Of a stretch of DNA of 64,000 nucleotides, positions 1 to 64,000 are shown one piece after another. Numbering within the stretch: position 1 is the first letter of the stretch; the number at the start of each line of letters is the position of its first letter. The DNA comes from Cyanobium sp. ATX 6A2. GTDB taxonomy: Bacteria; Cyanobacteriota; Cyanobacteriia; PCC-6307; Cyanobiaceae. The translations under genes and the position numbers were made by a program. Under the pieces are notes generated by a model. It was given only the letters and a program-made list of their open reading frames with translations. It was not told the DNA's origin and ran no database searches. The stretch covers positions 1 through 64,000 of the forward strand of contig NZ_JAGQCU010000016.1 of NCBI RefSeq assembly GCF_024346355.1, read 5' to 3'.

Positions 1-230
1 AGGGTTCATAGTGGATAAACGGAGCTGCGCAATCAGCTTCCAGGCAGTCATCCCCTGACTGCTCCTGTTCACCCTCCGGAGAGGGTCACAGGACCTCCTG
101 AGTTACACCACTCGGAGGGGCGCTACCTTGCACACCTGGTCGGAGTCACGCCCGCCGCAGAGGCTGTGTCCAGTGCCTATAACTTCAAACCTAGGAAGAA
201 GTCAGCGCTGTCGGCTGAGAGACTGAGCGC
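1..230. other. Gene-free left edge with four tandem hairpins
   Basis: No coding frame here looks like a gene. The stretch holds four short inverted repeats in a row: 21-40 (7-bp stem with one G-T wobble), 44-62 (7-bp perfect stem, 5-base loop), 71-86 (6-bp stem, loop CGGA; read on the minus strand the loop is TCCG closed by C-G, the UNCG tetraloop class) and 94-118 (8 bp with one bulged base, 8-base loop). This suggests a structured RNA or the 3' part of something cut by the window edge. I could not match it to tmRNA, RNase P RNA, SRP RNA or a riboswitch, and the strand is undecided. Confidence 0.4.
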
Positions 231-884
231 ATGTCCCGCCCAGCCGCCTGCCTGTTCGACCTCGACGGGCTGCTGCTCGACACCGAGCCCCTGCACGCCA
301 GCGCCTGGCGGCAGGCAGCCCGTCACTTCGGCCGCGACCTGAGCGAGGCCGAGCTGGTGCTGCTGCGCGGCCGGCGGCGCCTCGACTGCGCCCACCAGGT
401 GCGGAACTGGATCCGGGAGAACCAGGGCCAGGTCCCTTCGGTGGAGGAGCTGCTGGTCGTGCGCCAGCCCATCGCCGAAGCGCTGCTGGTGCGGGCCGCG
501 GCCATCGACGGGGCGCCGGAGCTGCTGCAGCGCTGCCGCCAACTGGAGATCCCGATGGCGCTGGTCACCAGCAGCGCCAGGTCTTCAGTTGCCCTCAAGA
601 GCGGCCCCCATCCCTGGCTGGATGTCATCGTCGTGCGCATCCACGGCGATGACCCGGAGCTGCAGGCCGGCAAGCCCGCACCCGATCCCTTTCTGCTGGC
701 TGCCCGACGGCTGGGGGTGGAGCCAGCTCGGTGCTGGGCCTTCGAGGATTCGCTGGCCGGCGCCGCCGCCGCCGCCGCCGCCGGCTGCCAGGTGGTGGTG
801 CTCCTGCATGGGGGCATCGATGCCCGGCGGTTTCCCGCTGGCAGCCATTGCCTGCGCTCGCTCCGCGAGGTGAAGATGGACTGA
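231..884 (+). CDS. HAD-superfamily phosphatase (beta-phosphoglucomutase-like)
   Basis: A 217-aa soluble hydrolase of the haloacid dehalogenase superfamily, which normally dephosphorylates small phosphorylated metabolites through an aspartyl-phosphate intermediate. All four HAD motifs are visible: DLDG with nucleophile Asp10 and Asp12, TSS at residues 113-115, GKPAPDPF with Lys148, and FEDS at 171-174 for Mg2+ binding. The segment between motifs I and II is the alpha-helical cap expected of the phosphoglucomutase/CbbY-like group. Seven consecutive alanines after motif IV fill exactly the positions that are Ala-rich in the family, so the GCC run there does not lengthen the protein. The substrate cannot be told from sequence. 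It stands alone, 24 bases before an unknown ORF. Confidence 0.85.
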   Translation: MSRPAACLFDLDGLLLDTEPLHASAWRQAARHFGRDLSEAELVLLRGRRRLDCAHQVRNWIRENQGQVPSVEELLVVRQPIAEALLVRAAAIDGAPELLQRCRQLEIPMALVTSSARSSVALKSGPHPWLDVIVVRIHGDDPELQAGKPAPDPFLLAARRLGVEPARCWAFEDSLAGAAAAAAAGCQVVVLLHGGIDARRFPAGSHCLRSLREVKMD

Positions 885-908
885 GGCCAGGCTTGCACCG
901 CCGCTTGA

Positions 909-1508
909 ATGACAGGCATGGAGTCCGATCCTGATGCTGTGCCCGAGCAGGCTCCTGCCGTTGGGATCGGCCCGCCCCTGGCCAGGCTTGAAGCGGAACT
1001 GGCCCGCAACCGCGCTGAACTGGCCCGCTACAGGGAGCTGATTGCAGCCCTGCCTTCGATCTACGAGGGCAAGTTTGGCTATCAGCGCCAGATGCTCCGC
1101 CGTGAGCTGAGCGAGCTGATGGAGGAACAGGAGCGACTGCGCCAGTCCGTCCGCGGAGCCCTGCACGCTGCCGCCCAGCAACAGCAGCTGCCGCCAGCGC
1201 CAGCCAGTGCGGTTGATCGTGCAGGGGACAGGGCGGCGACGAAGCTGCCGCTGCTGAGGTCTCGGCAGCGGCAGCTGCGCCGCCGCCTGAGACGTTGGCA
1301 GGGTCGGCTGCGCAGGCTGAATCTCACCAGCCGGGTCAGTTCACGGCTGCAGCACCTTCAGGGGAGCCTCAAGCGGCTGCGACTGCGACTGCTGCTGCGG
1401 CGGCAAAGGCTGCGGTTGCGGTTGCGGCAAAGGCTGCGGCGCTGGCAGGTGGTGCTGCGTCGCCAGCACGCCCGCCGGTTGCTGGCTCTGGAATCAGCCT
1501 CTCGCTAA
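909..1508 (+). CDS. Unknown protein, helical N-terminus and Arg/Leu-rich tail
   Basis: Not recognised. The 199-aa frame begins with an acidic stretch, then a helical, coiled-coil-like part (about residues 25-80, many Glu, Leu, Arg), a Gln/Pro/Ala linker and a very biased C-terminal half of Arg, Leu and Gln (about residues 115-190). The DNA under that half is a run of ctg/cgg/cag-like triplets, and it also reads as a long Ala-rich frame shifted by two bases, so the true frame there is uncertain. The ORF ends at TAA (1506-1508) and the next ORF starts one codon later in the same frame, so the two may be one gene interrupted by a stop. Confidence 0.5.
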   Translation: MTGMESDPDAVPEQAPAVGIGPPLARLEAELARNRAELARYRELIAALPSIYEGKFGYQRQMLRRELSELMEEQERLRQSVRGALHAAAQQQQLPPAPASAVDRAGDRAATKLPLLRSRQRQLRRRLRRWQGRLRRLNLTSRVSSRLQHLQGSLKRLRLRLLLRRQRLRLRLRQRLRRWQVVLRRQHARRLLALESASR

Positions 1509-1511
1509 CCA

Positions 1512-2081
1512 GTGCCACTGGAGCCAGAGGACAGCAACCGCTGGGAGCCGGCTCCGGATCCCGAGGAACCACGTTCCGATCCAGCGCCTGCGTTCGAGTG
1601 GCGCCCGAGTGTGTTGGAGCAGGCCCTGGATGCACTGCTGGCCGCGGCACCCCCGCTGGCCTATCCCCGGGCGCGCGAGCTCTACTTCCGCAAGTTCTCC
1701 CTGGAGCACAACCTCGGTAGCGATCACCCGGCCGATGGCCTCGGCAACATCAGCACCTTCGTGCGCATGGCGGCCAGGCAGAGCTCTGCTGAGGGAGCGG
1801 TCGAATCACCAGTCGACCCAGCAAGCGGAGCACCAGCTGATGCAGCAGACGCTGAGCCGCCAGAGCCGGTGCTGGAGGGGTTCAGTGTGGTGAACTGGGA
1901 CGAGAACCCCATAGACCTTCATGGGTTTGCGGGTTACCTGGCGTGCCGCTGGGATCTGCATCCCTCCACCCTGGACCCGAGCCACGAAACCTGGTTCCGC
2001 GGCCGTGGACAGGTGGCCCATTTCTACCTGCCAGAGATGGCGATCAGGTCAACCCCACCGTGCGAGGGGCAGGAACAGTGA
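1512..2081 (+). CDS. Unknown acidic protein, possibly the second half of the preceding ORF
   Basis: Not recognised. The 189-aa frame opens with GTG one codon after the stop of the upstream ORF and in the same frame. It starts with a Pro/Glu/Asp-rich stretch, continues with a region that looks folded (about residues 28-85, containing LEQALDALL and ELYFRKF), a low-complexity Ala/Pro/Glu linker, and a Trp-rich end (VNWDENPIDL, ETWFRGRGQ). No ribosome-binding site is visible before the GTG. Either it is translated by reinitiation, or the pair is a single gene with an in-frame stop (mutation or sequencing error). It converges on the prenyl synthase gene with 43 bases between the stops. Confidence 0.45.
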   Translation: MPLEPEDSNRWEPAPDPEEPRSDPAPAFEWRPSVLEQALDALLAAAPPLAYPRARELYFRKFSLEHNLGSDHPADGLGNISTFVRMAARQSSAEGAVESPVDPASGAPADAADAEPPEPVLEGFSVVNWDENPIDLHGFAGYLACRWDLHPSTLDPSHETWFRGRGQVAHFYLPEMAIRSTPPCEGQEQ

Positions 2082-2124
2082 TCGCAGGCTGCGCTTACGA
2101 GCGCGACCATCAGCGCCGAGGCGC

Positions 2125-3096
2125 TCAGTAGAGCCGGCTGAGCACGAAGTCGGGCAGGGCGCGCAGGGCGCTGCGGGGCTCAGAGGCAGGTAGCCATTCG
2201 ATGGCCTCCGAGGCTTCGCGGGTGAAGCGCTCGGCCAGGGCGCGGGAGCGCGGGATCGCCTCGCAGCCGCGCACCAGGGCCAGGGCCTGCTCCAGATCCC
2301 CATCCTGGCTGAACTCCCGCTCGATCAGCCCGGCCAGGGCCGGCCGCTCCTCGAGGGCGTAGAGCGCTGGAGCGGTGAGATAGCCGGAGGCCAGATCACT
2401 GGCGGCGGGTTTGCCCAGCTGCTGGTCGCTGCCGGTGAAATCAAGGATGTCATCCACCACCTGGAAGGCCAGACCCAGCTGGCGACCAAAGCGGTGCAGA
2501 GCGTCGAGCCGCTCGGGCGGAAGCTCGGACAACACGCCCGCAGCCCGGGCGCTGTTGGCCATCAGGGAAGCGGTTTTGCAGTAACTCTTCTCAAGATAGG
2601 TTTCGAAGCTCTGGCCGGTGTCGTAGCGGAACAGACCCTGCTTCACCTCGCCATCGGCCAGGTCCATGATCACGCGGCTGAGCAGCTTCACCACGTCCAG
2701 GTCGTCAAGGTTGGCCAGATGCCAACTGGCCTGCGCGAACAGGAAATCTCCAGCCAGCACCGCCACGCGGTGGTTGAAACGGCTGTGCACGGTGTCGACA
2801 CCACGGCGGGTGGCGGCCTCATCCACCACGTCGTCGTGCACGAGGGAGGCCGTGTGGATCATCTCGGTGATCTCGGCCAGGCGGCGGTGGCGCGCGCTCA
2901 GCTCGCCATCGGGTGTGAAGGCGCGGGAGAGCAGCAGCACGATCCCGGGGCGCAGGCGTTTGCCGCCAGCGGCGAACAGGTGCTCGGCGGCGGCCTGGAG
3001 GATCGGATGACCGGCTCCGATCAGGCTGCGCAGGTCGGCCAGCAGGGCATCGAGATCGGCTTCCACCGGCTGGAGCAGCTCAGCAACCGTTGCCAC
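2125..3096 (-). CDS. sds: Solanesyl/all-trans polyprenyl diphosphate synthase
   Basis: A 323-aa trans-prenyltransferase that extends allylic diphosphates with isopentenyl diphosphate; in cyanobacteria this enzyme makes the solanesyl tail of plastoquinone. Both aspartate-rich metal sites are intact: DDVVD at residues 88-92 and DDILD at 215-219, plus GKRLRP near residue 45 and the downstream GKPAASD. An open frame runs far upstream but overlaps murI and has no prenyl-synthase features; the GTG at 3096 is preceded by AGAGGAGG and gives the usual family length. It is the last gene of a minus-strand unit after murI, 23 bases downstream of the murI stop. Chain length is inferred from family and organism. 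Confidence 0.93.
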   Translation of the reverse strand: MATVAELLQPVEADLDALLADLRSLIGAGHPILQAAAEHLFAAGGKRLRPGIVLLLSRAFTPDGELSARHRRLAEITEMIHTASLVHDDVVDEAATRRGVDTVHSRFNHRVAVLAGDFLFAQASWHLANLDDLDVVKLLSRVIMDLADGEVKQGLFRYDTGQSFETYLEKSYCKTASLMANSARAAGVLSELPPERLDALHRFGRQLGLAFQVVDDILDFTGSDQQLGKPAASDLASGYLTAPALYALEERPALAGLIEREFSQDGDLEQALALVRGCEAIPRSRALAERFTREASEAIEWLPASEPRSALRALPDFVLSRLY

Positions 3097-3119
3097 GACA
3101 CCTCCTCTGTGGCGCGATC

Positions 3120-3944
3120 CTAGGCGGCGCAACCAGCCGACCGCAGGCTCACGCGCTCCACCGCTGGGCGGCACCCCAGCCAGGTGCTGGCCGATGTGGC
3201 GAAGCTGTCGGGGCAACCGGTGACGCAGAGGCGGGTGCTGTGCTGCGGTGCCACAAACAGCGCCTGGCCCTGCTCCGACTCCGGCAGGTCGCCCAGGCTG
3301 GCCAGCAGGGGGCCCAGCCGCTCCACCGCCGCCTCGGCCGGGTCGATCAGACGGGTGCCGACCGGCAGCAGCTCCTGGAGCAGCGCCCGCAGCAACGGAT
3401 AGTGGGTGCATCCCAGCACCACGGTGTCCACCTGCGCCGCCAGCAGGGGGGCCAGGTAGCGGTTGGCCGCCTCCCGCAGTTCGAGGCCCTCCAAGCGGCC
3501 CGCTTCGATCAGGGGCACGAAGGCCGGACAGCCCACCTCGGTGACCAGGGCCCGGGGCCGGCTGGCATGGATGGCGCGCCGGTAGGCCCCGCTGGCGGCA
3601 GTGGCGGGGGTTGCCAAGACGCCCACCCGGTCGCTGTCGATCACCGCCGCCACGCTGTCGATCAACCCCACCACCGGCACGCCGGCCTGGGCCACCGCCA
3701 CATCCAGGGCCAGGGCATTGGAGGTGTTGCAGGCCATCACCAGCACACCCACTCCCTCGAGCCGCAACCACGTCACCACCTCGGCGGCGATGGCACGGAT
3801 GTCCTCGACACTGCGGGTGCCGTAGGGAACGCGGGCCGTGTCACCCAGGTAGAGACAGGGGGAGTGGGGATAGCGGGCCTGCACCCGCCGGAGCACCGTG
3901 AGCCCGCCCAGACCACTGTCAAACAGGCCCACCAGCAGGCTCAT
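3120..3944 (-). CDS. murI: Glutamate racemase
   Basis: Interconverts L- and D-glutamate, supplying D-Glu for peptidoglycan. The 274-aa protein shows the N-terminal FDSGLGGLTV signature, GDTARVPYG around residue 35, and the two catalytic cysteines in ACNTSNA (Cys72) and GCTHYPL (Cys179). Its ATG shares one base with the stop of the upstream amidase gene (TGATG), so translation is probably coupled. The pairing of a racemase with a cell-wall amidase puts two peptidoglycan functions in one transcript; the downstream prenyl synthase is the usual partner in this group of cyanobacteria as far as I know. The C-terminal 30 residues are somewhat atypical but no motif is missing. Confidence 0.95.
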   Translation of the reverse strand: MSLLVGLFDSGLGGLTVLRRVQARYPHSPCLYLGDTARVPYGTRSVEDIRAIAAEVVTWLRLEGVGVLVMACNTSNALALDVAVAQAGVPVVGLIDSVAAVIDSDRVGVLATPATAASGAYRRAIHASRPRALVTEVGCPAFVPLIEAGRLEGLELREAANRYLAPLLAAQVDTVVLGCTHYPLLRALLQELLPVGTRLIDPAEAAVERLGPLLASLGDLPESEQGQALFVAPQHSTRLCVTGCPDSFATSASTWLGCRPAVERVSLRSAGCAA

Positions 3945-5038
3945 CAGCGCCCCCCGAGGTAATCGAGGATGCCCGCGGCGATGGCCAGCGCCATGCGCCG
4001 CCGGAAATCGGGGTTGGCCAGCCGGGGAGCGTCGATGGCACCGGTGACGAAGCCCATCTCCACCAGCGCCGCCGGCATCACGGTGCGGCGGATCACGAAG
4101 AAGCGGCCCTGCTTCACCCCCCGGTTGGGAGTGCCTGGGGAAGCGGCCATCATCCGGCGCTGCAGGGAACTGGCGAGAGCCTGGGAGGGGCCTCCGGAGA
4201 AAAAGAAGGTCTCCACCCCATTCACATCAGGCCGGGCCATGCTCAGCGCGTTGGCGTGGATGCTCACGAAGGCGGCTGCACCGGAACGGTTGGCGATCGA
4301 AACCCGCGGTGGCAGGTCGAGGTCGATCTCGCTGGTGCGGGTGAGCGTCACCTGCACGCCGCGGGCCTGCAGCAGCCGCGCCACCTGCAGGGATACATCA
4401 AGCACCACATTGGTTTCCCGCAGTCCGCCGATGCCCACCGCACCGGGATCGGGGCCACCGTGGCCGGGATCGATCACCACCAGATGGCGGCCCCTGGGCA
4501 CCACCGGCAGGCCATCGGCCGAAAGGGGGGCTGTGGCGGTGGGAAACGAAGTGTGGGGCGCAGCGGCCCAGACGCTGGAGGCCTCGATGTTGCCCTCGCC
4601 CAGGCCGAGCAGCACGGGGCGATCCAACCCGCGGAATTCCATCCGCCAGCGGTCGCGGGCCGTGCCCACCAGGCGCAGGCTACGGGGATCGAGCCGGGTG
4701 CCGGGCGCGAACTCCAGCACCAGCCGGGTGGTGGTGGGAGTGGGTTGACCGATGCGAACCTCCCGGATCGCACCACTGCCCCGGATCGTGCGGCTGCGCT
4801 GGGGGGCGCCGGGAAAATCCACCCACACCCGCGGACCGCGGCCGGCCTCACCCGCCTCGTAATACGCCTGCAGGGACACGTCGGGGGTTGTGCGCAGCTC
4901 CAGGATCCCCTGGCGTGTGACCCGCCAGGCGGCCAGGCTCGAGGCCAGGGCCGGCAGATCCGCCAGCAGCAGGGCCAGCACCAGCACCCCCCGCCAGCCG
5001 AGCCAGCGCGATCCGAGCCAGCGCCGCAGCGGCCGCAT
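3944..5038 (-). CDS. N-acetylmuramoyl-L-alanine amidase (AMIN + Amidase_3)
   Basis: A periplasmic zinc amidase that cleaves the bond between N-acetylmuramic acid and L-alanine, working in cell separation and wall remodelling (AmiC-type). The 364-aa protein has an Arg-rich N-terminus and a hydrophobic export segment (about residues 16-34), a beta-rich AMIN domain (about 40-140) that in relatives directs septal or wall binding, and a catalytic domain from about 183. The zinc/catalytic set is complete: His193 in DPGHGG, Glu208 in GGLRETN, His261 in SIHANA and Glu327 in ALVEMGF. Both ends overlap neighbours by one base (TGATG), with the carbon-nitrogen hydrolase upstream and murI downstream. Confidence 0.92.
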   Translation of the reverse strand: MRPLRRWLGSRWLGWRGVLVLALLLADLPALASSLAAWRVTRQGILELRTTPDVSLQAYYEAGEAGRGPRVWVDFPGAPQRSRTIRGSGAIREVRIGQPTPTTTRLVLEFAPGTRLDPRSLRLVGTARDRWRMEFRGLDRPVLLGLGEGNIEASSVWAAAPHTSFPTATAPLSADGLPVVPRGRHLVVIDPGHGGPDPGAVGIGGLRETNVVLDVSLQVARLLQARGVQVTLTRTSEIDLDLPPRVSIANRSGAAAFVSIHANALSMARPDVNGVETFFFSGGPSQALASSLQRRMMAASPGTPNRGVKQGRFFVIRRTVMPAALVEMGFVTGAIDAPRLANPDFRRRMALAIAAGILDYLGGR

Positions 5039-5868
5039 CAGCGGGTTGCGAACAGGGCGGGCCGGCGGTGCTGGAGGCTGGGCATCTGGGCCCGCACCCG
5101 CTGGCCATGGCGAGGGTCGATCGGCGCCACCGCCAGGCCGGGAGCAACGCCGGCATCAGCCAGCACCGTGCCCCAGGGATCGATCACCAGGGCATGGCCA
5201 TGGGTCTGGCGCCGGGCGTAGTGCAGCCCGGTCTGGGCCGGGGCAACCACGTAGGACGTGTTCTCGATCGCCCGGGCCTGCAGCAGCACCTGCCAGTGGT
5301 CCTTGCCGGTGAAGGCGGTGAAGGCCGCCGGCACCATCAGCACGTCGGCCCGCTGCCGGGCCAAGTGGCGGTAGAGCTCCGGGAAGCGCACGTCGTAGCA
5401 GATCGAGAGACCGATGCGCCCCAGCCCCGGCACCTCCACCACTGGGGGCAGCTCGTTGCCCGGCTGCACCGTGGCCGACTCGCGGTAGGTGTCACCGTCG
5501 GGCAGGTCCACATCAAACAAGTGGATCTTGTCGTAGCGGGCCAGCAGCTCCCCTTCGGTGCCCACCAGCTCAGCGCGGTTGAGCGTGAGGCCCTCCCCGG
5601 CCGGCACCGGGAAACCGCCGCCCAGCAAGGTCACCTGGTAGCGCCGGGCCATGGTCACCAGGAAGCGGCTGCAGCGCTCCGCCAGCTCAGGCGCCAGCTG
5701 CAGGCGCAGGTTGTCTTCGCCCATGAAGGCGAAGTTCTCCGGCAGGCCCACCAGTTCGGCACCGCGGCGAGCGGCCAGCTCGATCTGTTCCTCAGCGGCC
5801 GCGAAATTGGCGTCAGGGTCCGGCGTGCTGGTGAGCTGCACAGCTGCCGCCAGATAGCTGCTCACCAC
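5038..5868 (-). CDS. Carbon-nitrogen hydrolase, Nit/omega-amidase type
   Basis: A 276-aa cytoplasmic amidase of the nitrilase superfamily. The catalytic triad is present: Glu44 in LPENF, Lys114 in YDKIHLFD and Cys157 in SICYDVRFPE. The LFDVDLPDG stretch and the SICYDVRFPELYR context match the Nit1/Nit2 branch, which acts on deaminated glutathione or alpha-keto acid amides as a metabolite-repair enzyme; which of the two is not decided. It is the first gene of an overlapping unit with the wall amidase, murI and sds. Only 39 bases lie between its start and the next gene (comB-like), so the unit may extend upstream. Confidence 0.88.
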   Translation of the reverse strand: MVSSYLAAAVQLTSTPDPDANFAAAEEQIELAARRGAELVGLPENFAFMGEDNLRLQLAPELAERCSRFLVTMARRYQVTLLGGGFPVPAGEGLTLNRAELVGTEGELLARYDKIHLFDVDLPDGDTYRESATVQPGNELPPVVEVPGLGRIGLSICYDVRFPELYRHLARQRADVLMVPAAFTAFTGKDHWQVLLQARAIENTSYVVAPAQTGLHYARRQTHGHALVIDPWGTVLADAGVAPGLAVAPIDPRHGQRVRAQMPSLQHRRPALFATR

Positions 5869-5907
5869 ATCGACGGATCGAACCGGCGAAGTGTATCGGA
5901 GCCCACC

Positions 5908-6663
5908 TCAGCTGGCCCGCAACACCCCGGGCTCCGCCTGCATGGGAACCACCTGGAGGGTGTCCACCGCACTGCAGCAGGCCAGATCACTGTCGTGGTC
6001 GCCCAGCCCCATCAGCCGCTGGCCATGGCTGGCCACCCGCAGACAGGTTTCCGGATCCTGGCGCCACTGCTGCCAGAGGGCCAGGGCGGCGAGCATCTCG
6101 TCGTTGGTGAACTGCACCTGGCCGTGGGGCGCCACAGCCAGCTCACACAGGGCGGAGGCGAGCGCACCGGCCGCCAGGCTGTCCTCCAGGGAGTAATCCC
6201 CCTCCCAGCCGCTGCCCACCACCCACACCCGCTGGCAGCCCCGCTCCAGCAGCAGCCGCGCCACGGCCGTGCGGTTCGGCAGGCAGGCGGTGAGCAGCAG
6301 GGGCACCTCCCGCACCGCCGCCAGGGAGCGGGTGCCGTTGGTGGTGCTCATGAAGATGCGCTTGCCGCCCACCAGCGCGGGGGTCACCGCCAGCGGCGAA
6401 TTGCCCAGGTCGTAGCCCGCCACGCGCTCGCCACCGCGCTCGCCGGCGCGCAGCCGGGCCTCCGCCGGCCAGGCCTCGGCAGCGGCCTCCAGCTCCTGCA
6501 GGCTTGCGAAGGCCTGGATCGCCTCGGCTCCGTTCTGCAGTGCCCAGGCGATCGTGGTGGTGGCCCGCAGCACATCGATCACCACCGCCGCGTCCGGGCC
6601 CCCGTCCGCCGGCGGGCTGATCAGCGGAACGTGCTCGGAGGTGTGGAAATAGGAAATCTGCAC
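5908..6663 (-). CDS. comB: 2-phosphosulfolactate phosphatase family protein
   Basis: A 251-aa protein of the ComB family, Mg2+-dependent phosphatases first described in methanogen coenzyme M synthesis. Family marks are [11 protein letters not shown] near residue 27, [17 protein letters not shown] in the middle and STTNGTRS with the preceding GGKRIF. Coenzyme M itself is not expected in cyanobacteria, so the substrate is probably another sulfolactate or phosphorylated acid; the homologues in this group are annotated by similarity only. It lies head-to-head with ubiD (90 bases between starts) and 39 bases upstream of the carbon-nitrogen hydrolase on the same strand, so it may head that operon. 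Confidence 0.82.
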
Positions 6664-6753
6664 GGAGTCGTGGCCCGGAAGCCGGTTCAGTGTGTCAGCA
6701 CTGCCCGAAGCCCTGCGCCACAGTGATCAGGACGCTCGCAAGCCCTAATCCCC

Positions 6754-8328
6754 TTGGCGATCAAGCACGGTCGTGACCTGCGCCGCTTCCTGAACCTGCT
6801 GGAGGAGCGGGGCCGGCTGCGCCGCATCAGCGCCCCGGTGGATCCCGACCTCGAACTGGCGGCGATCGCCGACCGGGTGCTGGCCGCCGGTGGCCCGGCC
6901 CTGCTGTTCGAAAACGTGATCGGCTCCTCGATGCCGGTGGCGATCAACCTGATGGGCACCCAGGAGCGGGTGCTGTGGAGCATGGGCATGGAGCGGCCCG
7001 AGGAGCTCGAAACCCTGGGCGAGCGGCTGGCGTTGCTGCAACAGCCCCGCCCCCCCAAGGGTGCGCGCGAGGCGGTGCGCTTCGGGTCGGTGCTGCTCGA
7101 TGTGCTCAGGGCCAAGCCCGACCTCGACCTCACCCCCCCCTGCCGCCAGCAGGTGTTCAAGGGGGAGGCGGTGAACCTCGATGCCCTGCCGCTGCTGCGC
7201 CCCTGGCCGGGCGATGGCGGCCGGATCATCACCCTGGGGCTGGTGATCACCAAGGACCCCGAAACCGGCACCCCCAACGTGGGCGTGTACCGGCTGCAGC
7301 AGCAGAGCAGCAACACGATGACGGTGCACTGGCTGAGCGTGCGCGGCGGCGCCCGCCACCTGCGCAAGGCGGCGGCGATGGGCAAGAAGCTGGAGATCGC
7401 CATCGCCATCGGCGTGCATCCCCTGCTGGTGCTGGCGGCGGCCACGCCGATCCCGGTGCAGCTGAGCGAGTGGCTGTTCGCCGGCCTCTACGCGGGCGAA
7501 GGGGTGCGGCTGGCCAAGTGCAAGACGGTGAACCTGGAGGTGCCCAGCCACAGCGAAGTGGTGCTGGAGGGCACGATCACCCCCGGCGAGGAGCTGGCCG
7601 ACGGCCCCTTCGGCGACCACATGGGCTTCTACGGCGGCGTCGAGCCCTCACCGCTGGTGCGCATCCAGTGCGTGACCCAGCGGCGCAATCCCATCTACTT
7701 CACCACCTTCAGCGGCCGGCCGCCCAAGGAGGACGCGATGCTGGCGATCGCCCTCAACCGGATCTACACGCCGATCCTGCGCCAGCAGATCCCGGAGATC
7801 GTGGATTTCTTCCTGCCGATGGAGGGGCTCAGCTACAAGCTGGCCGTGATCGCCATCGACAAGGCCTACCCAGGCCAGGCCAAGCGGGCGGCGATGGCCT
7901 TCTGGAGCGCGCTGCCCCAGTTCACCTACACCAAGTTTGTGGTGGTGGTGGACAAGAGCATCAACATCCGCGACCCGCGCCAGGTGATCTGGGCGATCAG
8001 CGCCCTGGTGGATCCCCAGCGCGATCTGTTCGTGCTCGAAGACACCCCCTTCGATTCCCTCGATTTCGCCAGCGAACGGTTGGGCCTCGGCGGCCGACTG
8101 GCGATCGACGCCACCACCAAGATCGGCCCGGAGAAGCGCCACCCCTGGGGTGAACCGCTGCAGCGGCCCGCGGAGCTCGAAGCCCGCATCGACAGCCGCT
8201 GGGCGGAGCTGGGGCTGGCCGACATCGGGCTCGAACCCCCGGATCCGGCCCTGTTCGGCTACACCCTCGAGCACGTGCTGGAGCGCCTGGCCGGCGCACT
8301 GGGGGCCGAAGCCACGCCCGCTCGCTGA
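6754..8328 (+). CDS. ubiD: UbiD-family prenylated-FMN decarboxylase
   Basis: A decarboxylase of the UbiD family; in cyanobacteria the likely role is decarboxylation of the prenylated 4-hydroxybenzoate intermediate on the route to plastoquinone. The 524-aa protein starts at TTG with AIKHGRDLRRF, has the N-terminal domain (LLFENVIGS), the cofactor/metal region TPNVGVYRLQ and the EELADGPFGDHMGFYG segment expected at the active site, and a C-terminal half with IDKAYPGQ and DTPFDSLDFAS. No ATG or GTG precedes the conserved start. An Rrf2-like regulator follows three bases after the stop. The prenyl donor enzyme gene (sds) is also in this window. The TTG start is chosen because the frame upstream does not continue usefully. 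Confidence 0.9.
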   Translation: MAIKHGRDLRRFLNLLEERGRLRRISAPVDPDLELAAIADRVLAAGGPALLFENVIGSSMPVAINLMGTQERVLWSMGMERPEELETLGERLALLQQPRPPKGAREAVRFGSVLLDVLRAKPDLDLTPPCRQQVFKGEAVNLDALPLLRPWPGDGGRIITLGLVITKDPETGTPNVGVYRLQQQSSNTMTVHWLSVRGGARHLRKAAAMGKKLEIAIAIGVHPLLVLAAATPIPVQLSEWLFAGLYAGEGVRLAKCKTVNLEVPSHSEVVLEGTITPGEELADGPFGDHMGFYGGVEPSPLVRIQCVTQRRNPIYFTTFSGRPPKEDAMLAIALNRIYTPILRQQIPEIVDFFLPMEGLSYKLAVIAIDKAYPGQAKRAAMAFWSALPQFTYTKFVVVVDKSINIRDPRQVIWAISALVDPQRDLFVLEDTPFDSLDFASERLGLGGRLAIDATTKIGPEKRHPWGEPLQRPAELEARIDSRWAELGLADIGLEPPDPALFGYTLEHVLERLAGALGAEATPAR

Positions 8329-8331
8329 ACG

Positions 8332-8799
8332 ATGCTCTCGCGTCAGGCCAGCCACGCCCTCAAGGCCCTGCTGGAGCTGGCGGGCGATCCGCAGCGCTGG
8401 TGCTCCACCCATGCCCTGGCCACGGCCCAGCACCTGCCGGAGCCGATGCTCGAACAACTGCTGCTCCAGCTCCGGCGCGCCGGGGTGCTGGAGGCGCGGC
8501 GTGGCCGCAGCGGTGGCTATCGCCTGCTGCGGCCGGCCAGTGGGATCACAGCGGCCGAGGTGATGGCCGCCCTCAACCATCCGTTCCAGCTCTCCGCCAG
8601 CCCCATCGATCAGCTCGGCGCCGGGGGGGCAGCGGAGCCGGAACCAGCAGCAAGCGCGCAGGTCACGGCGGCCCTGGAGCGGCGCCTGCACCAGGCCCTG
8701 CTGCGCACCTTGAGGGACGTGACCCTGGAGGATCTGCTGTTCGACCTGCGCAGCGCCGAGGCGGCGCAGGCCAGCGCTGGAGGCCTGCTGCTGGGCTGA
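8332..8799 (+). CDS. Rrf2-type winged-helix regulator without Fe-S cysteines
   Basis: A 155-aa DNA-binding protein: [17 protein letters not shown] is the typical Rrf2 opening, followed by a winged helix with the [21 protein letters not shown] segment characteristic of the wing. The Fe-S binding Rrf2 proteins (IscR, NsrR) use three cysteines in the second half; here the only cysteine is in WCSTHA near residue 23, and the corresponding region is an Ala/Gly/Glu-rich linker. It therefore either senses something else or works by dimerisation only. It sits between ubiD (three bases upstream) and aroA (52 bases downstream) on the same strand, so it may regulate this transcript. Confidence 0.8.
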
Positions 8800-8851
8800 A
8801 CGGCTGCCATCAGCGCACTGCATAGGATCGCCGCACCCGACTGCGGGCACC

Positions 8852-10177
8852 TTGGGTCTCCCCTCGCACACCAGCACACCACTGCAGCTCCCTGCTGGCC
8901 GCTGCCTGCGCGGCCGGGTGCGGGTGCCGGGCGACAAGTCGATCTCCCACCGGGCCCTGCTGTTCGGGGCCATCGCCGAGGGCGAAACCCGCATCGAGGG
9001 CCTGCTCCCGGCGGAAGACCCGCTCAGCACCGCCGCCTGCCTGCGCGCCATGGGGGTGACGGTGTCGGAGATCCGCGCCGGTGAGCCAGTGACGGTGCAG
9101 GGGGTGGGGCTCGATGGCTTCCAGGAGGCCCACGACGTGCTCGATTGCGGCAATTCCGGCACCACCATGCGCCTGATGCTGGGCCTGCTGGCCGGGCGGG
9201 TGGGGCGTCACTTCGTGCTCAGCGGCGACGCCTCCCTGCGGGGCCGGCCGATGCGGCGGGTGGGCGCGCCCCTGACGCAGATGGGCGCTGTGATCCACGG
9301 CCGCAGAGACGGCAACTTCGCCCCGCTGGCGGTGCTGGGCCAGCCGCTGCACGGCACCACCATCCACACGCCGGTGGCCTCGGCCCAGGTGAAGAGCGCC
9401 ATCCTGCTGGCGGCCCTCACCGCCGAGGGCCCCACCACCGTGATCGAGCCGGCCCAGAGCCGCGACCACAGCGAGCGCATGCTGCGGGCCTTCGGGGCCC
9501 GGCTGCAGGTGGGCGGGCCCGGCCTTACCGAGGTGACCCTCACCCCCGGCCACGCCCTGCGGGGCCAGAGCGTGGTGGTGCCGGGCGACATCAGCTCCGC
9601 CGCCTTCTGGCTGGTGGCCGCCGCCATCACCCCCGGCGCCGCGCTCACGGTGGAGAACGTGGGGCTCAACCCCAGCCGCACCGGCATCCTCGAGGTGCTG
9701 GAGCAGATGGGCGCCCGCATCGTGGTGCTCAACGCGCGCGATGTGGCCGGCGAGCCGGTGGGCGATCTGCAGGTGTCTCACGGGCCGTTGCAGGCCTTCG
9801 AGATCGGCGGTGAGCTGATCCCCCGCCTGGTGGACGAGATCCCGGTGCTGGCGGTGGCCGCCTGCGCCGCCGAGGGCACCAGCCGGGTCCGCGATGCCGC
9901 CGAGCTGCGCGTGAAGGAAACCGACCGCCTGGCGGTGATGGCGCGCCAACTCGGGGCCATGGGCGCCCGCATCGAGGCGTTCGACGACGGCCTGGCCATC
10001 GCCGGCAACACCGAACTCCACGGCGCCGATGTGGACAGCGAGACCGATCACCGCGTGGCCATGAGCCTGGCGGTGGCTGCGGGCATCGCCCGCGGCAGCA
10101 CCACCCTGCACGGCCCCGAGGCGGCGGCCGTGTCCTACCCGGGCTTCTGGGATGACCTCGAGCGGCTGCGCAGCTGA
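8852..10177 (+). CDS. aroA: 3-phosphoshikimate 1-carboxyvinyltransferase (EPSP synthase)
   Basis: Sixth step of the shikimate pathway: joins shikimate-3-phosphate and phosphoenolpyruvate. The 441-aa protein has the substrate-binding PGDKSISHR at residues 26-34, GNSGTTMRL near residue 105, the RDHSERML loop, LNPSRTG and the C-terminal [13 protein letters not shown]. The annotated start is TTG; no ATG or GTG lies between it and the conserved VPGDKS motif except internal valines, and the ribosome-binding site is weak. The last 26 bases overlap the start of the mnmD-like gene in another frame, so the two are probably translated from one mRNA. Confidence 0.95.
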
Positions 10178-11192
10178 AGCAGGCCCGAATCGGCCGGATG
10201 GGACGCCTGGTCTGAGGTCCCGGTCCGGCGCCGACGGCAGCTTCAGCCTCTGGAGCGAGCACTTCGGCGAGGGCTTCCACGGGCCGATCGGTGCCCTCAG
10301 CGAGGCCCGAGCCAAGTTCGTGCAGCCGGCCGAGCTGGAGCGCTTCAGCCCCGGCCAACGGCTGGTGGTGGTGGATGTATGCTTCGGCCTGGGCACCAAC
10401 AGCGCCGCCCTGCTGGAGGCGGCCTCAGGGCGAGGGCTGACGCTGCAGATCTGGGGCCTGGAGCTGGATCCCCAGCCGCTGCGTCAGGCCCTGGCTTCTG
10501 AACCCTTCCGCCGCCAGTGGCAACCCGGCACCGTGGCGCTGTTCAGGAGCCTGCTGGAGCACGGCGGCTGGAGCCAAGGCGACATCCGAAGCAGCAACCA
10601 AGACAGCACGGCCCGGCTGCTCTGGGGCGATGCCCGCAGCCGGCTGGGCGACCTGCTGGAGCGGCAGCAGCTGGCCGGCCGCTGCGATCTGGTGCTGCTC
10701 GATGCCTTCTCCCCCCGGCGCTGTCCCGAGCTCTGGAGCCTGGAGTTTCTGAGCGCCCTGGCCCGGCTGCTACGGCCCGACGGCCGCCTGCTCACCTACT
10801 GCTGCGCCGCCGCCGTGCGCCGCAGCCTGCAGCTGGCAGGGCTGCAGCTGGCCTCGATCCCGCCACCTCCGCAGCAGGGGGCCGCGGACCCATCCCCGCG
10901 GATCGCCCCCTGGAGCTATGGCACCGCCGCCAGCCCTTCTCTCCTGCCGATCGGCACCGAACCAGACAGCCCCCTGCGGCCGCTCACAGCGATGGAGATC
11001 GAGCACCTCGGCACCCGTGCCGCCGAGCCCTACCGCGACCCCGGCGGCCAGGCCGTCGCCGCCGCGATCCTGGCGGCGCGGCGACGGGCCCAGGCAGCCA
11101 GCGGCGCCGGCCCCACCAGCGCCTGGCGGCGCCGCTGGGGACTGGAGGGGCACACACGGGCCAGCGCCAAGCCCCCTCGGCAGCCCACGTAG
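10152..11192 (+). CDS. MnmD-like tRNA-modifying methyltransferase (DUF752)
   Basis: A stand-alone SAM-dependent methyltransferase resembling the MnmD half of E. coli MnmC, which finishes 5-methylaminomethyl-2-thiouridine at the tRNA wobble position. The 346-aa protein has [16 protein letters not shown] (family N-terminal mark), the SAM-binding [12 protein letters not shown] around residue 75, LLWGDAR, and the LLDAFSP motif. The FAD oxidase half of MnmC is absent, as in many cyanobacteria. About 100 residues at the C-terminus are Ala/Arg/Pro-rich and poorly ordered. It starts inside the aroA 3' end and its stop is 28 bases before glmU; a later start is possible because the first 28 residues are not obviously conserved. 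Confidence 0.82.
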
Positions 11193-11220
11193 ATTCCCGC
11201 CCAGTTGCTCCGCCCCGCCG

Positions 11221-12570
11221 ATGCTCGCCGTTGCCGTGCTGGCCGCCGGAAAGGGCACCCGCATGAAGAGCGACCTGCCCAAGGTGCTCCAGCCCCTGGC
11301 CGGAGCCACCCTGGTGGAGCGGGTGCTCACCAGCTGCGAGCGACTCAGCCCGCAGCGGCGGCTGCTGATCGTGGGCCACCAGTCCGAGCGGGTGGAGCAG
11401 TCGCTGGCCCGGCACGAGGGTCTGGAGTTCGTGCTGCAGCAGCCCCAGAACGGCACCGGCCATGCCGTGCAGCAACTGCTCGAGCCCCTGGCCGGCTTCA
11501 GCGGCGAGCTGCTGGTGCTCAACGGAGATGTGCCGCTGCTGAGGCCCGAAACCCTCGAGCAGCTGCTGGAGACCCACCGCGCCAATGGCGCCGCGGTGAC
11601 CCTGCTCAGCGCCCGGCTGGCCGATCCCAGCGGTTACGGCCGCGTGCTGGCGGCCGAGGACGGCCGGGTGCAGCAGATCGTGGAGCACCGCGACTGCAGT
11701 GAGGCAGAACGGCAGATCAACCGGATCAACGCCGGCATTTACTGCTTCAACTGGGAAAAGCTGGCGGCGGTGCTGCCCCGGCTGCGCAGCGACAACGACC
11801 AGGGCGAGCTCTACCTCACCGACACGGTGGCCCTGCTCAGCCCGGCCATGCACCTGGAGGTGGCCGATGCCGACGAGATCAACGGCATCAACGACCGCAT
11901 CCAGCTGGCCCAGTGCGAGGCGGTGCTGCAGCAGCGGCTGCGGGAGCACTGGATGCGCGAGGGGGTGACCTTTACCGATCCGGCCAGCTGCACTCTCAGC
12001 GACGGCACCCGCTTCGGCCGCGACGTGGTGGTAGAGCCCCAGTGCCACTTCCGCGGCAACACCACCATCGGCCCGGGCTGCCGCGTCGGCCCGGGCTGCC
12101 TGATCGAGGACAGCCAGGTGGGCGAGGGCAGCCAGATCCTCCATGCGGTGCTGCGCGAGGCCGGCGTGGGCCCGGGTTGCACGGTGGGCCCCTTCACCCA
12201 GCTGCGACCCGGGGCCCTGCTGGCGGCGGGCTGTCATGTGGGCAACTTCGTGGAGGTGAAGAACAGCACCCTGGCCGAAGGGGTGAAGGTGAACCACCTC
12301 AGCTACATCGGCGATGCCGATCTCGGTGCCGGAGTCAATGTGGGCGCCGGCACGATCACCGCCAACTACGACGGGGTGCGCAAGCACCGCACCGTGATCG
12401 GAGCCGGCAGCAAGACCGGCGCCAACTCGGTGCTGGTGGCACCGATCACGCTCGGTGCCAACGTGACCGTGGGCGCCGGCTCCACCCTCACCCGGGACGT
12501 GCCCAGCGGCGCCCTGGCCCTGGGCCGCGCCCGCCAGTTGGTGAAGGAGGACTGGACCGGACCGCGCTAG
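11221..12570 (+). CDS. glmU: Bifunctional UDP-GlcNAc pyrophosphorylase / GlcN-1-P acetyltransferase
   Basis: Makes UDP-N-acetylglucosamine for peptidoglycan and lipopolysaccharide in two steps. The 449-aa protein has an N-terminal nucleotidyltransferase domain (LAAGKGTRM at residues 7-15, [17 protein letters not shown]) and a C-terminal left-handed beta-helix made of hexapeptide repeats (from about residue 245), with the catalytic-His motif VNHLSYIGD and the NYDGVRKH loop. An open frame continues about 300 bases upstream inside the previous gene, but the ATG at 11221 begins directly with the conserved fold and matches the family length. It ends the aroA-mnmD-glmU run; the following stretch is gene-poor. 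Confidence 0.96.
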
Positions 12571-12909
12571 CGCATCTGAGTACATGGGGCTCTAGCTGCT
12601 CTGTAGCTGGCATCGGCGCTGGCGCACGCAAAACGATGCCGGTGACGATGAAGGTTCTCGGCACCCGAATGAGCCCTGCGTCAATAAAGGATTGAGAGCG
12701 GTGCACGGCAAACCTGATGGCCACATTGGTGAGGGGGGCGTTCTGGCGGTCCTGGCAGTAGCGCGATGAGAGATGGTGGGCCGGGGCACCGCTTGTCCCC
12801 GTGCTCCGATCTGGTGCAAGTCTGATTTGGCGTCTCCGATCTGGCGTCGATGAATCATCCTGACTCCGTTCAGTTCAGGAGGTGGGCGGCCAACCCGGCG
12901 AGCCAAGAA
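12571..12909. other. Gene-free stretch between glmU and the AT-rich island
   Basis: I see no gene that can be supported here. Short open frames exist on the minus strand (one begins at 12906) but show no family feature. Two exact copies of the 11-mer CTCCGATCTGG lie at 12804-12814 and 12834-12844, 30 bases apart, with a degenerate third copy between them. The stretch may be the remnant of a decayed gene or the left edge of an insertion; composition falls from GC-rich to AT-rich across it. No transposase fragment or target-site duplication could be recognised. Confidence 0.4.
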
Positions 12910-12964
12910 TTTACAAAACTGTGGCGCTTGCTACATTCCTGTAGTACGCTAGTGCGAATTCACT
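12910..12964 (+). promoter_or_regulatory. Candidate promoter with two palindromes
   Basis: TTTACA at 12910-12915 and TACATT at 12932-12937, 16 bases apart, resemble -35 and -10 boxes and lie about 60 bases before the start of the membrane-anchored unknown gene. The -10 box sits inside an inverted repeat (CTACA, loop TTCC, TGTAG; 12931-12944), and a second one follows (AGTG at 12951-12954 with CACT at 12961-12964 around CGAATT). Either could be an operator. This is pattern reading only; no transcription start is known. Confidence 0.35.
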
Positions 12965-12993
12965 GATACCATTATGTTGTTGCTTCCCTATGA

Positions 12994-13611
12994 ATGGCGG
13001 ACGACGACCCAACTGGAGGGATTGGATCAAAGTATTTTGCATTAGCTGCAGTGGCAGTAACTGCCTTGTTCCTCGGTTTTTTATGGGGCAATCAAAGCAA
13101 GACGGGCAAGCTTACAATAGGTGACAGCGGCGTTCACGTTGAGATATCAGACCGCGAGCGAATCGAGTCAGTCATAGATAAGCTGCTTAATGAGAATACG
13201 ACCAGTCCCTACGAACGACAAGCGCTGATTACACATATGATAAGTGTCATTCGAAAGCACGCCCATGAATCAGATATAGGGCAGGAGATAGTTGAAGCCG
13301 CGAATAAAAGCGAAGGCCCATTTTATTGGGAGTACAGAGATGTAGATGTTCGCTACGATCCGACAATTTCGGCTCCAATTTTCTATGTATGCAAAGAGGA
13401 TACAAGCCTGCAGGGGGTTATCAGTGTGCAGGTATTAGACGGTAACAATGGATTCATGGACGTCGGCAAAGAGCACCAGGCTATTCCGCACAAGCAATGT
13501 GGAACAGATCAAAGCGTTGTCTTTACGGGCTACAAAGAGTTGGTTGAAGCCGCAGAGGCACCTGGTCGACTTGCAAAAGCCAGAAAAGTCGTTACCTTCC
13601 CAAGAAGGTAA
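12994..13611 (+). CDS. Unknown membrane-anchored protein of the AT-rich island
   Basis: Not recognised. The 205-aa product has a short cytoplasmic N-terminus (MADDDPTGG), one transmembrane segment at about residues 14-30 (YFALAAVAVTALFLGFLWG), and a soluble part of about 170 residues probably outside the membrane. That part contains a helical region (VIDKLLNENTT, ALITHMISVIRKHAHES) and a beta-rich region with two cysteines (VCKED, KQCGTD) that could form a disulfide. The DNA is far less GC-rich than the flanking genes (27 G/C of 60 at 13141-13200), which points to recent acquisition. The second gene of the pair, a small secreted protein, follows 22 bases downstream. No ribosome-binding site is obvious before the ATG. 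Confidence 0.7.
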   Translation: MADDDPTGGIGSKYFALAAVAVTALFLGFLWGNQSKTGKLTIGDSGVHVEISDRERIESVIDKLLNENTTSPYERQALITHMISVIRKHAHESDIGQEIVEAANKSEGPFYWEYRDVDVRYDPTISAPIFYVCKEDTSLQGVISVQVLDGNNGFMDVGKEHQAIPHKQCGTDQSVVFTGYKELVEAAEAPGRLAKARKVVTFPRR

Positions 13612-13633
13612 ACGCGCCAAGAGGAGGGCGTCG

Positions 13634-13798
13634 ATGACGAGACTAAAGGCACTGCTGGCCGCTGTTGCGGTTGGTTTTATTGGAGTAATGGTTGCTTGGC
13701 CTCAGATCGCAGAGGCAGCCTGTACTTACAAAGGCCAGGAGTTCCCCGAAGGAACCGTTATTGAGGGAAGAGTCTGCAAGGGCGGCAAATGGCAGTAG
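13634..13798 (+). CDS. 54-aa secreted cysteine-pair peptide
   Basis: A tiny gene in the AT-rich island. An open frame extends farther upstream over the previous gene, but the ATG at 13634 is preceded by AGAGGAGGG at good spacing and opens a textbook Sec signal peptide: MTRLK, a hydrophobic core to about residue 22, and AEA before the predicted cut after residue 28. The mature part would be only 26 residues, beginning ACTYKGQEF and ending CKGGKWQ, with two cysteines that can pair. The spacing of Cys, Gly and the final Gly-Lys-Trp recalls short von Willebrand C-like or DUF1496-like modules, but this is a resemblance only. Function is unknown; it probably shares a transcript with the membrane-anchored protein. 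Confidence 0.7.
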   Translation: MTRLKALLAAVAVGFIGVMVAWPQIAEAACTYKGQEFPEGTVIEGRVCKGGKWQ

Positions 13799-13811
13799 CC
13801 CAGGCCTATCG

Positions 13812-15242
13812 CTAGGGACCGGCCAGCTGCGACCTGAACGCTTGCAGCAGCGGCAGCAGGCGCTCCAGCGCGACGCTGCGGCTGGCCTTGAGCAGCACCA
13901 CATCGCCGGACTCCAGCCAGTCCCGCAACGGCTCGGCCGCCTGCTCGGGGGTGGGCACCCGAGCAAGTCGCGGCAGCGCCGCCGCGGTCGCGGCCATGGC
14001 GTCGCCCTCGGCGCCGCCCACCACCAGCACCAGGCCATCGAGGCCGAGCTCCACGGCCCGCTCCGCCACCTGGCGGTGCAGCTCCACGCCACGCTCGCCG
14101 AGCTCCAGCATCGTGCCCAGCACGGCGTAGCGGCGGCCGCCCTGCTGGCGCGCCAGCAGCTCCAGGGAGGCCAGCATCGCCTCCGGTGAGGCGTTGTACG
14201 TCTCATCGAGGATCGTCACCCCGGCGAGCTCAAGGCGCCGGCTGCGGCCACCCGGCAGGTCCACGGCCAGGGGCTGCCAGCGAGCGGGCGGTAGGCCCAG
14301 CTCCTGGGCCACCGCCAGCGCGAGCATCAGGTTGCGGGCCTGGTGTCGGCCCTCCAGGGGCAGCGGCAGACACACCCCGGCGACCTCCAGGCAGCCGGCC
14401 GCCTCATCGAGCACACCCACCAGCTCAGCGTCGTCCTCCCCGGGATCGCCGCACAGGGCCACCCGCAGCACCCGCCCGCTCCACACCCGGGTCAGGCTGG
14501 CATCGAGCAGGGGATCGCCGGACGGAATCACCACCACGCCCCCGGGCGCCAGACCGGTGACGATCTCGCACTTGGCCGTGCCGATGGCCTCGCGGCTGCC
14601 GAGACGGCCGATGTGGGCGGTGCCGAGGTTGGTGATCACCGCCACATCGGGGCGGGCGCAGCGGCTCAGCCGCTCGATCTCACCCAGCCCGCGCATGCCC
14701 ATCTCCACCACCACGGCGCAGTGCCCGGCGCCGGCCCTGAGCAGGGTGAGGGGCACACCCACGTCGTTGTTCTCATTGCCGCTGGAGGCGAGCACCGGGC
14801 CGAGGGGAGCCAGGACGGCGCGGATCAGCTCCCGGGTGCTGGTCTTGCCGGCCGAGCCGGTCACCGCCACCACCGGCGCCGCGAGCCGCTCACGCCACAG
14901 CCGACCCAGGTCCTGATAGGCCTGCAGGGTGTCGTCCACCAGCCACAGGGCCGCGCCGGCCGCCGCCGCCGCTGCCCTGAGCTCCGCCAGGTCGGCGCCG
15001 CTCAGGCGGTCACGCTGGGCCACCAGGGCCCTACTGCCGGCGGCCAGGGCCTGCCGCAGAAAGCGGTGCCCGTCGAAGCGTTCCCCCACCAGCGCCAGGA
15101 ACACTCCACCAGCGCTGAGACGCCGGCTGTCGGTGCTCACCAGCAGGGGCTCAACGGCCAAGGGTGCCGCGGGGGTGAGGGGAGGTCCCCAGAGCTCATG
15201 CAACTGCTGGAGATCAAGCGACATCGGCGGCGCCCGCGGCAT
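13812..15242 (-). CDS. murF: UDP-MurNAc-tripeptide--D-Ala-D-Ala ligase
   Basis: The last cytoplasmic Mur ligase: adds D-Ala-D-Ala to UDP-MurNAc-tripeptide using ATP. The 476-aa protein has the N-terminal UDP-binding part (VSTDSRRLSAGGVFLAL), the P-loop VTGSAGKTSTREL, GNENNDVGVPLTLL, MGMRGLGEI and the C-terminal ILDETYNASPEAM motif typical of MurF. An alternative start six codons downstream (MSLDLQQL) is equally plausible. The start overlaps the 3' end of the unknown membrane protein upstream, so it is translated in a unit with it and probably glgA. Its stop faces the small secreted gene of the island with 13 bases between them. Confidence 0.94.
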   Translation of the reverse strand: MPRAPPMSLDLQQLHELWGPPLTPAAPLAVEPLLVSTDSRRLSAGGVFLALVGERFDGHRFLRQALAAGSRALVAQRDRLSGADLAELRAAAAAAGAALWLVDDTLQAYQDLGRLWRERLAAPVVAVTGSAGKTSTRELIRAVLAPLGPVLASSGNENNDVGVPLTLLRAGAGHCAVVVEMGMRGLGEIERLSRCARPDVAVITNLGTAHIGRLGSREAIGTAKCEIVTGLAPGGVVVIPSGDPLLDASLTRVWSGRVLRVALCGDPGEDDAELVGVLDEAAGCLEVAGVCLPLPLEGRHQARNLMLALAVAQELGLPPARWQPLAVDLPGGRSRRLELAGVTILDETYNASPEAMLASLELLARQQGGRRYAVLGTMLELGERGVELHRQVAERAVELGLDGLVLVVGGAEGDAMAATAAALPRLARVPTPEQAAEPLRDWLESGDVVLLKASRSVALERLLPLLQAFRSQLAGP

Positions 15243-16032
15243 CGAGCAGGATCATGCCCGAGCCCACCCGGGCGGTCCGTCCCAGCAGGCGCCCCGATCC
15301 ATCCACCAGCTCCAGACGCTCGTAGCCCAGCTCCAGGGCCCGGAGCCGCCACGCCTCGGCCTGGCGCTGCTGCTCACCGCTGACCAGGCTCTGGAAGCCG
15401 GCCGTGAGCTCCAGTCGCAAGCAAGCGAAGACAGGCCGCTCGCGCGCGGCCAGCACCAGCCGGCGGGGATCGGCCGGCTGCAGCAGCGCCAGCAGTGGAT
15501 CGGGGCTGGGCCCAGGCGGGGCGGGGCCCGCCGGGGCGGGGGGCCGGGACCTGTCGAGCGGTGTCCGGGGCGCAAGCTCAGCGGCCTCTTCGCCGGCAGC
15601 GCCGGCAGCGCCGCCGGCTGGCTCCTGAACCTGGCTCGCCTCGCTCTGGGTCAGCTCGTCGAGCGCCGCCGACCGAGGCGGGGAGGAAGAGGGGGAGAGA
15701 GGCGGTGAGGGAGGCGGGGGCGCGGAGCGGACCCGGGGCTCCGGCAACGCGTTCAAGGCCAGCACCAGCAGCGCAACCGCGGTGGCCACCGCCAGGGCGA
15801 GCAGCAGGGGCCAGAACCAGGGCGCGAGGCGGCGGGGCCAGAGGGCCGGCACGGGCAGATCGCCCTGCCAGTTGCGCCGGCTCAGCTCCCAGACGCGCAG
15901 CCGCAGCGAGGCCAGTACGGCCCGCAGATCCCGCCGCAGCAGCTTCCAGGGATCCTCGTAGGGGGCAGGCAGGTCGCGACCACCAGGCAGATCCCGGCCC
16001 GCCGGGGATGGAGCCGGCCGCTGCTCGCCCAC
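15214..16032 (-). CDS. Unknown single-pass membrane protein
   Basis: Not assigned to a family. With the GTG at 16032 the product is 272 aa: a basic amphipathic N-terminal part (about 60 residues), one transmembrane segment (about residues 68-93, FWPLLLALAVATAVALLVLAL), a long Pro/Ser/Ala-rich spacer and a compact C-terminal domain of about 95 residues (from DPLLALLQPADPR to GMILLDAAG) that looks folded. An open frame continues upstream into glgA, where the other frame clearly codes, so the start was placed after the glgA stop. The long spacer suggests that the C-terminal domain is held away from the membrane. It sits between glgA and murF and overlaps the murF start. Confidence 0.65.
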   Translation of the reverse strand: MGEQRPAPSPAGRDLPGGRDLPAPYEDPWKLLRRDLRAVLASLRLRVWELSRRNWQGDLPVPALWPRRLAPWFWPLLLALAVATAVALLVLALNALPEPRVRSAPPPPSPPLSPSSSPPRSAALDELTQSEASQVQEPAGGAAGAAGEEAAELAPRTPLDRSRPPAPAGPAPPGPSPDPLLALLQPADPRRLVLAARERPVFACLRLELTAGFQSLVSGEQQRQAEAWRLRALELGYERLELVDGSGRLLGRTARVGSGMILLDAAGAADVA

Positions 16033-16042
16033 CGGCCCGGGC

Positions 16043-17527
16043 CTAGCGACGCTTGAGCAGAGCCCCGAGCCCCCGGCGGCTGGGGTCGGCATCCTGACCC
16101 TGGGAGAACTGCTCCACCGCCGCCGCCTCGGGCGTGGGCTCCTTGACGCCGCAGACCTCGCGGTACATGGCGTCGTAGGCCAGGGCCGAGCGGTCCCAGC
16201 TGAAGTCGACGGCCATGGCCCGGCGCTGCAGCTGGGACCAGGCGAGCGGATTGCGGTAGGCCTCCCAGGAGCGCACGATCGCGGTGTAAAAGTCGATCGG
16301 TTCGTAGCGGTCGAAGCCGTAGCCGGTGCCGCTGCCCTTGCCCCCCTCAGCGCCGGGGTCGTTGGGGGGCACCGTGTCCACCAGGCCACCCACCCGGCGC
16401 ACCACGGGGATGGAGCCATAGCGCATGGCCAGCATCTGGCTGATGCCGCAGGGCTCGAAGCGGCTGGGCATCAGGAAGGCGTCGCTGCCGCCATAGATCA
16501 GGCGGGAGAGGGCGTCGTCGTAGGTGAGGAACACGGCGAAGCGACCCGGTTGGCGGGAGGCCATCTGCCACAGACCCGACTCATAGGTCCGATCGCCCGT
16601 GCCCAGCACCACGATCTGGCTGTCGGTGTAGGCCAGGGCGCGATCGGCCACCTGCAGCAACAGATCCACCCCCTTCTGATCCACCAGCCGGCTCACCATC
16701 GCCATCAGGTAGCTGCGGGGATTCACCGTGAGGCCGAAGCGCTCCTGCAGCGCCCGCTTGTTGGTCTCCCGTGGAGCCAGATCGTCGCCACTGAAGCGGG
16801 CCGGCAGGGTGGCGTCGGTGGCTGGATTCCAGGCCTCGGTGTCAATGCCGTTGAGGATCCCGCGCAGCTTGCCGCTGACGAAATTGAGCAGCCCCTCGAG
16901 TCCATCCCCGTACTCGGCGGTGCGGATCTCCTGGGCGTAGGTGGGCGACACGGCATTGACACTGTCGGCGTAGAGCAGGGCCGCCGCCATGGTGTGATCA
17001 CCCTGCATGTACCAGGGGCACCAGGTCATGCGGTCGAGCTTCCAGCGCCAGGGGCCCTGATAGCGGAGGTTGTGAATGGTGAACACGGTGCTCACCTCCG
17101 GGTCCTGATGCATCCACACCGGCAGCATGCCGGTGTGCCAGTCGTGGCAGTGCAGCACCTGGGGTTTCCAGTGGTGCCAGCAGAACTCGGCGGTGGCACT
17201 GGCGAAGAAGGTGAAGCGCCAGTCCTCGTCCTCACCGCCGTAGATGCGCTCGGCGTCGAACACCGGATGGCCCACCAGATAGAGGGGCAGCCCGCTCACA
17301 GGGTGCGCGGTCTGGAACACGGCGAAGTCGTTGCCCATGGTGTGGCCACGCCACACCGGCTGCTCGGGGATGCTCAGCAGCGACCAGAGCCTGCCGTAGC
17401 CGGGGATGATCGTGCGCACGTCGTGGCCGAACCCGGCCAGCGCCGGCGGCAGGGAGCCCACCACATCACCCATGCCACCCACCTTGATCAGGGGTGCGCA
17501 TTCGGCGGCGGCAAACAGGATCCGCAT
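16043..17527 (-). CDS. glgA: Glycogen synthase (ADP-glucose type)
   Basis: Transfers glucose from ADP-glucose to alpha-1,4-glucan chains. The 494-aa GT5 enzyme starts [18 protein letters not shown], where KVGGMGDV is the ADP-glucose-binding signature at residues 15-22. Other marks are [31 protein letters not shown] and the C-terminal [10 protein letters not shown] with its catalytic-site Glu and Cys-Gly. GlgB, which adds the branches, lies 35 kb away in this window, so the glycogen genes are dispersed. The gene is followed ten bases later by the unknown membrane protein and murF. The C-terminal tail after GVKEPTPE is variable. Confidence 0.95.
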
Positions 17528-17604
17528 CCAGGCACTGCTACAGGTGGGCGCAACTGTAGGGGTGGTGCGTGGTCGCTCCCTCAGCAGGGCTGAGGCGGCT
17601 GGCC

Positions 17605-18183
17605 TCAGGGCAGCACCGTGACCGGGGTGCCCAGTTCCACCAGGTCAAACAGCTCGCGCACGTGCTCATCGAACAGCCGCACGCAGCCGTGGGACACCGC
17701 CCGCCCCACGCTCTCGCGCTGGGGGGTGCCGTGGAAGCCCGCGCTCACGCAGCCCTCCACGGTGAGCACCTCCAGCCCGTTGAAGCCACGGCGGCCGTGG
17801 CAGTCGCGGTGGAAGCCGATCCAGCGGCTGCCGAGGGGATTGGCCGGGCCCGGCGGCACATGCACTCCCGTGGCGGGATGCTCCCAGATCGGGTCGGCCA
17901 CCAGCTCGATCACGCGGAACTGCCCCACGGGCGTCTCCCAGCCCGGGCGGCCGATGGCCACGGGAAAGCGGCGCAGTTCACGGCCCGCCTCGAGCACCAG
18001 CAACCGGCGGGCGCTGCGATCGAGCACCAGGTGCCGCTGAACGGTCGGCCTGGAGACCGCTGAAGCGGGGGAGGGGCTGGCTGCGCTGCCGGGGATGGTG
18101 GCTGCACCAGCAGGAACCAGGCCCAGGGCAGGCAGCAGGGCAAGGGCCAGTGCGGGCAGCAGGCTGGGCGTGAGATGCGCCAT
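17605..18183 (-). CDS. L,D-transpeptidase (YkuD domain), secreted
   Basis: A periplasmic enzyme that forms 3-3 crosslinks or attaches proteins to peptidoglycan through a cysteine thiol. With the ATG at 18183 the protein has 192 aa: a signal peptide ([17 protein letters not shown] to AGA), a spacer, and a YkuD domain starting [15 protein letters not shown], with GWETPVGQF and the catalytic motif VSHGCVRLF near the C-terminus plus the upstream HGTPQ. The frame continues 12 codons further to a TTG that overlaps the menB stop; the ATG was preferred because it begins a normal signal peptide. It lies 33 bases downstream of menB on the same strand. Confidence 0.88.
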
Positions 18184-18215
18184 GGCGGTGCGCGTCAAAC
18201 CGGCCACCTGTGACC

Positions 18216-19076
18216 TCAAGGTAACCAGGGGGAGCCGGAAAAGTCGGGGGGCCGCTTCTCCAGGAAGGCGTTGCGGCCCTCCCGGCCCTCCTCGGTTCGG
18301 TAGAAGAGGTGAGTGGCCTGACCGGCGAGCTCCTGGATCCCCGCCAGGCCATCGGTTTCAGCGTTGAAGGCGGCCTTGAGGCAGCGGAGGGCCGTGGGGC
18401 TGTGCTGCAGCACCTCCCGGGCCCAGCGCACCCCCTCCTGCTGCAGCTGCTCCAGGGGCACCACCGCATTCACCAGGCCCATCTCCAGGGCCTCCGCCGC
18501 TGCGTACTGGCGGCAGAGAAACCAGATTTCACGGGCCTTGCGCTGGCCCACCACCCGGGCCAGATAGCCGGCACCGAAACCGCCGTCAAAGCTGCCCACC
18601 CGGGGACCGGTCTGGCCGAAACGGGCGTTGTCGGCGGCGATCGAGAGGTCGCAGAGCAGATGCAGCACCTGGCCGCCACCGATGGCGTAGCCCGCCACCA
18701 GGGCGATCACCACCTTGGGCAGGCTGCGGATCAGGCGCTGCAGATCCAGCACGTTGAGCCGCGGCAGTCCCTGCTCATCCACATAGCCGCCCTCGCCACG
18801 CACGCTCTGGTCGCCGCCGGCACAGAAGGCCCAGCCACCATCGGCCGCCGGCCCCGCGCCGGTGAACAGCACCACACCGAGGCGGGGATCGTCGCGCACC
18901 CGCGAGAAGGCATCGCACAACTCCTGCACCGTTCGCGGCCGGAAGGCGTTGCGCTTGTGGGGGCGATCGATGGTGATGCGGGCGATGCCCTCGTCACTGC
19001 GCTCCAGGCGGATGTCCTCGTAGGCGCCCAGCTGCTGCCAGCTCACGGGTTGCCAGGCCGGCGGGGCCGCGGTCAT
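18216..19076 (-). CDS. menB: 1,4-dihydroxy-2-naphthoyl-CoA synthase
   Basis: Closes the second ring of the naphthoquinone by converting o-succinylbenzoyl-CoA; in cyanobacteria the pathway makes phylloquinone, the A1 cofactor of photosystem I. The 286-aa crotonase-fold protein has [20 protein letters not shown], the oxyanion-hole [11 protein letters not shown] and [15 protein letters not shown]. The ATG overlaps the menD stop by four bases (ATGA), so menD and menB are translated together. The L,D-transpeptidase downstream is in the same orientation but has no functional link that I can see. Confidence 0.96.
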
Positions 19077-20878
19077 GGCGCAGAGGCGGGGACAGGGGCC
19101 ATTCTGCGCAGCTGCCGGCGGCGCTCCGCGTCCCGGCGCCGGTCGCTGCGCAGCAGCAGCAGGGCCATGGGGAGATCCAGAGCCCAGGCCAGGTCGCGCT
19201 CCAGTGCCTCCGAGCCGAGCGGAGCGCGGCCGGGCACACCGTGGGCCGCCGCCAGGGCGAGGGGATCAACCGCCTGGGGCATGGCGAACAAGCGCTCGAA
19301 ATCCAGCGGCCCCTCGGGCTGGCAACGGATGGGCAGCTGCTCGAAGATGCCGCCGCCCCCGTTGTCGATCAGCACCACCGTGAGTCGGCCCCCCAGCTGG
19401 TGGTGCCAGAGCCAGCCGTTGCTGTCGTGCAGCAGGGCCAGATCACCGGTGAGCAGCACGGCACGGCCGGCCGCTTCCGCCACGCCGCAGGCCAGCGACA
19501 GCGTGCCATCGATGCCCGAGGCGCCGCGGAAGGCGTGGATCGGACGCCAGGGGCCATCTGCGGGGGTGAAGCTCTCCCAGTCGCGCACCGGCGAGCTGTT
19601 GGCGATCACCAGCGGCAGCTCCGCCGGCAGCATTCGGGCCAGCAGGCGGGCCAGGGCCGGCTCACTCCAGGGGGCGCCGCCCCCATCCCCTGGCCCGCCG
19701 CCCAGCTGCTGATCCAGCCAGGCCTGCAGGTCGCGGTCGGCCTCCTGCCAGGCCGCGGCGTGGCGCCGGTTGGCCTGCGATGGCTGGGGCGGCGCCGGCG
19801 GCAACTGCTCCACCCAGGCCTCCAGGCCGCCACACCACTGCTGAGGGCAGCAGCCGAGGGGATCGAGACGGCGGGGATCGCCCTCACTGATCAGCAGCTG
19901 GCGGCCGCCGCAGCGCTGCAGCAGCTGCTGGAGGGGCCGGCTGGCCGGCAGCGGCCCCAGCCGCAGCACCTGGTCCGCCAGCAGCTCGGCCGGCGGGGCG
20001 GCGAGCAGGTCGTAGCCCGCCAGCGATGCCAGGCCGGGGATGCCGCGCAGGCCGCTGAGGCCATCCGCCAGCAGGGGCCAGCCGCAGTGCTGCTGCCAGC
20101 GCCGCAGAGCCGCCAGGAATCCGGGCCAGGCCTGGGGGCACCCTCGCCAGGGACCGGCCACCACCAGGCCAGGCCGCCGGGGATCGAGGCCAGCAAGGCC
20201 GATCGGCGCGGGAGCGGTGAGGGGCCGCGCCAACGGCACTGGGGGGGCAGGGGCCAGCGGCGTCTGTGCCAGGGCCTCCAGGGCCTCAGCGCCGGCATGG
20301 AGGGGCTCTTCAAAGGGCAGATTGAGGTGCACGGGGCCCGCTGGGCCGTCCGGCCCAGCAGCCGTGGCGGCCAGGGCCCGGCGGGCCAGCTGCTCCAGGC
20401 TGGCCGCCTCCATCGCCGCCAGGCCGGCGGGATCTCCCTCCCCCAGCCAGCGCACGCTGGCGAGCAGAAACCGCTCCTGGTTCACGGTTTGGTTGGCGCC
20501 GCAGTGCTTGAGGCGGGCCGGCCGATCGGCACTGATCAGCAGCAGGGGAATGGTGCCGAAATCCGCCTCCACGGCGGCGGGCAGCAGGTTGGCCACCGCC
20601 GTGCCGGAGGTGGTGATCACCGCGGCCGCCCGGCCGCTGCCGCGCCCCAGTCCGAGGGCGAAGAACGCGGCCGAGCGCTCGTCGATGGCGGTGTGCAGCG
20701 CCAGCGCCCGGCGCCGTTGCAACAGCCCCGCCGCCGCCGCCAGCGGCCCGGAACGGCTGCCGGGAGCCAGCACCAGATGGCCGAGCCCACCCTCCACCAG
20801 GGCTCCCAGCAGGATCAGCGCCGCCCGCAGGTTGGCGGCGGCCAGCACATCCTGTTCAAGGCCATCGTCTGGGGCCAT
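19073..20878 (-). CDS. menD: SEPHCHC synthase
   Basis: A thiamine-diphosphate enzyme that adds the succinic semialdehyde unit of 2-oxoglutarate to isochorismate, the first committed step of phylloquinone synthesis. The 601-aa protein has an N-terminal pyrimidine-binding domain ([37 protein letters not shown]), a variable middle domain and the C-terminal diphosphate-binding motif [11 protein letters not shown] followed by [10 protein letters not shown]. The open frame continues almost 600 bases upstream across the divergent lepB gene without features; the ATG at 20878 precedes the conserved part and gives the family length. It overlaps menB by four bases. Confidence 0.95.
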
Positions 20879-20956
20879 CGGGCGGGTGGGCGAGGCGTGG
20901 GCCGCAGCGCGGGTGGTGCAGCGCTGCAGGATGGATGCCCCATTGTTCCCCTCCGC

Positions 20957-21577
20957 TTGGGCGCACCCGCCACCCCCAACCACGCGCCAGAGGACGCACC
21001 GGAGCCGGGTGGACCCCAGGCCCCCGGGCCCTGGGGGGCGATCCGCCGCCAGCTGCTGCCCCTGCTGGCCTGGGTGGCCCTGGCCCTGCTGCTGCGCTGG
21101 GCCGTGATCGAACCCCGCTGGATCCCCTCGGGCTCGATGCTGCCCGCCCTGCAGCTCAACGACCGGGTGCTGGTGGAGAAGGTGCGGGTCCGCCTGCACC
21201 GGCCCCTGCCCCTGGGCAGCGTGGTGGTGTTCCATCCACCGGCGCTGCTGCAGGAGGCCGGCTACGACCCGTCCAGTGCCCTGATCAAGCGCGTGGTGGG
21301 CCTGCCGGGCGACCGCATCGAGGTGCGCGACGGCCGCCTCGTTCGCAATGGCGAGGCGGTGGCGCACGACTGGAACGCCGAACCGATCAACTACAGCCTC
21401 GAACCGCTCACCGCGGACGCCGGACAGCTGCTGGTGCTGGGTGACAACCGCAATGCCAGCCTGGATTCCCACCTCTGGGGTGCGCTCAGCGACGAGCAGC
21501 TGATCGGCACCGCCGTCTGGCGCTACTGGCCCCTGGGCCGCTTCGGCCCGATCAGCAGCGCCTGGGCCAGGCGCTGA
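20957..21577 (+). CDS. lepB: Signal peptidase I
   Basis: A membrane-bound serine protease that removes Sec and Tat signal peptides. With the TTG at 20957 the protein has 206 aa: a Pro-rich cytoplasmic tail, one transmembrane segment (about residues 32-50), and the catalytic dyad Ser60 in PSGSMLP and Lys111 in ALIKRVVGLPGD; VLGDNRNASLDSH is the family box E. No ATG or GTG is in frame upstream of the membrane segment until a stop, so translation must use TTG or another weak start. It is divergent from menD with 78 bases between starts. The organism exports many envelope proteins encoded in this window. Confidence 0.92.
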   Translation: MGAPATPNHAPEDAPEPGGPQAPGPWGAIRRQLLPLLAWVALALLLRWAVIEPRWIPSGSMLPALQLNDRVLVEKVRVRLHRPLPLGSVVVFHPPALLQEAGYDPSSALIKRVVGLPGDRIEVRDGRLVRNGEAVAHDWNAEPINYSLEPLTADAGQLLVLGDNRNASLDSHLWGALSDEQLIGTAVWRYWPLGRFGPISSAWARR

Positions 21578-21597
21578 GCCTGCACTAGGGTGCGCAC

Positions 21598-21975
21598 GTG
21601 ACGCAGCGCACAGGCAGGATGTTCAACCCTGAGTTCCTGACGAGCGACAACGAGGCGATCAGCGGCAATGCCCTGATCCAGTACCTCCAGGACCAATCTC
21701 CGGATGTGCTGCAGCGGGTCGCCCGCTCCGCCAGTGGCGAGATCCAGGACATCATCCGCCACAACGTGCAGGGGCTGCTGGGCATGCTGCCCGCCGATCA
21801 CTTCGAGGTGAAGATCCAGACCAGCCGCGACAACCTGGCCGGACTGCTGGCCTCGGCGATGATGACGGGCTACTTCCTGCGCCAGATGGAGCAGCGCATG
21901 GAACTGGAGGCCAGCCTGATGGGCGGCTCGGGCGGCGACGACCTGGACGCCGATCCCGGCCCCCTCCGTCTCTGA
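21598..21975 (+). CDS. DUF760 family protein
   Basis: A small soluble protein of the DUF760 family, found in cyanobacteria and plastids; its role is not established. The 125-aa frame from GTG contains MFNPEFLTSDN, ALIQYLQDQSPDVLQRVA, DIIRHNVQGLLGMLP and a helix with NLAGLLASAMMTGYFLRQMEQ, which is the conserved core. The ATG at 21619 (seven codons downstream) is an equally likely start and matches how homologues usually begin. The C-terminus is acidic and glycine-rich. It follows lepB by 20 bases on the same strand and converges on the DUF4336 gene with three bases between stops. Confidence 0.82.
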   Translation: MTQRTGRMFNPEFLTSDNEAISGNALIQYLQDQSPDVLQRVARSASGEIQDIIRHNVQGLLGMLPADHFEVKIQTSRDNLAGLLASAMMTGYFLRQMEQRMELEASLMGGSGGDDLDADPGPLRL

Positions 21976-21978
21976 AAA

Positions 21979-23247
21979 TCAGGGAGCAGGCTCGGCAGGC
22001 ACCAGACCCAGCTTCACCAGGGTGCGATCAATCCCCGCCAGGGTCGACCAGTTGCCCTGATCCGGTGCCCAGGGTCTCTGCTCCAGCTCATCCGCCAGCC
22101 GACTCAGCCGCTCGGGCGTGCAGGGCACGGGGGCCTCGTAGTGAGCTGGCACCAACCAGCGGGTCTCGTCCAGCTCCGCCAGGGAGCGGATCCAGCTGAC
22201 CAGCGCCGCCCGGCAGCGCGGGAACACCAGCCGCTCCAGCACCGGCGCCACCTGCGGCCGCGGTGCATCCTCCGCCACCAGCTCCACAAAGGCCTGCTCC
22301 CAGTTGGGATGCCAGCGGAACGGATAGAGGCCGAAGTGGCTGCGGGGACGGCGCAGCCCTGGGGCGAAGGCGTGGCGCAACACCTCCCTCAAGCCGGCCA
22401 CGCTGAGGGGAGCCGGCTGCAGATAGGAGGCGAACAGCACCAGCCGCCACCAACCGCGGCGGCGCTGCTCGGGGGTGTCCTCCAGAGGCTGATCGCCCCG
22501 GTCGCGGGCATGGAACAGCAGGGGGGTGGGATCGGCGTTGAACACAGGCGGGGGATCGGTGCCGATGGCCACCAGGGCATCGGTGACCAGCAGGCTGCCG
22601 CTGGCCCGGTGCAGGCAGGCCACCTCCATGAAGGTGCCCAGGCCGAGGTTGAGCGGCCCCAGGGCCCGCCACAGCAATTCATCCCCGTGGGGAAGACCCT
22701 GCTCAAACAGCACGCGGGTGCGGGAGGCGGGAAAGCCGAGCCAGCTCTGGGGCAGGCGCAGGGGAAAACTCCACTGGCGGGGCGTCACCCAGAGCTCTGC
22801 CTGGGGGCAGGCCCGGGCCAGGGCCGGAGCCGGCAGCTTGTGCTCCAGGCCTGAGGCAGTGGGCAGCACGATCGTGCGCACCGGTCCGTAGGTGGCCTCC
22901 AGCTCCCTCAGGGCGGACAACAGCTCAGCGGTGGGGGGCAGGGGGGCATAGAGCATCAGCCCCTGACGCAGCCGCACCACCGTCATGCGGATCGGCACCG
23001 CCACATAGAACAGTCCCTGCAGCTGCTCGAAGCTCCAGAGCTGATTGGGGATCAGCTCGCGCACCAGGGTGCGGCGGCGGCCGTAGGGATAGAGAGGGAG
23101 CAGTGGCCACCACGGCCAGCGCTGGCGGGCCGGTTCGGAGTTGCTGGCGGACGCGGCGGTCAACGGTGCGAGCGGCACTGGGGCAGAAGGACGCTGAAGG
23201 CGGCAAAGCCCGGCGGGCCAGGGGATGAGGTGCAGTCTGAAGCCCAT
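21979..23247 (-). CDS. DUF4336 protein (degenerate metallo-beta-lactamase-like)
   Basis: A 422-aa protein of the DUF4336 family, common in cyanobacteria and plants and thought to have a beta-lactamase-like fold. Visible segments are NQLWSFEQLQGLFYVAVPIRMTV, an SALRELEATYGPVRTIVLPT stretch, TFMEVACLHRASGSLLVTDALV, and a C-terminal helical part with a PYRSHF-like SHFGLYPFRWHPNW. The histidine-rich HxHxDH zinc motif of true metallo-beta-lactamases is not visible, so catalysis is doubtful. The start was set at the ATG preceded by AGGTGGGG; a TTG nine codons upstream is possible but lies next to the psbA terminator. It is downstream of psbA on the same strand. Confidence 0.75.
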   Translation of the reverse strand: MGFRLHLIPWPAGLCRLQRPSAPVPLAPLTAASASNSEPARQRWPWWPLLPLYPYGRRRTLVRELIPNQLWSFEQLQGLFYVAVPIRMTVVRLRQGLMLYAPLPPTAELLSALRELEATYGPVRTIVLPTASGLEHKLPAPALARACPQAELWVTPRQWSFPLRLPQSWLGFPASRTRVLFEQGLPHGDELLWRALGPLNLGLGTFMEVACLHRASGSLLVTDALVAIGTDPPPVFNADPTPLLFHARDRGDQPLEDTPEQRRRGWWRLVLFASYLQPAPLSVAGLREVLRHAFAPGLRRPRSHFGLYPFRWHPNWEQAFVELVAEDAPRPQVAPVLERLVFPRCRAALVSWIRSLAELDETRWLVPAHYEAPVPCTPERLSRLADELEQRPWAPDQGNWSTLAGIDRTLVKLGLVPAEPAP

Positions 23248-23272
23248 GCCGCCCCACCTGGGACAGAGCAAC

Positions 23273-23297
23273 AAAAAGCCCCCTCCAAGGAGGGGGC
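23273..23297 (-). terminator. Rho-independent terminator of psbA
   Basis: Read on the minus strand: GCCCCCTCC, a two-base spacer TT, GGAGGGGGC and then TTTTT. The perfect 9-bp GC stem (the loop will open to four bases) with a T tract lies 28 bases after the psbA stop and ahead of the DUF4336 start, so it separates the highly transcribed psbA from the gene behind it. Confidence 0.9.
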
Positions 23298-23324
23298 CCG
23301 GTGGGAAGCGTGGCCGGCTGGGGA

Positions 23325-24401
23325 TCAGCCGAGGGCCGGGGCCATGAGGGCCACCGGAGTGGCTGCGCTGGTGGCCAGGTCGAGCGGGAAGTTATGGGCG
23401 TTGCGCTCGTGCATCACTTCCATACCCAGATTGGCGCGATTGATCACATCAGCCCAGGTGGGCACCACCTTGCCCTGGCCGTCGAGGATCGACTGGTTGA
23501 AGTTGAAGCCGTTGAGGTTGAAGGCCATCGTGCTCACCCCCAGGCTGGTGAACCAGATCCCCACCACCGGCCAGGCAGCCAGAAAGAAGTGGAGGCTGCG
23601 GCTGTTGTTGAAGCTGGCGTACTGGAAGATCAGGCGACCGAAGTACCCGTGGGCAGCGACGATGTTGTAGGTCTCTTCCTCTTGGCCAAACTTGTAGCCG
23701 TAGTTCTGGCTTTCGGTTTCGGTGGTCTCACGCACCAGGCTGCTGGTCACCAGCGAACCGTGCATGGCGGAGAAGAGGCTGCCGCCGAACACACCGGCCA
23801 CACCCAGCATGTGGAAAGGGTGCATCAGGATGTTGTGCTCAGCCTGGAACACCAGCATGAAGTTGAAGGTGCCGGAGATGCCCAGGGGCATGCCGTCGGA
23901 GAAGGAGCCCTGACCGAAGGGATAGACCAGGAACACGGCGAAGGCGGCGGAGAGCGGGGCGGAGTAGGCCACGCAGATCCAGGGGCGCATGCCGAGGCGG
24001 TAGGAGAGTTCCCACTGACGGCCCATGTAGCAGGAGATGCCGATCAGGAAGTGGAAGACCACCAGCTGATAGGGGCCGCCGTTGTAGAGCCACTCATCGA
24101 GGCTGGCGGCTTCCCAGATGGGATAGAAGTGCAGGCCGATGGCGTTGCTCGAAGGCACCACAGCACCGGAGATGATGTTGTTGCCGTAGAGCAGGGAGCC
24201 GGCCACAGGCTCACGGATGCCGTCGATGTCGACGGGGGGAGCGGCGATGAACGCCACAATGAAGCAGATGGTGGCGGCCAGCAGGCAGGGGATCATCAGC
24301 ACACCGAACCAACCCACATAGATGCGGTTGTTGGTGGAGGTGATCCAGGCGCAGAAGCTTTCCCAGCTTCCAGAGCGGCCGCTGCGTACAGCAGTGGTCA
24401 T
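23325..24401 (-). CDS. psbA: Photosystem II D1 protein, low-light (Gln-130) form
   Basis: Reaction-centre subunit of photosystem II that binds P680, pheophytin, QB and the manganese cluster. The 358-aa product begins [16 protein letters not shown]; relative to common D1 sequences one residue is missing near the N-terminus. [14 protein letters not shown] has Gln at the position equivalent to 130, the D1:1 type; high-light forms have Glu. The Mn ligands are all there in [13 protein letters not shown], and the C-terminal extension after DLA is the part removed by CtpA. The ATG at 24401 has GAGGA eight bases upstream. The frame runs on upstream but only through non-coding leader. Confidence 0.98.
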
Positions 24402-24614
24402 GAAGAAATCCTCAGAAATGACGATCAGCGAGAGGAGAAACTGAACGAAATAACGGAATGAGAACGGTGGAATCAGACCGGCTAGATCCCTACGGCTAGA
24501 TCTCTCGAGCGAAACCCTGAAAGGAACCGGCACGATGAAAGCCTCACCAACGCTACGGAAAGCGTCGCGCTTAGCGGGAAGCTGCAAAAAAAAGTTCCGA
24601 TGCTTTGCTCTTCT
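24402..24614 (-). promoter_or_regulatory. psbA upstream region
   Basis: The 213 bases before psbA contain no gene and must hold its promoter, though no clear -35/-10 pair can be picked. The ribosome-binding site is GAGGA (plus-strand cctca at 24410-24414). The 10-mer CGGCTAGATC occurs twice, at 24479-24488 and 24493-24502, 14 bases apart. A compound hairpin lies at 24551-24576 (outer 5-bp stem CGCTA/TAGCG around an inner AGCG/CGCT), next to a run of eight T on the minus strand (24586-24593). These may bind regulators or shape the transcript. Confidence 0.5.
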
Positions 24615-26105
24615 TTACGCAGACTGTTGCGAAGATTTGCGTCCGGCCAACGGCGGGCAGACCTGCTCCCCCAGCCACTGCTCGCCAAGCCACTGCTGGC
24701 CCTGACGCAGGAAGGCCGGCCAGTCGATCCGCTCCCGCTCGGCGGCCCGGGCCACCAGCAGTGGCGCCTCCCGGCGCAGACGCTCCAGGTCTGGCTCAGC
24801 AACCCCCACCGAGCGCGCCAGGCTGTCGGCCATGGCGCCGCCCACCACCCGCGTGAGGTAGGCGGCACTGAGGGCCTGCACGGCACTGCCCAGCAGCCAG
24901 GTGGCCCCATGCCACTTCACCGCCCCCGCCAGGGCCTGGGTGCTCCACTCCACCACCCCCAGCGTCAGGGAGGCCCGGGCCAGCTCCACCGCCACGGCGC
25001 GCAGCTGTTCGCCGCTCCAGGGGCAGCCCCAGAGCTGGGCCATCTCCTTCACCATCAGGCCGTTGGCCACCGCCAGCACCAGCAGGTCGAGGCTGGGCAG
25101 CGGGGCTGCCACCACCCCGGCGGCCACCAGCCACTGGGTGCGCTGCTGCAGGGCCTGGAAGTGACTGCGGCGCAGCAACTCCAGGTCTCCCTGCCAGCGG
25201 CCATGCAGGGTTTCCAGGCTGCGGAGCTGGCGCTGCCCGCGCAGGCGGGGCGCTTCACTGGCGCACAGCCGGGCCAGGGGCTGCAGGGAAGCGGCCAGAT
25301 CGGCCGTCTGCCGCCAGCCGAGCAGCGGTGGTGGCGGCTCAAGGCTGAGCTGGGCCAGCAGCTCGGCGCTGGCATTGGCCTCCTGGCCGGGGCCATCAGC
25401 GTGCAGAAGCAGCCACAGGGGCTGACCTCTGGGCAGGGCTTCAAGCCAGCGCAGATCGGCGGCCATCAGCGGGGTGGAGAGGCAGTAGAGCAGCGCATCG
25501 CAGCTGGCGAAAGGCTCCGGCCACTGCCAGAGCTCGCTGCTGGCCGGAAGCGGCCGGGCCCAGTGCAGGGTGAGCGATTCGGGGCCCTGCAGCGCCTTGG
25601 CCAGGCGCTCCCGCCAGGCCGGCTCCTGAGGGGGGTGGCCCACCACGGCCAGGTGCAGGCCGGAGCGCTCCAGCTGGCTGCGCAGGCTGGCGAATTCCAG
25701 CTGCCGTTGCCGGCGCGCCGGCGCCGGATCGGCGGTGCCTGAGCCGGCGCTGGGCTCCAGCTCCTCGAAGCGGGCCTCCAGGGCCTCCAGCCGCTCCAGC
25801 CAGCCCCCCACATCAGCAGGAGCAGGGCCTCCCGGCCGGGCGCCCGCAGGCCGCAACCACCACAGGGCGCCGAGCGCAGCGGCCGCTGCCGCCGTGGAGA
25901 GCAGCGAACCATGGGCGAGGCGCCCCAACCCATCCAGCGCCAGGCCACCGGCAGCGGTGGCGGCGGCCATCGGCCAGAGCCGGCGCCAGGCCAGCCCAGC
26001 CAGGGACGGACGTGTCGAGCCCGAGGAGGAGGCCAGCGGGCCTGCGGAACTGGGAGGGCACCACTGGGGGTGAGGCAGCGGTGGCGGTGACGACGGGGAA
26101 GTCAA
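24615..26105 (-). CDS. DUF697 membrane protein with degenerate GTPase domain
   Basis: A 496-aa protein with a Pro/Ser-rich start, two hydrophobic segments (about residues 38-85), a central region that keeps the layout of a small GTPase, and a C-terminal DUF697 domain (from about residue 335: LVAAGVVAAPLPSLDLLVLAVANG, AVKWHGATWLLGSAVQALSAAYL), which is hydrophobic and typical of YcjF-like proteins. The GTPase P-loop is lost: the expected GxxxxGKS is replaced by VVGHPPQEPAW, so nucleotide binding is unlikely. The last residues contain an almost exact repeat (QQWLGEQWLGEQ). It is upstream of psbA on the same strand and divergent from the next unknown gene. Confidence 0.72.
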   Translation of the reverse strand: MTSPSSPPPLPHPQWCPPSSAGPLASSSGSTRPSLAGLAWRRLWPMAAATAAGGLALDGLGRLAHGSLLSTAAAAAALGALWWLRPAGARPGGPAPADVGGWLERLEALEARFEELEPSAGSGTADPAPARRQRQLEFASLRSQLERSGLHLAVVGHPPQEPAWRERLAKALQGPESLTLHWARPLPASSELWQWPEPFASCDALLYCLSTPLMAADLRWLEALPRGQPLWLLLHADGPGQEANASAELLAQLSLEPPPPLLGWRQTADLAASLQPLARLCASEAPRLRGQRQLRSLETLHGRWQGDLELLRRSHFQALQQRTQWLVAAGVVAAPLPSLDLLVLAVANGLMVKEMAQLWGCPWSGEQLRAVAVELARASLTLGVVEWSTQALAGAVKWHGATWLLGSAVQALSAAYLTRVVGGAMADSLARSVGVAEPDLERLRREAPLLVARAAERERIDWPAFLRQGQQWLGEQWLGEQVCPPLAGRKSSQQSA

Positions 26106-26262
26106 CGCGCTGGCATGAGCTGAGCCTCTCTAGCTCAGGGAGCAGGGCGACGCCCGCCGGTGCGGGGCAGGATGGGAATCACGGGCCTTCCCTTGAGGAA
26201 CCCCATAGCCTTGGTGTGGGTGGACATCGCCCACCAGTCCACCGCCGATCTGCCACACCGCC

Positions 26263-26802
26263 ATGGCTGAGCCTGCCCTGAGCGGCCCCACGTCCCAGCT
26301 GCTGGCCGCCCTGACCCCGGAGCAGCAGCGACGCCTGCAGGGCTGGAGTGAGGCGCTCGATGCAGCTCCGAACTGGCATGGCACCCTGCCGGTGGTGCTG
26401 CTGGAGCGCTGCTGGCTGCGCCTGCAGGCCGTGACGGTGGCCACCCTGGCGGACGCCGTGCCGGCCGACACCAGTGCCGAGGCCCCCGAACTGATGCGCT
26501 GGCGGCAGCTGACGGAGGAGGGCAGCGATCCCTGGAGCGCCCAGCTGGTGTGCTGGCAGGAGTTCGGCGCCCAGGCCTGCCAGCAGGCCCAGCACCGGCA
26601 CTGGCAGCAACAGGAGCGGCACTGCTGCGGCTGGACCTTCGCGGACTACCTGGGGCTGCTACGGGACTACCGGCGCGGGCTGGTTGGCGGCGCCAGCCGG
26701 CGGTTGCCCCTGCTGGTGCTCAGGCGACCGGATGGGGAGCAGCGGCACGCGCTGCACTGGCTGCCCAGCCGCCACCAGCCGATGCGGCACACTTGCCCCT
26801 GA
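26263..26802 (+). CDS. Unknown Trp/Cys-rich protein
   Basis: Not recognised. A 179-aa soluble protein with a helical N-terminus (LTPEQQRRLQGWSEAL), several tryptophans and a cysteine pair in HCCGWTFADYLGLL. No signal peptide or membrane segment. Codon use and GC content match the neighbouring genes, so it is probably a real, lineage-restricted gene. It is followed 16 bases later on the same strand by the RG-rich protein and then trpS, and may form an operon with them; 157 bases separate it from the divergent DUF697 gene. Confidence 0.6.
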   Translation: MAEPALSGPTSQLLAALTPEQQRRLQGWSEALDAAPNWHGTLPVVLLERCWLRLQAVTVATLADAVPADTSAEAPELMRWRQLTEEGSDPWSAQLVCWQEFGAQACQQAQHRHWQQQERHCCGWTFADYLGLLRDYRRGLVGGASRRLPLLVLRRPDGEQRHALHWLPSRHQPMRHTCP

Positions 26803-26818
26803 TCCAGCGCCTGTCGCC

Positions 26819-27364
26819 ATGGCTGACGAGTCCTCCACGCCAGCGCCCCAGGCCGGGCGCAACGCCGGCACCCGAGACGGGGGCGGCTTTCGCATCCGTC
26901 TCAGCGACAACGAGATGCGCTCCGCCCGCAGCATTCAGGAGGCCTTCCGGCTGCGCTCCACCGTGGCCGTGCTGGGCTTCTCGGTGCGCGCCATCGCCCA
27001 GCTGCTGGAAGAGGGCAAGCTCGACGAGCTGGTGGCCCAGCAGCAGGAGCAGGCCGGCCCCCGCCGCGAGGGTGGCCGCGACGGCGAGCGGGGTGGCCGC
27101 GGCGATGGCGGTCGCAGTGAGGGAGCTCGCCGCGAGGGCCCTCGCGGCGAGGGCCGGGGAGGACGCCAGGAGCGCCAGAATCGCATCGACCCCTTTGCCC
27201 GTCCGGCCCGGCCGACAACGCCAGCCCCAGCTGAAGCGGCACCCGAACCACAAACAGAGTCCACACCGGAAGCAGAGCCCGCACTGGAAGCAGAGCCCCA
27301 ACCCCAAGCCGAGCCCGAAGCGCCGATCGCTGCTGAGTCCGCAGAGACCACCGACGAACGCTGA
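26819..27364 (+). CDS. Unknown protein with RG-rich and Pro/Glu-rich tails
   Basis: Not assigned. The ATG at 26819 gives 181 aa. The N-terminal part (about residues 22-80: FRIRLSDNEMRSARSIQEAF, LRSTVAVLGFSVRAIAQLLEEGKLDELVAQQ) looks folded and conserved-type. It is followed by about 45 residues rich in Arg-Gly and Gly-Arg (EGGRDGERGGRG and similar), then by an acidic tail of Glu-Pro-Ala repeats (EPALEAEPQPQAEPEAP). RG-rich tails often bind RNA, so an RNA-related role next to trpS is possible but unproven. The stop is five bases before trpS, which suggests co-transcription. Confidence 0.65.
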   Translation: MADESSTPAPQAGRNAGTRDGGGFRIRLSDNEMRSARSIQEAFRLRSTVAVLGFSVRAIAQLLEEGKLDELVAQQQEQAGPRREGGRDGERGGRGDGGRSEGARREGPRGEGRGGRQERQNRIDPFARPARPTTPAPAEAAPEPQTESTPEAEPALEAEPQPQAEPEAPIAAESAETTDER

Positions 27365-27369
27365 TTGCC

Positions 27370-28404
27370 ATGAGCAGGCCCCGGGTTCTCTCCGGCGTTC
27401 AGCCCACCGGCTCCCTGCACCTGGGCAACTGGCTGGGTGCGATCCGCAACTGGGTGGACCTGCAGCAGGACCACGACACCTTTTTCTGTGTGGTGGACCT
27501 GCACGCCATCACGGTGCCCCACGACCCGGCGCGCCTGGCGGAGGACACCCTCTCCACCGCCGCCCTCTACCTGGCCTGCGGCATTGACCCGGCGCGCTCG
27601 ACGGTGTTCGTGCAGAGCCAGGTGCCGGCCCACAGCGAACTGTGCTGGCTGTTGAACTGCGTCACCCCGCTCAACTGGCTGGAGCGCATGATCCAGTTCA
27701 AGGAGAAGGCCGTGAAACAGGGCGATCAGGTGTCGGCCGGACTGCTCGACTACCCGGTGCTGATGGCCGCCGACATCCTTCTCTATGACGCCGACCGCGT
27801 GCCGGTGGGGGACGACCAGAAACAGCACCTGGAACTGGCCCGCGACATCGCCCAGCAGCGCATCAACGCCCGCTTCGCCCCCAGGGGCGCCGACGGCGAA
27901 CCCCTGCCGGTGCTGAAGGTGCCCGAGCCGATGATCCTGCCGGAAGGCGCCCGGGTGATGAGCCTCAGCGACGGCACCAGCAAGATGAGCAAGAGTGATC
28001 CCAACGAGGGCTCGCGCATTGCCCTGCTCGACCCGCCGGAGCTGATCAGCCGCAAGATCAAGCGCGCCCGCACCGACCCCACCATGGGTCTTGAGTTCGG
28101 CAACCCCGAGCGACCCGAAGCCGACAACCTCCTGGGGCTCTATGCAGCGCTCTCCGGTCGCGGCCGCGCCGCCGTGGCCGGTGAATGCGCCGAGATGGGC
28201 TGGGGGCGCTTCAAGCCGCTGCTGGCGGAGGCCGCCGTGGAGGCCCTACGGCCGATCCAGGAGCACTATCGCGAGCTGCGGGCCGATCCGGCCAGCCTGG
28301 AGGCGGTGCTGGCGCAGGGTCGCGAACGGGCCAGCGCGGTGGCGGCAGCAACGCTGCAGCGGGTGCGGGATGCTCTCGGCTTCCTCCCCGTCAAGCCCAT
28401 GTGA
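27370..28404 (+). CDS. trpS: Tryptophanyl-tRNA synthetase
   Basis: Charges tRNA-Trp. The 344-aa class I synthetase has the HIGH-type motif in TGSLHLGNWLG (residues 14-24) and the KMSKS motif in TSKMSKSDP, with LNWLERMIQFKEK and PVLMAADILLYDAD as further family marks. Start at ATG right after the RG-rich protein gene. Length is normal for bacteria. A perfect 11-bp inverted repeat follows 28 bases after the stop and may end the transcript. Confidence 0.96.
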   Translation: MSRPRVLSGVQPTGSLHLGNWLGAIRNWVDLQQDHDTFFCVVDLHAITVPHDPARLAEDTLSTAALYLACGIDPARSTVFVQSQVPAHSELCWLLNCVTPLNWLERMIQFKEKAVKQGDQVSAGLLDYPVLMAADILLYDADRVPVGDDQKQHLELARDIAQQRINARFAPRGADGEPLPVLKVPEPMILPEGARVMSLSDGTSKMSKSDPNEGSRIALLDPPELISRKIKRARTDPTMGLEFGNPERPEADNLLGLYAALSGRGRAAVAGECAEMGWGRFKPLLAEAAVEALRPIQEHYRELRADPASLEAVLAQGRERASAVAAATLQRVRDALGFLPVKPM

Positions 28405-28431
28405 GCAAAACAAGCTGAATAGACACCGCGC

Positions 28432-28456
28432 CAATGATCAGCCGCGCTGATCATTG
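28432..28456 (+). terminator. Inverted repeat after trpS, possible terminator
   Basis: CAATGATCAGC and its reverse complement GCTGATCATTG face each other with the 3-base loop CGC, a perfect 11-bp stem 28 bases after the trpS stop. No T tract follows, so intrinsic termination is uncertain; it could instead be a protein-binding palindrome or an mRNA-stabilising hairpin. Confidence 0.4.
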
Positions 28457-28625
28457 CGGCCTTACACCGCCCCAGGCAATCCGAGCGACAGCCGTCGCAA
28501 CTGCGACGCAGAACGTTACGTGGCTGTTGATACACATTCATCCGCTCCCGTCAACCCCCCCAGGCGCCCTGCTGGCCTCCGTCCACCCCAGGCCAGCAAG
28601 GTCATGACGCCCGATGTGAGCGCCC

Positions 28626-29258
28626 CTGACTCGCCCCCGCCTGTTCGCCTCCACGGTCGTTGCCATCGCCATGGCCACCGTGCTGCCGATCCCCCGCCCC
28701 GCCACCGCCGTCTCCTCCCCCAGGCCCATGCCCGAGTTGCCCCAGCCGCCGCAGGCGGTGGCCGTGCGGCCGGCCGATCCAGCTCCCTATGCGCTCACAC
28801 CGGAGCGCCGTGCCCTGCTCGACACCCTGCGCTACGCCGAAGGCACCTGGAAGAACGGCAGCCCCGACGGCTACCGGGTGCTCTACGGCGGCGGCCTGTT
28901 CGACACCCTGGAGCGCCACCCTGAGATCGTCGTGCACCAGCGCTACACCAGCGCCGCCGCCGGTGCCTACCAGTTTCTGCCCGCCACCTGGGAGGCCGTG
29001 GCCCGGCAGCTGGGGCTCAGCAGCTTCGAGCCCCACAACCAGGACCAGGCCGCCCTGCACCTGATCGAGCGCCGGGGGGCCCTGCAGCTGTTCGACCGGA
29101 CGGGGCTGAACGCCGATGTGCTGGCCCGGCTGGCGCCGGAATGGGCCTCCCTGCCGGCCCACCATGGCGGCAGCTACTACGGCCAGCCGGTGAAGAGCCG
29201 CCAGGAGCTGGTGGCCTTCTACGACTCCGCCCTGGCGCGGCACGAGAACGCCGGCTGA
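28626..29258 (+). CDS. Secreted lambda-type lysozyme (GH104 lytic transglycosylase)
   Basis: Cleaves peptidoglycan glycan strands like the lambda phage R endolysin. The domain matches that family throughout: LDTLRYAEGTW with the catalytic Glu, YRVLYGGGLFDTLERHP, SAAAGAYQFLPATWEAVA, LGLSSFEPHNQDQAALHLIERRGA and a C-terminal EWASLP. The first ATG (28671) yields only MATVLPIPRPATA, a shortened leader. Reading back in frame to a CTG at 28626 gives a complete signal peptide, MTRPRLFAS...PATA, with two arginines, a hydrophobic core and an AxA cut site; an in-frame TGA lies just before it. I therefore extend the gene to CTG, with modest confidence; the ATG form would have 195 aa. A host function in wall turnover is likely, of phage origin. 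Confidence 0.75.
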   Translation: MTRPRLFASTVVAIAMATVLPIPRPATAVSSPRPMPELPQPPQAVAVRPADPAPYALTPERRALLDTLRYAEGTWKNGSPDGYRVLYGGGLFDTLERHPEIVVHQRYTSAAAGAYQFLPATWEAVARQLGLSSFEPHNQDQAALHLIERRGALQLFDRTGLNADVLARLAPEWASLPAHHGGSYYGQPVKSRQELVAFYDSALARHENAG

Positions 29259-29281
29259 GCGCCGGCCGGTCCCCAGCGCAC

Positions 29282-29725
29282 TCAGGGCTCGCGGTACACC
29301 ACCCGTCCGCGGCTGTCGTTGCCCACATCCAGCAGCTGCACCTCCAGCAAATGCTGGATCTCGGCCCGCACCGCCTCACTGCCCACGCCGCTGCCGTACT
29401 CCAGCGCCAGCAGGGCGTCGTTGAGGGTGAAGCCGGCATCGCCGCTGTGCCGCGCCAGCTCCAGCAGCTGCCGCTCCAGCGACAGGGAAGCGCCCTGCAG
29501 CAGGGGCAGGGCATTGGCCTGTTCCACCATTTCCGGCATCAGCCAGAGGTCCACCAGCTGGCCCACGTAACAGAGGCCAAAGGTGAGCAGGTAGAGGGTG
29601 CCGCTGTAGGGCTTGCGGTTGTAGAAGCGCTGCAGCCCGCACACCCCCGCCAGGCCAAGGGCCCAGAGCAGGTAGGAGAGGGCCAGGGTGCGCCGCTCGC
29701 CGCGGCGGGAGAGGGAATCCGCCAT
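29282..29725 (-). CDS. TM2-domain membrane protein
   Basis: A 147-aa membrane protein with the TM2 layout: two transmembrane helices (about residues 14-33 and 41-62) joined by a short turn with GLQRFYNRKPYSG, then a cytoplasmic C-terminal part of about 80 residues (helical, winged-helix-like: FTLNDALLALEYGSG, IQHLLEVQLLDVG). TM2 proteins have no settled biochemical role. It is four bases downstream of the DUF2605 gene on the same strand; this pair recurs in cyanobacteria to my knowledge, which argues for a joint function. It converges with the lysozyme gene. Confidence 0.8.
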   Translation of the reverse strand: MADSLSRRGERRTLALSYLLWALGLAGVCGLQRFYNRKPYSGTLYLLTFGLCYVGQLVDLWLMPEMVEQANALPLLQGASLSLERQLLELARHSGDAGFTLNDALLALEYGSGVGSEAVRAEIQHLLEVQLLDVGNDSRGRVVYREP

Positions 29726-29729
29726 GGCT

Positions 29730-30101
29730 TCAGAGCCCCGGGAAGGCAGGCGGTTGCGGCCAGCTGAGCTGGGGCAGGGCCACGCCGCTGCGGCGCAGAC
29801 GGGCGGACAGGGACCACACCCGCATCACCAGCTGATGCCAGGGGGCCAGGGTGTCCATGGCCAGGGCCACGGGTGCCGGTGTGGACTGGCGCAGGCTGGT
29901 GGCGGCAATCAGCTCACGGCGGGCCTGATCCAGCTCAGTGCGCAGGGCATGGCGCTCCGCGGCGGCCATCACCGCGTCGGGGCAGAGGTCGAGCAGCAGC
30001 TCCCCGCGCTCGAACCAGAAGCAGAAGTCGCTGAGCAGGGAGCCCAGCAGGTGCTCCAGCAGTTCGGCGGCAGGCTCCTGGGCAGACGGGTCGGCGCTCA
30101 T
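29730..30101 (-). CDS. DUF2605 family protein
   Basis: A 123-aa soluble, mostly helical protein of the cyanobacterial DUF2605 family. Its core is visible in LLEHLLGSLLSDFCFWFERGELLLD, the basic-acidic helix EELR-like HALRTELDQARRELIAATSL, and MDTLAPWHQLVMRVWSLSARLR. The function is unknown. Its start is 56 bases from the divergent thrS start and its stop four bases before the TM2 gene, with which it is probably co-transcribed. Confidence 0.8.
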   Translation of the reverse strand: MSADPSAQEPAAELLEHLLGSLLSDFCFWFERGELLLDLCPDAVMAAAERHALRTELDQARRELIAATSLRQSTPAPVALAMDTLAPWHQLVMRVWSLSARLRRSGVALPQLSWPQPPAFPGL

Positions 30102-30157
30102 AGCAGGAGTTTAGAAGCGCTGCGTAGGATCGGCCCTCGCCCCAGCGCCGCCTGCCC

Positions 30158-31996
30158 ATGCCCGCTTCCGCGTCCGCCTCCAGCACAACCCCGGCGGCCG
30201 GGAGCACCATCCACCTGCCCAAAACCAGCGAGAGCGAGCAGCTGCTCAAGATCCGCCATTCAATGAGCCATGTGATGGCCATGGCGGTGCAGAAGCTGTT
30301 TCCCAGGGCCCAGGTGACCATCGGCCCCTGGACCGAAACCGGCTTCTACTACGACTTCGACAGTCCCGAACCCTTCACCGAGGCCGATCTCAAGGCCATC
30401 AGGAAGGAGATGATCCGGATCATCAACAAGAAGCTGCCGCTCGAGCGCATCGAGGTGAGCCGCGCTGAGGCCGAGGCGCGGATCCGGGCCCAGAACGAGC
30501 CCTACAAGCTCGAGATTCTGGCTGGAATTCAGGAGCCGATCACCCTCTACACCCTCGGCCAGGAGTGGTGGGACCTCTGCGCCGGGCCCCACGTGGCCCA
30601 CACCGGGGAGCTCAATCCCCAGGCCTTCGAGCTGGAGAGCGTCGCCGGCGCCTACTGGCGCGGCGACGAACACAACGCCCAGCTGCAGCGCATCTACGGC
30701 ACCGCCTGGGAAACCGCCGAGCAGCTGGCCGAACACAAGCACCGCCGGGAAGAGGCGAAACGGCGCGACCATCGGCGTTTGGGCACGGATCTGGATCTGT
30801 TTTCGATCGAAGACGAGGCCGGCGCCGGCCTGGTGTTCTGGCATCCCCGCGGCGCCCGCATGCGGCTGCTGATCGAGGACTTCTGGCGCCAGGCCCACTT
30901 CGCCGCCGGCTACGAGCTGCTCTACACCCCCCATGTGGCCGACCTCGCCCTCTGGCGCACCTCCGGCCACCTCGACTTCTACAGCGAGAGCATGTTCGGG
31001 CCGATGGCGGTGGATGAGCGGCTGTACCAGCTCAGGCCGATGAACTGCCCCTTCCACGTGCTCACCTACGCCAGCCGGCTGCGCTCCTATCGGGAGCTGC
31101 CGATCCGCTGGGCGGAGCTGGGCACCGTGTATCGCTACGAGCGACCTGGGGTGATGCACGGGCTGATGCGGGTGCGCGGCTTCACCCAGGACGACGCCCA
31201 CGTGTTCTGCCTGCCCGAGCAGATCACCGCCGAAATCCTGCGCATCCTCGACCTCACCGAGGAGATCCTCTCGGCGTTCGACTTCCGCAGCTACGAGATC
31301 AACCTCTCCACCCGGCCCGGGAAGTCGATCGGCGAGGACGCCGTGTGGGAGCTGGCCACCGCGGGCCTGGTGGAGGCCCTGAGCCGCAAGGGCTGGGCCT
31401 ACACGATCGATGAGGGCGGCGGCGCCTTCTACGGCCCCAAGATCGACCTCAAGATCGAGGATGCGATCGGCCGGATGTGGCAGTGCTCCACGATCCAGCT
31501 GGACTTCAACCTGCCCGAGCGCTTCCAGCTCGAGTACGTGGCGGCCGATGGCTCCAGGCAGCGTCCGATCATGATCCACCGCGCCATCTTCGGCTCGCTG
31601 GAGCGGTTCTTCGGGATCATGACCGAGAACTATGCCGGCGATTTCCCCTTCTGGCTGGCCCCGGAGCAGGTGCGGCTGCTGCCGGTCACCGATGAGGTGC
31701 TGCCCTTCGCCGAGCAGGTGCTCAGCCAGCTCAGCGGCGCCGGCATCCGCGCCAGCGTGGACCACAGCGGCGATCGCCTGGGCAAGCTGATTCGCAACGG
31801 CGAGCAGATGAAGATCCCGGTGCTGGCCGTGATCGGCGCCCGCGAGGCCGAAACCGCGGCGGTGAGCCTGCGCAGCCGCCGCGATGGCGATCTCGGCAGC
31901 CTGCCCGTGGCCGCCCTGCTGAAGGCAGCTGAACGCGCCAACCTCGAGCGCGGCGCCACTCTGGAGCTGGCCAGCCCGGGCAAGGAGCATTCATGA
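30158..31996 (+). CDS. thrS: Threonyl-tRNA synthetase without TGS domain
   Basis: Charges tRNA-Thr. The 612-aa enzyme lacks the N-terminal TGS (N1) domain found in E. coli ThrS; a 30-residue Ser/Ala/Thr-rich stretch precedes the editing domain, which retains the HxxxH motif in IRHSMSHVMA. The catalytic class II core has RPMNCPFHV (zinc Cys), GTVYRYERPGVMHGL (motif 2 region) and IHRAIFGSLERF (motif 3), followed by the anticodon-binding domain. TGS-less ThrS is usual in cyanobacteria. Its stop overlaps the glk start by four bases (ATGA). Confidence 0.95.
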   Translation: MPASASASSTTPAAGSTIHLPKTSESEQLLKIRHSMSHVMAMAVQKLFPRAQVTIGPWTETGFYYDFDSPEPFTEADLKAIRKEMIRIINKKLPLERIEVSRAEAEARIRAQNEPYKLEILAGIQEPITLYTLGQEWWDLCAGPHVAHTGELNPQAFELESVAGAYWRGDEHNAQLQRIYGTAWETAEQLAEHKHRREEAKRRDHRRLGTDLDLFSIEDEAGAGLVFWHPRGARMRLLIEDFWRQAHFAAGYELLYTPHVADLALWRTSGHLDFYSESMFGPMAVDERLYQLRPMNCPFHVLTYASRLRSYRELPIRWAELGTVYRYERPGVMHGLMRVRGFTQDDAHVFCLPEQITAEILRILDLTEEILSAFDFRSYEINLSTRPGKSIGEDAVWELATAGLVEALSRKGWAYTIDEGGGAFYGPKIDLKIEDAIGRMWQCSTIQLDFNLPERFQLEYVAADGSRQRPIMIHRAIFGSLERFFGIMTENYAGDFPFWLAPEQVRLLPVTDEVLPFAEQVLSQLSGAGIRASVDHSGDRLGKLIRNGEQMKIPVLAVIGAREAETAAVSLRSRRDGDLGSLPVAALLKAAERANLERGATLELASPGKEHS

Positions 31997-33003
31997 GCAT
32001 CCTGCTGGCCGGCGACATCGGCGGAACCAAGACCCTGCTGGCCCTCTACCGGGCCAACGGCGACCAGCTCGAACCCCTCTGCTCTCGCCGCTACAACTCC
32101 GAGGAATGGCCCGATCTGGCGCCCATGGTGCAGGCCTTCCTGGGCGAGGCCCGCGACACCGCAGCCCCCGATGATCAGCCGGCGGCTGCCTGTTTCGCCG
32201 TGGCCGGACCGGTGCAGCAGGGGGCAGCCCGGCTCACCAACCTGCCCTGGCAGCTGGAGGAGCGGGAGCTGAGCACAGCCATCGGCATCGCCCCGGTGGA
32301 GCTGGTGAACGACTTCGCCGTGCTCGTGTATGGACTGCACCACCTCGGCAGCGCCCAGCAGGCCTCGATCCGCCAGGGCACCCCCTGCATCGGGGAGCCG
32401 GTGTTGATCCTCGGCGCCGGCACCGGATTGGGCGTGGCCTTCGGCGTGCCGGGCCCGGCTGGACTGACGGCGGTGGCCAGTGAGGCGGCCCACGCCGAAT
32501 TCGCGCCGCGCAATCCCGCCGAGTGGCAGCTCAAGCAGTGGCTGGCTGCTGATCTGGGCATCCAGCGGGTGTCGGTGGAGCGGGTGGTGAGCGGCACCGG
32601 CCTGGGCCACGTGGCCCGCTGGCTGCTGAGCGAACGCCACCCCGAGGGCGAGCACCCCCTGCATCAGTGCAATGGCGATCTGCCGGCGGCGGTGGCCAGT
32701 GCGGCGGCCCTCGGCGATCCCCTGGCCCGGGAGGCCCTCGACCTGTGGCTCGAGGCCTACGGCAGTGTCACCGGTGATCTGGCCCTGACAGGACTCTGCC
32801 GCGGCGGCATCTGGCTGGCCGGCGGGACGGCCGGCAAACTGCTGATGGAGCTGCGCAGCCCCCTGTTCCGACGGGCCTTCCTCGACAAGGGACGCCTGGG
32901 AGTGGTGCTGGAGCCGCTGCCGATCACGGCGGTGATCGACTCCGCGAGCGGCGAGTTCAGCGCTGCCTGCCGGGCGCGCATGCTGCTGGGCGCGGCGGGC
33001 TGA
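31993..33003 (+). CDS. glk: Glucokinase (Glk family)
   Basis: Phosphorylates glucose with ATP. The 336-aa protein starts with LLAGDIGGTKTLLALY (phosphate-1 motif), has CFAVAGPV, LVNDFAV, ILGAGTGLGVAF (phosphate-2) and SEAAHAEFAPRN, typical of the bacterial Glk family rather than of ROK kinases. It overlaps thrS by four bases, so it is expressed with a translation gene. A second, unrelated sugar kinase of the ROK type lies 9 kb downstream in this window, and the two may share or divide substrates. Confidence 0.92.
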   Translation: MSILLAGDIGGTKTLLALYRANGDQLEPLCSRRYNSEEWPDLAPMVQAFLGEARDTAAPDDQPAAACFAVAGPVQQGAARLTNLPWQLEERELSTAIGIAPVELVNDFAVLVYGLHHLGSAQQASIRQGTPCIGEPVLILGAGTGLGVAFGVPGPAGLTAVASEAAHAEFAPRNPAEWQLKQWLAADLGIQRVSVERVVSGTGLGHVARWLLSERHPEGEHPLHQCNGDLPAAVASAAALGDPLAREALDLWLEAYGSVTGDLALTGLCRGGIWLAGGTAGKLLMELRSPLFRRAFLDKGRLGVVLEPLPITAVIDSASGEFSAACRARMLLGAAG

Positions 33004-33030
33004 GACACTGGCCGCAGCAGAGCCAGTGCC

Positions 33031-33981
33031 ATGGTGCGCCCGCGGGTCGGCCAAGGGGTCGTTGTTCACGTTCCGGCCACCACCGCCAATTTGGGTCCAG
33101 GGTTCGACTGCCTCGGTGCGGCGCTCAACCTCGACAACGTGTTTGAACTGCGCTGCCTGGAGGGGGGCAGCCAGCGCTTCGACCTGATCATCGAGAGCCA
33201 GGAGGGCTCCCACCTGCGCGGCGGGCCCGACAACCTCGTGTATCGCTCAGCCCAACGGGTGTGGAAGGAGGCCGGTGAGGAGCCGGTGGGACTGGAGGCC
33301 CGGGTGCGCCTGGCGGTGCCGCCGGCCCGGGGCCTGGGCAGCAGCGCCACGGCCATCGTGGCCGGCCTGATGGGGGCCAATGCCCTGGTGGGCGAGGCCC
33401 TCAGCAAGGAGAAACTGCTGGAGCTGGCAATCGACATCGAAGGCCATCCCGACAACGTCGTGCCCTCATTGGTGGGGGGCCTGTGCATGACGGCCCGGGC
33501 GGCATCGCACCGCTGGCGGGTGGTGCGCTGCGAATGGTCACCGGAGGTGGTGGCGGTGGTGGCGATTCCGGCCATCCGGCTCACCACCAGCGAGGCCCGG
33601 CGGGCGATGCCGAAGTCGATCCCGGTGGCAGACGCGGTGGTGAACCTCGGGGCACTCACCCTGCTGCTGCAGGGTCTGCGCACCGGCAACGGCGACCTGA
33701 TCACCGACGGCATGCACGACCGCCTGCATGAGCCCTACCGCTGGGGGCTGATCCCCGGCGGCCAGAAGGTGCGCGATGCGGCTCTGGAGGCGGGCGCCTG
33801 GGGTTGCGTGATCAGCGGAGCCGGGCCCAGCCTGCTGGCCCTCTGCCGGGCCGAGGTGGCCGACACCGTGCGCCGCGAGATGCTGGTGGCCTGGCACCGG
33901 GCCGGGGTGGAGGCCCGCGGTGAGGTGCTGAGCGTGCAGCAGCACGGCAGCCACTGGCTGCCGTTGCCCGATCGAGAGTGA
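33031..33981 (+). CDS. thrB: Homoserine kinase
   Basis: Phosphorylates homoserine on the threonine branch. The 316-aa GHMP kinase begins VPATTANLGPGFDCLG and has the ATP-binding loop VPPARGLGSSATAIVAGL near residue 95, EGHPDNVVPSLVGG, and the C-terminal ISGAGPSLLAL motif. It starts 27 bases after glk on the same strand. A 6-bp inverted repeat TGAGTA/TACTCA (33979-33994) overlaps its stop; no T tract follows. Confidence 0.95.
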   Translation: MVRPRVGQGVVVHVPATTANLGPGFDCLGAALNLDNVFELRCLEGGSQRFDLIIESQEGSHLRGGPDNLVYRSAQRVWKEAGEEPVGLEARVRLAVPPARGLGSSATAIVAGLMGANALVGEALSKEKLLELAIDIEGHPDNVVPSLVGGLCMTARAASHRWRVVRCEWSPEVVAVVAIPAIRLTTSEARRAMPKSIPVADAVVNLGALTLLLQGLRTGNGDLITDGMHDRLHEPYRWGLIPGGQKVRDAALEAGAWGCVISGAGPSLLALCRAEVADTVRREMLVAWHRAGVEARGEVLSVQQHGSHWLPLPDRE

Positions 33982-34044
33982 GTACATCTACTCAGCAGCC
34001 CAGGGGCAGCTGATAGGGTCGGAGCCGAATTTGAGGCGCGGTTG

Positions 34045-35643
34045 ATGGACGCCAACCTGGCTCTTCTGGCCGCGTCCAGTCCCTTGGATCCGGTGAGCCT
34101 TGGCTCCCCCACCGTGGCCTTTCCCTGGCTCAGCCTGATCGTGCTGCTGCCAGCGGCGGTAGCCCTGGCGATGCCCCTGCTGCCCGGCGACGGCAGCGAT
34201 CCGCGCCTGCCCCGCGGCCTGGCCCTGGGGGTTCTGGGGGTCGACCTGCTACTGATGCTGTTCTGCTTCAGCAGCCAGTTCGATGGCTCCCTCAGCGAGC
34301 TGCAGCTGGTGGAGCGGGTGAGCTGGGTTCCGGTGCTGGGACTGGAGTGGTCGCTGGCGGCCGATGGCCTCTCGGCCCCGCTGGTGGTGCTCTCCGGTCT
34401 GGTGACCCTGCTCTCGGTGGCGGCCAGCTGGAACGTGAACCGCAAAACCAGGCTCTACTTCGCCCTGATGCTGGTGCAGGCCTCCGCCCAGGGCCTGGTG
34501 TTCCTCTCCCAGGACTTCCTGCTGTTCTTCCTGGCCTGGGAACTGGAGCTGGTGCCGGTGTATCTGCTGATCGCCATCTGGGGTGGCAAGCAGCGCCAGT
34601 ACGCCGCCACCAAGTTCATCCTCTACACCGCCACCGCCTCCCTGCTGATCCTGCTGAGCGGGCTGGCCCTGGCCTTCAACGGCCCCTTCACCTTCAACCT
34701 CGCCGAGCTGGCAGGCCGCAGCGCCGGCGGCAGCTTCGGCCTTCTCTGCTACCTCGGATTCCTGGTGGGTTTCGGCGTCAAGCTGCCGATGTTCCCCCTG
34801 CACACCTGGCTGCCCGATGCCCACGGCGAGGCCAACGCGCCGGTGTCGATGCTGCTGGCCGGGGTGCTGCTGAAGATGGGCGGCTACGCCCTGCTGCGCT
34901 TCAACGTGCAGATGCTGCCCGAGGCCCACCTCATCCTGGCGCCGGCCCTGATCGTGCTGGGCATCGTGAACATCATCTACGGGGCGCTGAATGCCTTCGC
35001 CCAGGACAACGTGAAGCGGCGCATCGCCTGCAGCTCGGTGAGCCACATGGGCTTCGTGCTGGTGGGCATCGGCGCCATCGATGCCCTGGGCATGAGCGGG
35101 GCGATGCTGCAGATGATCAGCCACGGGCTGATCGCGGCGGCCATGTTCTTCGTGACCGGGGTGTTCTACGAGCGCACCGAAACCCTCTCGATCCCGAACA
35201 TGGGCGGCCTGGCCAAGGCCCTGCCGATCACCTTCGCCTTCTTCCTGGCCAGTTGCCTGGCCTCGCTCGCCCTGCCGGGCATGAGCGGCTTCGTGAGTGA
35301 GATCACCGTGTTCCTTGGCGTCACCGCCAACGAGGGCTTCACCATCGGCTTCCGGGTGATCACGATCGTGCTGGCCGCCATCGGCCTGGTGCTCACGCCC
35401 GTGTACCTGCTCAGCCTCTGCCGGCGGGTGTTCTTCGGGCCCCGCATCCCGGCCCTGGCCGTGGTGGGCGACATGACACCCAGGGAGCTGGTGATCGGCC
35501 TCACCCTGCTGGTGCCCACCCTGGTGATCGGCTTCTGGCCGCGGGTGGCGATCGACTTCTACGAGGCCAGCACCAACGCCCTCTCCGTCAAGCTCACCAG
35601 TGGCGTGGCCATGGCCCTGGGACGGTTCACCGCCCTGGGCTGA
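34045..35643 (+). CDS. ndhD: NDH-1 complex subunit 4 (NdhD)
   Basis: Proton-pumping membrane subunit of the cyanobacterial NDH-1 complex, used in respiration and cyclic electron flow or in CO2 uptake depending on the paralogue. The 532-aa protein has about 14 transmembrane helices, with the [16 protein letters not shown] and [20 protein letters not shown] motifs and a conserved Lys/Glu set in the antiporter-like core. Whether it is NdhD1/D2 or the CO2-uptake D3/D4 form is not certain; the absence of ndhF3-type neighbours favours D1/D2. The ATG at 34045 has GAGG eight bases upstream, so it was preferred over the TTG one codon earlier. It stands alone between thrB and the oligopeptidase gene. 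Confidence 0.94.
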
Positions 35644-35695
35644 ACCGCAGCGGCAGAGCCGGATGGTCTGAAATGGCGGCAGTGATTTGATCGCC

Positions 35696-37831
35696 ATGCT
35701 CAGCACTCCGGGCAGCGCCAAGGCCAGCAGCGATCAGCAGGCGCAGCGGCAGCCCCTGCTGAGCGGCGAGGGGCTGCCGCTGTTTGAGGCCATCACCCCC
35801 GAGCAGGTGGACAGTGCCATCCCGGCCCTGCTGGCCGAGCTCAGCGACGAGCTGAGCCGGCTGGAGGCGCGCCTGGGCGTTCACGGTGGGGAGAGCGACC
35901 AGCCCCGGCCCGCCATCGGCTGGGAGGACCTGATGGATCCCCTGCACCATCTCGAGGAGCGGCTGCGCTGGAGCTGGGGGGTGGTAAGCCATCTGCACGG
36001 CGTGTGCAACACCCCCGAGCTGCGCCAGGCCTATCAGAACCAGCAGGGCGCCGTGGTGGCCTTCGGCAGCCGCGCCGGCCAGAGCAAGCCGATCTATCAG
36101 GCCCTGCAGCAGCTGGCGACCCAGCCCCTCGACACCACCCAGCGGCGGATCGTGGAGGCCGAGCTGCGCCACATGCAATTGCGGGGTGTGGGACTGGAGG
36201 GGCCGGAGCAGGAGGCCTTCAACGCCGCCACCGCCGAACTGGCCCAGCTGGCCAGCCAATTCGGCAACCACGTGCTCGATGCCACCAACGCGTGGAGCCT
36301 CACGCTCAGCAGTGAGGAGGAGCTGGATGGCCTGCCCGAGAGCCTGCGCAATCTGCTCGCCCAGGCCGCCCGCGATGCCGGTGAGCAGGGCTGGCGGCTG
36401 GGGCTGGACATGCCCCGGGTGCTGCCGTTCCTCAAGTACAGCCGCCGCCGGGATCTGCGCGAAACCGTGTACCGCGCCCAGGTGGGCCGCGCCTCCAGCG
36501 GTGAGGGCAACAACCGGCCCCTGATCGAGACGATCCTCACCCTGCGGCTGGAGCAGGCCCGGCGTCTCGGCTACGCCAACTGGGCGGAGGTGAGCCTGGC
36601 CAGCAAGATGGCCGGCTCGGTGGCTGAAGTGGAGCAGCTGCTCCACGACCTGTGCTCCGCGGCCTACCCCGCCGCCGAGCAGGAGCTGCAGGAGCTGCGC
36701 GCCTGCGCCCAGCGCCATGGCGCCCCGGAAGCAGACGACCTCAAGCCCTGGGATGTGAGCCACTGGGCCGAGCTGCTGCGCCGCGAGAGCTTCGATCTCG
36801 ACGCCGAGGCGCTGCGACCCTGGTTCCCGCTGGAGCAGGTGCTGCAGGGGCTGTTCGGCCTCTGCCAGCGGCTGTTCGACATCCGCATCGTGGCCACTGA
36901 GGCCGGTGAGGCCCCCACCTGGCACCCGGATGTGCGCTACTTCCGGGTGCTCGACGGGGCCAGCGGCGATCCGCTGGCGGCCTTCTATCTCGATCCCTAC
37001 AGCCGGCCGGGCAGCAAGCGCGGTGGCGCCTGGATGGACGAGTGCCTGGGTCGCACCAACACCCGCGCCGGCGAGCCGGTGCTGCCGGTGGCCTACCTGA
37101 TCTGCAACCAGAGCCCGCCGGTGGGCGACACCCCCAGCCTGATGACCTTCGAGGAGGTGGAAACCCTCTTCCATGAGTTCGGCCACGGCCTCCAGCACAT
37201 GCTCACCACCGTGGAGCGGCCCCAGGCCGCCGGCATCAGCAACGTGGAGTGGGATGCGGTGGAGCTGCCCAGCCAGTTCATGGAGAACTGGTGTTACGAC
37301 CGCACCACCCTGATGGGCATGGCCCGCCACTGGCAGAGCGGCGCACCGCTGCCTGAGGAGGAGTATCAGAAACTGCTGGCCGCCCGCACCTTCATGGGCG
37401 GCACGGCCACCCTGCGCCAGGTGCACTTCGCCCTCACCGACCTGCGCCTGCACAGCCAGTGGGCCCCCGACAGCGGCCAGAGCCCGGAGCAGCTGCGCCG
37501 GGAGCTGGCCCGCACCACCACGGTGCTGGAGCCGATTCCCGAGGACGCCTTCCTCTGCTCCTTCAGCCACATCTTCGCCGGCGGCTACTCGGCGGGCTAC
37601 TACTCCTACAAGTGGGCCGAGGTGCTCAGCGCCGACGCCTTCAGCGCCTTTGAGGAAGTGGGCCTGGAGGACGAGGAGCAGGTGGTGGCCACGGGCCGCC
37701 GCTTCCGCGACACCGTGCTCAGCCTTGGCGGCAGCCGCTCACCGGCGGAGGTGTTCGAGGCCTTCCGCGGCCGGGCGCCCAGCCCCGAGGCCCTGATCCG
37801 CCACTCCGGGCTGGCCACCGAGCCGGTCTGA
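35696..37831 (+). CDS. prlC: Oligopeptidase A (M3 family)
   Basis: A cytoplasmic zinc metallopeptidase of the M3 family that degrades peptides, including cleaved signal peptides. The 711-aa protein carries the zinc motif HEFGH at residues 493-497 with the downstream Glu in NVEWDAVELPSQF. N-terminal helical domain from LFEAITPEQVDSAIPALL. The ATG at 35696 was chosen; a TTG three codons upstream is possible. It follows ndhD by about 50 bases on the same strand and converges on the lipase-like gene. Confidence 0.94.
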   Translation: MLSTPGSAKASSDQQAQRQPLLSGEGLPLFEAITPEQVDSAIPALLAELSDELSRLEARLGVHGGESDQPRPAIGWEDLMDPLHHLEERLRWSWGVVSHLHGVCNTPELRQAYQNQQGAVVAFGSRAGQSKPIYQALQQLATQPLDTTQRRIVEAELRHMQLRGVGLEGPEQEAFNAATAELAQLASQFGNHVLDATNAWSLTLSSEEELDGLPESLRNLLAQAARDAGEQGWRLGLDMPRVLPFLKYSRRRDLRETVYRAQVGRASSGEGNNRPLIETILTLRLEQARRLGYANWAEVSLASKMAGSVAEVEQLLHDLCSAAYPAAEQELQELRACAQRHGAPEADDLKPWDVSHWAELLRRESFDLDAEALRPWFPLEQVLQGLFGLCQRLFDIRIVATEAGEAPTWHPDVRYFRVLDGASGDPLAAFYLDPYSRPGSKRGGAWMDECLGRTNTRAGEPVLPVAYLICNQSPPVGDTPSLMTFEEVETLFHEFGHGLQHMLTTVERPQAAGISNVEWDAVELPSQFMENWCYDRTTLMGMARHWQSGAPLPEEEYQKLLAARTFMGGTATLRQVHFALTDLRLHSQWAPDSGQSPEQLRRELARTTTVLEPIPEDAFLCSFSHIFAGGYSAGYYSYKWAEVLSADAFSAFEEVGLEDEEQVVATGRRFRDTVLSLGGSRSPAEVFEAFRGRAPSPEALIRHSGLATEPV

Positions 37832-37853
37832 GCGTCGCCAGCCCCTGCTGCAC

Positions 37854-38516
37854 TCACGGCCGCAGCAGCTCCTTCACGATCGGCACCAGCCCGGAGGGGC
37901 TGGTGATCAGCTGCTGGTGGTGCCACACCGGCAGCTGATGCTTCGGCCCCACGGGCAGCACGCCGGTCCAGCTGGGCACCACCATCTGGTCGCTCAGGCA
38001 CCAGAAGCTGGTGCATGCCACCCCCTCCAGGCCGGCGGGATCGTCGTTCAGCCGCTGCAGCAGGGGACTGCCGGGCCGCAGGTCGGCGACGGTGGACAGC
38101 CAGCGGCGGGGCCAGGGCAGCGCCAGCAGACTGCCCTGCTGGGGACTGCCGACGCTGATGAAGCGGCGGGTGCGCCGCCGCCCGCCCTGCAGCTGAATCC
38201 AGCTGCGCGCGATCACCCCGCCGAGGGAAAAGCCGAGCACGTCCACCTCCTGGTCGGGCCCGAAGCGGGCCTCCACGGCCTGCCCCAGCTCCTTGGCCAG
38301 CTCCAGCACCGGCCGTTCCCCAAGACCATGGGGCAGGTGGGGCACCAACACCGGATCACGGCGGCCCTCGAGCTGCTTCTCCAGGCGCCGGAACAGGCCC
38401 GGGGTGTCCCAGAGGCCGTGCACCAGCACAAGCGGCGGCGGCGCGGGGCTGGACGCACGCTCGGGCTGTTGGGTGCCGGGCTGGGGGGTGTCTGATGCAG
38501 GCTGCGGGCTGGACAT
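37854..38516 (-). CDS. Alpha/beta hydrolase, lipase/esterase-like
   Basis: A 220-aa alpha/beta hydrolase. The N-terminus is Pro/Ser-rich, then PPLVLVHGLWDTPG supplies the oxyanion region, GFSLGG (Ser97) is the nucleophile elbow, and SDQMVVPSW and HHQQL are in the places of the Asp and His. The layout resembles class-2 lipases and PGAP1-like esterases. Substrate unknown; it may act on lipids or esters in the cytoplasm because no clear signal peptide is present. It is divergent from the phosphotransferase gene with about 45 bases between starts. Confidence 0.8.
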   Translation of the reverse strand: MSSPQPASDTPQPGTQQPERASSPAPPPLVLVHGLWDTPGLFRRLEKQLEGRRDPVLVPHLPHGLGERPVLELAKELGQAVEARFGPDQEVDVLGFSLGGVIARSWIQLQGGRRRTRRFISVGSPQQGSLLALPWPRRWLSTVADLRPGSPLLQRLNDDPAGLEGVACTSFWCLSDQMVVPSWTGVLPVGPKHQLPVWHHQQLITSPSGLVPIVKELLRP

Positions 38517-38561
38517 GACGACGACCGGAACACGGAGGTCCGCTCAGGTCAGGATGGCGCC

Positions 38562-39719
38562 ATGAGCGCCCACGTCGACCCCCCCGCCACGTCCCCCGCC
38601 CCCGCCGGCAGCGACCCGCCGCAGGCCATCGCCGAGGCCTTTGCCATCGCTCAGGCCTTTGCCATCGCCGGCCCGGTGCGGGAGCTGACACCCCTGGGCA
38701 ACGGCAACGTCAACGACACCTACCGGGTGGAGGCCGCCGACGGGCGGCGCTACGTGCTGCAGCGTCTCAACACCCAGGTGTTCCCGCGGCCGGAGCTGGT
38801 GATCGACAACATCGCCCGCCTCGGCGCCCATGTGGCCGATCGGCCCCTGACCCTGGAGCGCAGCGGCCGGCTCTGGGAGCTGCCGCGGCTGATCCCCACC
38901 CGCGCCCACCGGCGGCTGTGGCTGGAGCACAACGGCCTGCCCTGGCGCCTGAGCACCCACATCGAGGACACCGTGGTCCACGACACGGTTCAGGACGCCA
39001 GCCATGCCCGCGAGGTGGGTCGTGCCCTGGGACGCTTCCACCTGCTCATCCACGACCTGCCCTGCGACCAGCTGGCCGACACCCTCGAGGGCTTCCATGT
39101 GACTCCTCGCTATCTGGCGGCCTATCAGCAGCTGGCTGCGCAGCGCGGGAGCAGCGCCGACTGCGAGGTCAGCCGCTGGTGCAGCGCCTTCGTGGAGCAG
39201 CGGCAGGAGCTGGCACCAGCCCTGGAGCGGGCCCGCGAGCGGGGGCTCCTGAAGCTGCGGCCGATCCACGGCGATCCCAAGGTGAACAACGTGCTGCTCG
39301 ATCGCCACAGCGGCGAAGCGGTGGCGCTGGTGGACCTGGACACAGTGAAGCCCGGGCTGGTGCAGTACGACATCGGCGACTGCCTGCGCTCGGGCTGCAA
39401 TCCGGCGGGGGAGGAGGCCAGCGATCCAGCCGCCGTGCGGTTTGATCTGGCCCTCTGCCGCCCGATGCTGGCGGGGTATCTGGAGCTGGCCCGGCCCTGG
39501 CTCAGTGATGCCGATCTCCACTACATCCCCGTGGCGGTGCGCCTGATCGCCTTTGAGCTCGGCCTGCGCTTCTTCAGCGATCACCTGGCCGGCAACCGCT
39601 ACTTCAAGTGCCGCCACCCCGGCCACAACCTGCAGCGGGCCCTGGTGCAGTTCCGGCTCACCGAGAGCATTGAGGCCCAGCACGAGGAGATCCGCAAACT
39701 GGTGGAGGACCTGGCCTGA
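38562..39719 (+). CDS. APH-fold kinase, possibly N-acetylhexosamine kinase-like
   Basis: A 385-aa small-molecule kinase of the aminoglycoside-phosphotransferase fold. The N-lobe has LGNGNVNDTYRV and the Lys-like GRRYVLQRLN; the catalytic loop is IHGDPKVNNVLLD and the metal site is ALVDLDTVKPG, a pattern seen in N-acetylhexosamine 1-kinases, so a sugar substrate is likely but not proven. Near the N-terminus the six-residue unit EAFAIA is followed by QAFAIA, encoded by an 18-bp tandem duplication (38635-38670). The stop overlaps the next gene by one base (TGATG). Confidence 0.78.
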   Translation: MSAHVDPPATSPAPAGSDPPQAIAEAFAIAQAFAIAGPVRELTPLGNGNVNDTYRVEAADGRRYVLQRLNTQVFPRPELVIDNIARLGAHVADRPLTLERSGRLWELPRLIPTRAHRRLWLEHNGLPWRLSTHIEDTVVHDTVQDASHAREVGRALGRFHLLIHDLPCDQLADTLEGFHVTPRYLAAYQQLAAQRGSSADCEVSRWCSAFVEQRQELAPALERARERGLLKLRPIHGDPKVNNVLLDRHSGEAVALVDLDTVKPGLVQYDIGDCLRSGCNPAGEEASDPAAVRFDLALCRPMLAGYLELARPWLSDADLHYIPVAVRLIAFELGLRFFSDHLAGNRYFKCRHPGHNLQRALVQFRLTESIEAQHEEIRKLVEDLA

Positions 39720-40270
39720 TGCTGGCGGCGGAGCTACAGTGCCATGGGCTTCAGCCGGCACCACCAGACCAACCACAGGCTTCCGCGCTGAGGATCAGCG
39801 CCCGGGCCGAGCGCCACGGCCCGGAGCTGCGGCTCAGCTACATCCTCAGTGGGCCCCTCGAGCAGCTGCGGGTTCCCCCGCCAGAGCCCCAGCCCCAACG
39901 CCGCGACGGGCTCTGGCACCACACCTGCCTGGAGGCCTTCCTGGCGGTGGCAGGGCGGGAGCCCTACTGGGAGCTCAACCTGGCGCCGGCGGGCCACTGG
40001 AACCTCTACCGGCTGGATGGCTACCGCCGCAACCTGCGCCCCGAACCGGCCCTGCAGGCCCTGGCCCTGGAGGTGGAGCGCTCGGCCTGCAACCTCCAAC
40101 TGCGGGCCAGGCTGCCGCTGCCCCCGGCCCTGGCCGAAGCAACAGAGCTGGAGCTGGCGCTCACCGCCGTGCTCGAGCACGGGGATGGAGCTCTCAGCTA
40201 CTGGGCCCTGGCCCATCCACCCGGGGAGCCCGACTTCCACTGGCGCGGCGGATGGCGACACTGCCGGTGA
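39719..40270 (+). CDS. DOMON-like domain protein
   Basis: A 183-aa protein whose centre (DGLWHHTCLEAFLAVAG, YWELNLAPAGHWNLYRLDGY) matches the DOMON-like beta-sandwich family, related to sugar- and heme-binding modules. No signal peptide, so it appears to be cytoplasmic, and no catalytic residues are suggested. Translation is coupled to the kinase gene (one-base overlap TGATG), which suggests that the two proteins deal with the same sugar or ligand. Its 3' end overlaps the convergent folB gene by 77 bases. Confidence 0.78.
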   Translation: MLAAELQCHGLQPAPPDQPQASALRISARAERHGPELRLSYILSGPLEQLRVPPPEPQPQRRDGLWHHTCLEAFLAVAGREPYWELNLAPAGHWNLYRLDGYRRNLRPEPALQALALEVERSACNLQLRARLPLPPALAEATELELALTAVLEHGDGALSYWALAHPPGEPDFHWRGGWRHCR

Positions 40271-40595
40271 AGCCCGGCACGGGGGCCGCGCACTTGCGCA
40301 GCTCCAGCTGCACCGGCAGGGGCCCATGGCGCGCGGCAATCAGCTCGAGAATGCACTGGCCGTAGTGCTCGAGGGTGTGGCAGTGGATCTGCCTGGCCTG
40401 GCGCTGCAGGGAGCTGATCAGAGTGCCGTAGTCGAGGGTGTCGGCCAGCTGATCACTGCGGCCACAGGCCGCCAGATCCACACCCAGCTCCAGATCCAGC
40501 TCGAACCACTGGCCCCGCTCCCGCTCGAACGCAAGCACGCCCACATGGGCCCAGAGCCTCAGCCCCCGCACCACGATGCGATCGCCGTGGCTCAC
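40194..40595 (-). CDS. folB: Dihydroneopterin aldolase
   Basis: Folate pathway enzyme converting dihydroneopterin to 6-hydroxymethyl-dihydropterin and glycolaldehyde. The 133-aa protein has [21 protein letters not shown] with the catalytic-site Glu24, [22 protein letters not shown] and the C-terminal Lys in [11 protein letters not shown]. The enzyme normally ends soon after this; here about 20 extra residues run into the convergent DOMON-like gene, a 77-base antisense overlap. The ATG overlaps the proA stop by four bases, so folB is translated with proA. Confidence 0.92.
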
Positions 40596-41935
40596 AGGGG
40601 CAGGGGGCGGTGGCTGAAGCGGCGCTCGCCGCTGGCGTAGTCGGCGGCGATGTGGCCCTCACCGCGCAGCCGATAGCGGTAGGTGACCAACCCCTCCAGA
40701 CCCACCGGCCCGCGGGGCGGCAGGGTCTGGGTGCTGATGCCCACCTCGGCCCCGAAGCCATAGCGGAAGCCGTCGGCGAAGCGGGTGGAGCAGTTGAGGT
40801 ACACCCCGGCGCTGTCCACGGCCGCCAGGAAGCGATCGGCCGCCCGCGGATCGGTGGTGCAGATGGCGTCGGTGTGGCGGGATCCGTAGCTGGCGATGTG
40901 CTCGAGGGCCTGATGCAGGCTGGCCACCACCCTCACCGCCAGGATCAGGTCGGAATACTCCGTGCGCCAGTCGTCCTCGCCGGCGATGCCGCTCACCCCC
41001 AGGGAACGGGCGGCGGCGTCTCCCCGCAGGTCCACCCCGGCGGCGCTGAAGGCCGCCACGGCCATCGGCAGGAACACCGGCGCGATGGCCTCGTGCACCA
41101 GCAGGGTTTCGATCGCGTTGCAGGCGGCGGGGTACTGGGTCTTGGCATCGATCGCCACCGCTAGGGCCTGATCGACATCCACCTGCCGATCCACATACAG
41201 GTGGCAGACGCCGTCGGCGTGCCCGAGCACGGGGATGCGGGTGTTGTCCTGGATGAAGCGCACCAGGGCGTTGGAGCCGCGGGGAATGATCAGGTCCACC
41301 AGGCCGTCGAGGCGCAGCAGGGCCAGGCTCTCCTGGCGGCTGGTGAGCAGCTCCAGGGCACTGGGTTCCACGGCGCTGCCCGCCAGACCCGCCCGCAAAG
41401 CATCCACGATCGCGGCACAGCTCTGGCTGGCTTCCCGCCCGCCCTTGAGCAGGGCGCCGTTGCCGGAGCGGATCGCCAGCGAGGCGATCTGCATCACCGC
41501 ATCGGGCCGGGCCTCGAAGATCACCCCCAGCACCCCCAGGGGCACCGTGATGCGCTCCAGCACCAGCCCCTGATCCAGTTCGGTGTGCAGCTGGCGACGG
41601 CCCAGCGGATCCGGCAGGGCGGCCACCTGACGCACGCCGGTGATGGCGGCATCGAGCTTGGTGGCGTCGAGCTTCAGCCGGGCCACCAGCGCCGGCGCCA
41701 GGCCATCGGCGCCAGCGGCCTCCAGATCGGCCCGGTTGGCGGCCAGAATCAACCCGCGCTGGCGCTCCAGGCCGTCGGCCAGGGCCTTCACGGCGGCGCG
41801 GCGCTGCCGATCGCCCAGCTGACCCAGGGCGGTGGCGCTGCGGCGCACGGCCAGCGCCCGCTGCAACAGCTCGGGGCTGGGATCGGGCACCCCTGGATCG
41901 GGCACCGCAGACGGGCTCAGGGCAGATCTGCTCAT
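40592..41935 (-). CDS. proA: Gamma-glutamyl phosphate reductase
   Basis: Second step of proline synthesis: reduces glutamyl phosphate with NADPH. The 447-aa aldehyde-dehydrogenase-fold enzyme has [30 protein letters not shown], the catalytic-Cys motif [14 protein letters not shown] (relatives have xVCNALETLLVH), and [21 protein letters not shown] near the C-terminus. An open frame runs 27 codons further upstream, but [10 protein letters not shown] at 41935 begins the usual N-terminus. It lies seven bases downstream of the ROK kinase gene on the same strand and overlaps folB. Confidence 0.95.
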
Positions 41936-41942
41936 GCCGCCA

Positions 41943-42893
41943 TCATCCCAAGGCGCGCGCCGCGTCCGGTGCCAGGCGATCGAGGGCCAGGCGGGCCGCT
42001 CCCAGGCGGCCAGCACCGTTGCCGAGGGCGCAGCGCTCGATCCGCAGCCCCTCGCGGCTCACCGCCAGCACCCGCTCCCGCACCTGCTGCCACACCGCCG
42101 GCAGGAAGTGCTCACTGGCGGCGCTGAGGCCGCCGCCGATCAGCACCAGCTGGGGCGTGAACAGGTAGAGCAGGGAACTCAGCCCCACCCCCAGCCGCTC
42201 CCCGTAGGCCTGCCACACCGCCAGGGCCTCGGCATCCCCGAGCTCAGCGCGGCGGCAGAGTTCCCGCGGCTCGAGGGGGCTGAGGCGGGCCAGCCCGGCC
42301 CGGCTGCAGTAGCTCTCCAGGGAGCCCCGGTTGCCGCTGTTGCAGGGGGGACCATCGGGCTGGATGCCGATCAGGCCCGGCTCGCCGGCGGCCCCGCTGC
42401 GGCCGGTGAACAGTCGGCCATCCAGCAGCACGGCGCCTCCCACCCCGGTGCCCAGGGTGAGCAGCAGCGCATCCTCAGAGCCCCGGGCCGCCCCGCGCCA
42501 GAGTTCGCCGATGGCGGCGCAGTTGGCGTCGTTGGCACAGGTCACCCGCCGCTCCAGAAGCGCTTCGAGCCAGCCGGCCAGGGGCACTTCGCGCCAGCCG
42601 GGAAGATTGATGGCGATGCGGGCCACACGGCCGCTGCGATCACTGGGCCCGGGATGGCCCACCCCCACCAGCGGCGCCAGACGGGCGGGATCCAGCTGGG
42701 CAATCGCCTCGACGATGGCCACGGTCACCGCGCCGGGCATGGCGGGCTGGGGGGTGGGCACCTCCAGGGCCTCCAGCAGCAGTCCGGCGGTGTCGAAGCG
42801 GCCCAGCTTGATCGCCGTGCCACCCAGGTCCACGCCGATCACCTGCTGGTCCGTGCCGCCGGCCGCCGCATCCCCTGTCCTGGGTGTCTGCAT
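41943..42893 (-). CDS. ROK-family sugar kinase without zinc cysteines
   Basis: A 316-aa sugar kinase of the ROK family: [13 protein letters not shown] (ATP phosphate loop), [21 protein letters not shown] with the catalytic Asp, [12 protein letters not shown] and [12 protein letters not shown] enzymes usually bind a structural zinc with CxCGxxGCxE; here the segment is [10 protein letters not shown], so two of the expected cysteines are Ser, though the Glu that contacts the sugar remains. The likely substrate is glucose (ATP- or polyphosphate-dependent) by family similarity. It starts one base after the stop of the giant tamB gene, so it is probably expressed from that transcript. Confidence 0.85.
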
Positions 42894-42894
42894 C

Positions 42895-45800
42895 TCAGAA
42901 GCGGAAGAACACCTGCAGCTGGGTCTGCCAGGCCCCTTCGGTGTCCAGCGATCCCTGCAGGTTCACGAGGTCGGAGGCGCGGAAGGTGAGGTTGACCTGC
43001 GGGGGCACATCGGTGCGATTGGGAGCGGCGAGCACGGAGAAGTTGAACTGCTCGCTCACATCCACACCCACCTCGGTGGCCAGCACCAGAGCCGGCGGCA
43101 CGCGCCCGGAGCGCTGGTTGGAGCCTCGGCCCACCTCCTGGTTCACGAAGGTGGGGTAGATCGCGAAGCTGAGGCGCTCGCCGAAGGCCTCCCCCAGGGT
43201 TCCGAGCACCGGGGAGAGCAAGGTCTGCCCCAGCACCGTGGCCAGCGCCGCTCCGGCGGAATCGCCGCCGAGACCGGCCAGGGAGTTGCCGCCGATCAGC
43301 GCCAGCAGGCGATCCTCCGGCAGGGCGGGGGTGCTGCGCAGGCTGATGTTGTCCGCCAGGCGATCGGCCGGACCGCTCACCGACAGGAACACCTGCACCA
43401 GGTTGAGCTGGTTGAGGGAACCGAGGCCACTCTGCTGCTCCGCCAGGGAGGTGGCGGCGATGGAGGTGGAACCACTGCCGCTCAGCACACCGCCGCTGGT
43501 GATGGTGTCGGACACGCGGGTGCGCAGCGTGATGTCCAGGAAGGGAATCAGCCCCAGCGAAGGGGTGAACACGGCCACGTTGGGGGAGTTGCGGTCGAGC
43601 ACGAAATTGGTGGTGAACAGGTTCAGCCGTCCCCGCTCCAGCTTCACCACCCCCCGGGCCTCGATGTCGGGGCTCAGGGGTCCGTCGATGCGCAGGCTGC
43701 CGCTGGTCTTGAAATCGGCGAGCTGCGGCACCACAACGCTGAAATCCTCTCCGAGGCTGATCCGCAGACCGTCGAAGCCGAGGAAGCTCACGTTCGGCAC
43801 CAGGGCGCGCAGATCCTCGCCGTTGCGGCTGTCCAGCTCCGGCCCGAGCAGCACCAGGGGCTCCTGAAAGTCCCAGCTCTGTTCGGCCAGCTCCTGCACC
43901 GAGGCCACGGTCTGACTGCCGGGCTCCTCGCCGGCCAGCCGGCCGGGCTGCACGTTGACCGAGCCGTTGGCCAGGGCCAGAGCGCCACCGACCCGCAGGG
44001 CGGTGAGGCTGCCACCCACCACCAGCTCGCCGTCGATGTCGGTGGCGAGGCGCGGCGAGCGGTAGGGCAGTCCCTCGAGGGCGAGCAGCAGACGGGCTGG
44101 CTCCCCCTCAGCGCCCACCTGGGGGCTGAACAGGCCGAGGCTGCCGCTGCCGCTGAGCGTGCCCTCGCCTCCCACCCGGGCACTGAACTCCTGCAGGAGC
44201 AGCTGTTCGAAGTCGAACAGCAGCGTGGCCTGGAGATCGTCCACCTCCTGGTCCAACAGCGTCAGCTGGCCGTTCTGGATACGCAGGAAGCCATTGGCGA
44301 TCGGGCGCTCCAGGCTGCCCCGCACGAGAAGCTGCAGGTCGGCGCTGCCCTCCTGCCACACCAGCGTCGGCTGGGCCAGTCGGCTCAGGAAGATGAGCCC
44401 GTCATCGCGGCTGGTGGCCCGCAGTTCGATCCCCTCGTCGGTTGGATCCAGCGGCACCCGGCCCGCCAGATCGATGCCGCTGTCGGCGCCGTCGGCCCGC
44501 AGGGCCAGATCCACGGCGATGGCGTTGCCCTCCAACTGCACACTGCCGCGCTGCAGGGCGAGCTCGGTGTCGCCCAGGGTGGCGTCGTCGAGAACCAGCT
44601 CCAGAGCCAGGGCCGGCTCCGCGCCCAGGGTGTAGGTGCCCGTGGAAGACACCCGACCCCGCAGTTCGTCGGGCACAGGGGTGAACAGGGCCAGCAGGGA
44701 GATGGGCACGCCGGAGAAGCCGAAGCTGCCCGAGCCCAGGCGCGCCGGCCCGTTGAGCTCCAGCCGCAGGGGCTCGCCGGTGAGGGCCTGATCGCGGTCC
44801 TGGCCCGGGAACCAGAGATGGCCCTCAACGGAGCCATCGATGCGGGTGTCGGCCAGCCGCGGACCACTGAGCTCCATCTCCAGATCAAAGCGGGCCGCCA
44901 CTCCCTCCAGCCGCTGCGCCGGGGTGAGGCGCTCGCGCTGGTCCACCAGGGCCTGGCGCAGGCGGGCATGGGCCCGGTTGAGGGCCACCAGCAGATCGTC
45001 GATGCTGCCGCCCATCGTGTCGATCATCAGGCTGCCGAGATCGGCGGCGCTGCCGGGATCGATGCCGGGCTCGCCGCGCCAGCGGGGCCAGGCCTCCAGC
45101 ATCCGCCGCACCAGGCCGTCATCGAGATTGCGGCCACTCAGGCGGGCCACGTAATCACCCCGCCAGATGCCGCTCCACTCGAGATCGAGCTCGCCACCGC
45201 CCTCGGTCGTGATCTCCCCGGTGGCCTGATAGCGGCGGTCGCGGTAGCTGCCGTCGAGCACCACCCGGCGCACCGGCACCCCCAGCAGCGCGGGCTGATC
45301 GAGCTCCACCCGGCCCAGGAAGGCCAGGGGCTGCAGCTCCAGCACCCCAGCCCCGCTGAGTCCACCACGCAGGGCGCGCCACTCGCCTGTGGGCCCCAGC
45401 GCCAGCTGCAGGCCCACGAGGGGGAAATCCGTGGCAGTCCAGTTGTAGGCGCGGGGACTGCCCTCCAGACGCAGGCGGCCGTCGTTGCGCTCCAGGCTCA
45501 CGGCCACCGGCACCCAGCGGCGATCGAGCCTGGCCTCCAGCCGGCCGGGCGGAGCCTCGCCGCGGCTGGTCATCCGCAGCCGGCCGCCGCCGGCAGGGTC
45601 GCCGAACCAGTTGCCCTCCCAGGTTTCGGCCACCAGCAGCGGCCCCGCACCGGGCTGCTCCAGTCGCAGGAAAAATTCCGGGGTGAGGCCGCTGAGGGGG
45701 CCGCGGATCGTGCCCTCGGCGTCGGCCACGCCGTGCAATTCGGCGCCGAGCAGCGGACTCAGGCGGGGCAGCGGAAAGCGCTGCAGCTGCAGGCGCAGAT

Positions 45801-47184
45801 CCAGGAGGCCGGCGCGCAGGCCCTCGGCCCCGGCCAGGGCGAGGGGCAGGCTGCCCTGGCCCGAGAGGTGCTCACTGGCGAAGCGATCGAGCAGCAGCCG
45901 CTGATCCCGCCAGCGCAGCTGGGCCTGCCAGGGGCCGAGCAGGGGGTTGCGGGCCTGGTTCACCCGGGTGCTGAGCAGCGGCTGGCTCCAACTGCCCGCC
46001 AGCTGCAGACTGCCCCGCAACGCCGATCCCACCAGGTCTGCCTCCAGACCCTCAGGCAGAGGCAGATCGCCCGGCTCCAGCTGCCAGTCGCCGCTCAGAT
46101 CGGGGTTGGGTGTGAGTGCACCGCGGGCCCACAGCCAGGACCGGCCCGAGGAGAGCTGGAGCTGCTGGAGCAGGATCTCACCGCTCTGCCAGCGGGCCTG
46201 CAGCCCCAGCTGGCCGCTGCGCTCACCCCAGCGCCAGGTGCTGGAGGCCAGGCTCAGATCACGGCCCTGGCAGCGCAGCAGGGGCCGCTCGAGGCTGAGG
46301 GCCTGCTGGTCGGGCTGCGGCCGCCAGCTCAGCTGGCGCACCCGCAGGTCGCCCTGGCAGCTGGGCTCACCATCGCGCCAGGCCAGTTGCAGCTGGCCAT
46401 CCACGCGGCCATCCAGCTCGCCGTCCACCCCCAGCAGGTCGGCCCACCACTGCAGGCCGAGGTCACGGCTGGTGAGCTGGCCCTGCCACTGGTTGGTGCG
46501 CCAGTTCCCGCCCGCCCGCAGTTGCAGGGCACCGGCGGAAGCCTGCCCCGGGGCCAGCGGACGCAGACGCAGCAGGGCCGACGCCCGGGCGAGATGGGGT
46601 TCGAGCACCACGCTGCCCTGCAGCGCCAGTTCAGCCTTGCTGGTTCCCCGCTCCAGGATCACCCGCGCCGGTTGCGGCAGCCGCACCCGGGCCACCAGCC
46701 GCGGCGGTTCGGTCTCAGGGTCGGGATCGGGCAGACGCCAGTAGCTGCCCTCCTCGTTGGGGCGCAGGTTGGTCTGCACGCCCTGCAGATTCACCTCCAG
46801 CACCGGCAGGCGGCGGCGCAGGCTGGCGAGCGGATCGAGGTTCACCGCGATCCCGCCCATCTCCACGCCGGAGGGATGGGAGGGCAGCGACTGCACCCGG
46901 CTGGGTCCCAGGCGCAGGCCGAGCCAGGTGAGGCCGCGGTAAGGGCCCAGTTCCACGGGTTGGCCCAGCTCGTTGCCGAGCTGGCGCTCCAGGCCGGGCT
47001 GCAGCCGGCCATAGGTCTCGGCCGCCAGGCGATCCAGCGACAGCACCCCCACCGTGGCCGCCGTTCCGGCCAGCGCCGCCAGCAGCAGGGGCAGGCGCAG
47101 CCGCGCCCCGGACCGGGGGCCAGGGGTGGAGCGTTCGGGCTCTGGGGGGGATGACGGCGGGCCCAGGGGTGGCAACTCCGCCAT
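42895..47184 (-). CDS. tamB: TamB/Tic236-like envelope translocation protein
   Basis: A 1429-aa envelope protein of the TamB (DUF490) family, homologous to chloroplast Tic236; TamB spans the periplasm as a long beta-taco and helps deliver lipids or outer-membrane proteins. The N-terminal anchor is at about residues 31-50 after a Pro-rich start. Almost all of the remainder is repetitive beta-strand sequence with alternating hydrophobic residues (LDLRLQLQRFPLPRL style), and the C-terminal DUF490 domain holds VPFLDITLRTRVSDTI-like strands and ends LQVFFRF with a terminal aromatic, as in outer-membrane-facing proteins. The ATG at 47184 was preferred over one 38 codons upstream because it immediately precedes the anchor. 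Divergent from ycf51 by 134 bases. Confidence 0.92.
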   Translation of the reverse strand: MAELPPLGPPSSPPEPERSTPGPRSGARLRLPLLLAALAGTAATVGVLSLDRLAAETYGRLQPGLERQLGNELGQPVELGPYRGLTWLGLRLGPSRVQSLPSHPSGVEMGGIAVNLDPLASLRRRLPVLEVNLQGVQTNLRPNEEGSYWRLPDPDPETEPPRLVARVRLPQPARVILERGTSKAELALQGSVVLEPHLARASALLRLRPLAPGQASAGALQLRAGGNWRTNQWQGQLTSRDLGLQWWADLLGVDGELDGRVDGQLQLAWRDGEPSCQGDLRVRQLSWRPQPDQQALSLERPLLRCQGRDLSLASSTWRWGERSGQLGLQARWQSGEILLQQLQLSSGRSWLWARGALTPNPDLSGDWQLEPGDLPLPEGLEADLVGSALRGSLQLAGSWSQPLLSTRVNQARNPLLGPWQAQLRWRDQRLLLDRFASEHLSGQGSLPLALAGAEGLRAGLLDLRLQLQRFPLPRLSPLLGAELHGVADAEGTIRGPLSGLTPEFFLRLEQPGAGPLLVAETWEGNWFGDPAGGGRLRMTSRGEAPPGRLEARLDRRWVPVAVSLERNDGRLRLEGSPRAYNWTATDFPLVGLQLALGPTGEWRALRGGLSGAGVLELQPLAFLGRVELDQPALLGVPVRRVVLDGSYRDRRYQATGEITTEGGGELDLEWSGIWRGDYVARLSGRNLDDGLVRRMLEAWPRWRGEPGIDPGSAADLGSLMIDTMGGSIDDLLVALNRAHARLRQALVDQRERLTPAQRLEGVAARFDLEMELSGPRLADTRIDGSVEGHLWFPGQDRDQALTGEPLRLELNGPARLGSGSFGFSGVPISLLALFTPVPDELRGRVSSTGTYTLGAEPALALELVLDDATLGDTELALQRGSVQLEGNAIAVDLALRADGADSGIDLAGRVPLDPTDEGIELRATSRDDGLIFLSRLAQPTLVWQEGSADLQLLVRGSLERPIANGFLRIQNGQLTLLDQEVDDLQATLLFDFEQLLLQEFSARVGGEGTLSGSGSLGLFSPQVGAEGEPARLLLALEGLPYRSPRLATDIDGELVVGGSLTALRVGGALALANGSVNVQPGRLAGEEPGSQTVASVQELAEQSWDFQEPLVLLGPELDSRNGEDLRALVPNVSFLGFDGLRISLGEDFSVVVPQLADFKTSGSLRIDGPLSPDIEARGVVKLERGRLNLFTTNFVLDRNSPNVAVFTPSLGLIPFLDITLRTRVSDTITSGGVLSGSGSTSIAATSLAEQQSGLGSLNQLNLVQVFLSVSGPADRLADNISLRSTPALPEDRLLALIGGNSLAGLGGDSAGAALATVLGQTLLSPVLGTLGEAFGERLSFAIYPTFVNQEVGRGSNQRSGRVPPALVLATEVGVDVSEQFNFSVLAAPNRTDVPPQVNLTFRASDLVNLQGSLDTEGAWQTQLQVFFRF

Positions 47185-47318
47185 GAACCTGGAGCCGCCG
47201 ATCGCGTCAAGCACGCAATATAAGGGCGTTGCCAAGGCCCTCCTGGCCCCGGCCACCATCACCCCGCGGCACCTCAGAGCAGCGGCCCAGAGCAGCACCC
47301 ACCGATGAGCAGCAACCG

Positions 47319-47804
47319 ATGAGCACCGATCCGATCCTGCTGGTGGCCGGGGAATGGCTGGGGGCTGCCAGTGGCCTGCTGGGGGTGCTCACCATCACCG
47401 CCTTTGTGCGGCGCTGGGGAATCCGCTTCCGTCTGGTGGGAATCACCAGCTTCACGGTGCTGCTCTCCCTGTCCTGTCTGGCCTTCGCGGTGAGCTACCG
47501 GCCGCAGATCACGGTGGAGGGTGCCGTGAGGGTGCAGGTGGTGTACGACAACGGCAGCGACCTCGTGGTAGCCACCACCCCGGCTGATCTGGACGCAGCC
47601 ACCGCCAGGGCCAGCGTGGAACAGGTGGCCCGCAATCTCAGCCGCAGTGGCCGCACCACTCCCGAGGGGCTGGTGCGGGTGCGGCTGCGCGCAGTGGAGC
47701 GGGTGGCCCCGGGCCTCAGCCGGCCGCTGGTGGTAGCCGAGGCCACCCGCAACTTCGCCGATGGCACCGTGAGCGTGGCCGGCAGCGCTGCGGCGACGCC
47801 GTGA
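47319..47804 (+). CDS. ycf51: Ycf51-like protein (DUF2518)
   Basis: A 161-aa membrane protein of the Ycf51/DUF2518 family, conserved in cyanobacteria and some algal plastids, function unknown. Two transmembrane helices (about residues 5-25 and 33-56: LLGVLTITAFVRRWGIRFRLVG, FTVLLSLSCLAFAV) are followed by a soluble domain (ITVEGAVRVQVVYDNGSDLVVA) of mixed fold. The ATG at 47319 begins just before the first helix. Its stop overlaps the GTG of the next gene (GTGA), so the two are coupled. Confidence 0.8.
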   Translation: MSTDPILLVAGEWLGAASGLLGVLTITAFVRRWGIRFRLVGITSFTVLLSLSCLAFAVSYRPQITVEGAVRVQVVYDNGSDLVVATTPADLDAATARASVEQVARNLSRSGRTTPEGLVRVRLRAVERVAPGLSRPLVVAEATRNFADGTVSVAGSAAATP

Positions 47805-48193
47805 GCGCTGCCGCCTGGGAGCTCCCCGCCCATGCCGCCGCCGAGGCCAGGCTGCTGGAGCGCCATGGCGTCACCAGCTGGCAGGCCCTGGCCCAGCTGG
47901 ACGACTCTCGGTTGCGCCGGCTGGCCAGCCAGGGCGAAGCCAGTGAGCCCACCCTGCGGCGACTGCGGGGCCAGGCGCGGCTGGTGGTGGCGGTGGGGCT
48001 CGAGCCAGCCCAGGCCGCCCTGCTGCTGCACGCCGGCATCGCCGATGCCCGCGGGCTGGCCCGGGCCGACCCGCAGCAGCTGTGGGTGCAGGCCGGACGC
48101 CTGCAGCGGCGCCTCACCGGCCAGGCTGTGGCACCCCCTGACATGGCCACCCTGCAGGGATGGATCAGCAGGGCTCGCCGGGCCGCAAACTGA
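47801..48193 (+). CDS. DUF4332-like helix-hairpin-helix protein
   Basis: A 130-aa soluble protein built of two similar helical halves: LLERHGVTSWQALAQLDDSRLRRLA and LLLHAGIADARGLARADPQQLW, the pattern of helix-hairpin-helix repeats in DUF4332. Such repeats often bind DNA or proteins; no enzyme function is suggested. The GTG start overlaps the ycf51 stop by four bases, so it is translated with it. The partner or target cannot be derived from sequence. Confidence 0.75.
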   Translation: MSAAAWELPAHAAAEARLLERHGVTSWQALAQLDDSRLRRLASQGEASEPTLRRLRGQARLVVAVGLEPAQAALLLHAGIADARGLARADPQQLWVQAGRLQRRLTGQAVAPPDMATLQGWISRARRAAN

Positions 48194-48253
48194 CCCCAGG
48201 CCAGCTCCGACCATGCCGCAGCGGCCTGGAATAGGAGCACACGCGGACAGGAC

Positions 48254-48652
48254 GTGGCTGCGCATCACCACCGTCTTCCCCTGGACCGTCTGCCACTGCA
48301 CCGCTCCCGGCCGCAGACACGACGACCCACGACCCGGATTGGTGGTGCCCCGATCGGTGGATCCCGGATCACTGGTGTGCTGGCTGCCCTGGCCGTGCTG
48401 ACGGCCGCCCTGGCCGGTGCCGACGTCATCGCCCCGGCGCTGGCCCAGTCGGGCCTGCTGGAGTCGGTGCGGCGGGATCCGGCCCGGGCCAAGGCCCTCT
48501 GCGGCCAGCTGCGGGAGATGAACAAGCGGGGGATGTCGTACACCAGCAAGCAGGCCACGCGCACCATCGCCGCCCAGGAGGGGCTGAGCCTCATGGATGC
48601 GGAGGTTCTCACCACCTACGTGGTGGGCATCCACTGCCCCGACGTGCGCTGA
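48254..48652 (+). CDS. Unknown small secreted protein
   Basis: Not assigned. The frame from GTG gives 132 aa: a His/Arg-rich first 35 residues, a hydrophobic export segment (VLAALAVLTAALAGADVIAP, cut likely after ALA) and a compact mature part of about 65 residues with two cysteines (ALCGQL, IHCPDV) and the motif SYTSKQATRTIAAQ. A later GTG at the beginning of the hydrophobic core is an alternative start. The two cysteines could pair in the periplasm. It lies between the DUF4332 gene and the S15-type hydrolase gene on the same strand. Confidence 0.6.
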   Translation: MAAHHHRLPLDRLPLHRSRPQTRRPTTRIGGAPIGGSRITGVLAALAVLTAALAGADVIAPALAQSGLLESVRRDPARAKALCGQLREMNKRGMSYTSKQATRTIAAQEGLSLMDAEVLTTYVVGIHCPDVR

Positions 48653-48663
48653 GCGGCCAGGCC

Positions 48664-50289
48664 GTGCACTGGCGGGACGCCTGGCTCAGCTGCCGCGATG
48701 GGGTGGGGCTGGTCAGCCGGATCTGGCAGCCCCCCGGCGCTGGACCCTGGCCAGTGCTGCTGATGCGCCAGCCCTACGGCCGGGCGATCGCCTCCACCCC
48801 CACCCTCCCCCACCCGCTCTGGTTCGCCCGCGAGGGCTTCCTGGTGGTGGTGCAGGACGTGCGCGGCCAGGGCGACTCGCAGGGGACGTTCGGCGGTTTC
48901 GCTCAGGAAGCCCCCGACACGGCCGACAGCCTGCGCTGGGCCCGGCGGCTGCCCGGAGCCAACGGCCGGGTGGGAATGCTTGGCTTCTCCTACCAGGGCC
49001 TCACCCAGCTGCTCAGCGACGCCCAGGACGGCGACGGGTTGCCCGACTGCCTGGCACCGGCGATGGCCGGCCTGGATGAGCGCCACCACTGGGCCAGCAG
49101 CGGTGGCGCCCACTGGTGGGCCCTGGGACTGGGCTGGGGGTTGCAGCTGGCGGCGCTGCAGTGCCGGCGCCGGGGAGATCAGGAGGGCTGGTGGCGGATC
49201 CGCCGCAGCCTCGAAACGGGCGCGTTCCTCCAGGAGGGAGCGGAGCTGCTGGAGGAGCTGGATCCGGCCGGCATGGCCCGGCGCTGGCTGGGCCACGACC
49301 CCCACCAGGCGGCGGGCTGGATCCGGCATGAGCCGGCGGCAGCCCTGTGGCAGCGGCCGATGCTGCTGATCGGGGGCTGGTACGACCCGCACCTGGAGGG
49401 GGTGCTGGAGCTCTGGAAACGAGGCCGGCAGGCCGGTGCCAACCCCCTGCTGCGGATCGGCGCCTGGACCCATCTGAACTGGCGCGACGGCATCGATGGC
49501 CAGCTGCTCAGGTTTTTTCAACGGCATTTGCAGCCCGGAGCCACGGCGGTGGCAGCGGCAGCGCCGGCGATGGTGCAGGACCCCAGCGACGGCCAGTGGT
49601 GGAGCGTGGCCCCCTCGGCGGGCGAGGCCGGGGTGACACCGGCCCTGGAGCCCGGCCGCCGCTGGCATCTCAGCGCTGAGGCCCTGGTGCTGGCGGCCGA
49701 TGGCAGGGCCCCGGCGCCGGGGGGGCAGAGGCGCTGGCTGGTGCACGACCCGTGGCGCGCGGTGCCGGGGCGCGGCGGTCATCTGGGCCTCGATGCCGGG
49801 CCCTGTGAGCGCAGCGATCTGGACCAGCGCCGCGATGTGGCCTGCTTCACCAGCGCGCCCCTGGAGCGGCCCCTGCGCCTGCTGGCCCGGCCGCGGCTGC
49901 GGCTGCGGGTGGGCGCCGATCAGCCCGGTTTCGATCTCTGCGCCGCCCTGGTGCGCGTGAGCCTGGATGGAGCGGCGCATCAGCTCAGCACCGGCGTGGC
50001 CCGCCAGCTCGGTGAGGGCTGCCTGCAGGCCCACTGGCGCCAGGTGTGGTTGCAGCCCCTGCTGCTGCACCTGCAGGCGGGGGAGCGGCTGCGGCTGGCG
50101 CTGGCGGCGGCGGCCTGGCCCCAGGTGGCCGTGAATCCCGGCAGCGGCGAGCAGCCCTGGGGCGGCAGCGGCCCACACCATCGCGTGATCACCCTGGAGC
50201 TGAACAGCGCCGGGGCGGAACTCAGCCTCGAACCCCTGGACGACCTGGATCCTGGGGCACACTGGGCTCACCCATCCCCGGCCCCGTGA
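48664..50289 (+). CDS. CocE/NonD-type hydrolase (S15 family)
   Basis: A 541-aa alpha/beta hydrolase of the X-prolyl dipeptidyl-peptidase S15 / CocE family. N-terminal WRDAWLSCRDGVGL and RQPYGR, QDVRGQGDSQG, the nucleophile in GFSYQG, the Asp in GGWYDPH and the His in GAWTHLNW form the triad; the C-terminal jelly-roll domain (LRLRVGADQPGFDLCAAL, VWLQPLLLHLQAGERL) is present. Family members cleave esters or prolyl peptides; the substrate here is open. It starts at GTG 11 bases after the previous gene, and its stop overlaps the next gene's ATG by one base (TGATG). Confidence 0.85.
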   Translation: MHWRDAWLSCRDGVGLVSRIWQPPGAGPWPVLLMRQPYGRAIASTPTLPHPLWFAREGFLVVVQDVRGQGDSQGTFGGFAQEAPDTADSLRWARRLPGANGRVGMLGFSYQGLTQLLSDAQDGDGLPDCLAPAMAGLDERHHWASSGGAHWWALGLGWGLQLAALQCRRRGDQEGWWRIRRSLETGAFLQEGAELLEELDPAGMARRWLGHDPHQAAGWIRHEPAAALWQRPMLLIGGWYDPHLEGVLELWKRGRQAGANPLLRIGAWTHLNWRDGIDGQLLRFFQRHLQPGATAVAAAAPAMVQDPSDGQWWSVAPSAGEAGVTPALEPGRRWHLSAEALVLAADGRAPAPGGQRRWLVHDPWRAVPGRGGHLGLDAGPCERSDLDQRRDVACFTSAPLERPLRLLARPRLRLRVGADQPGFDLCAALVRVSLDGAAHQLSTGVARQLGEGCLQAHWRQVWLQPLLLHLQAGERLRLALAAAAWPQVAVNPGSGEQPWGGSGPHHRVITLELNSAGAELSLEPLDDLDPGAHWAHPSPAP

Positions 50290-51098
50290 TGCCCCTCGCC
50301 CTCACGCCACGCACCGCCGTTGTCGTTGCTGGCCTGGCCGTGGGCCTGGCGCTGGCCGGCGGCCCCGCTGACGCCCTGGCCCAGGGAGCGGCTGACGGCG
50401 CTGCGGCCACCGGCGCCACCGTGACGCGGGCGCGCCTGAGCGTGGATGAGGCCCGCAAGGCGGCCAACCGCATCCTGGCGGCGGTGCAGACCCGCGACCC
50501 CAACCGGCGCTTCGCCCAGTTCTCCCCTGAACTCAAGGCGATCAGCAGCCCAGAGCTGGTGGCTCAGCGCATGGGCAACGAACCCCGGCTGCTGAGCTGG
50601 ACGCTGCTCAGCGTGCGCGGCGGCCTCAACTCCACCACGGTGGAGGCGAGCCTGCAGACCGCCGACGGCACCCAGGATCTGTTCATGGTGCTCAACGACC
50701 GGGGCGAACTGGAGGGCTACCACTTCGACCTCACCGACGCCGATACCGCCAAGGTGGCCCGCGATTTCGTGGTGGCCCTCAGCGCCGGACAGTTCGTGGC
50801 GGCCCGCAGTTTCCTCAGCCTGCCCATGCAGGAGGAGTTCAGCGCCGCCGCCCTGCAGACCCAGTGGACACAACTGCAGCGGCGCACAGGAGCCTTCGTG
50901 GACGTGCGCCGGGTGGTGGAGGTGGACCGTGGTGATGAGGCCTTTCTGGTGTTGGTGAACACTGAGTTCGAGGAGGTCACCGATTCGCTGTTCGTGATCC
51001 TCAACACCCACAACGAGATCGTGGGCGTGAACTTCCCCCAGGATCCGGTCCGGCCCCGCAAGTTCGCTGGCGGCGGCAAAGCGAGCGGTCGACCCTAA
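50289..51098 (+). CDS. DUF3887-type secreted protein
   Basis: A 269-aa exported protein with a signal peptide (MPLALTPRTAVVVAGLAVGLAL to ADALA) and a domain that is duplicated in layout: helix-rich VDEARKAANRILAAVQTRD and VARDFVVALSAGQFVAARSFL, each followed by beta strands (LLSWTLLSVRGGLN, DEAFLVLVNTEF). The second part matches DUF3887, a small fold often found beside secreted hydrolases. It is translationally coupled to the CocE-type hydrolase (TGATG), so the two may work on the same substrate. The substrate is unknown. Confidence 0.72.
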   Translation: MPLALTPRTAVVVAGLAVGLALAGGPADALAQGAADGAAATGATVTRARLSVDEARKAANRILAAVQTRDPNRRFAQFSPELKAISSPELVAQRMGNEPRLLSWTLLSVRGGLNSTTVEASLQTADGTQDLFMVLNDRGELEGYHFDLTDADTAKVARDFVVALSAGQFVAARSFLSLPMQEEFSAAALQTQWTQLQRRTGAFVDVRRVVEVDRGDEAFLVLVNTEFEEVTDSLFVILNTHNEIVGVNFPQDPVRPRKFAGGGKASGRP

Positions 51099-51130
51099 GC
51101 TCGCCCAGCTTCCCCAGACGCTGAACCGCC

Positions 51131-53431
51131 ATGCCCGTCCCCACTCTCGACTGGATGGTGGTGGACGCTCTGCGGCTGGCGGAATGCCGCCACGACCACC
51201 CCTTCTCGCTGCTCGGCCCCCAGTCCCTGGACGGTGGCGGCTGGGTGGTGCGGGTGTGGATGCCGGACGCCGAGCGGGTGGAGCTGCTGCTGGGATCCGA
51301 GAGTCACGCCACCACCACTCCCCACCACCCCTGGATCTTCGAGGCCACGCTGCCCCACAACCCTGGCAGCGACTACCGGGTGCGGGTGCAGCGCGGTGGC
51401 ATCAGCCATGAGGCCCACGACCCCTGGTCCTTCCGCGAGGAGTGGATGGGGGAGCTCGATCGCCACCTGTTCGCCGAAGGCAACCACCACCATGTGTGGC
51501 GGCGGCTGGGCGCCCACCTCACCGAGCGCGATGGCATCGCCGGGGTGATGTTCTGCCTCTGGGCCCCCAACGCCCGCAGCGTGGCGCTGCTGGGACCCTT
51601 CAACGGCTGGGACGGGCGGCACCATCCGATGCAGAGCCGCCTGGGCGGACTCTGGGAACTGTTCATCCCCGCTCTGGAGGCTGGGGCGATCTACAAGTAC
51701 GAGATCCGTACCCAGGCGGGCCACTGCTACCAGAAGGCCGATCCCTACGGCTTCCGCCATGAGGTGCGGCCAGCCAACGCCTCGATCGTGCAACCCCTGG
51801 GCGGCTACAGCTGGAGCGATCAGGGCTGGATGGCCGAGCGCGACAGCCGCAATCCCATCGAGCAGCCGATCACGGTGTACGAGATGCATCTGGGCAGCTG
51901 GATGCACTCCAGCGCCGATGACCCCTACCTCGAGCCCGACGGCACCGCCCGCCCGCCGGTACCCGCCGCCGACCTCAAGCCCGGCGCCCGCCTGCTCACC
52001 TATCCGGAACTGGCCGAGCGGGTGATCCCCTATGTGAAGGCCCGCGGCTTCACCCACATCGAGCTGATGCCGATCTCAGAGCATCCCTTCGATGGCTCCT
52101 GGGGCTACCAGGTCACCGGCTGGTATGCGCCCACCAGCCGCTACGGCAGCCCCGAGGAGTTCCGCGCCTTCGTGGACCGCTGCCACGCCGAGGGCATCGG
52201 CGTGATCCTCGACTGGGTGCCGGGCCACTTCCCCAAGGACGCCCACGGCCTGGCCTTCTTCGATGGCGCCCACCTCTATGAGCACGCCGACCCGCGCATC
52301 GGGGAGCACAAGGAATGGGGCACCCTGATCTTCAACTACAGCCGCAATGAAGTGCGCAACTTCCTGGTGGCAAACCTCATCTATTGGTTCGAGGAATTCC
52401 ACATCGATGGCATCCGCGTGGATGCGGTGGCCTCCATGCTCTACCGCGACTATCTGCGGCCCGATGGCGAGTGGCTGCCCAACGAGCACGGCGGCCGCGA
52501 GAACACCGAGGCGGTGCACTTCCTGCAGCAGGCCAACCACGTGCTGTTCCAGCACTTTCCCGGGGCCCTGTCGATCGCGGAGGAATCCACCACCTGGCCG
52601 ATGGTGACCAAGCCCACCGACACCGGTGGCCTCGGCTTCAACCTGAAGTGGAACATGGGCTGGATGCACGACATGCTCGATTACTTCGAGCTGGATCCCT
52701 GGTTCCGCCAGTTTCATCAGAACAACGTCACGTTCTCGATCTGGTATGCCTACACGGAGAACTTCATGCTCGCCCTCAGCCACGACGAGGTGGTGCATGG
52801 CAAGAGCAACCTGCTGCATAAGATGCCGGGCGACGACTGGCAGAAATTCGCCAATGTGCGTGCCCTGCTGGCCTACATGTGGACCCACCCCGGCAAGAAA
52901 ACCATCTTCATGGGCATGGAGTTCGGTCAGCGGGCGGAGTGGAATGTATGGGGCGATCTGCAGTGGGATCTGCTCGCGTATATGGCGCACCAGGGATTGC
53001 AGCATCTGGTGGACGATCTCAACACCTTCTACCGCTCGGAACGGGCGCTCTGGGGTGATGACTTCAGCGAGTACGGCTTCCAGTGGATCGACTGCAACGA
53101 CAGCCGCCACTCGGTGATCAGCTTCATGCGGCGCGAGAGCAGCAGCGGCCGCTGGGTGGTGGTGGTGGCCAACTTCACCCCCCAGAGCCACTCCCACTAC
53201 CGGGTGGGTGTGCCGATGGAGGGCTTCTATGAAGAGGCCTTCAACACCGACGCCGAGCGCTACGGCGGCAGCAACCTCGGCAACCTGGGCGGCAAGTTCA
53301 GCGATGACTGGGCGATCCACGGCTACGAGCACTCCCTTGATCTCTGTCTGCCGCCGCTGTCGGTGCTGGTGCTGCGCCGCGACGCGGAGCGCAGCCTCAC
53401 GATGGCGGCTGGGGGCAGCCCTGTCGGCTAG
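51131..53431 (+). CDS. glgB: 1,4-alpha-glucan branching enzyme
   Basis: Introduces alpha-1,6 branches into glycogen. The 766-aa GH13 enzyme has two N-terminal carbohydrate modules (from [11 protein letters not shown], and [20 protein letters not shown]), then the (beta/alpha)8 domain: [28 protein letters not shown] with the nucleophile Asp, IAEESTTWP with the acid Glu, and [10 protein letters not shown] with the transition-state Asp. The C-terminal domain ends in normal length. glgA lies 35 kb away. hemE starts 28 bases downstream on the same strand. Confidence 0.96.
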
Positions 53432-53459
53432 GTTCCAGGCCCCTCTCCCCGCCTGCGCC

Positions 53460-54518
53460 ATGGCCGAAACCGCTCCCCTGCTGCTGCGCGCCGCCCGAGG
53501 CGAGCAGGTGGAGCGGCCGCCGGTGTGGATGATGCGCCAGGCCGGGCGCTACATGAAGGTGTATCGCGACCTGCGCGACCGCCACCCCGGCTTCCGCGAG
53601 CGCTCGGAGAACCCTGATCTCTCCTATGAGATCTCCATGCAGCCGTTCCGGGCGTTCCAGCCCGATGGCGTGATCCTGTTCTCCGACATCCTCACGCCGC
53701 TGCCGGGCATGGGGATCGACTTCGACATCATCGAGAGCAAGGGCCCGATTATCGAGCCGGCCATCCGCAGCCAGGAGCAGGTGGATGCCCTGCGGCCCCT
53801 CGATCCGGCCGCGGCGCTGCCGTTCGTGGGCGAGGTGCTGGGCCGACTGCGGGCCGACGTGGGCAACGAGGCCGCCGTGCTCGGGTTCGTGGGCGCACCC
53901 TGGACCCTGGCCGCCTACGCGGTGGAGGGCAAGAGCTCCAAGACCTATTCGGTGATCAAGGCGATGGCCTTCCGGGAGCCGGCGCTGCTGCACCAGCTGC
54001 TGGGCCAGCTTGCCGATTCAATCGCCACCTATGTGCGCTACCAGATCGATTCAGGCGCCCAGGTGGTGCAGCTGTTCGACTCCTGGGCCGGCCAGCTCAG
54101 CCCGATCGACTACGACGTGTTCGCCGCGCCTTACCAGAAGCGGTTGATCGATCAGGTGAAGGCCACCCATCCCGACACCCCCCTGATCCTCTACATCTCC
54201 GGCAGCGCCGGGGTCCTGGAGCGGATGGCCAGCACCGGCGTCGATTTCATCTCGCTCGACTGGACCGTGGACATGGCCGATGGCTGCGCCCGCCTGCCCG
54301 AGAACCTCGGTGTGCAGGGCAACGTGGATCCGGGCCTGCTGTTCGGCACCCCCGAGGCGATCCGGGCGCGCATCCTCGACACGGTGCGCAAGGCCCGCGG
54401 CCGCCGCCACATCCTCAACCTCGGCCACGGCATCCTGCCCGGCACGCCGGAGGAGAACGCCCGCGTGTTCTTCGAAACCGGCAAGGCGGTGAACGAGCTG
54501 CTGGGGGCCACCGTTTGA
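53460..54518 (+). CDS. hemE: Uroporphyrinogen decarboxylase
   Basis: Removes four carboxyls from uroporphyrinogen III to give coproporphyrinogen III, on the way to heme and chlorophyll. The 352-aa protein has [16 protein letters not shown] at residues 20-35, [11 protein letters not shown] with the catalytic Asp, [22 protein letters not shown] and [12 protein letters not shown]. The open frame extends upstream into glgB; the ATG at 53460 gives the family length. The next gene overlaps its stop by four bases. Confidence 0.96.
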
Positions 54519-55585
54519 CAGTTGCCGGCGGACCCGGCCACAGCATCCCCGTCCCAGCCCGGCCGCAGCGGATTCTGATCACCGGGGCCTCGGGGTGCGT
54601 TGGCCAGCACATCACTGAGCTGCTCCTGCGCGAGAGCGACGCCGAGCTGCTGCTGCTGCTGCGCGATCCCGCCAAGCTCAGCGCCGTGCCGGCCGGGCAT
54701 CCGCGCATCACCCTGCTGGTGGGCGATCTGCGCGATCTCACCCCCCATGCCGGCGCCATCGCCACGGCCACCCGGATGGTGCACACCGCCACCGCCTGGG
54801 GAGATCCGGCACGGGCCATGGCCGTGAACGTGGAGGCGGTGAAGCAGCTGCTGGCCTTCACCAGCCCCGAGTGGCTGGAGCAGGTGCTCTACTTCTCCAC
54901 CGCCTCGATCCTCGACCGGGATCTGCGCCTGCTCCCCGAGGCCCTCAGCGAGGGCACCGAATACATCCAGACCAAGGCGCTCTGCCTGCAGCAGCTGGAG
55001 CACCATCCCCTAGCCGAGCGGATCGTGGCCCTCTTCCCCACCCTGGTGTTCGGTGGCCGGGTGGATGGCGGCGGCCCCTTTCCCACCAGCTACCTCACCG
55101 CCGGCCTGAAGCAGGCCTGCGGCTGGCTGTGGCTGGCGAAGTGGCTGCGGGTGGACGCCAGCTTCCACTTCATCCACGCCGCCGACATCGCCCGGGTGTG
55201 CGCGCACCTGCTCAGCCAGCATCAGGGTGCCAATCCCGAGCCGGGGCAGGGTGGGGTGCGGCGGCTGGTGCTGGGCCAGCCGGCTGTGACCGTGAACGAC
55301 ACGGTGCGCCGGCTGACGCGCTGGCGCGGGGGCTGGCTGCCGCCCTTCGCTCTGGAGATCCGCCCCTGGCTGGTGGAGGCCCTGATCCGCCTGCTGCGGC
55401 TCGAGATCACCCCCTGGGACCGCTTCTCGATCCGCCAGCGGCACTTCCTGCACGAGCCCGTGAGCCCGCCGGAGCGCTTCGGCCTGGTGAGCCACGCCCC
55501 CACGCTGGAGGCGGTGTTCGAGGACGCCAGCCTGGCGCGCCGCCGGGGCCTGGGGTCGCGCCTGTGGCAATTGTTTCGAAGCTGA
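54515..55585 (+). CDS. NAD-dependent epimerase/dehydratase-like oxidoreductase
   Basis: A 356-aa protein of the extended short-chain dehydrogenase fold: GASGCVGQ as nucleotide-binding glycine motif (residues 24-31), [17 protein letters not shown], and YIQTK supplying the YxxxK catalytic pair, though the tyrosine context is unusual. The C-terminal third is hydrophobic ([19 protein letters not shown]) and may touch a membrane. No particular sugar or steroid substrate is apparent. It starts with TTG inside the hemE stop region and is therefore read from the hemE transcript; a later start is possible. Confidence 0.78.
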
Positions 55586-55630
55586 GCATCGGCGAGCACC
55601 AGGCCCCAGCCAGCGTTTACGTTCATTGCG

Positions 55631-55999
55631 ATGAAATCGTTTCCAAGCGCCCTTTCCATGCGCCGACTCCTTTCCCTGATCGCTCTGTGCCTGGCGTTCG
55701 TGCTGGGTGCCGCTCCCAGCTACGCCGCCGACGTGGCCCACGGTGGCCAGCTCTTCTCGGCCAACTGCGCCGCCTGCCACATGGGCGGCGGCAACGTGGT
55801 GAACGCCGAGCGCACCCTCAAGCAAGACGCCCTGCAGGCCTACCTGGCCGACTACTCCATCGACCATGAGACCGCCATCGCCTACCAGGTGACCAACGGC
55901 AAGAACGCCATGCCCGCCTTCGGCGGCAAGCTCAGCGATGCCGACATCGCCGACGTGGCCGCCTACGTGGAAGACATGGCCGCCAAGGGCTGGGCCTGA
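55631..55999 (+). CDS. petJ: Cytochrome c6
   Basis: Soluble lumenal electron carrier from cytochrome b6f to photosystem I (or to the oxidase), an alternative to plastocyanin. The 122-aa precursor has a signal peptide ending SYA, cut after residue 32, leaving a 90-aa mature protein starting ADVAHGG. The heme is attached at CAACH (Cys46, Cys49, His50) and the sixth ligand is Met94 in NAMPAFGG. The ATG at 55658 is an alternative start for a shorter leader. Followed by a strong terminator. Confidence 0.96.
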
Positions 56000-56035
56000 T
56001 CTCGGGCTGGGCCTGATCACAGTGAAGGCCTCAGC

Positions 56036-56062
56036 AAACCCCGGCCAGGGCCGGGGTTTTTT
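56036..56062 (+). terminator. Rho-independent terminator of petJ
   Basis: AAACCCCGGC pairs with GCCGGGGTTT around the four-base loop CAGG and is followed by more T residues, 37 bases after the petJ stop. Since the stem is bounded by A and T runs it could also stop transcripts of the small gene arriving from the other strand. Confidence 0.9.
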
Positions 56063-56088
56063 CATGCTTGCAGATCAGGGGCTGCAGA

Positions 56089-56298
56089 TCAGGCCAGGGC
56101 CCAGCGGGCGTCCAGAACGGCCAGGTAGAGATCTTCCGGCACCTCGCGGATGTCGTACTCGCTCGGCAACACCCCGTGCACGTGGCGGTGCACGGCCATC
56201 CAGCAGTTGCGCTCCGGATCAGCGCCGGTGGCATCAAACTCCAGCGAGGCCAGGGCCAGCTCCTGCACGAGCTCGGGCGATGAGGGGGCTGGATCCAT
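56089..56298 (-). CDS. Unknown 69-aa protein
   Basis: Not assigned. The frame gives a 69-aa acidic protein with [35 protein letters not shown] and [18 protein letters not shown]; there is no signal peptide or membrane segment. The residue pattern looks like a real, conserved small soluble protein rather than a chance frame, and it starts at ATG with its own stop facing the petJ terminator. It is divergent from clpB with 212 bases between the two starts. Confidence 0.6.
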
Positions 56299-56510
56299 GG
56301 GCGCGCGCTCCAGAGCCGTGGTTGGGGGCGCCCATCATGGCCGGAGCTCCTGGCCGTTGGGTCGGTTCACCGGCGCCGGCGGGACGGTGCTCTCACCTGC
56401 GGGGTGGAGCGCCGTACACCGAGGTTCGGGCTGCCGGGATGCCAGCACCGGAGCGGATCCATAGGTTGGAGTCAACCCATCACAACCGCCGCCCGCCGGG
56501 AGGTTTCTGC

Positions 56511-59155
<2,645 letters not shown>

Positions 59156-59159
<4 letters not shown>

Positions 59160-60151
59160 CCGGCATCGGCCCAGCGCCACAGCCACACCTGGTGGCCGAT
59201 CCAGCCCAGGCCGCCGACACCGGCCTGGAGCAGCTGCTGGAGTGGCGCCGCGCCCACCTTCAGCAGGGCCTTCGCGAGCGCATCCGGGTGCTGCGCCGGC
59301 CACCCCAGGGCAGCGGCCCTGACGCCCGGGCGGCCGACCGCGACCATGTGCACCAGCTACGCACCGGCCTGCGGCGGCTGCGCTCGATGGCCGAGGCCTT
59401 TCCCCGCCACTGGCATGGCCCCTCGGCCCGTTGTCTGCAGCGGCTGGCCAGCGCCGCCGGCGGGGTTCGCGACCTCGACGTGCTGCTGGAGGCCCTCCAC
59501 GAGCAACGCCGCTCCCTGGCGGGCCGGGAGCGCAAGCGGCTGAAACGCCTGATCGAGCGGCTGGAGACGAGCCGCGCCCAGGGCCGCCGCCAGCTCAGCA
59601 AACGCCTGGACACCCTGCCGGACCTGCTGCTCGCCGCTCCTCTGCCGGATCAGTCTCCGCACCCCAATGGGGCCGGTTCCCCGAGCGCGCTCCACCGCAC
59701 GGCCCTGCCCCTGCTGCGGGCCAGCCTGATCCGCCAGCTGGCCGTGCTGCGGTTGCATCCGGGCTGGGGCCATGGCGATCGCCCCCGGCCCGGCAGCCCC
59801 CAGGAACGCGAGCAGCATGAGCTGCGCAAGGCCTTCAAGCGCTTCCGCTACCAGCTGGAGCTGCTGGAGGCCCTGGAGCCGGATCTGCGCGACCGGCTGC
59901 TGCTGCTCAAGGGCACCCAGGACAGCCTGGGCCAGCTGCAGGACCTGGTGATCTGGCGCAGCCTGCTGAAACGGCAGCTCAAGGGCCGCTTCAGCCGCCA
60001 GCTGCCCGAACTCTCCGCCCGCTGGCGCCGCCAGGCCGATGCCGCCCGCAGCAGCTGGCTGGACCTGCGCCGGCAGTGGCTGGAGCCGGCCACGGGCCTG
60101 GAGGCGTGGCAGCGCTGGCTGCTGGAGCTGGAGATTCCCGCCGGCCAGTGA
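59156..60151 (+). CDS. CHAD-domain protein
   Basis: A 331-aa all-helical protein of the CHAD family, whose basic surface binds inorganic polyphosphate. The conserved HxxRxxxRRxR-type pattern is visible in [13 protein letters not shown] and, in the second half, [18 protein letters not shown]; the Arg/Lys content is high throughout. There is no CYTH (polyphosphatase) domain in front, so it is likely a binding protein rather than an enzyme. The GTG start overlaps the clpB stop by four bases, so it is made together with ClpB. The link to stress and polyphosphate is inference. Confidence 0.85.
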
Positions 60152-60164
60152 ACGCCGGCGGCGC

Positions 60165-61025
60165 TCAGGCGAACAGATCGGGGTCGGTGACGATCACGTG
60201 TTCGTAGAGGGTCTGGAAGTTGAGCCAGCCCGCCAGGGGTGTGCCCGTACGCTCGCGGGTGTACTCGGCCCACTCGCGTCGGATCAGCTGGGGCGTGCCG
60301 GCCGCTTCAGCGAGCAGCTGGCACTGGCAGCTGCGTTCCATGGCGATGAACCAGTAGGCCGCCTCATCCACCGTGTGCCCCACCGTGAACAGGCCGTGGT
60401 TCTGGTGGATCGCCGCCTTGCCGCGGCTGAAGGCGTCGGCGAAGCGGCGGCCGGCCTCCTCCTCCAGCACCACCTTGCCGCCGTCCTCCCGCACCAGCAC
60501 GTGGTCGTCGAAGAACATGCAGCTGTCCTGGGTGATCGGATCCAGCAGCCGCCCCAGGCTGGCGAAGGCCTTGCCGTGGGGCGAATGGGCGTGGGCGGCG
60601 GCCTGCACCTCCGGCCGGGCGGCGTGCAGCGCCGCGTGCAGCACGAAGGCGGCCCGGTTCACCGGCCAGTGGCCGATCACCACCTCACCGGCGTGGTTCA
60701 CCAGCAGCAGATCACTCACCCTCAGCCGCCGGAACGAGCGGGCGAAGGGATTCACCCAGAAGTGATCGGGAAATTCCGGATCGCGCACGGTGATGTGGCC
60801 GGCCACCCCTTCCCCGAACCCGAAGCGACCGAAGATCCGCAGGGCCGCCACCAGATGCTCCTGGCGGTGGCGCCGCTCCTGCTCCGGCGTGTCGAACCGG
60901 GGCGGGCCCAGCGGCTCCAGCGGCTTGGGGGTGAGCGGCACGCCGCCGATGCTCGGGACCGCTGCGCTGGCGGTGGAGGAGACCGTGGAGGAGGCGGTGG
61001 AGGCGGCGGATGACATGGCGCTCAT
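60165..61025 (-). CDS. Class II aldolase/adducin family protein
   Basis: A 286-aa protein of the class II aldolase/adducin fold, which includes L-fuculose-phosphate and L-ribulose-phosphate aldolases. Zinc ligands are suggested by HAHSPHGKAF and by NHGLFTVG further down; GVAGHITVRDP and FWVNPFARSF are typical. The N-terminal 25 residues are a Ser/Ala/Thr run of low complexity, and an alternative start lies three codons in. Whether it is an aldolase or a relative is not clear, because the substrate pocket is not diagnostic here. It converges on the CHAD gene and is divergent from the transporter gene. Confidence 0.82.
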   Translation of the reverse strand: MSAMSSAASTASSTVSSTASAAVPSIGGVPLTPKPLEPLGPPRFDTPEQERRHRQEHLVAALRIFGRFGFGEGVAGHITVRDPEFPDHFWVNPFARSFRRLRVSDLLLVNHAGEVVIGHWPVNRAAFVLHAALHAARPEVQAAAHAHSPHGKAFASLGRLLDPITQDSCMFFDDHVLVREDGGKVVLEEEAGRRFADAFSRGKAAIHQNHGLFTVGHTVDEAAYWFIAMERSCQCQLLAEAAGTPQLIRREWAEYTRERTGTPLAGWLNFQTLYEHVIVTDPDLFA

Positions 61026-61139
61026 GGCTCAGCTCACCAACTGTTGGGCATCGTGGCAGGCCCTCCGCCGGCCGGCACGGGTGCGTCGGCAGATCGGCTC
61101 GCGCCACCATGCCCCGCAGTGGACCGACGCGCTGCGCCG

Positions 61140-62048
61140 ATGCTGAGTGGGGTGCCGTGGCTGTGGCTGGCGCTGGGCACGGCCCTCGGCGAAACCCTGC
61201 GCGATCTCTGCCTGCGCACCGTGCTGCGCCACTCGGGCTGGAGCACCCTGCGGGTGATCGGCCTGAGCAGCGCCCTGGCGGGGCTGCTGCTGCTGCCCCT
61301 GCTGCTCAGCCAGCCGCAGGCCATCGACGCACCCGCCTTCACCGCCGCGCTGCTGCTGGGGGGCAGCCTCAATGCTCTGGCCTTCTGGTGCTATGGCCGG
61401 GCCATCGCCCAGGAAGACCTGAGCCTGGTGCTGCCGCTGATCAATCTCTCGCCCGTGGCCCTGCTGCTCGCCGGCTGGTGGGTGCTCGGGGAGCGGCCCG
61501 GCCCGCTGGCGGTGCTGGGGGTGGCGCTGCTGGTGCTGGGGGCCCTGCTGCTCGGCCATCCCACCGGCCGCCCTGGCCTGGCGGGCGGCGGCCTCGGGCG
61601 CCTGTGGGCCAGTCCCGGCTGCCGCGCGATGCTGCTGGTGGCCCTGCTCTGGGGGATCGGCGCCAGCGTCGACAAGCTGGGAGTGAACGCCGGTGGCAGC
61701 CTGGCCTGGGTGCTGGCCCTGCAGCTGAGCATCGGCACCAGCCTGCTGGGCCTGTCGCTGCGGCAGCCGGGGCCGGCGCCACAGCGGCGGGCTGGGCGGA
61801 TCGGGGCGGCCCTGGTGCTGGCCCTGGCGCTGGCGGCCCTGGCCGCCGCAGCCGGTACGGTGCTGCAGATGGAGGCGATCCGCCAGACCGCCGTGGTGCA
61901 CGTGATCGCGATCAAACGGCTCAGCACGCTGATGGGCAGCGGCGCCGGCGTGCTGGCCCTGGGCGAGGCCGAGTCGGGGCGTCGGCTGCTGGCCGCGGCC
62001 CTGATGCTGCTCGGGGCGGCCACCGTGCTCTGGGGGGCCCTGGGCTGA
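61140..62048 (+). CDS. EamA-family transporter (drug/metabolite superfamily)
   Basis: A 302-aa inner-membrane transporter with about ten transmembrane helices in two homologous halves: LRVIGLSSALAGLLLLPLLL and LSLVLPLINLSPVALLLAGWW in the first, LVALLWGIGASVDKLGV and VVHVIAIKRLSTLMGSGAG in the second. Substrate unknown; relatives export amino acids, nucleotide sugars or drugs. The start at 61140 is preferred over an upstream frame that overlaps the divergent aldolase gene. The stop shares one base with the next ATG (CTGATG), so it is translated with the dehydrogenase gene. Confidence 0.82.
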   Translation: MLSGVPWLWLALGTALGETLRDLCLRTVLRHSGWSTLRVIGLSSALAGLLLLPLLLSQPQAIDAPAFTAALLLGGSLNALAFWCYGRAIAQEDLSLVLPLINLSPVALLLAGWWVLGERPGPLAVLGVALLVLGALLLGHPTGRPGLAGGGLGRLWASPGCRAMLLVALLWGIGASVDKLGVNAGGSLAWVLALQLSIGTSLLGLSLRQPGPAPQRRAGRIGAALVLALALAALAAAAGTVLQMEAIRQTAVVHVIAIKRLSTLMGSGAGVLALGEAESGRRLLAAALMLLGAATVLWGALG

Positions 62049-63055
62049 TGAGCGCATCCCGCCACATCCTGATCACCGGTGCCAGCTCGGGCATCGGCTT
62101 CCAGGCGGCCGTGCGGCTACTGCGCGCCGGCCACCGGCTCACCCTGCCCTGCCGCGATGGCGTGCGGGCCGCCAGCACCGCCCGCCGCATCGCCACCGAG
62201 GCCGGCGCAGCCGAGGCCGGCACCGGCCCCGAACCGCAGGTGCTGGTGTGCGACCTGGCCGATCTGGAGAGCGTGAACCGCTGCGCCGAGGAGCTGCTGC
62301 GCCGCGGCGAGCCGATCGACACCCTGGTGCTGAACGCCGGCCTGCAATACACCGGCGCCCCCGAACCGCGGCGCTCGGCCCAGGGCTACGAGCTCACCAT
62401 CGCCGTGAACCACCTGGCCCACCAGCTGCTGGCCCAGCGCCTGCTGCCCCTGCTCCAGGCCGGCCGGGAGCCACGGGTGGTGGTCACGGCCTCGGAGGTG
62501 CACGATCCGGCCAGCGCCGGTGGCCGCGTGGGCAAGCCGGCCGGCCTGGGCGATCTCGGCGGCCTGCGGCAGGGAGCTGGCTTCACGATGGTGGATGGGG
62601 TGTCGCCCTTCGATGCCGACAAGGCCTACAAGGACAGCAAGCTCTGCAACCTGCTGTTCGCCCGCCGGCTGCAACAGCAGCTGCGGGAGCTGGGGCTTGA
62701 GCAGGGGCGGACCTGGCCCGTGATCGCCTGGAGCCCCGGCCTGGTGATCCCTCGCACGGATGGGGGCTTCTTCCGTTACAGCCGCCGCCACAACGAAATC
62801 GGCCAGCGGCTCTTCGCCCTGGTGGCCCGCGACCTGCTGCGCCTCACCGAAAGCGTGGAGCAGGCCGGAGCGCTGCTGGCGGCCCTGGCCGCCGATCCGG
62901 CCCATGCCAGCGGAGGCTTCCACTACTGGAGCAACCGGGTGCTGGGGCCGGGCCGGCGTCGCTTCGAGGCGGTGGAGCCGAGCGTCGAGGCCCGCGACGA
63001 CGGGTTGGCCGCAGCGCTGTGGGCGATCAGCGAGGAGCTGGTGGGGCTGAACTGA
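62048..63055 (+). CDS. Protochlorophyllide reductase-like short-chain dehydrogenase
   Basis: A 335-aa SDR: ITGASSGIGFQAA (NADPH binding, residues 9-21), LNAGLQYTG, and the catalytic YKDSK, the form typical of light-dependent protochlorophyllide oxidoreductase (POR). The C-terminal half is also POR-like (ARRLQQQLRELG, then a hydrophobic FFRYSRR stretch). However the conserved cysteine in the POR motif YPGCIA is a Leu here (WSPGLVIP), and the loop in between differs, so the enzyme may be a relative with another substrate rather than the chlorophyll enzyme. Translationally coupled to the EamA transporter. Confidence 0.8.
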   Translation: MSASRHILITGASSGIGFQAAVRLLRAGHRLTLPCRDGVRAASTARRIATEAGAAEAGTGPEPQVLVCDLADLESVNRCAEELLRRGEPIDTLVLNAGLQYTGAPEPRRSAQGYELTIAVNHLAHQLLAQRLLPLLQAGREPRVVVTASEVHDPASAGGRVGKPAGLGDLGGLRQGAGFTMVDGVSPFDADKAYKDSKLCNLLFARRLQQQLRELGLEQGRTWPVIAWSPGLVIPRTDGGFFRYSRRHNEIGQRLFALVARDLLRLTESVEQAGALLAALAADPAHASGGFHYWSNRVLGPGRRRFEAVEPSVEARDDGLAAALWAISEELVGLN

Positions 63056-63076
63056 GGCTTCAGCCGGGGAGCTGGA

Positions 63077-63364
63077 TCAGCCGGCCAGCTCGTCGATGCG
63101 CTGGGCCAGCTGCACATCCAGGTTGGAGAGGCCGCCGGTGTCGTGGGTGGTGAGATCGATCGTCACCCGGTTCCACACGTTGCTCCATTCCGGGTGGTGG
63201 CCCAGGGTCTCGGCCGCCAGGGCCACCTTGGCCATAAACCCGAAGGCCTCGGTGAAATCGGCGAAGCTGAGGTCCCGGTGCAGCTTGCCCGCCTCCAGGC
63301 TCCAGGCCGGCAGGGTCGAAGGCAGGGCATTGATCTGCTCGGGCGTGAGCGGGGTGGCAGCCAT
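63077..63364 (-). CDS. Pterin-4a-carbinolamine dehydratase
   Basis: A 95-aa enzyme of the PCD/DCoH family that regenerates pterin cofactors after aromatic hydroxylation. The family signature is complete: [40 protein letters not shown] with the catalytic histidines. Most picocyanobacteria carry one such gene without a known hydroxylase, so it may serve a repair or folate-related function. It converges on the dehydrogenase gene (22 bases between stops). Confidence 0.92.
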
Positions 63365-63433
63365 CGGCGGGGAAAACGCGGTGACGGCATGGTGGCGTAT
63401 CCGACGCGGCGGCTGACCGACAGGTGGCTGACC

Positions 63434-63748
63434 TCAGGGGGTGGGACCGAACAGGATCGGCCGGCGGGTGGGTTGGGCGTCTTCGGCAGTGCTCCAGCTC
63501 ACGCGGCAGTTGAACAGGCGCTCACCCGGCTCACCGACGCGCTCGTGGTGCATGGCGGTTACCACGGCACCGTTGGGACGCTGTCCCTGGGCCCGGTTGC
63601 AGGCATCCACCGGCGAAATCGGGGAGATCAGCTCCACCACGCCACGCATCGGGGCTTCGGCAGGCGTTTCAGCAGCCTGCAGGGGCAGGCCCACCGCCGC
63701 AGCGCAGAGCAGGGCAGCCACATGGGCAAGCGGCAAGGGCGAGGGCAT
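63434..63748 (-). CDS. Unknown small secreted protein
   Basis: Not assigned. With the ATG at 63748 the product has 104 aa: a signal peptide (MPSPLPLAHVAALLCAAAVG, cut near QAA) and an acidic-to-neutral mature part with two cysteines (DACNRAQ, LFNCRVSW) that may pair. The frame continues upstream but over the YjbQ-family gene and without an export signal. The mature part has no family I know. It precedes the pterin dehydratase gene on the same strand by about 70 bases. Confidence 0.6.
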   Translation of the reverse strand: MPSPLPLAHVAALLCAAAVGLPLQAAETPAEAPMRGVVELISPISPVDACNRAQGQRPNGAVVTAMHHERVGEPGERLFNCRVSWSTAEDAQPTRRPILFGPTP

Positions 63749-63813
63749 GGGCGCGAACACCGGCACCCGCAAGCTAGGCCGCCCGCGGCTGAGCTCAGGC
63801 GAGGCCCAATCGT

Positions 63814-64000
63814 TCAGGCGCCGATCAGATGCAGGCTCAGCCGGCGGCGGTGGCTGCGGCCGCGATGCTCCCACAGATACACGGCCTGCCAGATGCCGAG
63901 CACCAGCCGTCCCCGCTGGAAACTGAGCTGCAGGGAGGTGGCGGTGAGGGCGGTGCGGATGTGAGCAGGCATGTCGTCGGGGCCCTCATCGGCGTGGGCA
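63814..64000 (-). CDS. YjbQ-family (UPF0047) protein, 5' end cut by window
   Basis: Only the C-terminal 61 codons are inside the window; the gene continues beyond base 64000. The translated end reads HADEGPDDMPAHIR, LTATSLQLSFQRGRLVLG, IWQAVYLWEHRGR, RRLSLHLIGA, which matches the YjbQ/UPF0047 family almost to the last residue (relatives show DEGPDDMPAHIK and GRLALGTWQGIYL). YjbQ has been linked to a thiamin-phosphate-synthase-like activity and is otherwise uncharacterised. The small secreted gene begins 66 bases downstream on the same strand. Confidence 0.85.
   Translation of the reverse strand, partial: AHADEGPDDMPAHIRTALTATSLQLSFQRGRLVLGIWQAVYLWEHRGRSHRRRLSLHLIGA

Follow-up and report, generated by a model that had tools for sequence, protein, structure and literature searches.

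Two small genes of unusual base composition separate glmU from murF in Cyanobium sp. ATX 6A2. This raises the question of how they came to lie between two genes of wall synthesis, and whether their products act together. We examined a window of 64,000 nucleotides, the whole stretch of DNA that was analysed. A preliminary description of this DNA had placed two open reading frames (ORFs), 22 bases apart, between two wall-synthesis genes; the coordinates were confirmed, as were glmU and murF (Table 1).

Table 1. Features at the glmU–murF junction, in coordinates of the window
Feature	Position	Strand	Remarks
glmU, left flank	11221..12570	+	NCBIfam NF010940, 3.9e-217
CGCTAG, left copy of the 6-bp duplication, includes the glmU stop TAG	12565..12570	.	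identical to 13810-13815
Left part of the insert, without known gene	12571..12993	.	335 bp at 61.5% GC, then 88 bp at 41% GC
Gene 1, 205 aa	12994..13611	+	one N-terminal transmembrane segment (TM, residues 14-32), C-terminal domain with Cys133 and Cys169
Gene 2, 54 aa	13634..13798	+	Sec-type signal peptide, then two-Cys mini-domain CTYKGQEFPEGTVIEGRVCKGGKWQ
CGCTAG, right copy of the duplication, includes the reverse-strand murF stop	13810..13815	.	identical to 12565-12570
murF, right flank, convergent	13812..15242	-	NCBIfam TIGR01143, 5.7e-106

The insert at the glmU–murF junction

Comparison with relatives delimited an insert of 1,239 bp between the convergent genes glmU and murF. The hexamer CGCTAG, which occurs only four times in the whole 64-kb window, stands at both ends of the insert, and in the closest relative (G001, locus L017) the stop codons of glmU and murF overlap in CGCTAAGG. 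The bounds of the insert were therefore set at 12571 and 13809. The simplest reading of these sequences is that the junction site would have been duplicated on insertion, with both stop codons kept. We surveyed the junction in 11 genomes of the same genus in which murF was found, sampled as one genome per species, and glmU adjoined murF in all of them. The junction was empty in all 11, and the gap between the ends of the coding matches was only 2–85 bp at these readable junctions. No transposase ORF was recognised within 12571–13809, and the ends carry the 6-bp direct repeat only, with no pair of terminal inverted repeats. The insert thus shows neither of the two marks of an insertion sequence or autonomous transposon, a transposase gene and terminal inverted repeats. 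It is clean-ended and phage genes are absent.

The preliminary description had pointed to an AT-rich island at 12880–13800. The underlying counts were reproduced exactly (27 G/C of 60 at 13141–13200 versus 43 of 60 at 12001–12060) and the AT-rich part stood, but the extent had to be revised, as the segment starts at 12571 and its first 335 bp have a GC content of 61.5%. The GC content of gene 1 was 47.4% and that of gene 2 53.3%, compared to a window mean of 70.3%. We used the 52 ORFs of the 64-kb window as the only reference for codon usage. GC3 was 0.46 in gene 1 and 0.53 in gene 2, versus 0.865 ± 0.053 (minimum 0.726) in the reference, and the codon adaptation index (CAI) was 0.22 and 0.24, respectively, versus a minimum of 0.43, such that both genes fall below the lowest of the 52 ORFs. 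The earlier suggestion that the genes were acquired is well supported by the empty junction in 11 of 11 congeners, the foreign composition, the 6-bp duplication and the mobile-element genes around the nearest related pair.

Proteins encoded by the two genes

Searches of Pfam, NCBIfam, PHROGs, PADLOC, PDB sequences and Rfam with gene 1 and gene 2 returned nothing usable. The sequence features are in line with the earlier view of two export-directed proteins of no assigned family. In gene 1, the TM segment is clear and is the only one, which bears out the claim of a membrane anchor; a helical linker probably connects it to the C-terminal domain. The external position claimed for this domain is less direct: we infer it from the C-terminal Cys pair, which gene 1 has in common with its relatives, whereas the charges flanking the TM segment do not favour a C-out topology. 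The AlphaFold2 (AF2) model of gene 1 (pLDDT 39.5) was not usable because homologues are lacking.

Gene 2 is preceded by GGAGG, a ribosome-binding-like sequence just 5' of its ATG, and its signal peptide has no canonical lipobox. The mature peptide contains two Cys only and thus one possible disulfide. It was modelled by AF2 as a small beta module, with a pLDDT of about 95 for residues 30–54. With this model, the better Foldseek matches were mostly VWF D'D3, mucin, collagen VWC and NEL, with fibronectin-I ranking lower; the probability was up to 0.99 at a best E of 0.39, which for a domain of this size falls short of significance. The closest VWF D'D3 rows had an rmsd of 0.6–0.8 Å over about 30 alignment columns, and the VIA Z of the fold matches was 2.0–2.6, not significant at such a domain size. 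In a PDB sequence-profile search mucin and VWF ranked first, at E values of only 0.1–0.2. As modelled, the mature peptide is likely to resemble VWF-E, VWC and fibronectin-I modules in shape. Furthermore, it has the same C-x3-G-x2-Y-x2-G ... C ... G-x-W pattern as the VWF E module, VWC subdomain 1 and fibronectin type I. VWC/VWF-E/FN1-like modules are defined by two or more conserved disulfides and contain several, whereas the gene 2 peptide is bacterial, free-standing and about 26 residues long, with one possible disulfide. This single possible disulfide argues against counting it among these modules; it looks like one of them and is not filed as a member.

Related gene pairs in other genomes

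A single-sequence scan of genome contigs found no relative, and an alignment-based scan found only a Cyanobium metagenome-assembled genome (MAG; Cyanobium sp. CZS48M, G046). Across relatives and the order, in two partly overlapping samples of 197 and 399 genomes, this was the only genome with a gene 1 homologue (4.8e-18). It carries a diverged pair in the same order and on the same strand, with the small-protein gene about 330 bp downstream of the gene 1 homologue. Identity to the window proteins was 28% for gene 1 and 43% over 28 residues for the small protein (E 3e-10). The GC content of this pair is 44%, versus 63% for its 20-kb stretch, and its surroundings include an IS5 transposase remnant, a gene for terminase GpA (1.8e-80) about 450 bp away, and an integrase-like fragment. 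An astacin-like metalloprotease gene (L011 795–1907) also lies near this pair, beyond the IS5 remnant.

A third pair was found in the distant cyanobacterium G502. The match to the gene 1 profile was weak (E 0.006) and covered the TM region only. What makes it convincing is the gene that follows after 38 bp, which encodes a signal peptide and the motif CFYDGKWYPSGYILGSYTCVSGVW as in gene 2. Beyond the G502 pair, a 1210-aa ORF on the opposite strand (L047 11454–15086) resembles an NB-ARC/WD40-type protein. Sequence comparison indicates that the pair is a genuine module. Such gene pairs are not described in the titles and abstracts of the literature that we searched.

A family of small proteins and their membrane partners

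A three-sequence profile of the small protein matched six further genomes (G707, G521, G622, G151, G552 and G532) with per-genome E values of 1e-7 to 2e-4. Weaker members were present in G656, in G587 and at a second locus of G622. A ten-member profile (alignment A6, without G151) recovered G151 at 6e-11. In total, 12 small-protein loci were found, rare and patchy across cyanobacteria. The small protein occurs in G151 and G502 and is absent from their sampled relatives; denser sampling for the small protein around these two genomes, and for the type-B partner around G622, gave no new members. In ten members C30, G34, G40, C48 and W53 are invariant, and Y37 and G51 nearly so. The family is defined by a signal peptide, the motif C-x3-G-x2-[YF]-x2-G-x(n)-C-x(2,4)-[GS]-x-W and, as neighbour, a membrane-anchored protein, which adjoins the small protein at 11 of the 12 loci; the twelfth (G656) lies at a contig end. 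Weak matches at L044–L046, L055, L057 and L058, where the motif is not present, were rejected.

The membrane partners are of three types. At six loci the partner is encoded upstream, as type A (window, G046, G502) or type B (G707, G622, G151), and all six have N-terminal hydrophobic segments and a C-terminal Cys pair 32–41 residues apart. The three type-B pairs are mutually homologous. BLAST of P0001 against the type-B partners was not significant. In hhalign, the C-domains of types A and B aligned at the first Cys (P=0.012, a score reached by 0 of 200 column shuffles), and the whole proteins gave P=0.063. A common descent of these C-domains is likely, on weak statistics. At the other five loci a type-C partner, a membrane-anchored pentapeptide-repeat protein, is encoded downstream. 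Cyanobacterial pentapeptide-repeat membrane proteins (PF00805) thus adjoin 5 of the 12 loci; they are not homologous to gene 1, and the gene order is reversed, with the small gene upstream. At these loci (L050, L053, L054, L059 and L076) the small-protein gene lies 87–362 bp upstream on the same strand as its partner, and the partners share the N-terminal domain QRHEIMxxYLxxMTxLL...TLNxxRQLDxERKGQLLKFLYE. An association of the small protein with pentapeptide-repeat proteins was not described in the titles and abstracts searched. The comparison of loci points to the small protein as the constant part of the module.

Proposed role and alternative explanations

Our proposal, which we regard as having an even chance of being correct, is an acquired two-protein surface module in which the exported mini-domain would bind its membrane partner at the outer domain. 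A mobile accessory module of small size would have entered the convergent glmU–murF junction and duplicated CGCTAG. The gene 1 product would be anchored in the inner membrane, with a disulfide-type C-terminal domain acting outside the cytoplasm. The gene 2 product would be a Sec-exported, one-disulfide beta mini-domain of VWF-E/VWC/fibronectin-I shape, and may dock on the partner's outer domain as a detachable subunit. We assign the binding role to the peptide because binding is the usual task of VWC-like modules. If so, bacteria would possess, as a protein on its own, an equivalent of a binding module that is known chiefly from extracellular proteins of animals. The pair might confer a niche- or strain-specific surface trait, either for sensing or for warding off phage or competitors, and a housekeeping wall function seems less favoured. 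The pair is tied to wall synthesis by its insertion point alone, and the glmU/murF neighbourhood is uninformative on function because the other pairs have different neighbours. Of the envelope or competition function proposed in the preliminary description, the former is plausible from the predicted localisation, while competition is without direct support. More tentatively, and doubtful in our judgement, the loci may represent a class-wide cyanobacterial family of mobile ligand–receptor-like modules, in which a conserved mini-domain shaped like animal VWC/FN1 is combined with swapped membrane partners (single-TM, multi-TM Cys-pair or pentapeptide-repeat) and serves as the outer, detachable subunit of a device for sensing or defence at the cell surface.

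Phage-like or satellite cargo is a live rival because of the neighbourhood of the G046 pair. Here, the genes would have served lysogenic conversion or superinfection exclusion and would have remained after a larger prophage or satellite element decayed. The G046 copy lies close to the terminase gene and near the integrase-like fragment, and the window insert has the 6-bp duplication without a mobility gene of its own. However, gene 1, its G046 homologue and the G046 small protein were unmatched in 50,697 phage records, gene 1 and the G046 pair proteins were unmatched in IMG/VR scans, and the window insert is clean-ended and without a phage gene, which makes this origin unlikely; plasmid searches found no relative of the pair either. 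We also consider it rather improbable that the 54-aa peptide is an exported bacteriocin-like toxin directed at neighbours, with the membrane protein as the producer's immunity. Sec-secreted bacteriocin/immunity pairs likewise combine a small secreted Cys peptide with a membrane protein in a patchy distribution, and the foreign composition would fit. Yet here the peptide is conserved class-wide beside partners of differing type, whereas a toxin with its cognate immunity protein should diverge fast, and this constancy beside exchangeable partners is why a classical toxin/immunity pair is disfavoured. The signal is of Sec type rather than a double-glycine leader, and no gene for an exporter or for maturation adjoins the pair, either in the window or at L002. 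The pair had no match at usable E to a recognised toxin, immunity or export family in Pfam, NCBIfam or PADLOC, and no bacteriocin-type match.

Two further explanations dispense with acquisition or with genes altogether. The composition of small orphan genes often drifts, so ancestral genes lost from the relatives, or genes that are AT-rich merely because they are small and fast-evolving, might look as these do. This is very improbable, given that all 11 congeners are empty, with stop codons nearly abutting or overlapping in the closest, that the duplicated CGCTAG marks an insertion rather than repeated loss, and that in the two samples of 197 and 399 genomes only G046 has a gene 1 homologue. 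That the ORFs arose by chance within a non-coding insert would agree with the lack of matches in database families, but is refuted by homologous pairs in the same order in other genera, and the signal peptide, the ribosome-binding-like site and protein conservation at 28–43% identity also speak against it; we attach next to no probability to it.

What were two orphan genes can now be treated as one testable module, with a motif that defines it, partners of three types and about a dozen examples whose loci are located. This makes it possible to search for and assay a class of very small exported proteins that are easily overlooked by annotation pipelines, and the glmU–murF junction, cleanly empty or occupied, lends itself to genetics.

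Left part of the insert and other low-GC stretches

The left part of the insert had no plasmid match, and its reverse ORFs had no Pfam match. The 88-bp stretch of low GC before gene 1 would hold the gene 1 promoter; one promoter-like site was seen (12910–12937), compared to 0.8 expected by chance. Matches to left-part DNA in G003, G007 and G009, of the same genus, were 32–38 bp long and chance-like, and were rejected as homologues. The short matches that were read (L031 and L033) fall inside unrelated genes. An 11-bp repeat, CTCCGATCTGG, occurs in two copies 30 bp apart (12804 and 12834) in the 335-bp orphan DNA at 12571–12905.

Elsewhere in the window the GC content dips in two stretches that hold native genes, which we named from their sequence as psbA-like (D1) and glgB-like. 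A DUF4336 gene adjoins the psbA-like gene both in the window (21979–24587) and in the distant genome G502 (L047 15148–17691), which is possibly conserved synteny. This stretch lies within some kilobases of the G502 pair, probably by coincidence.
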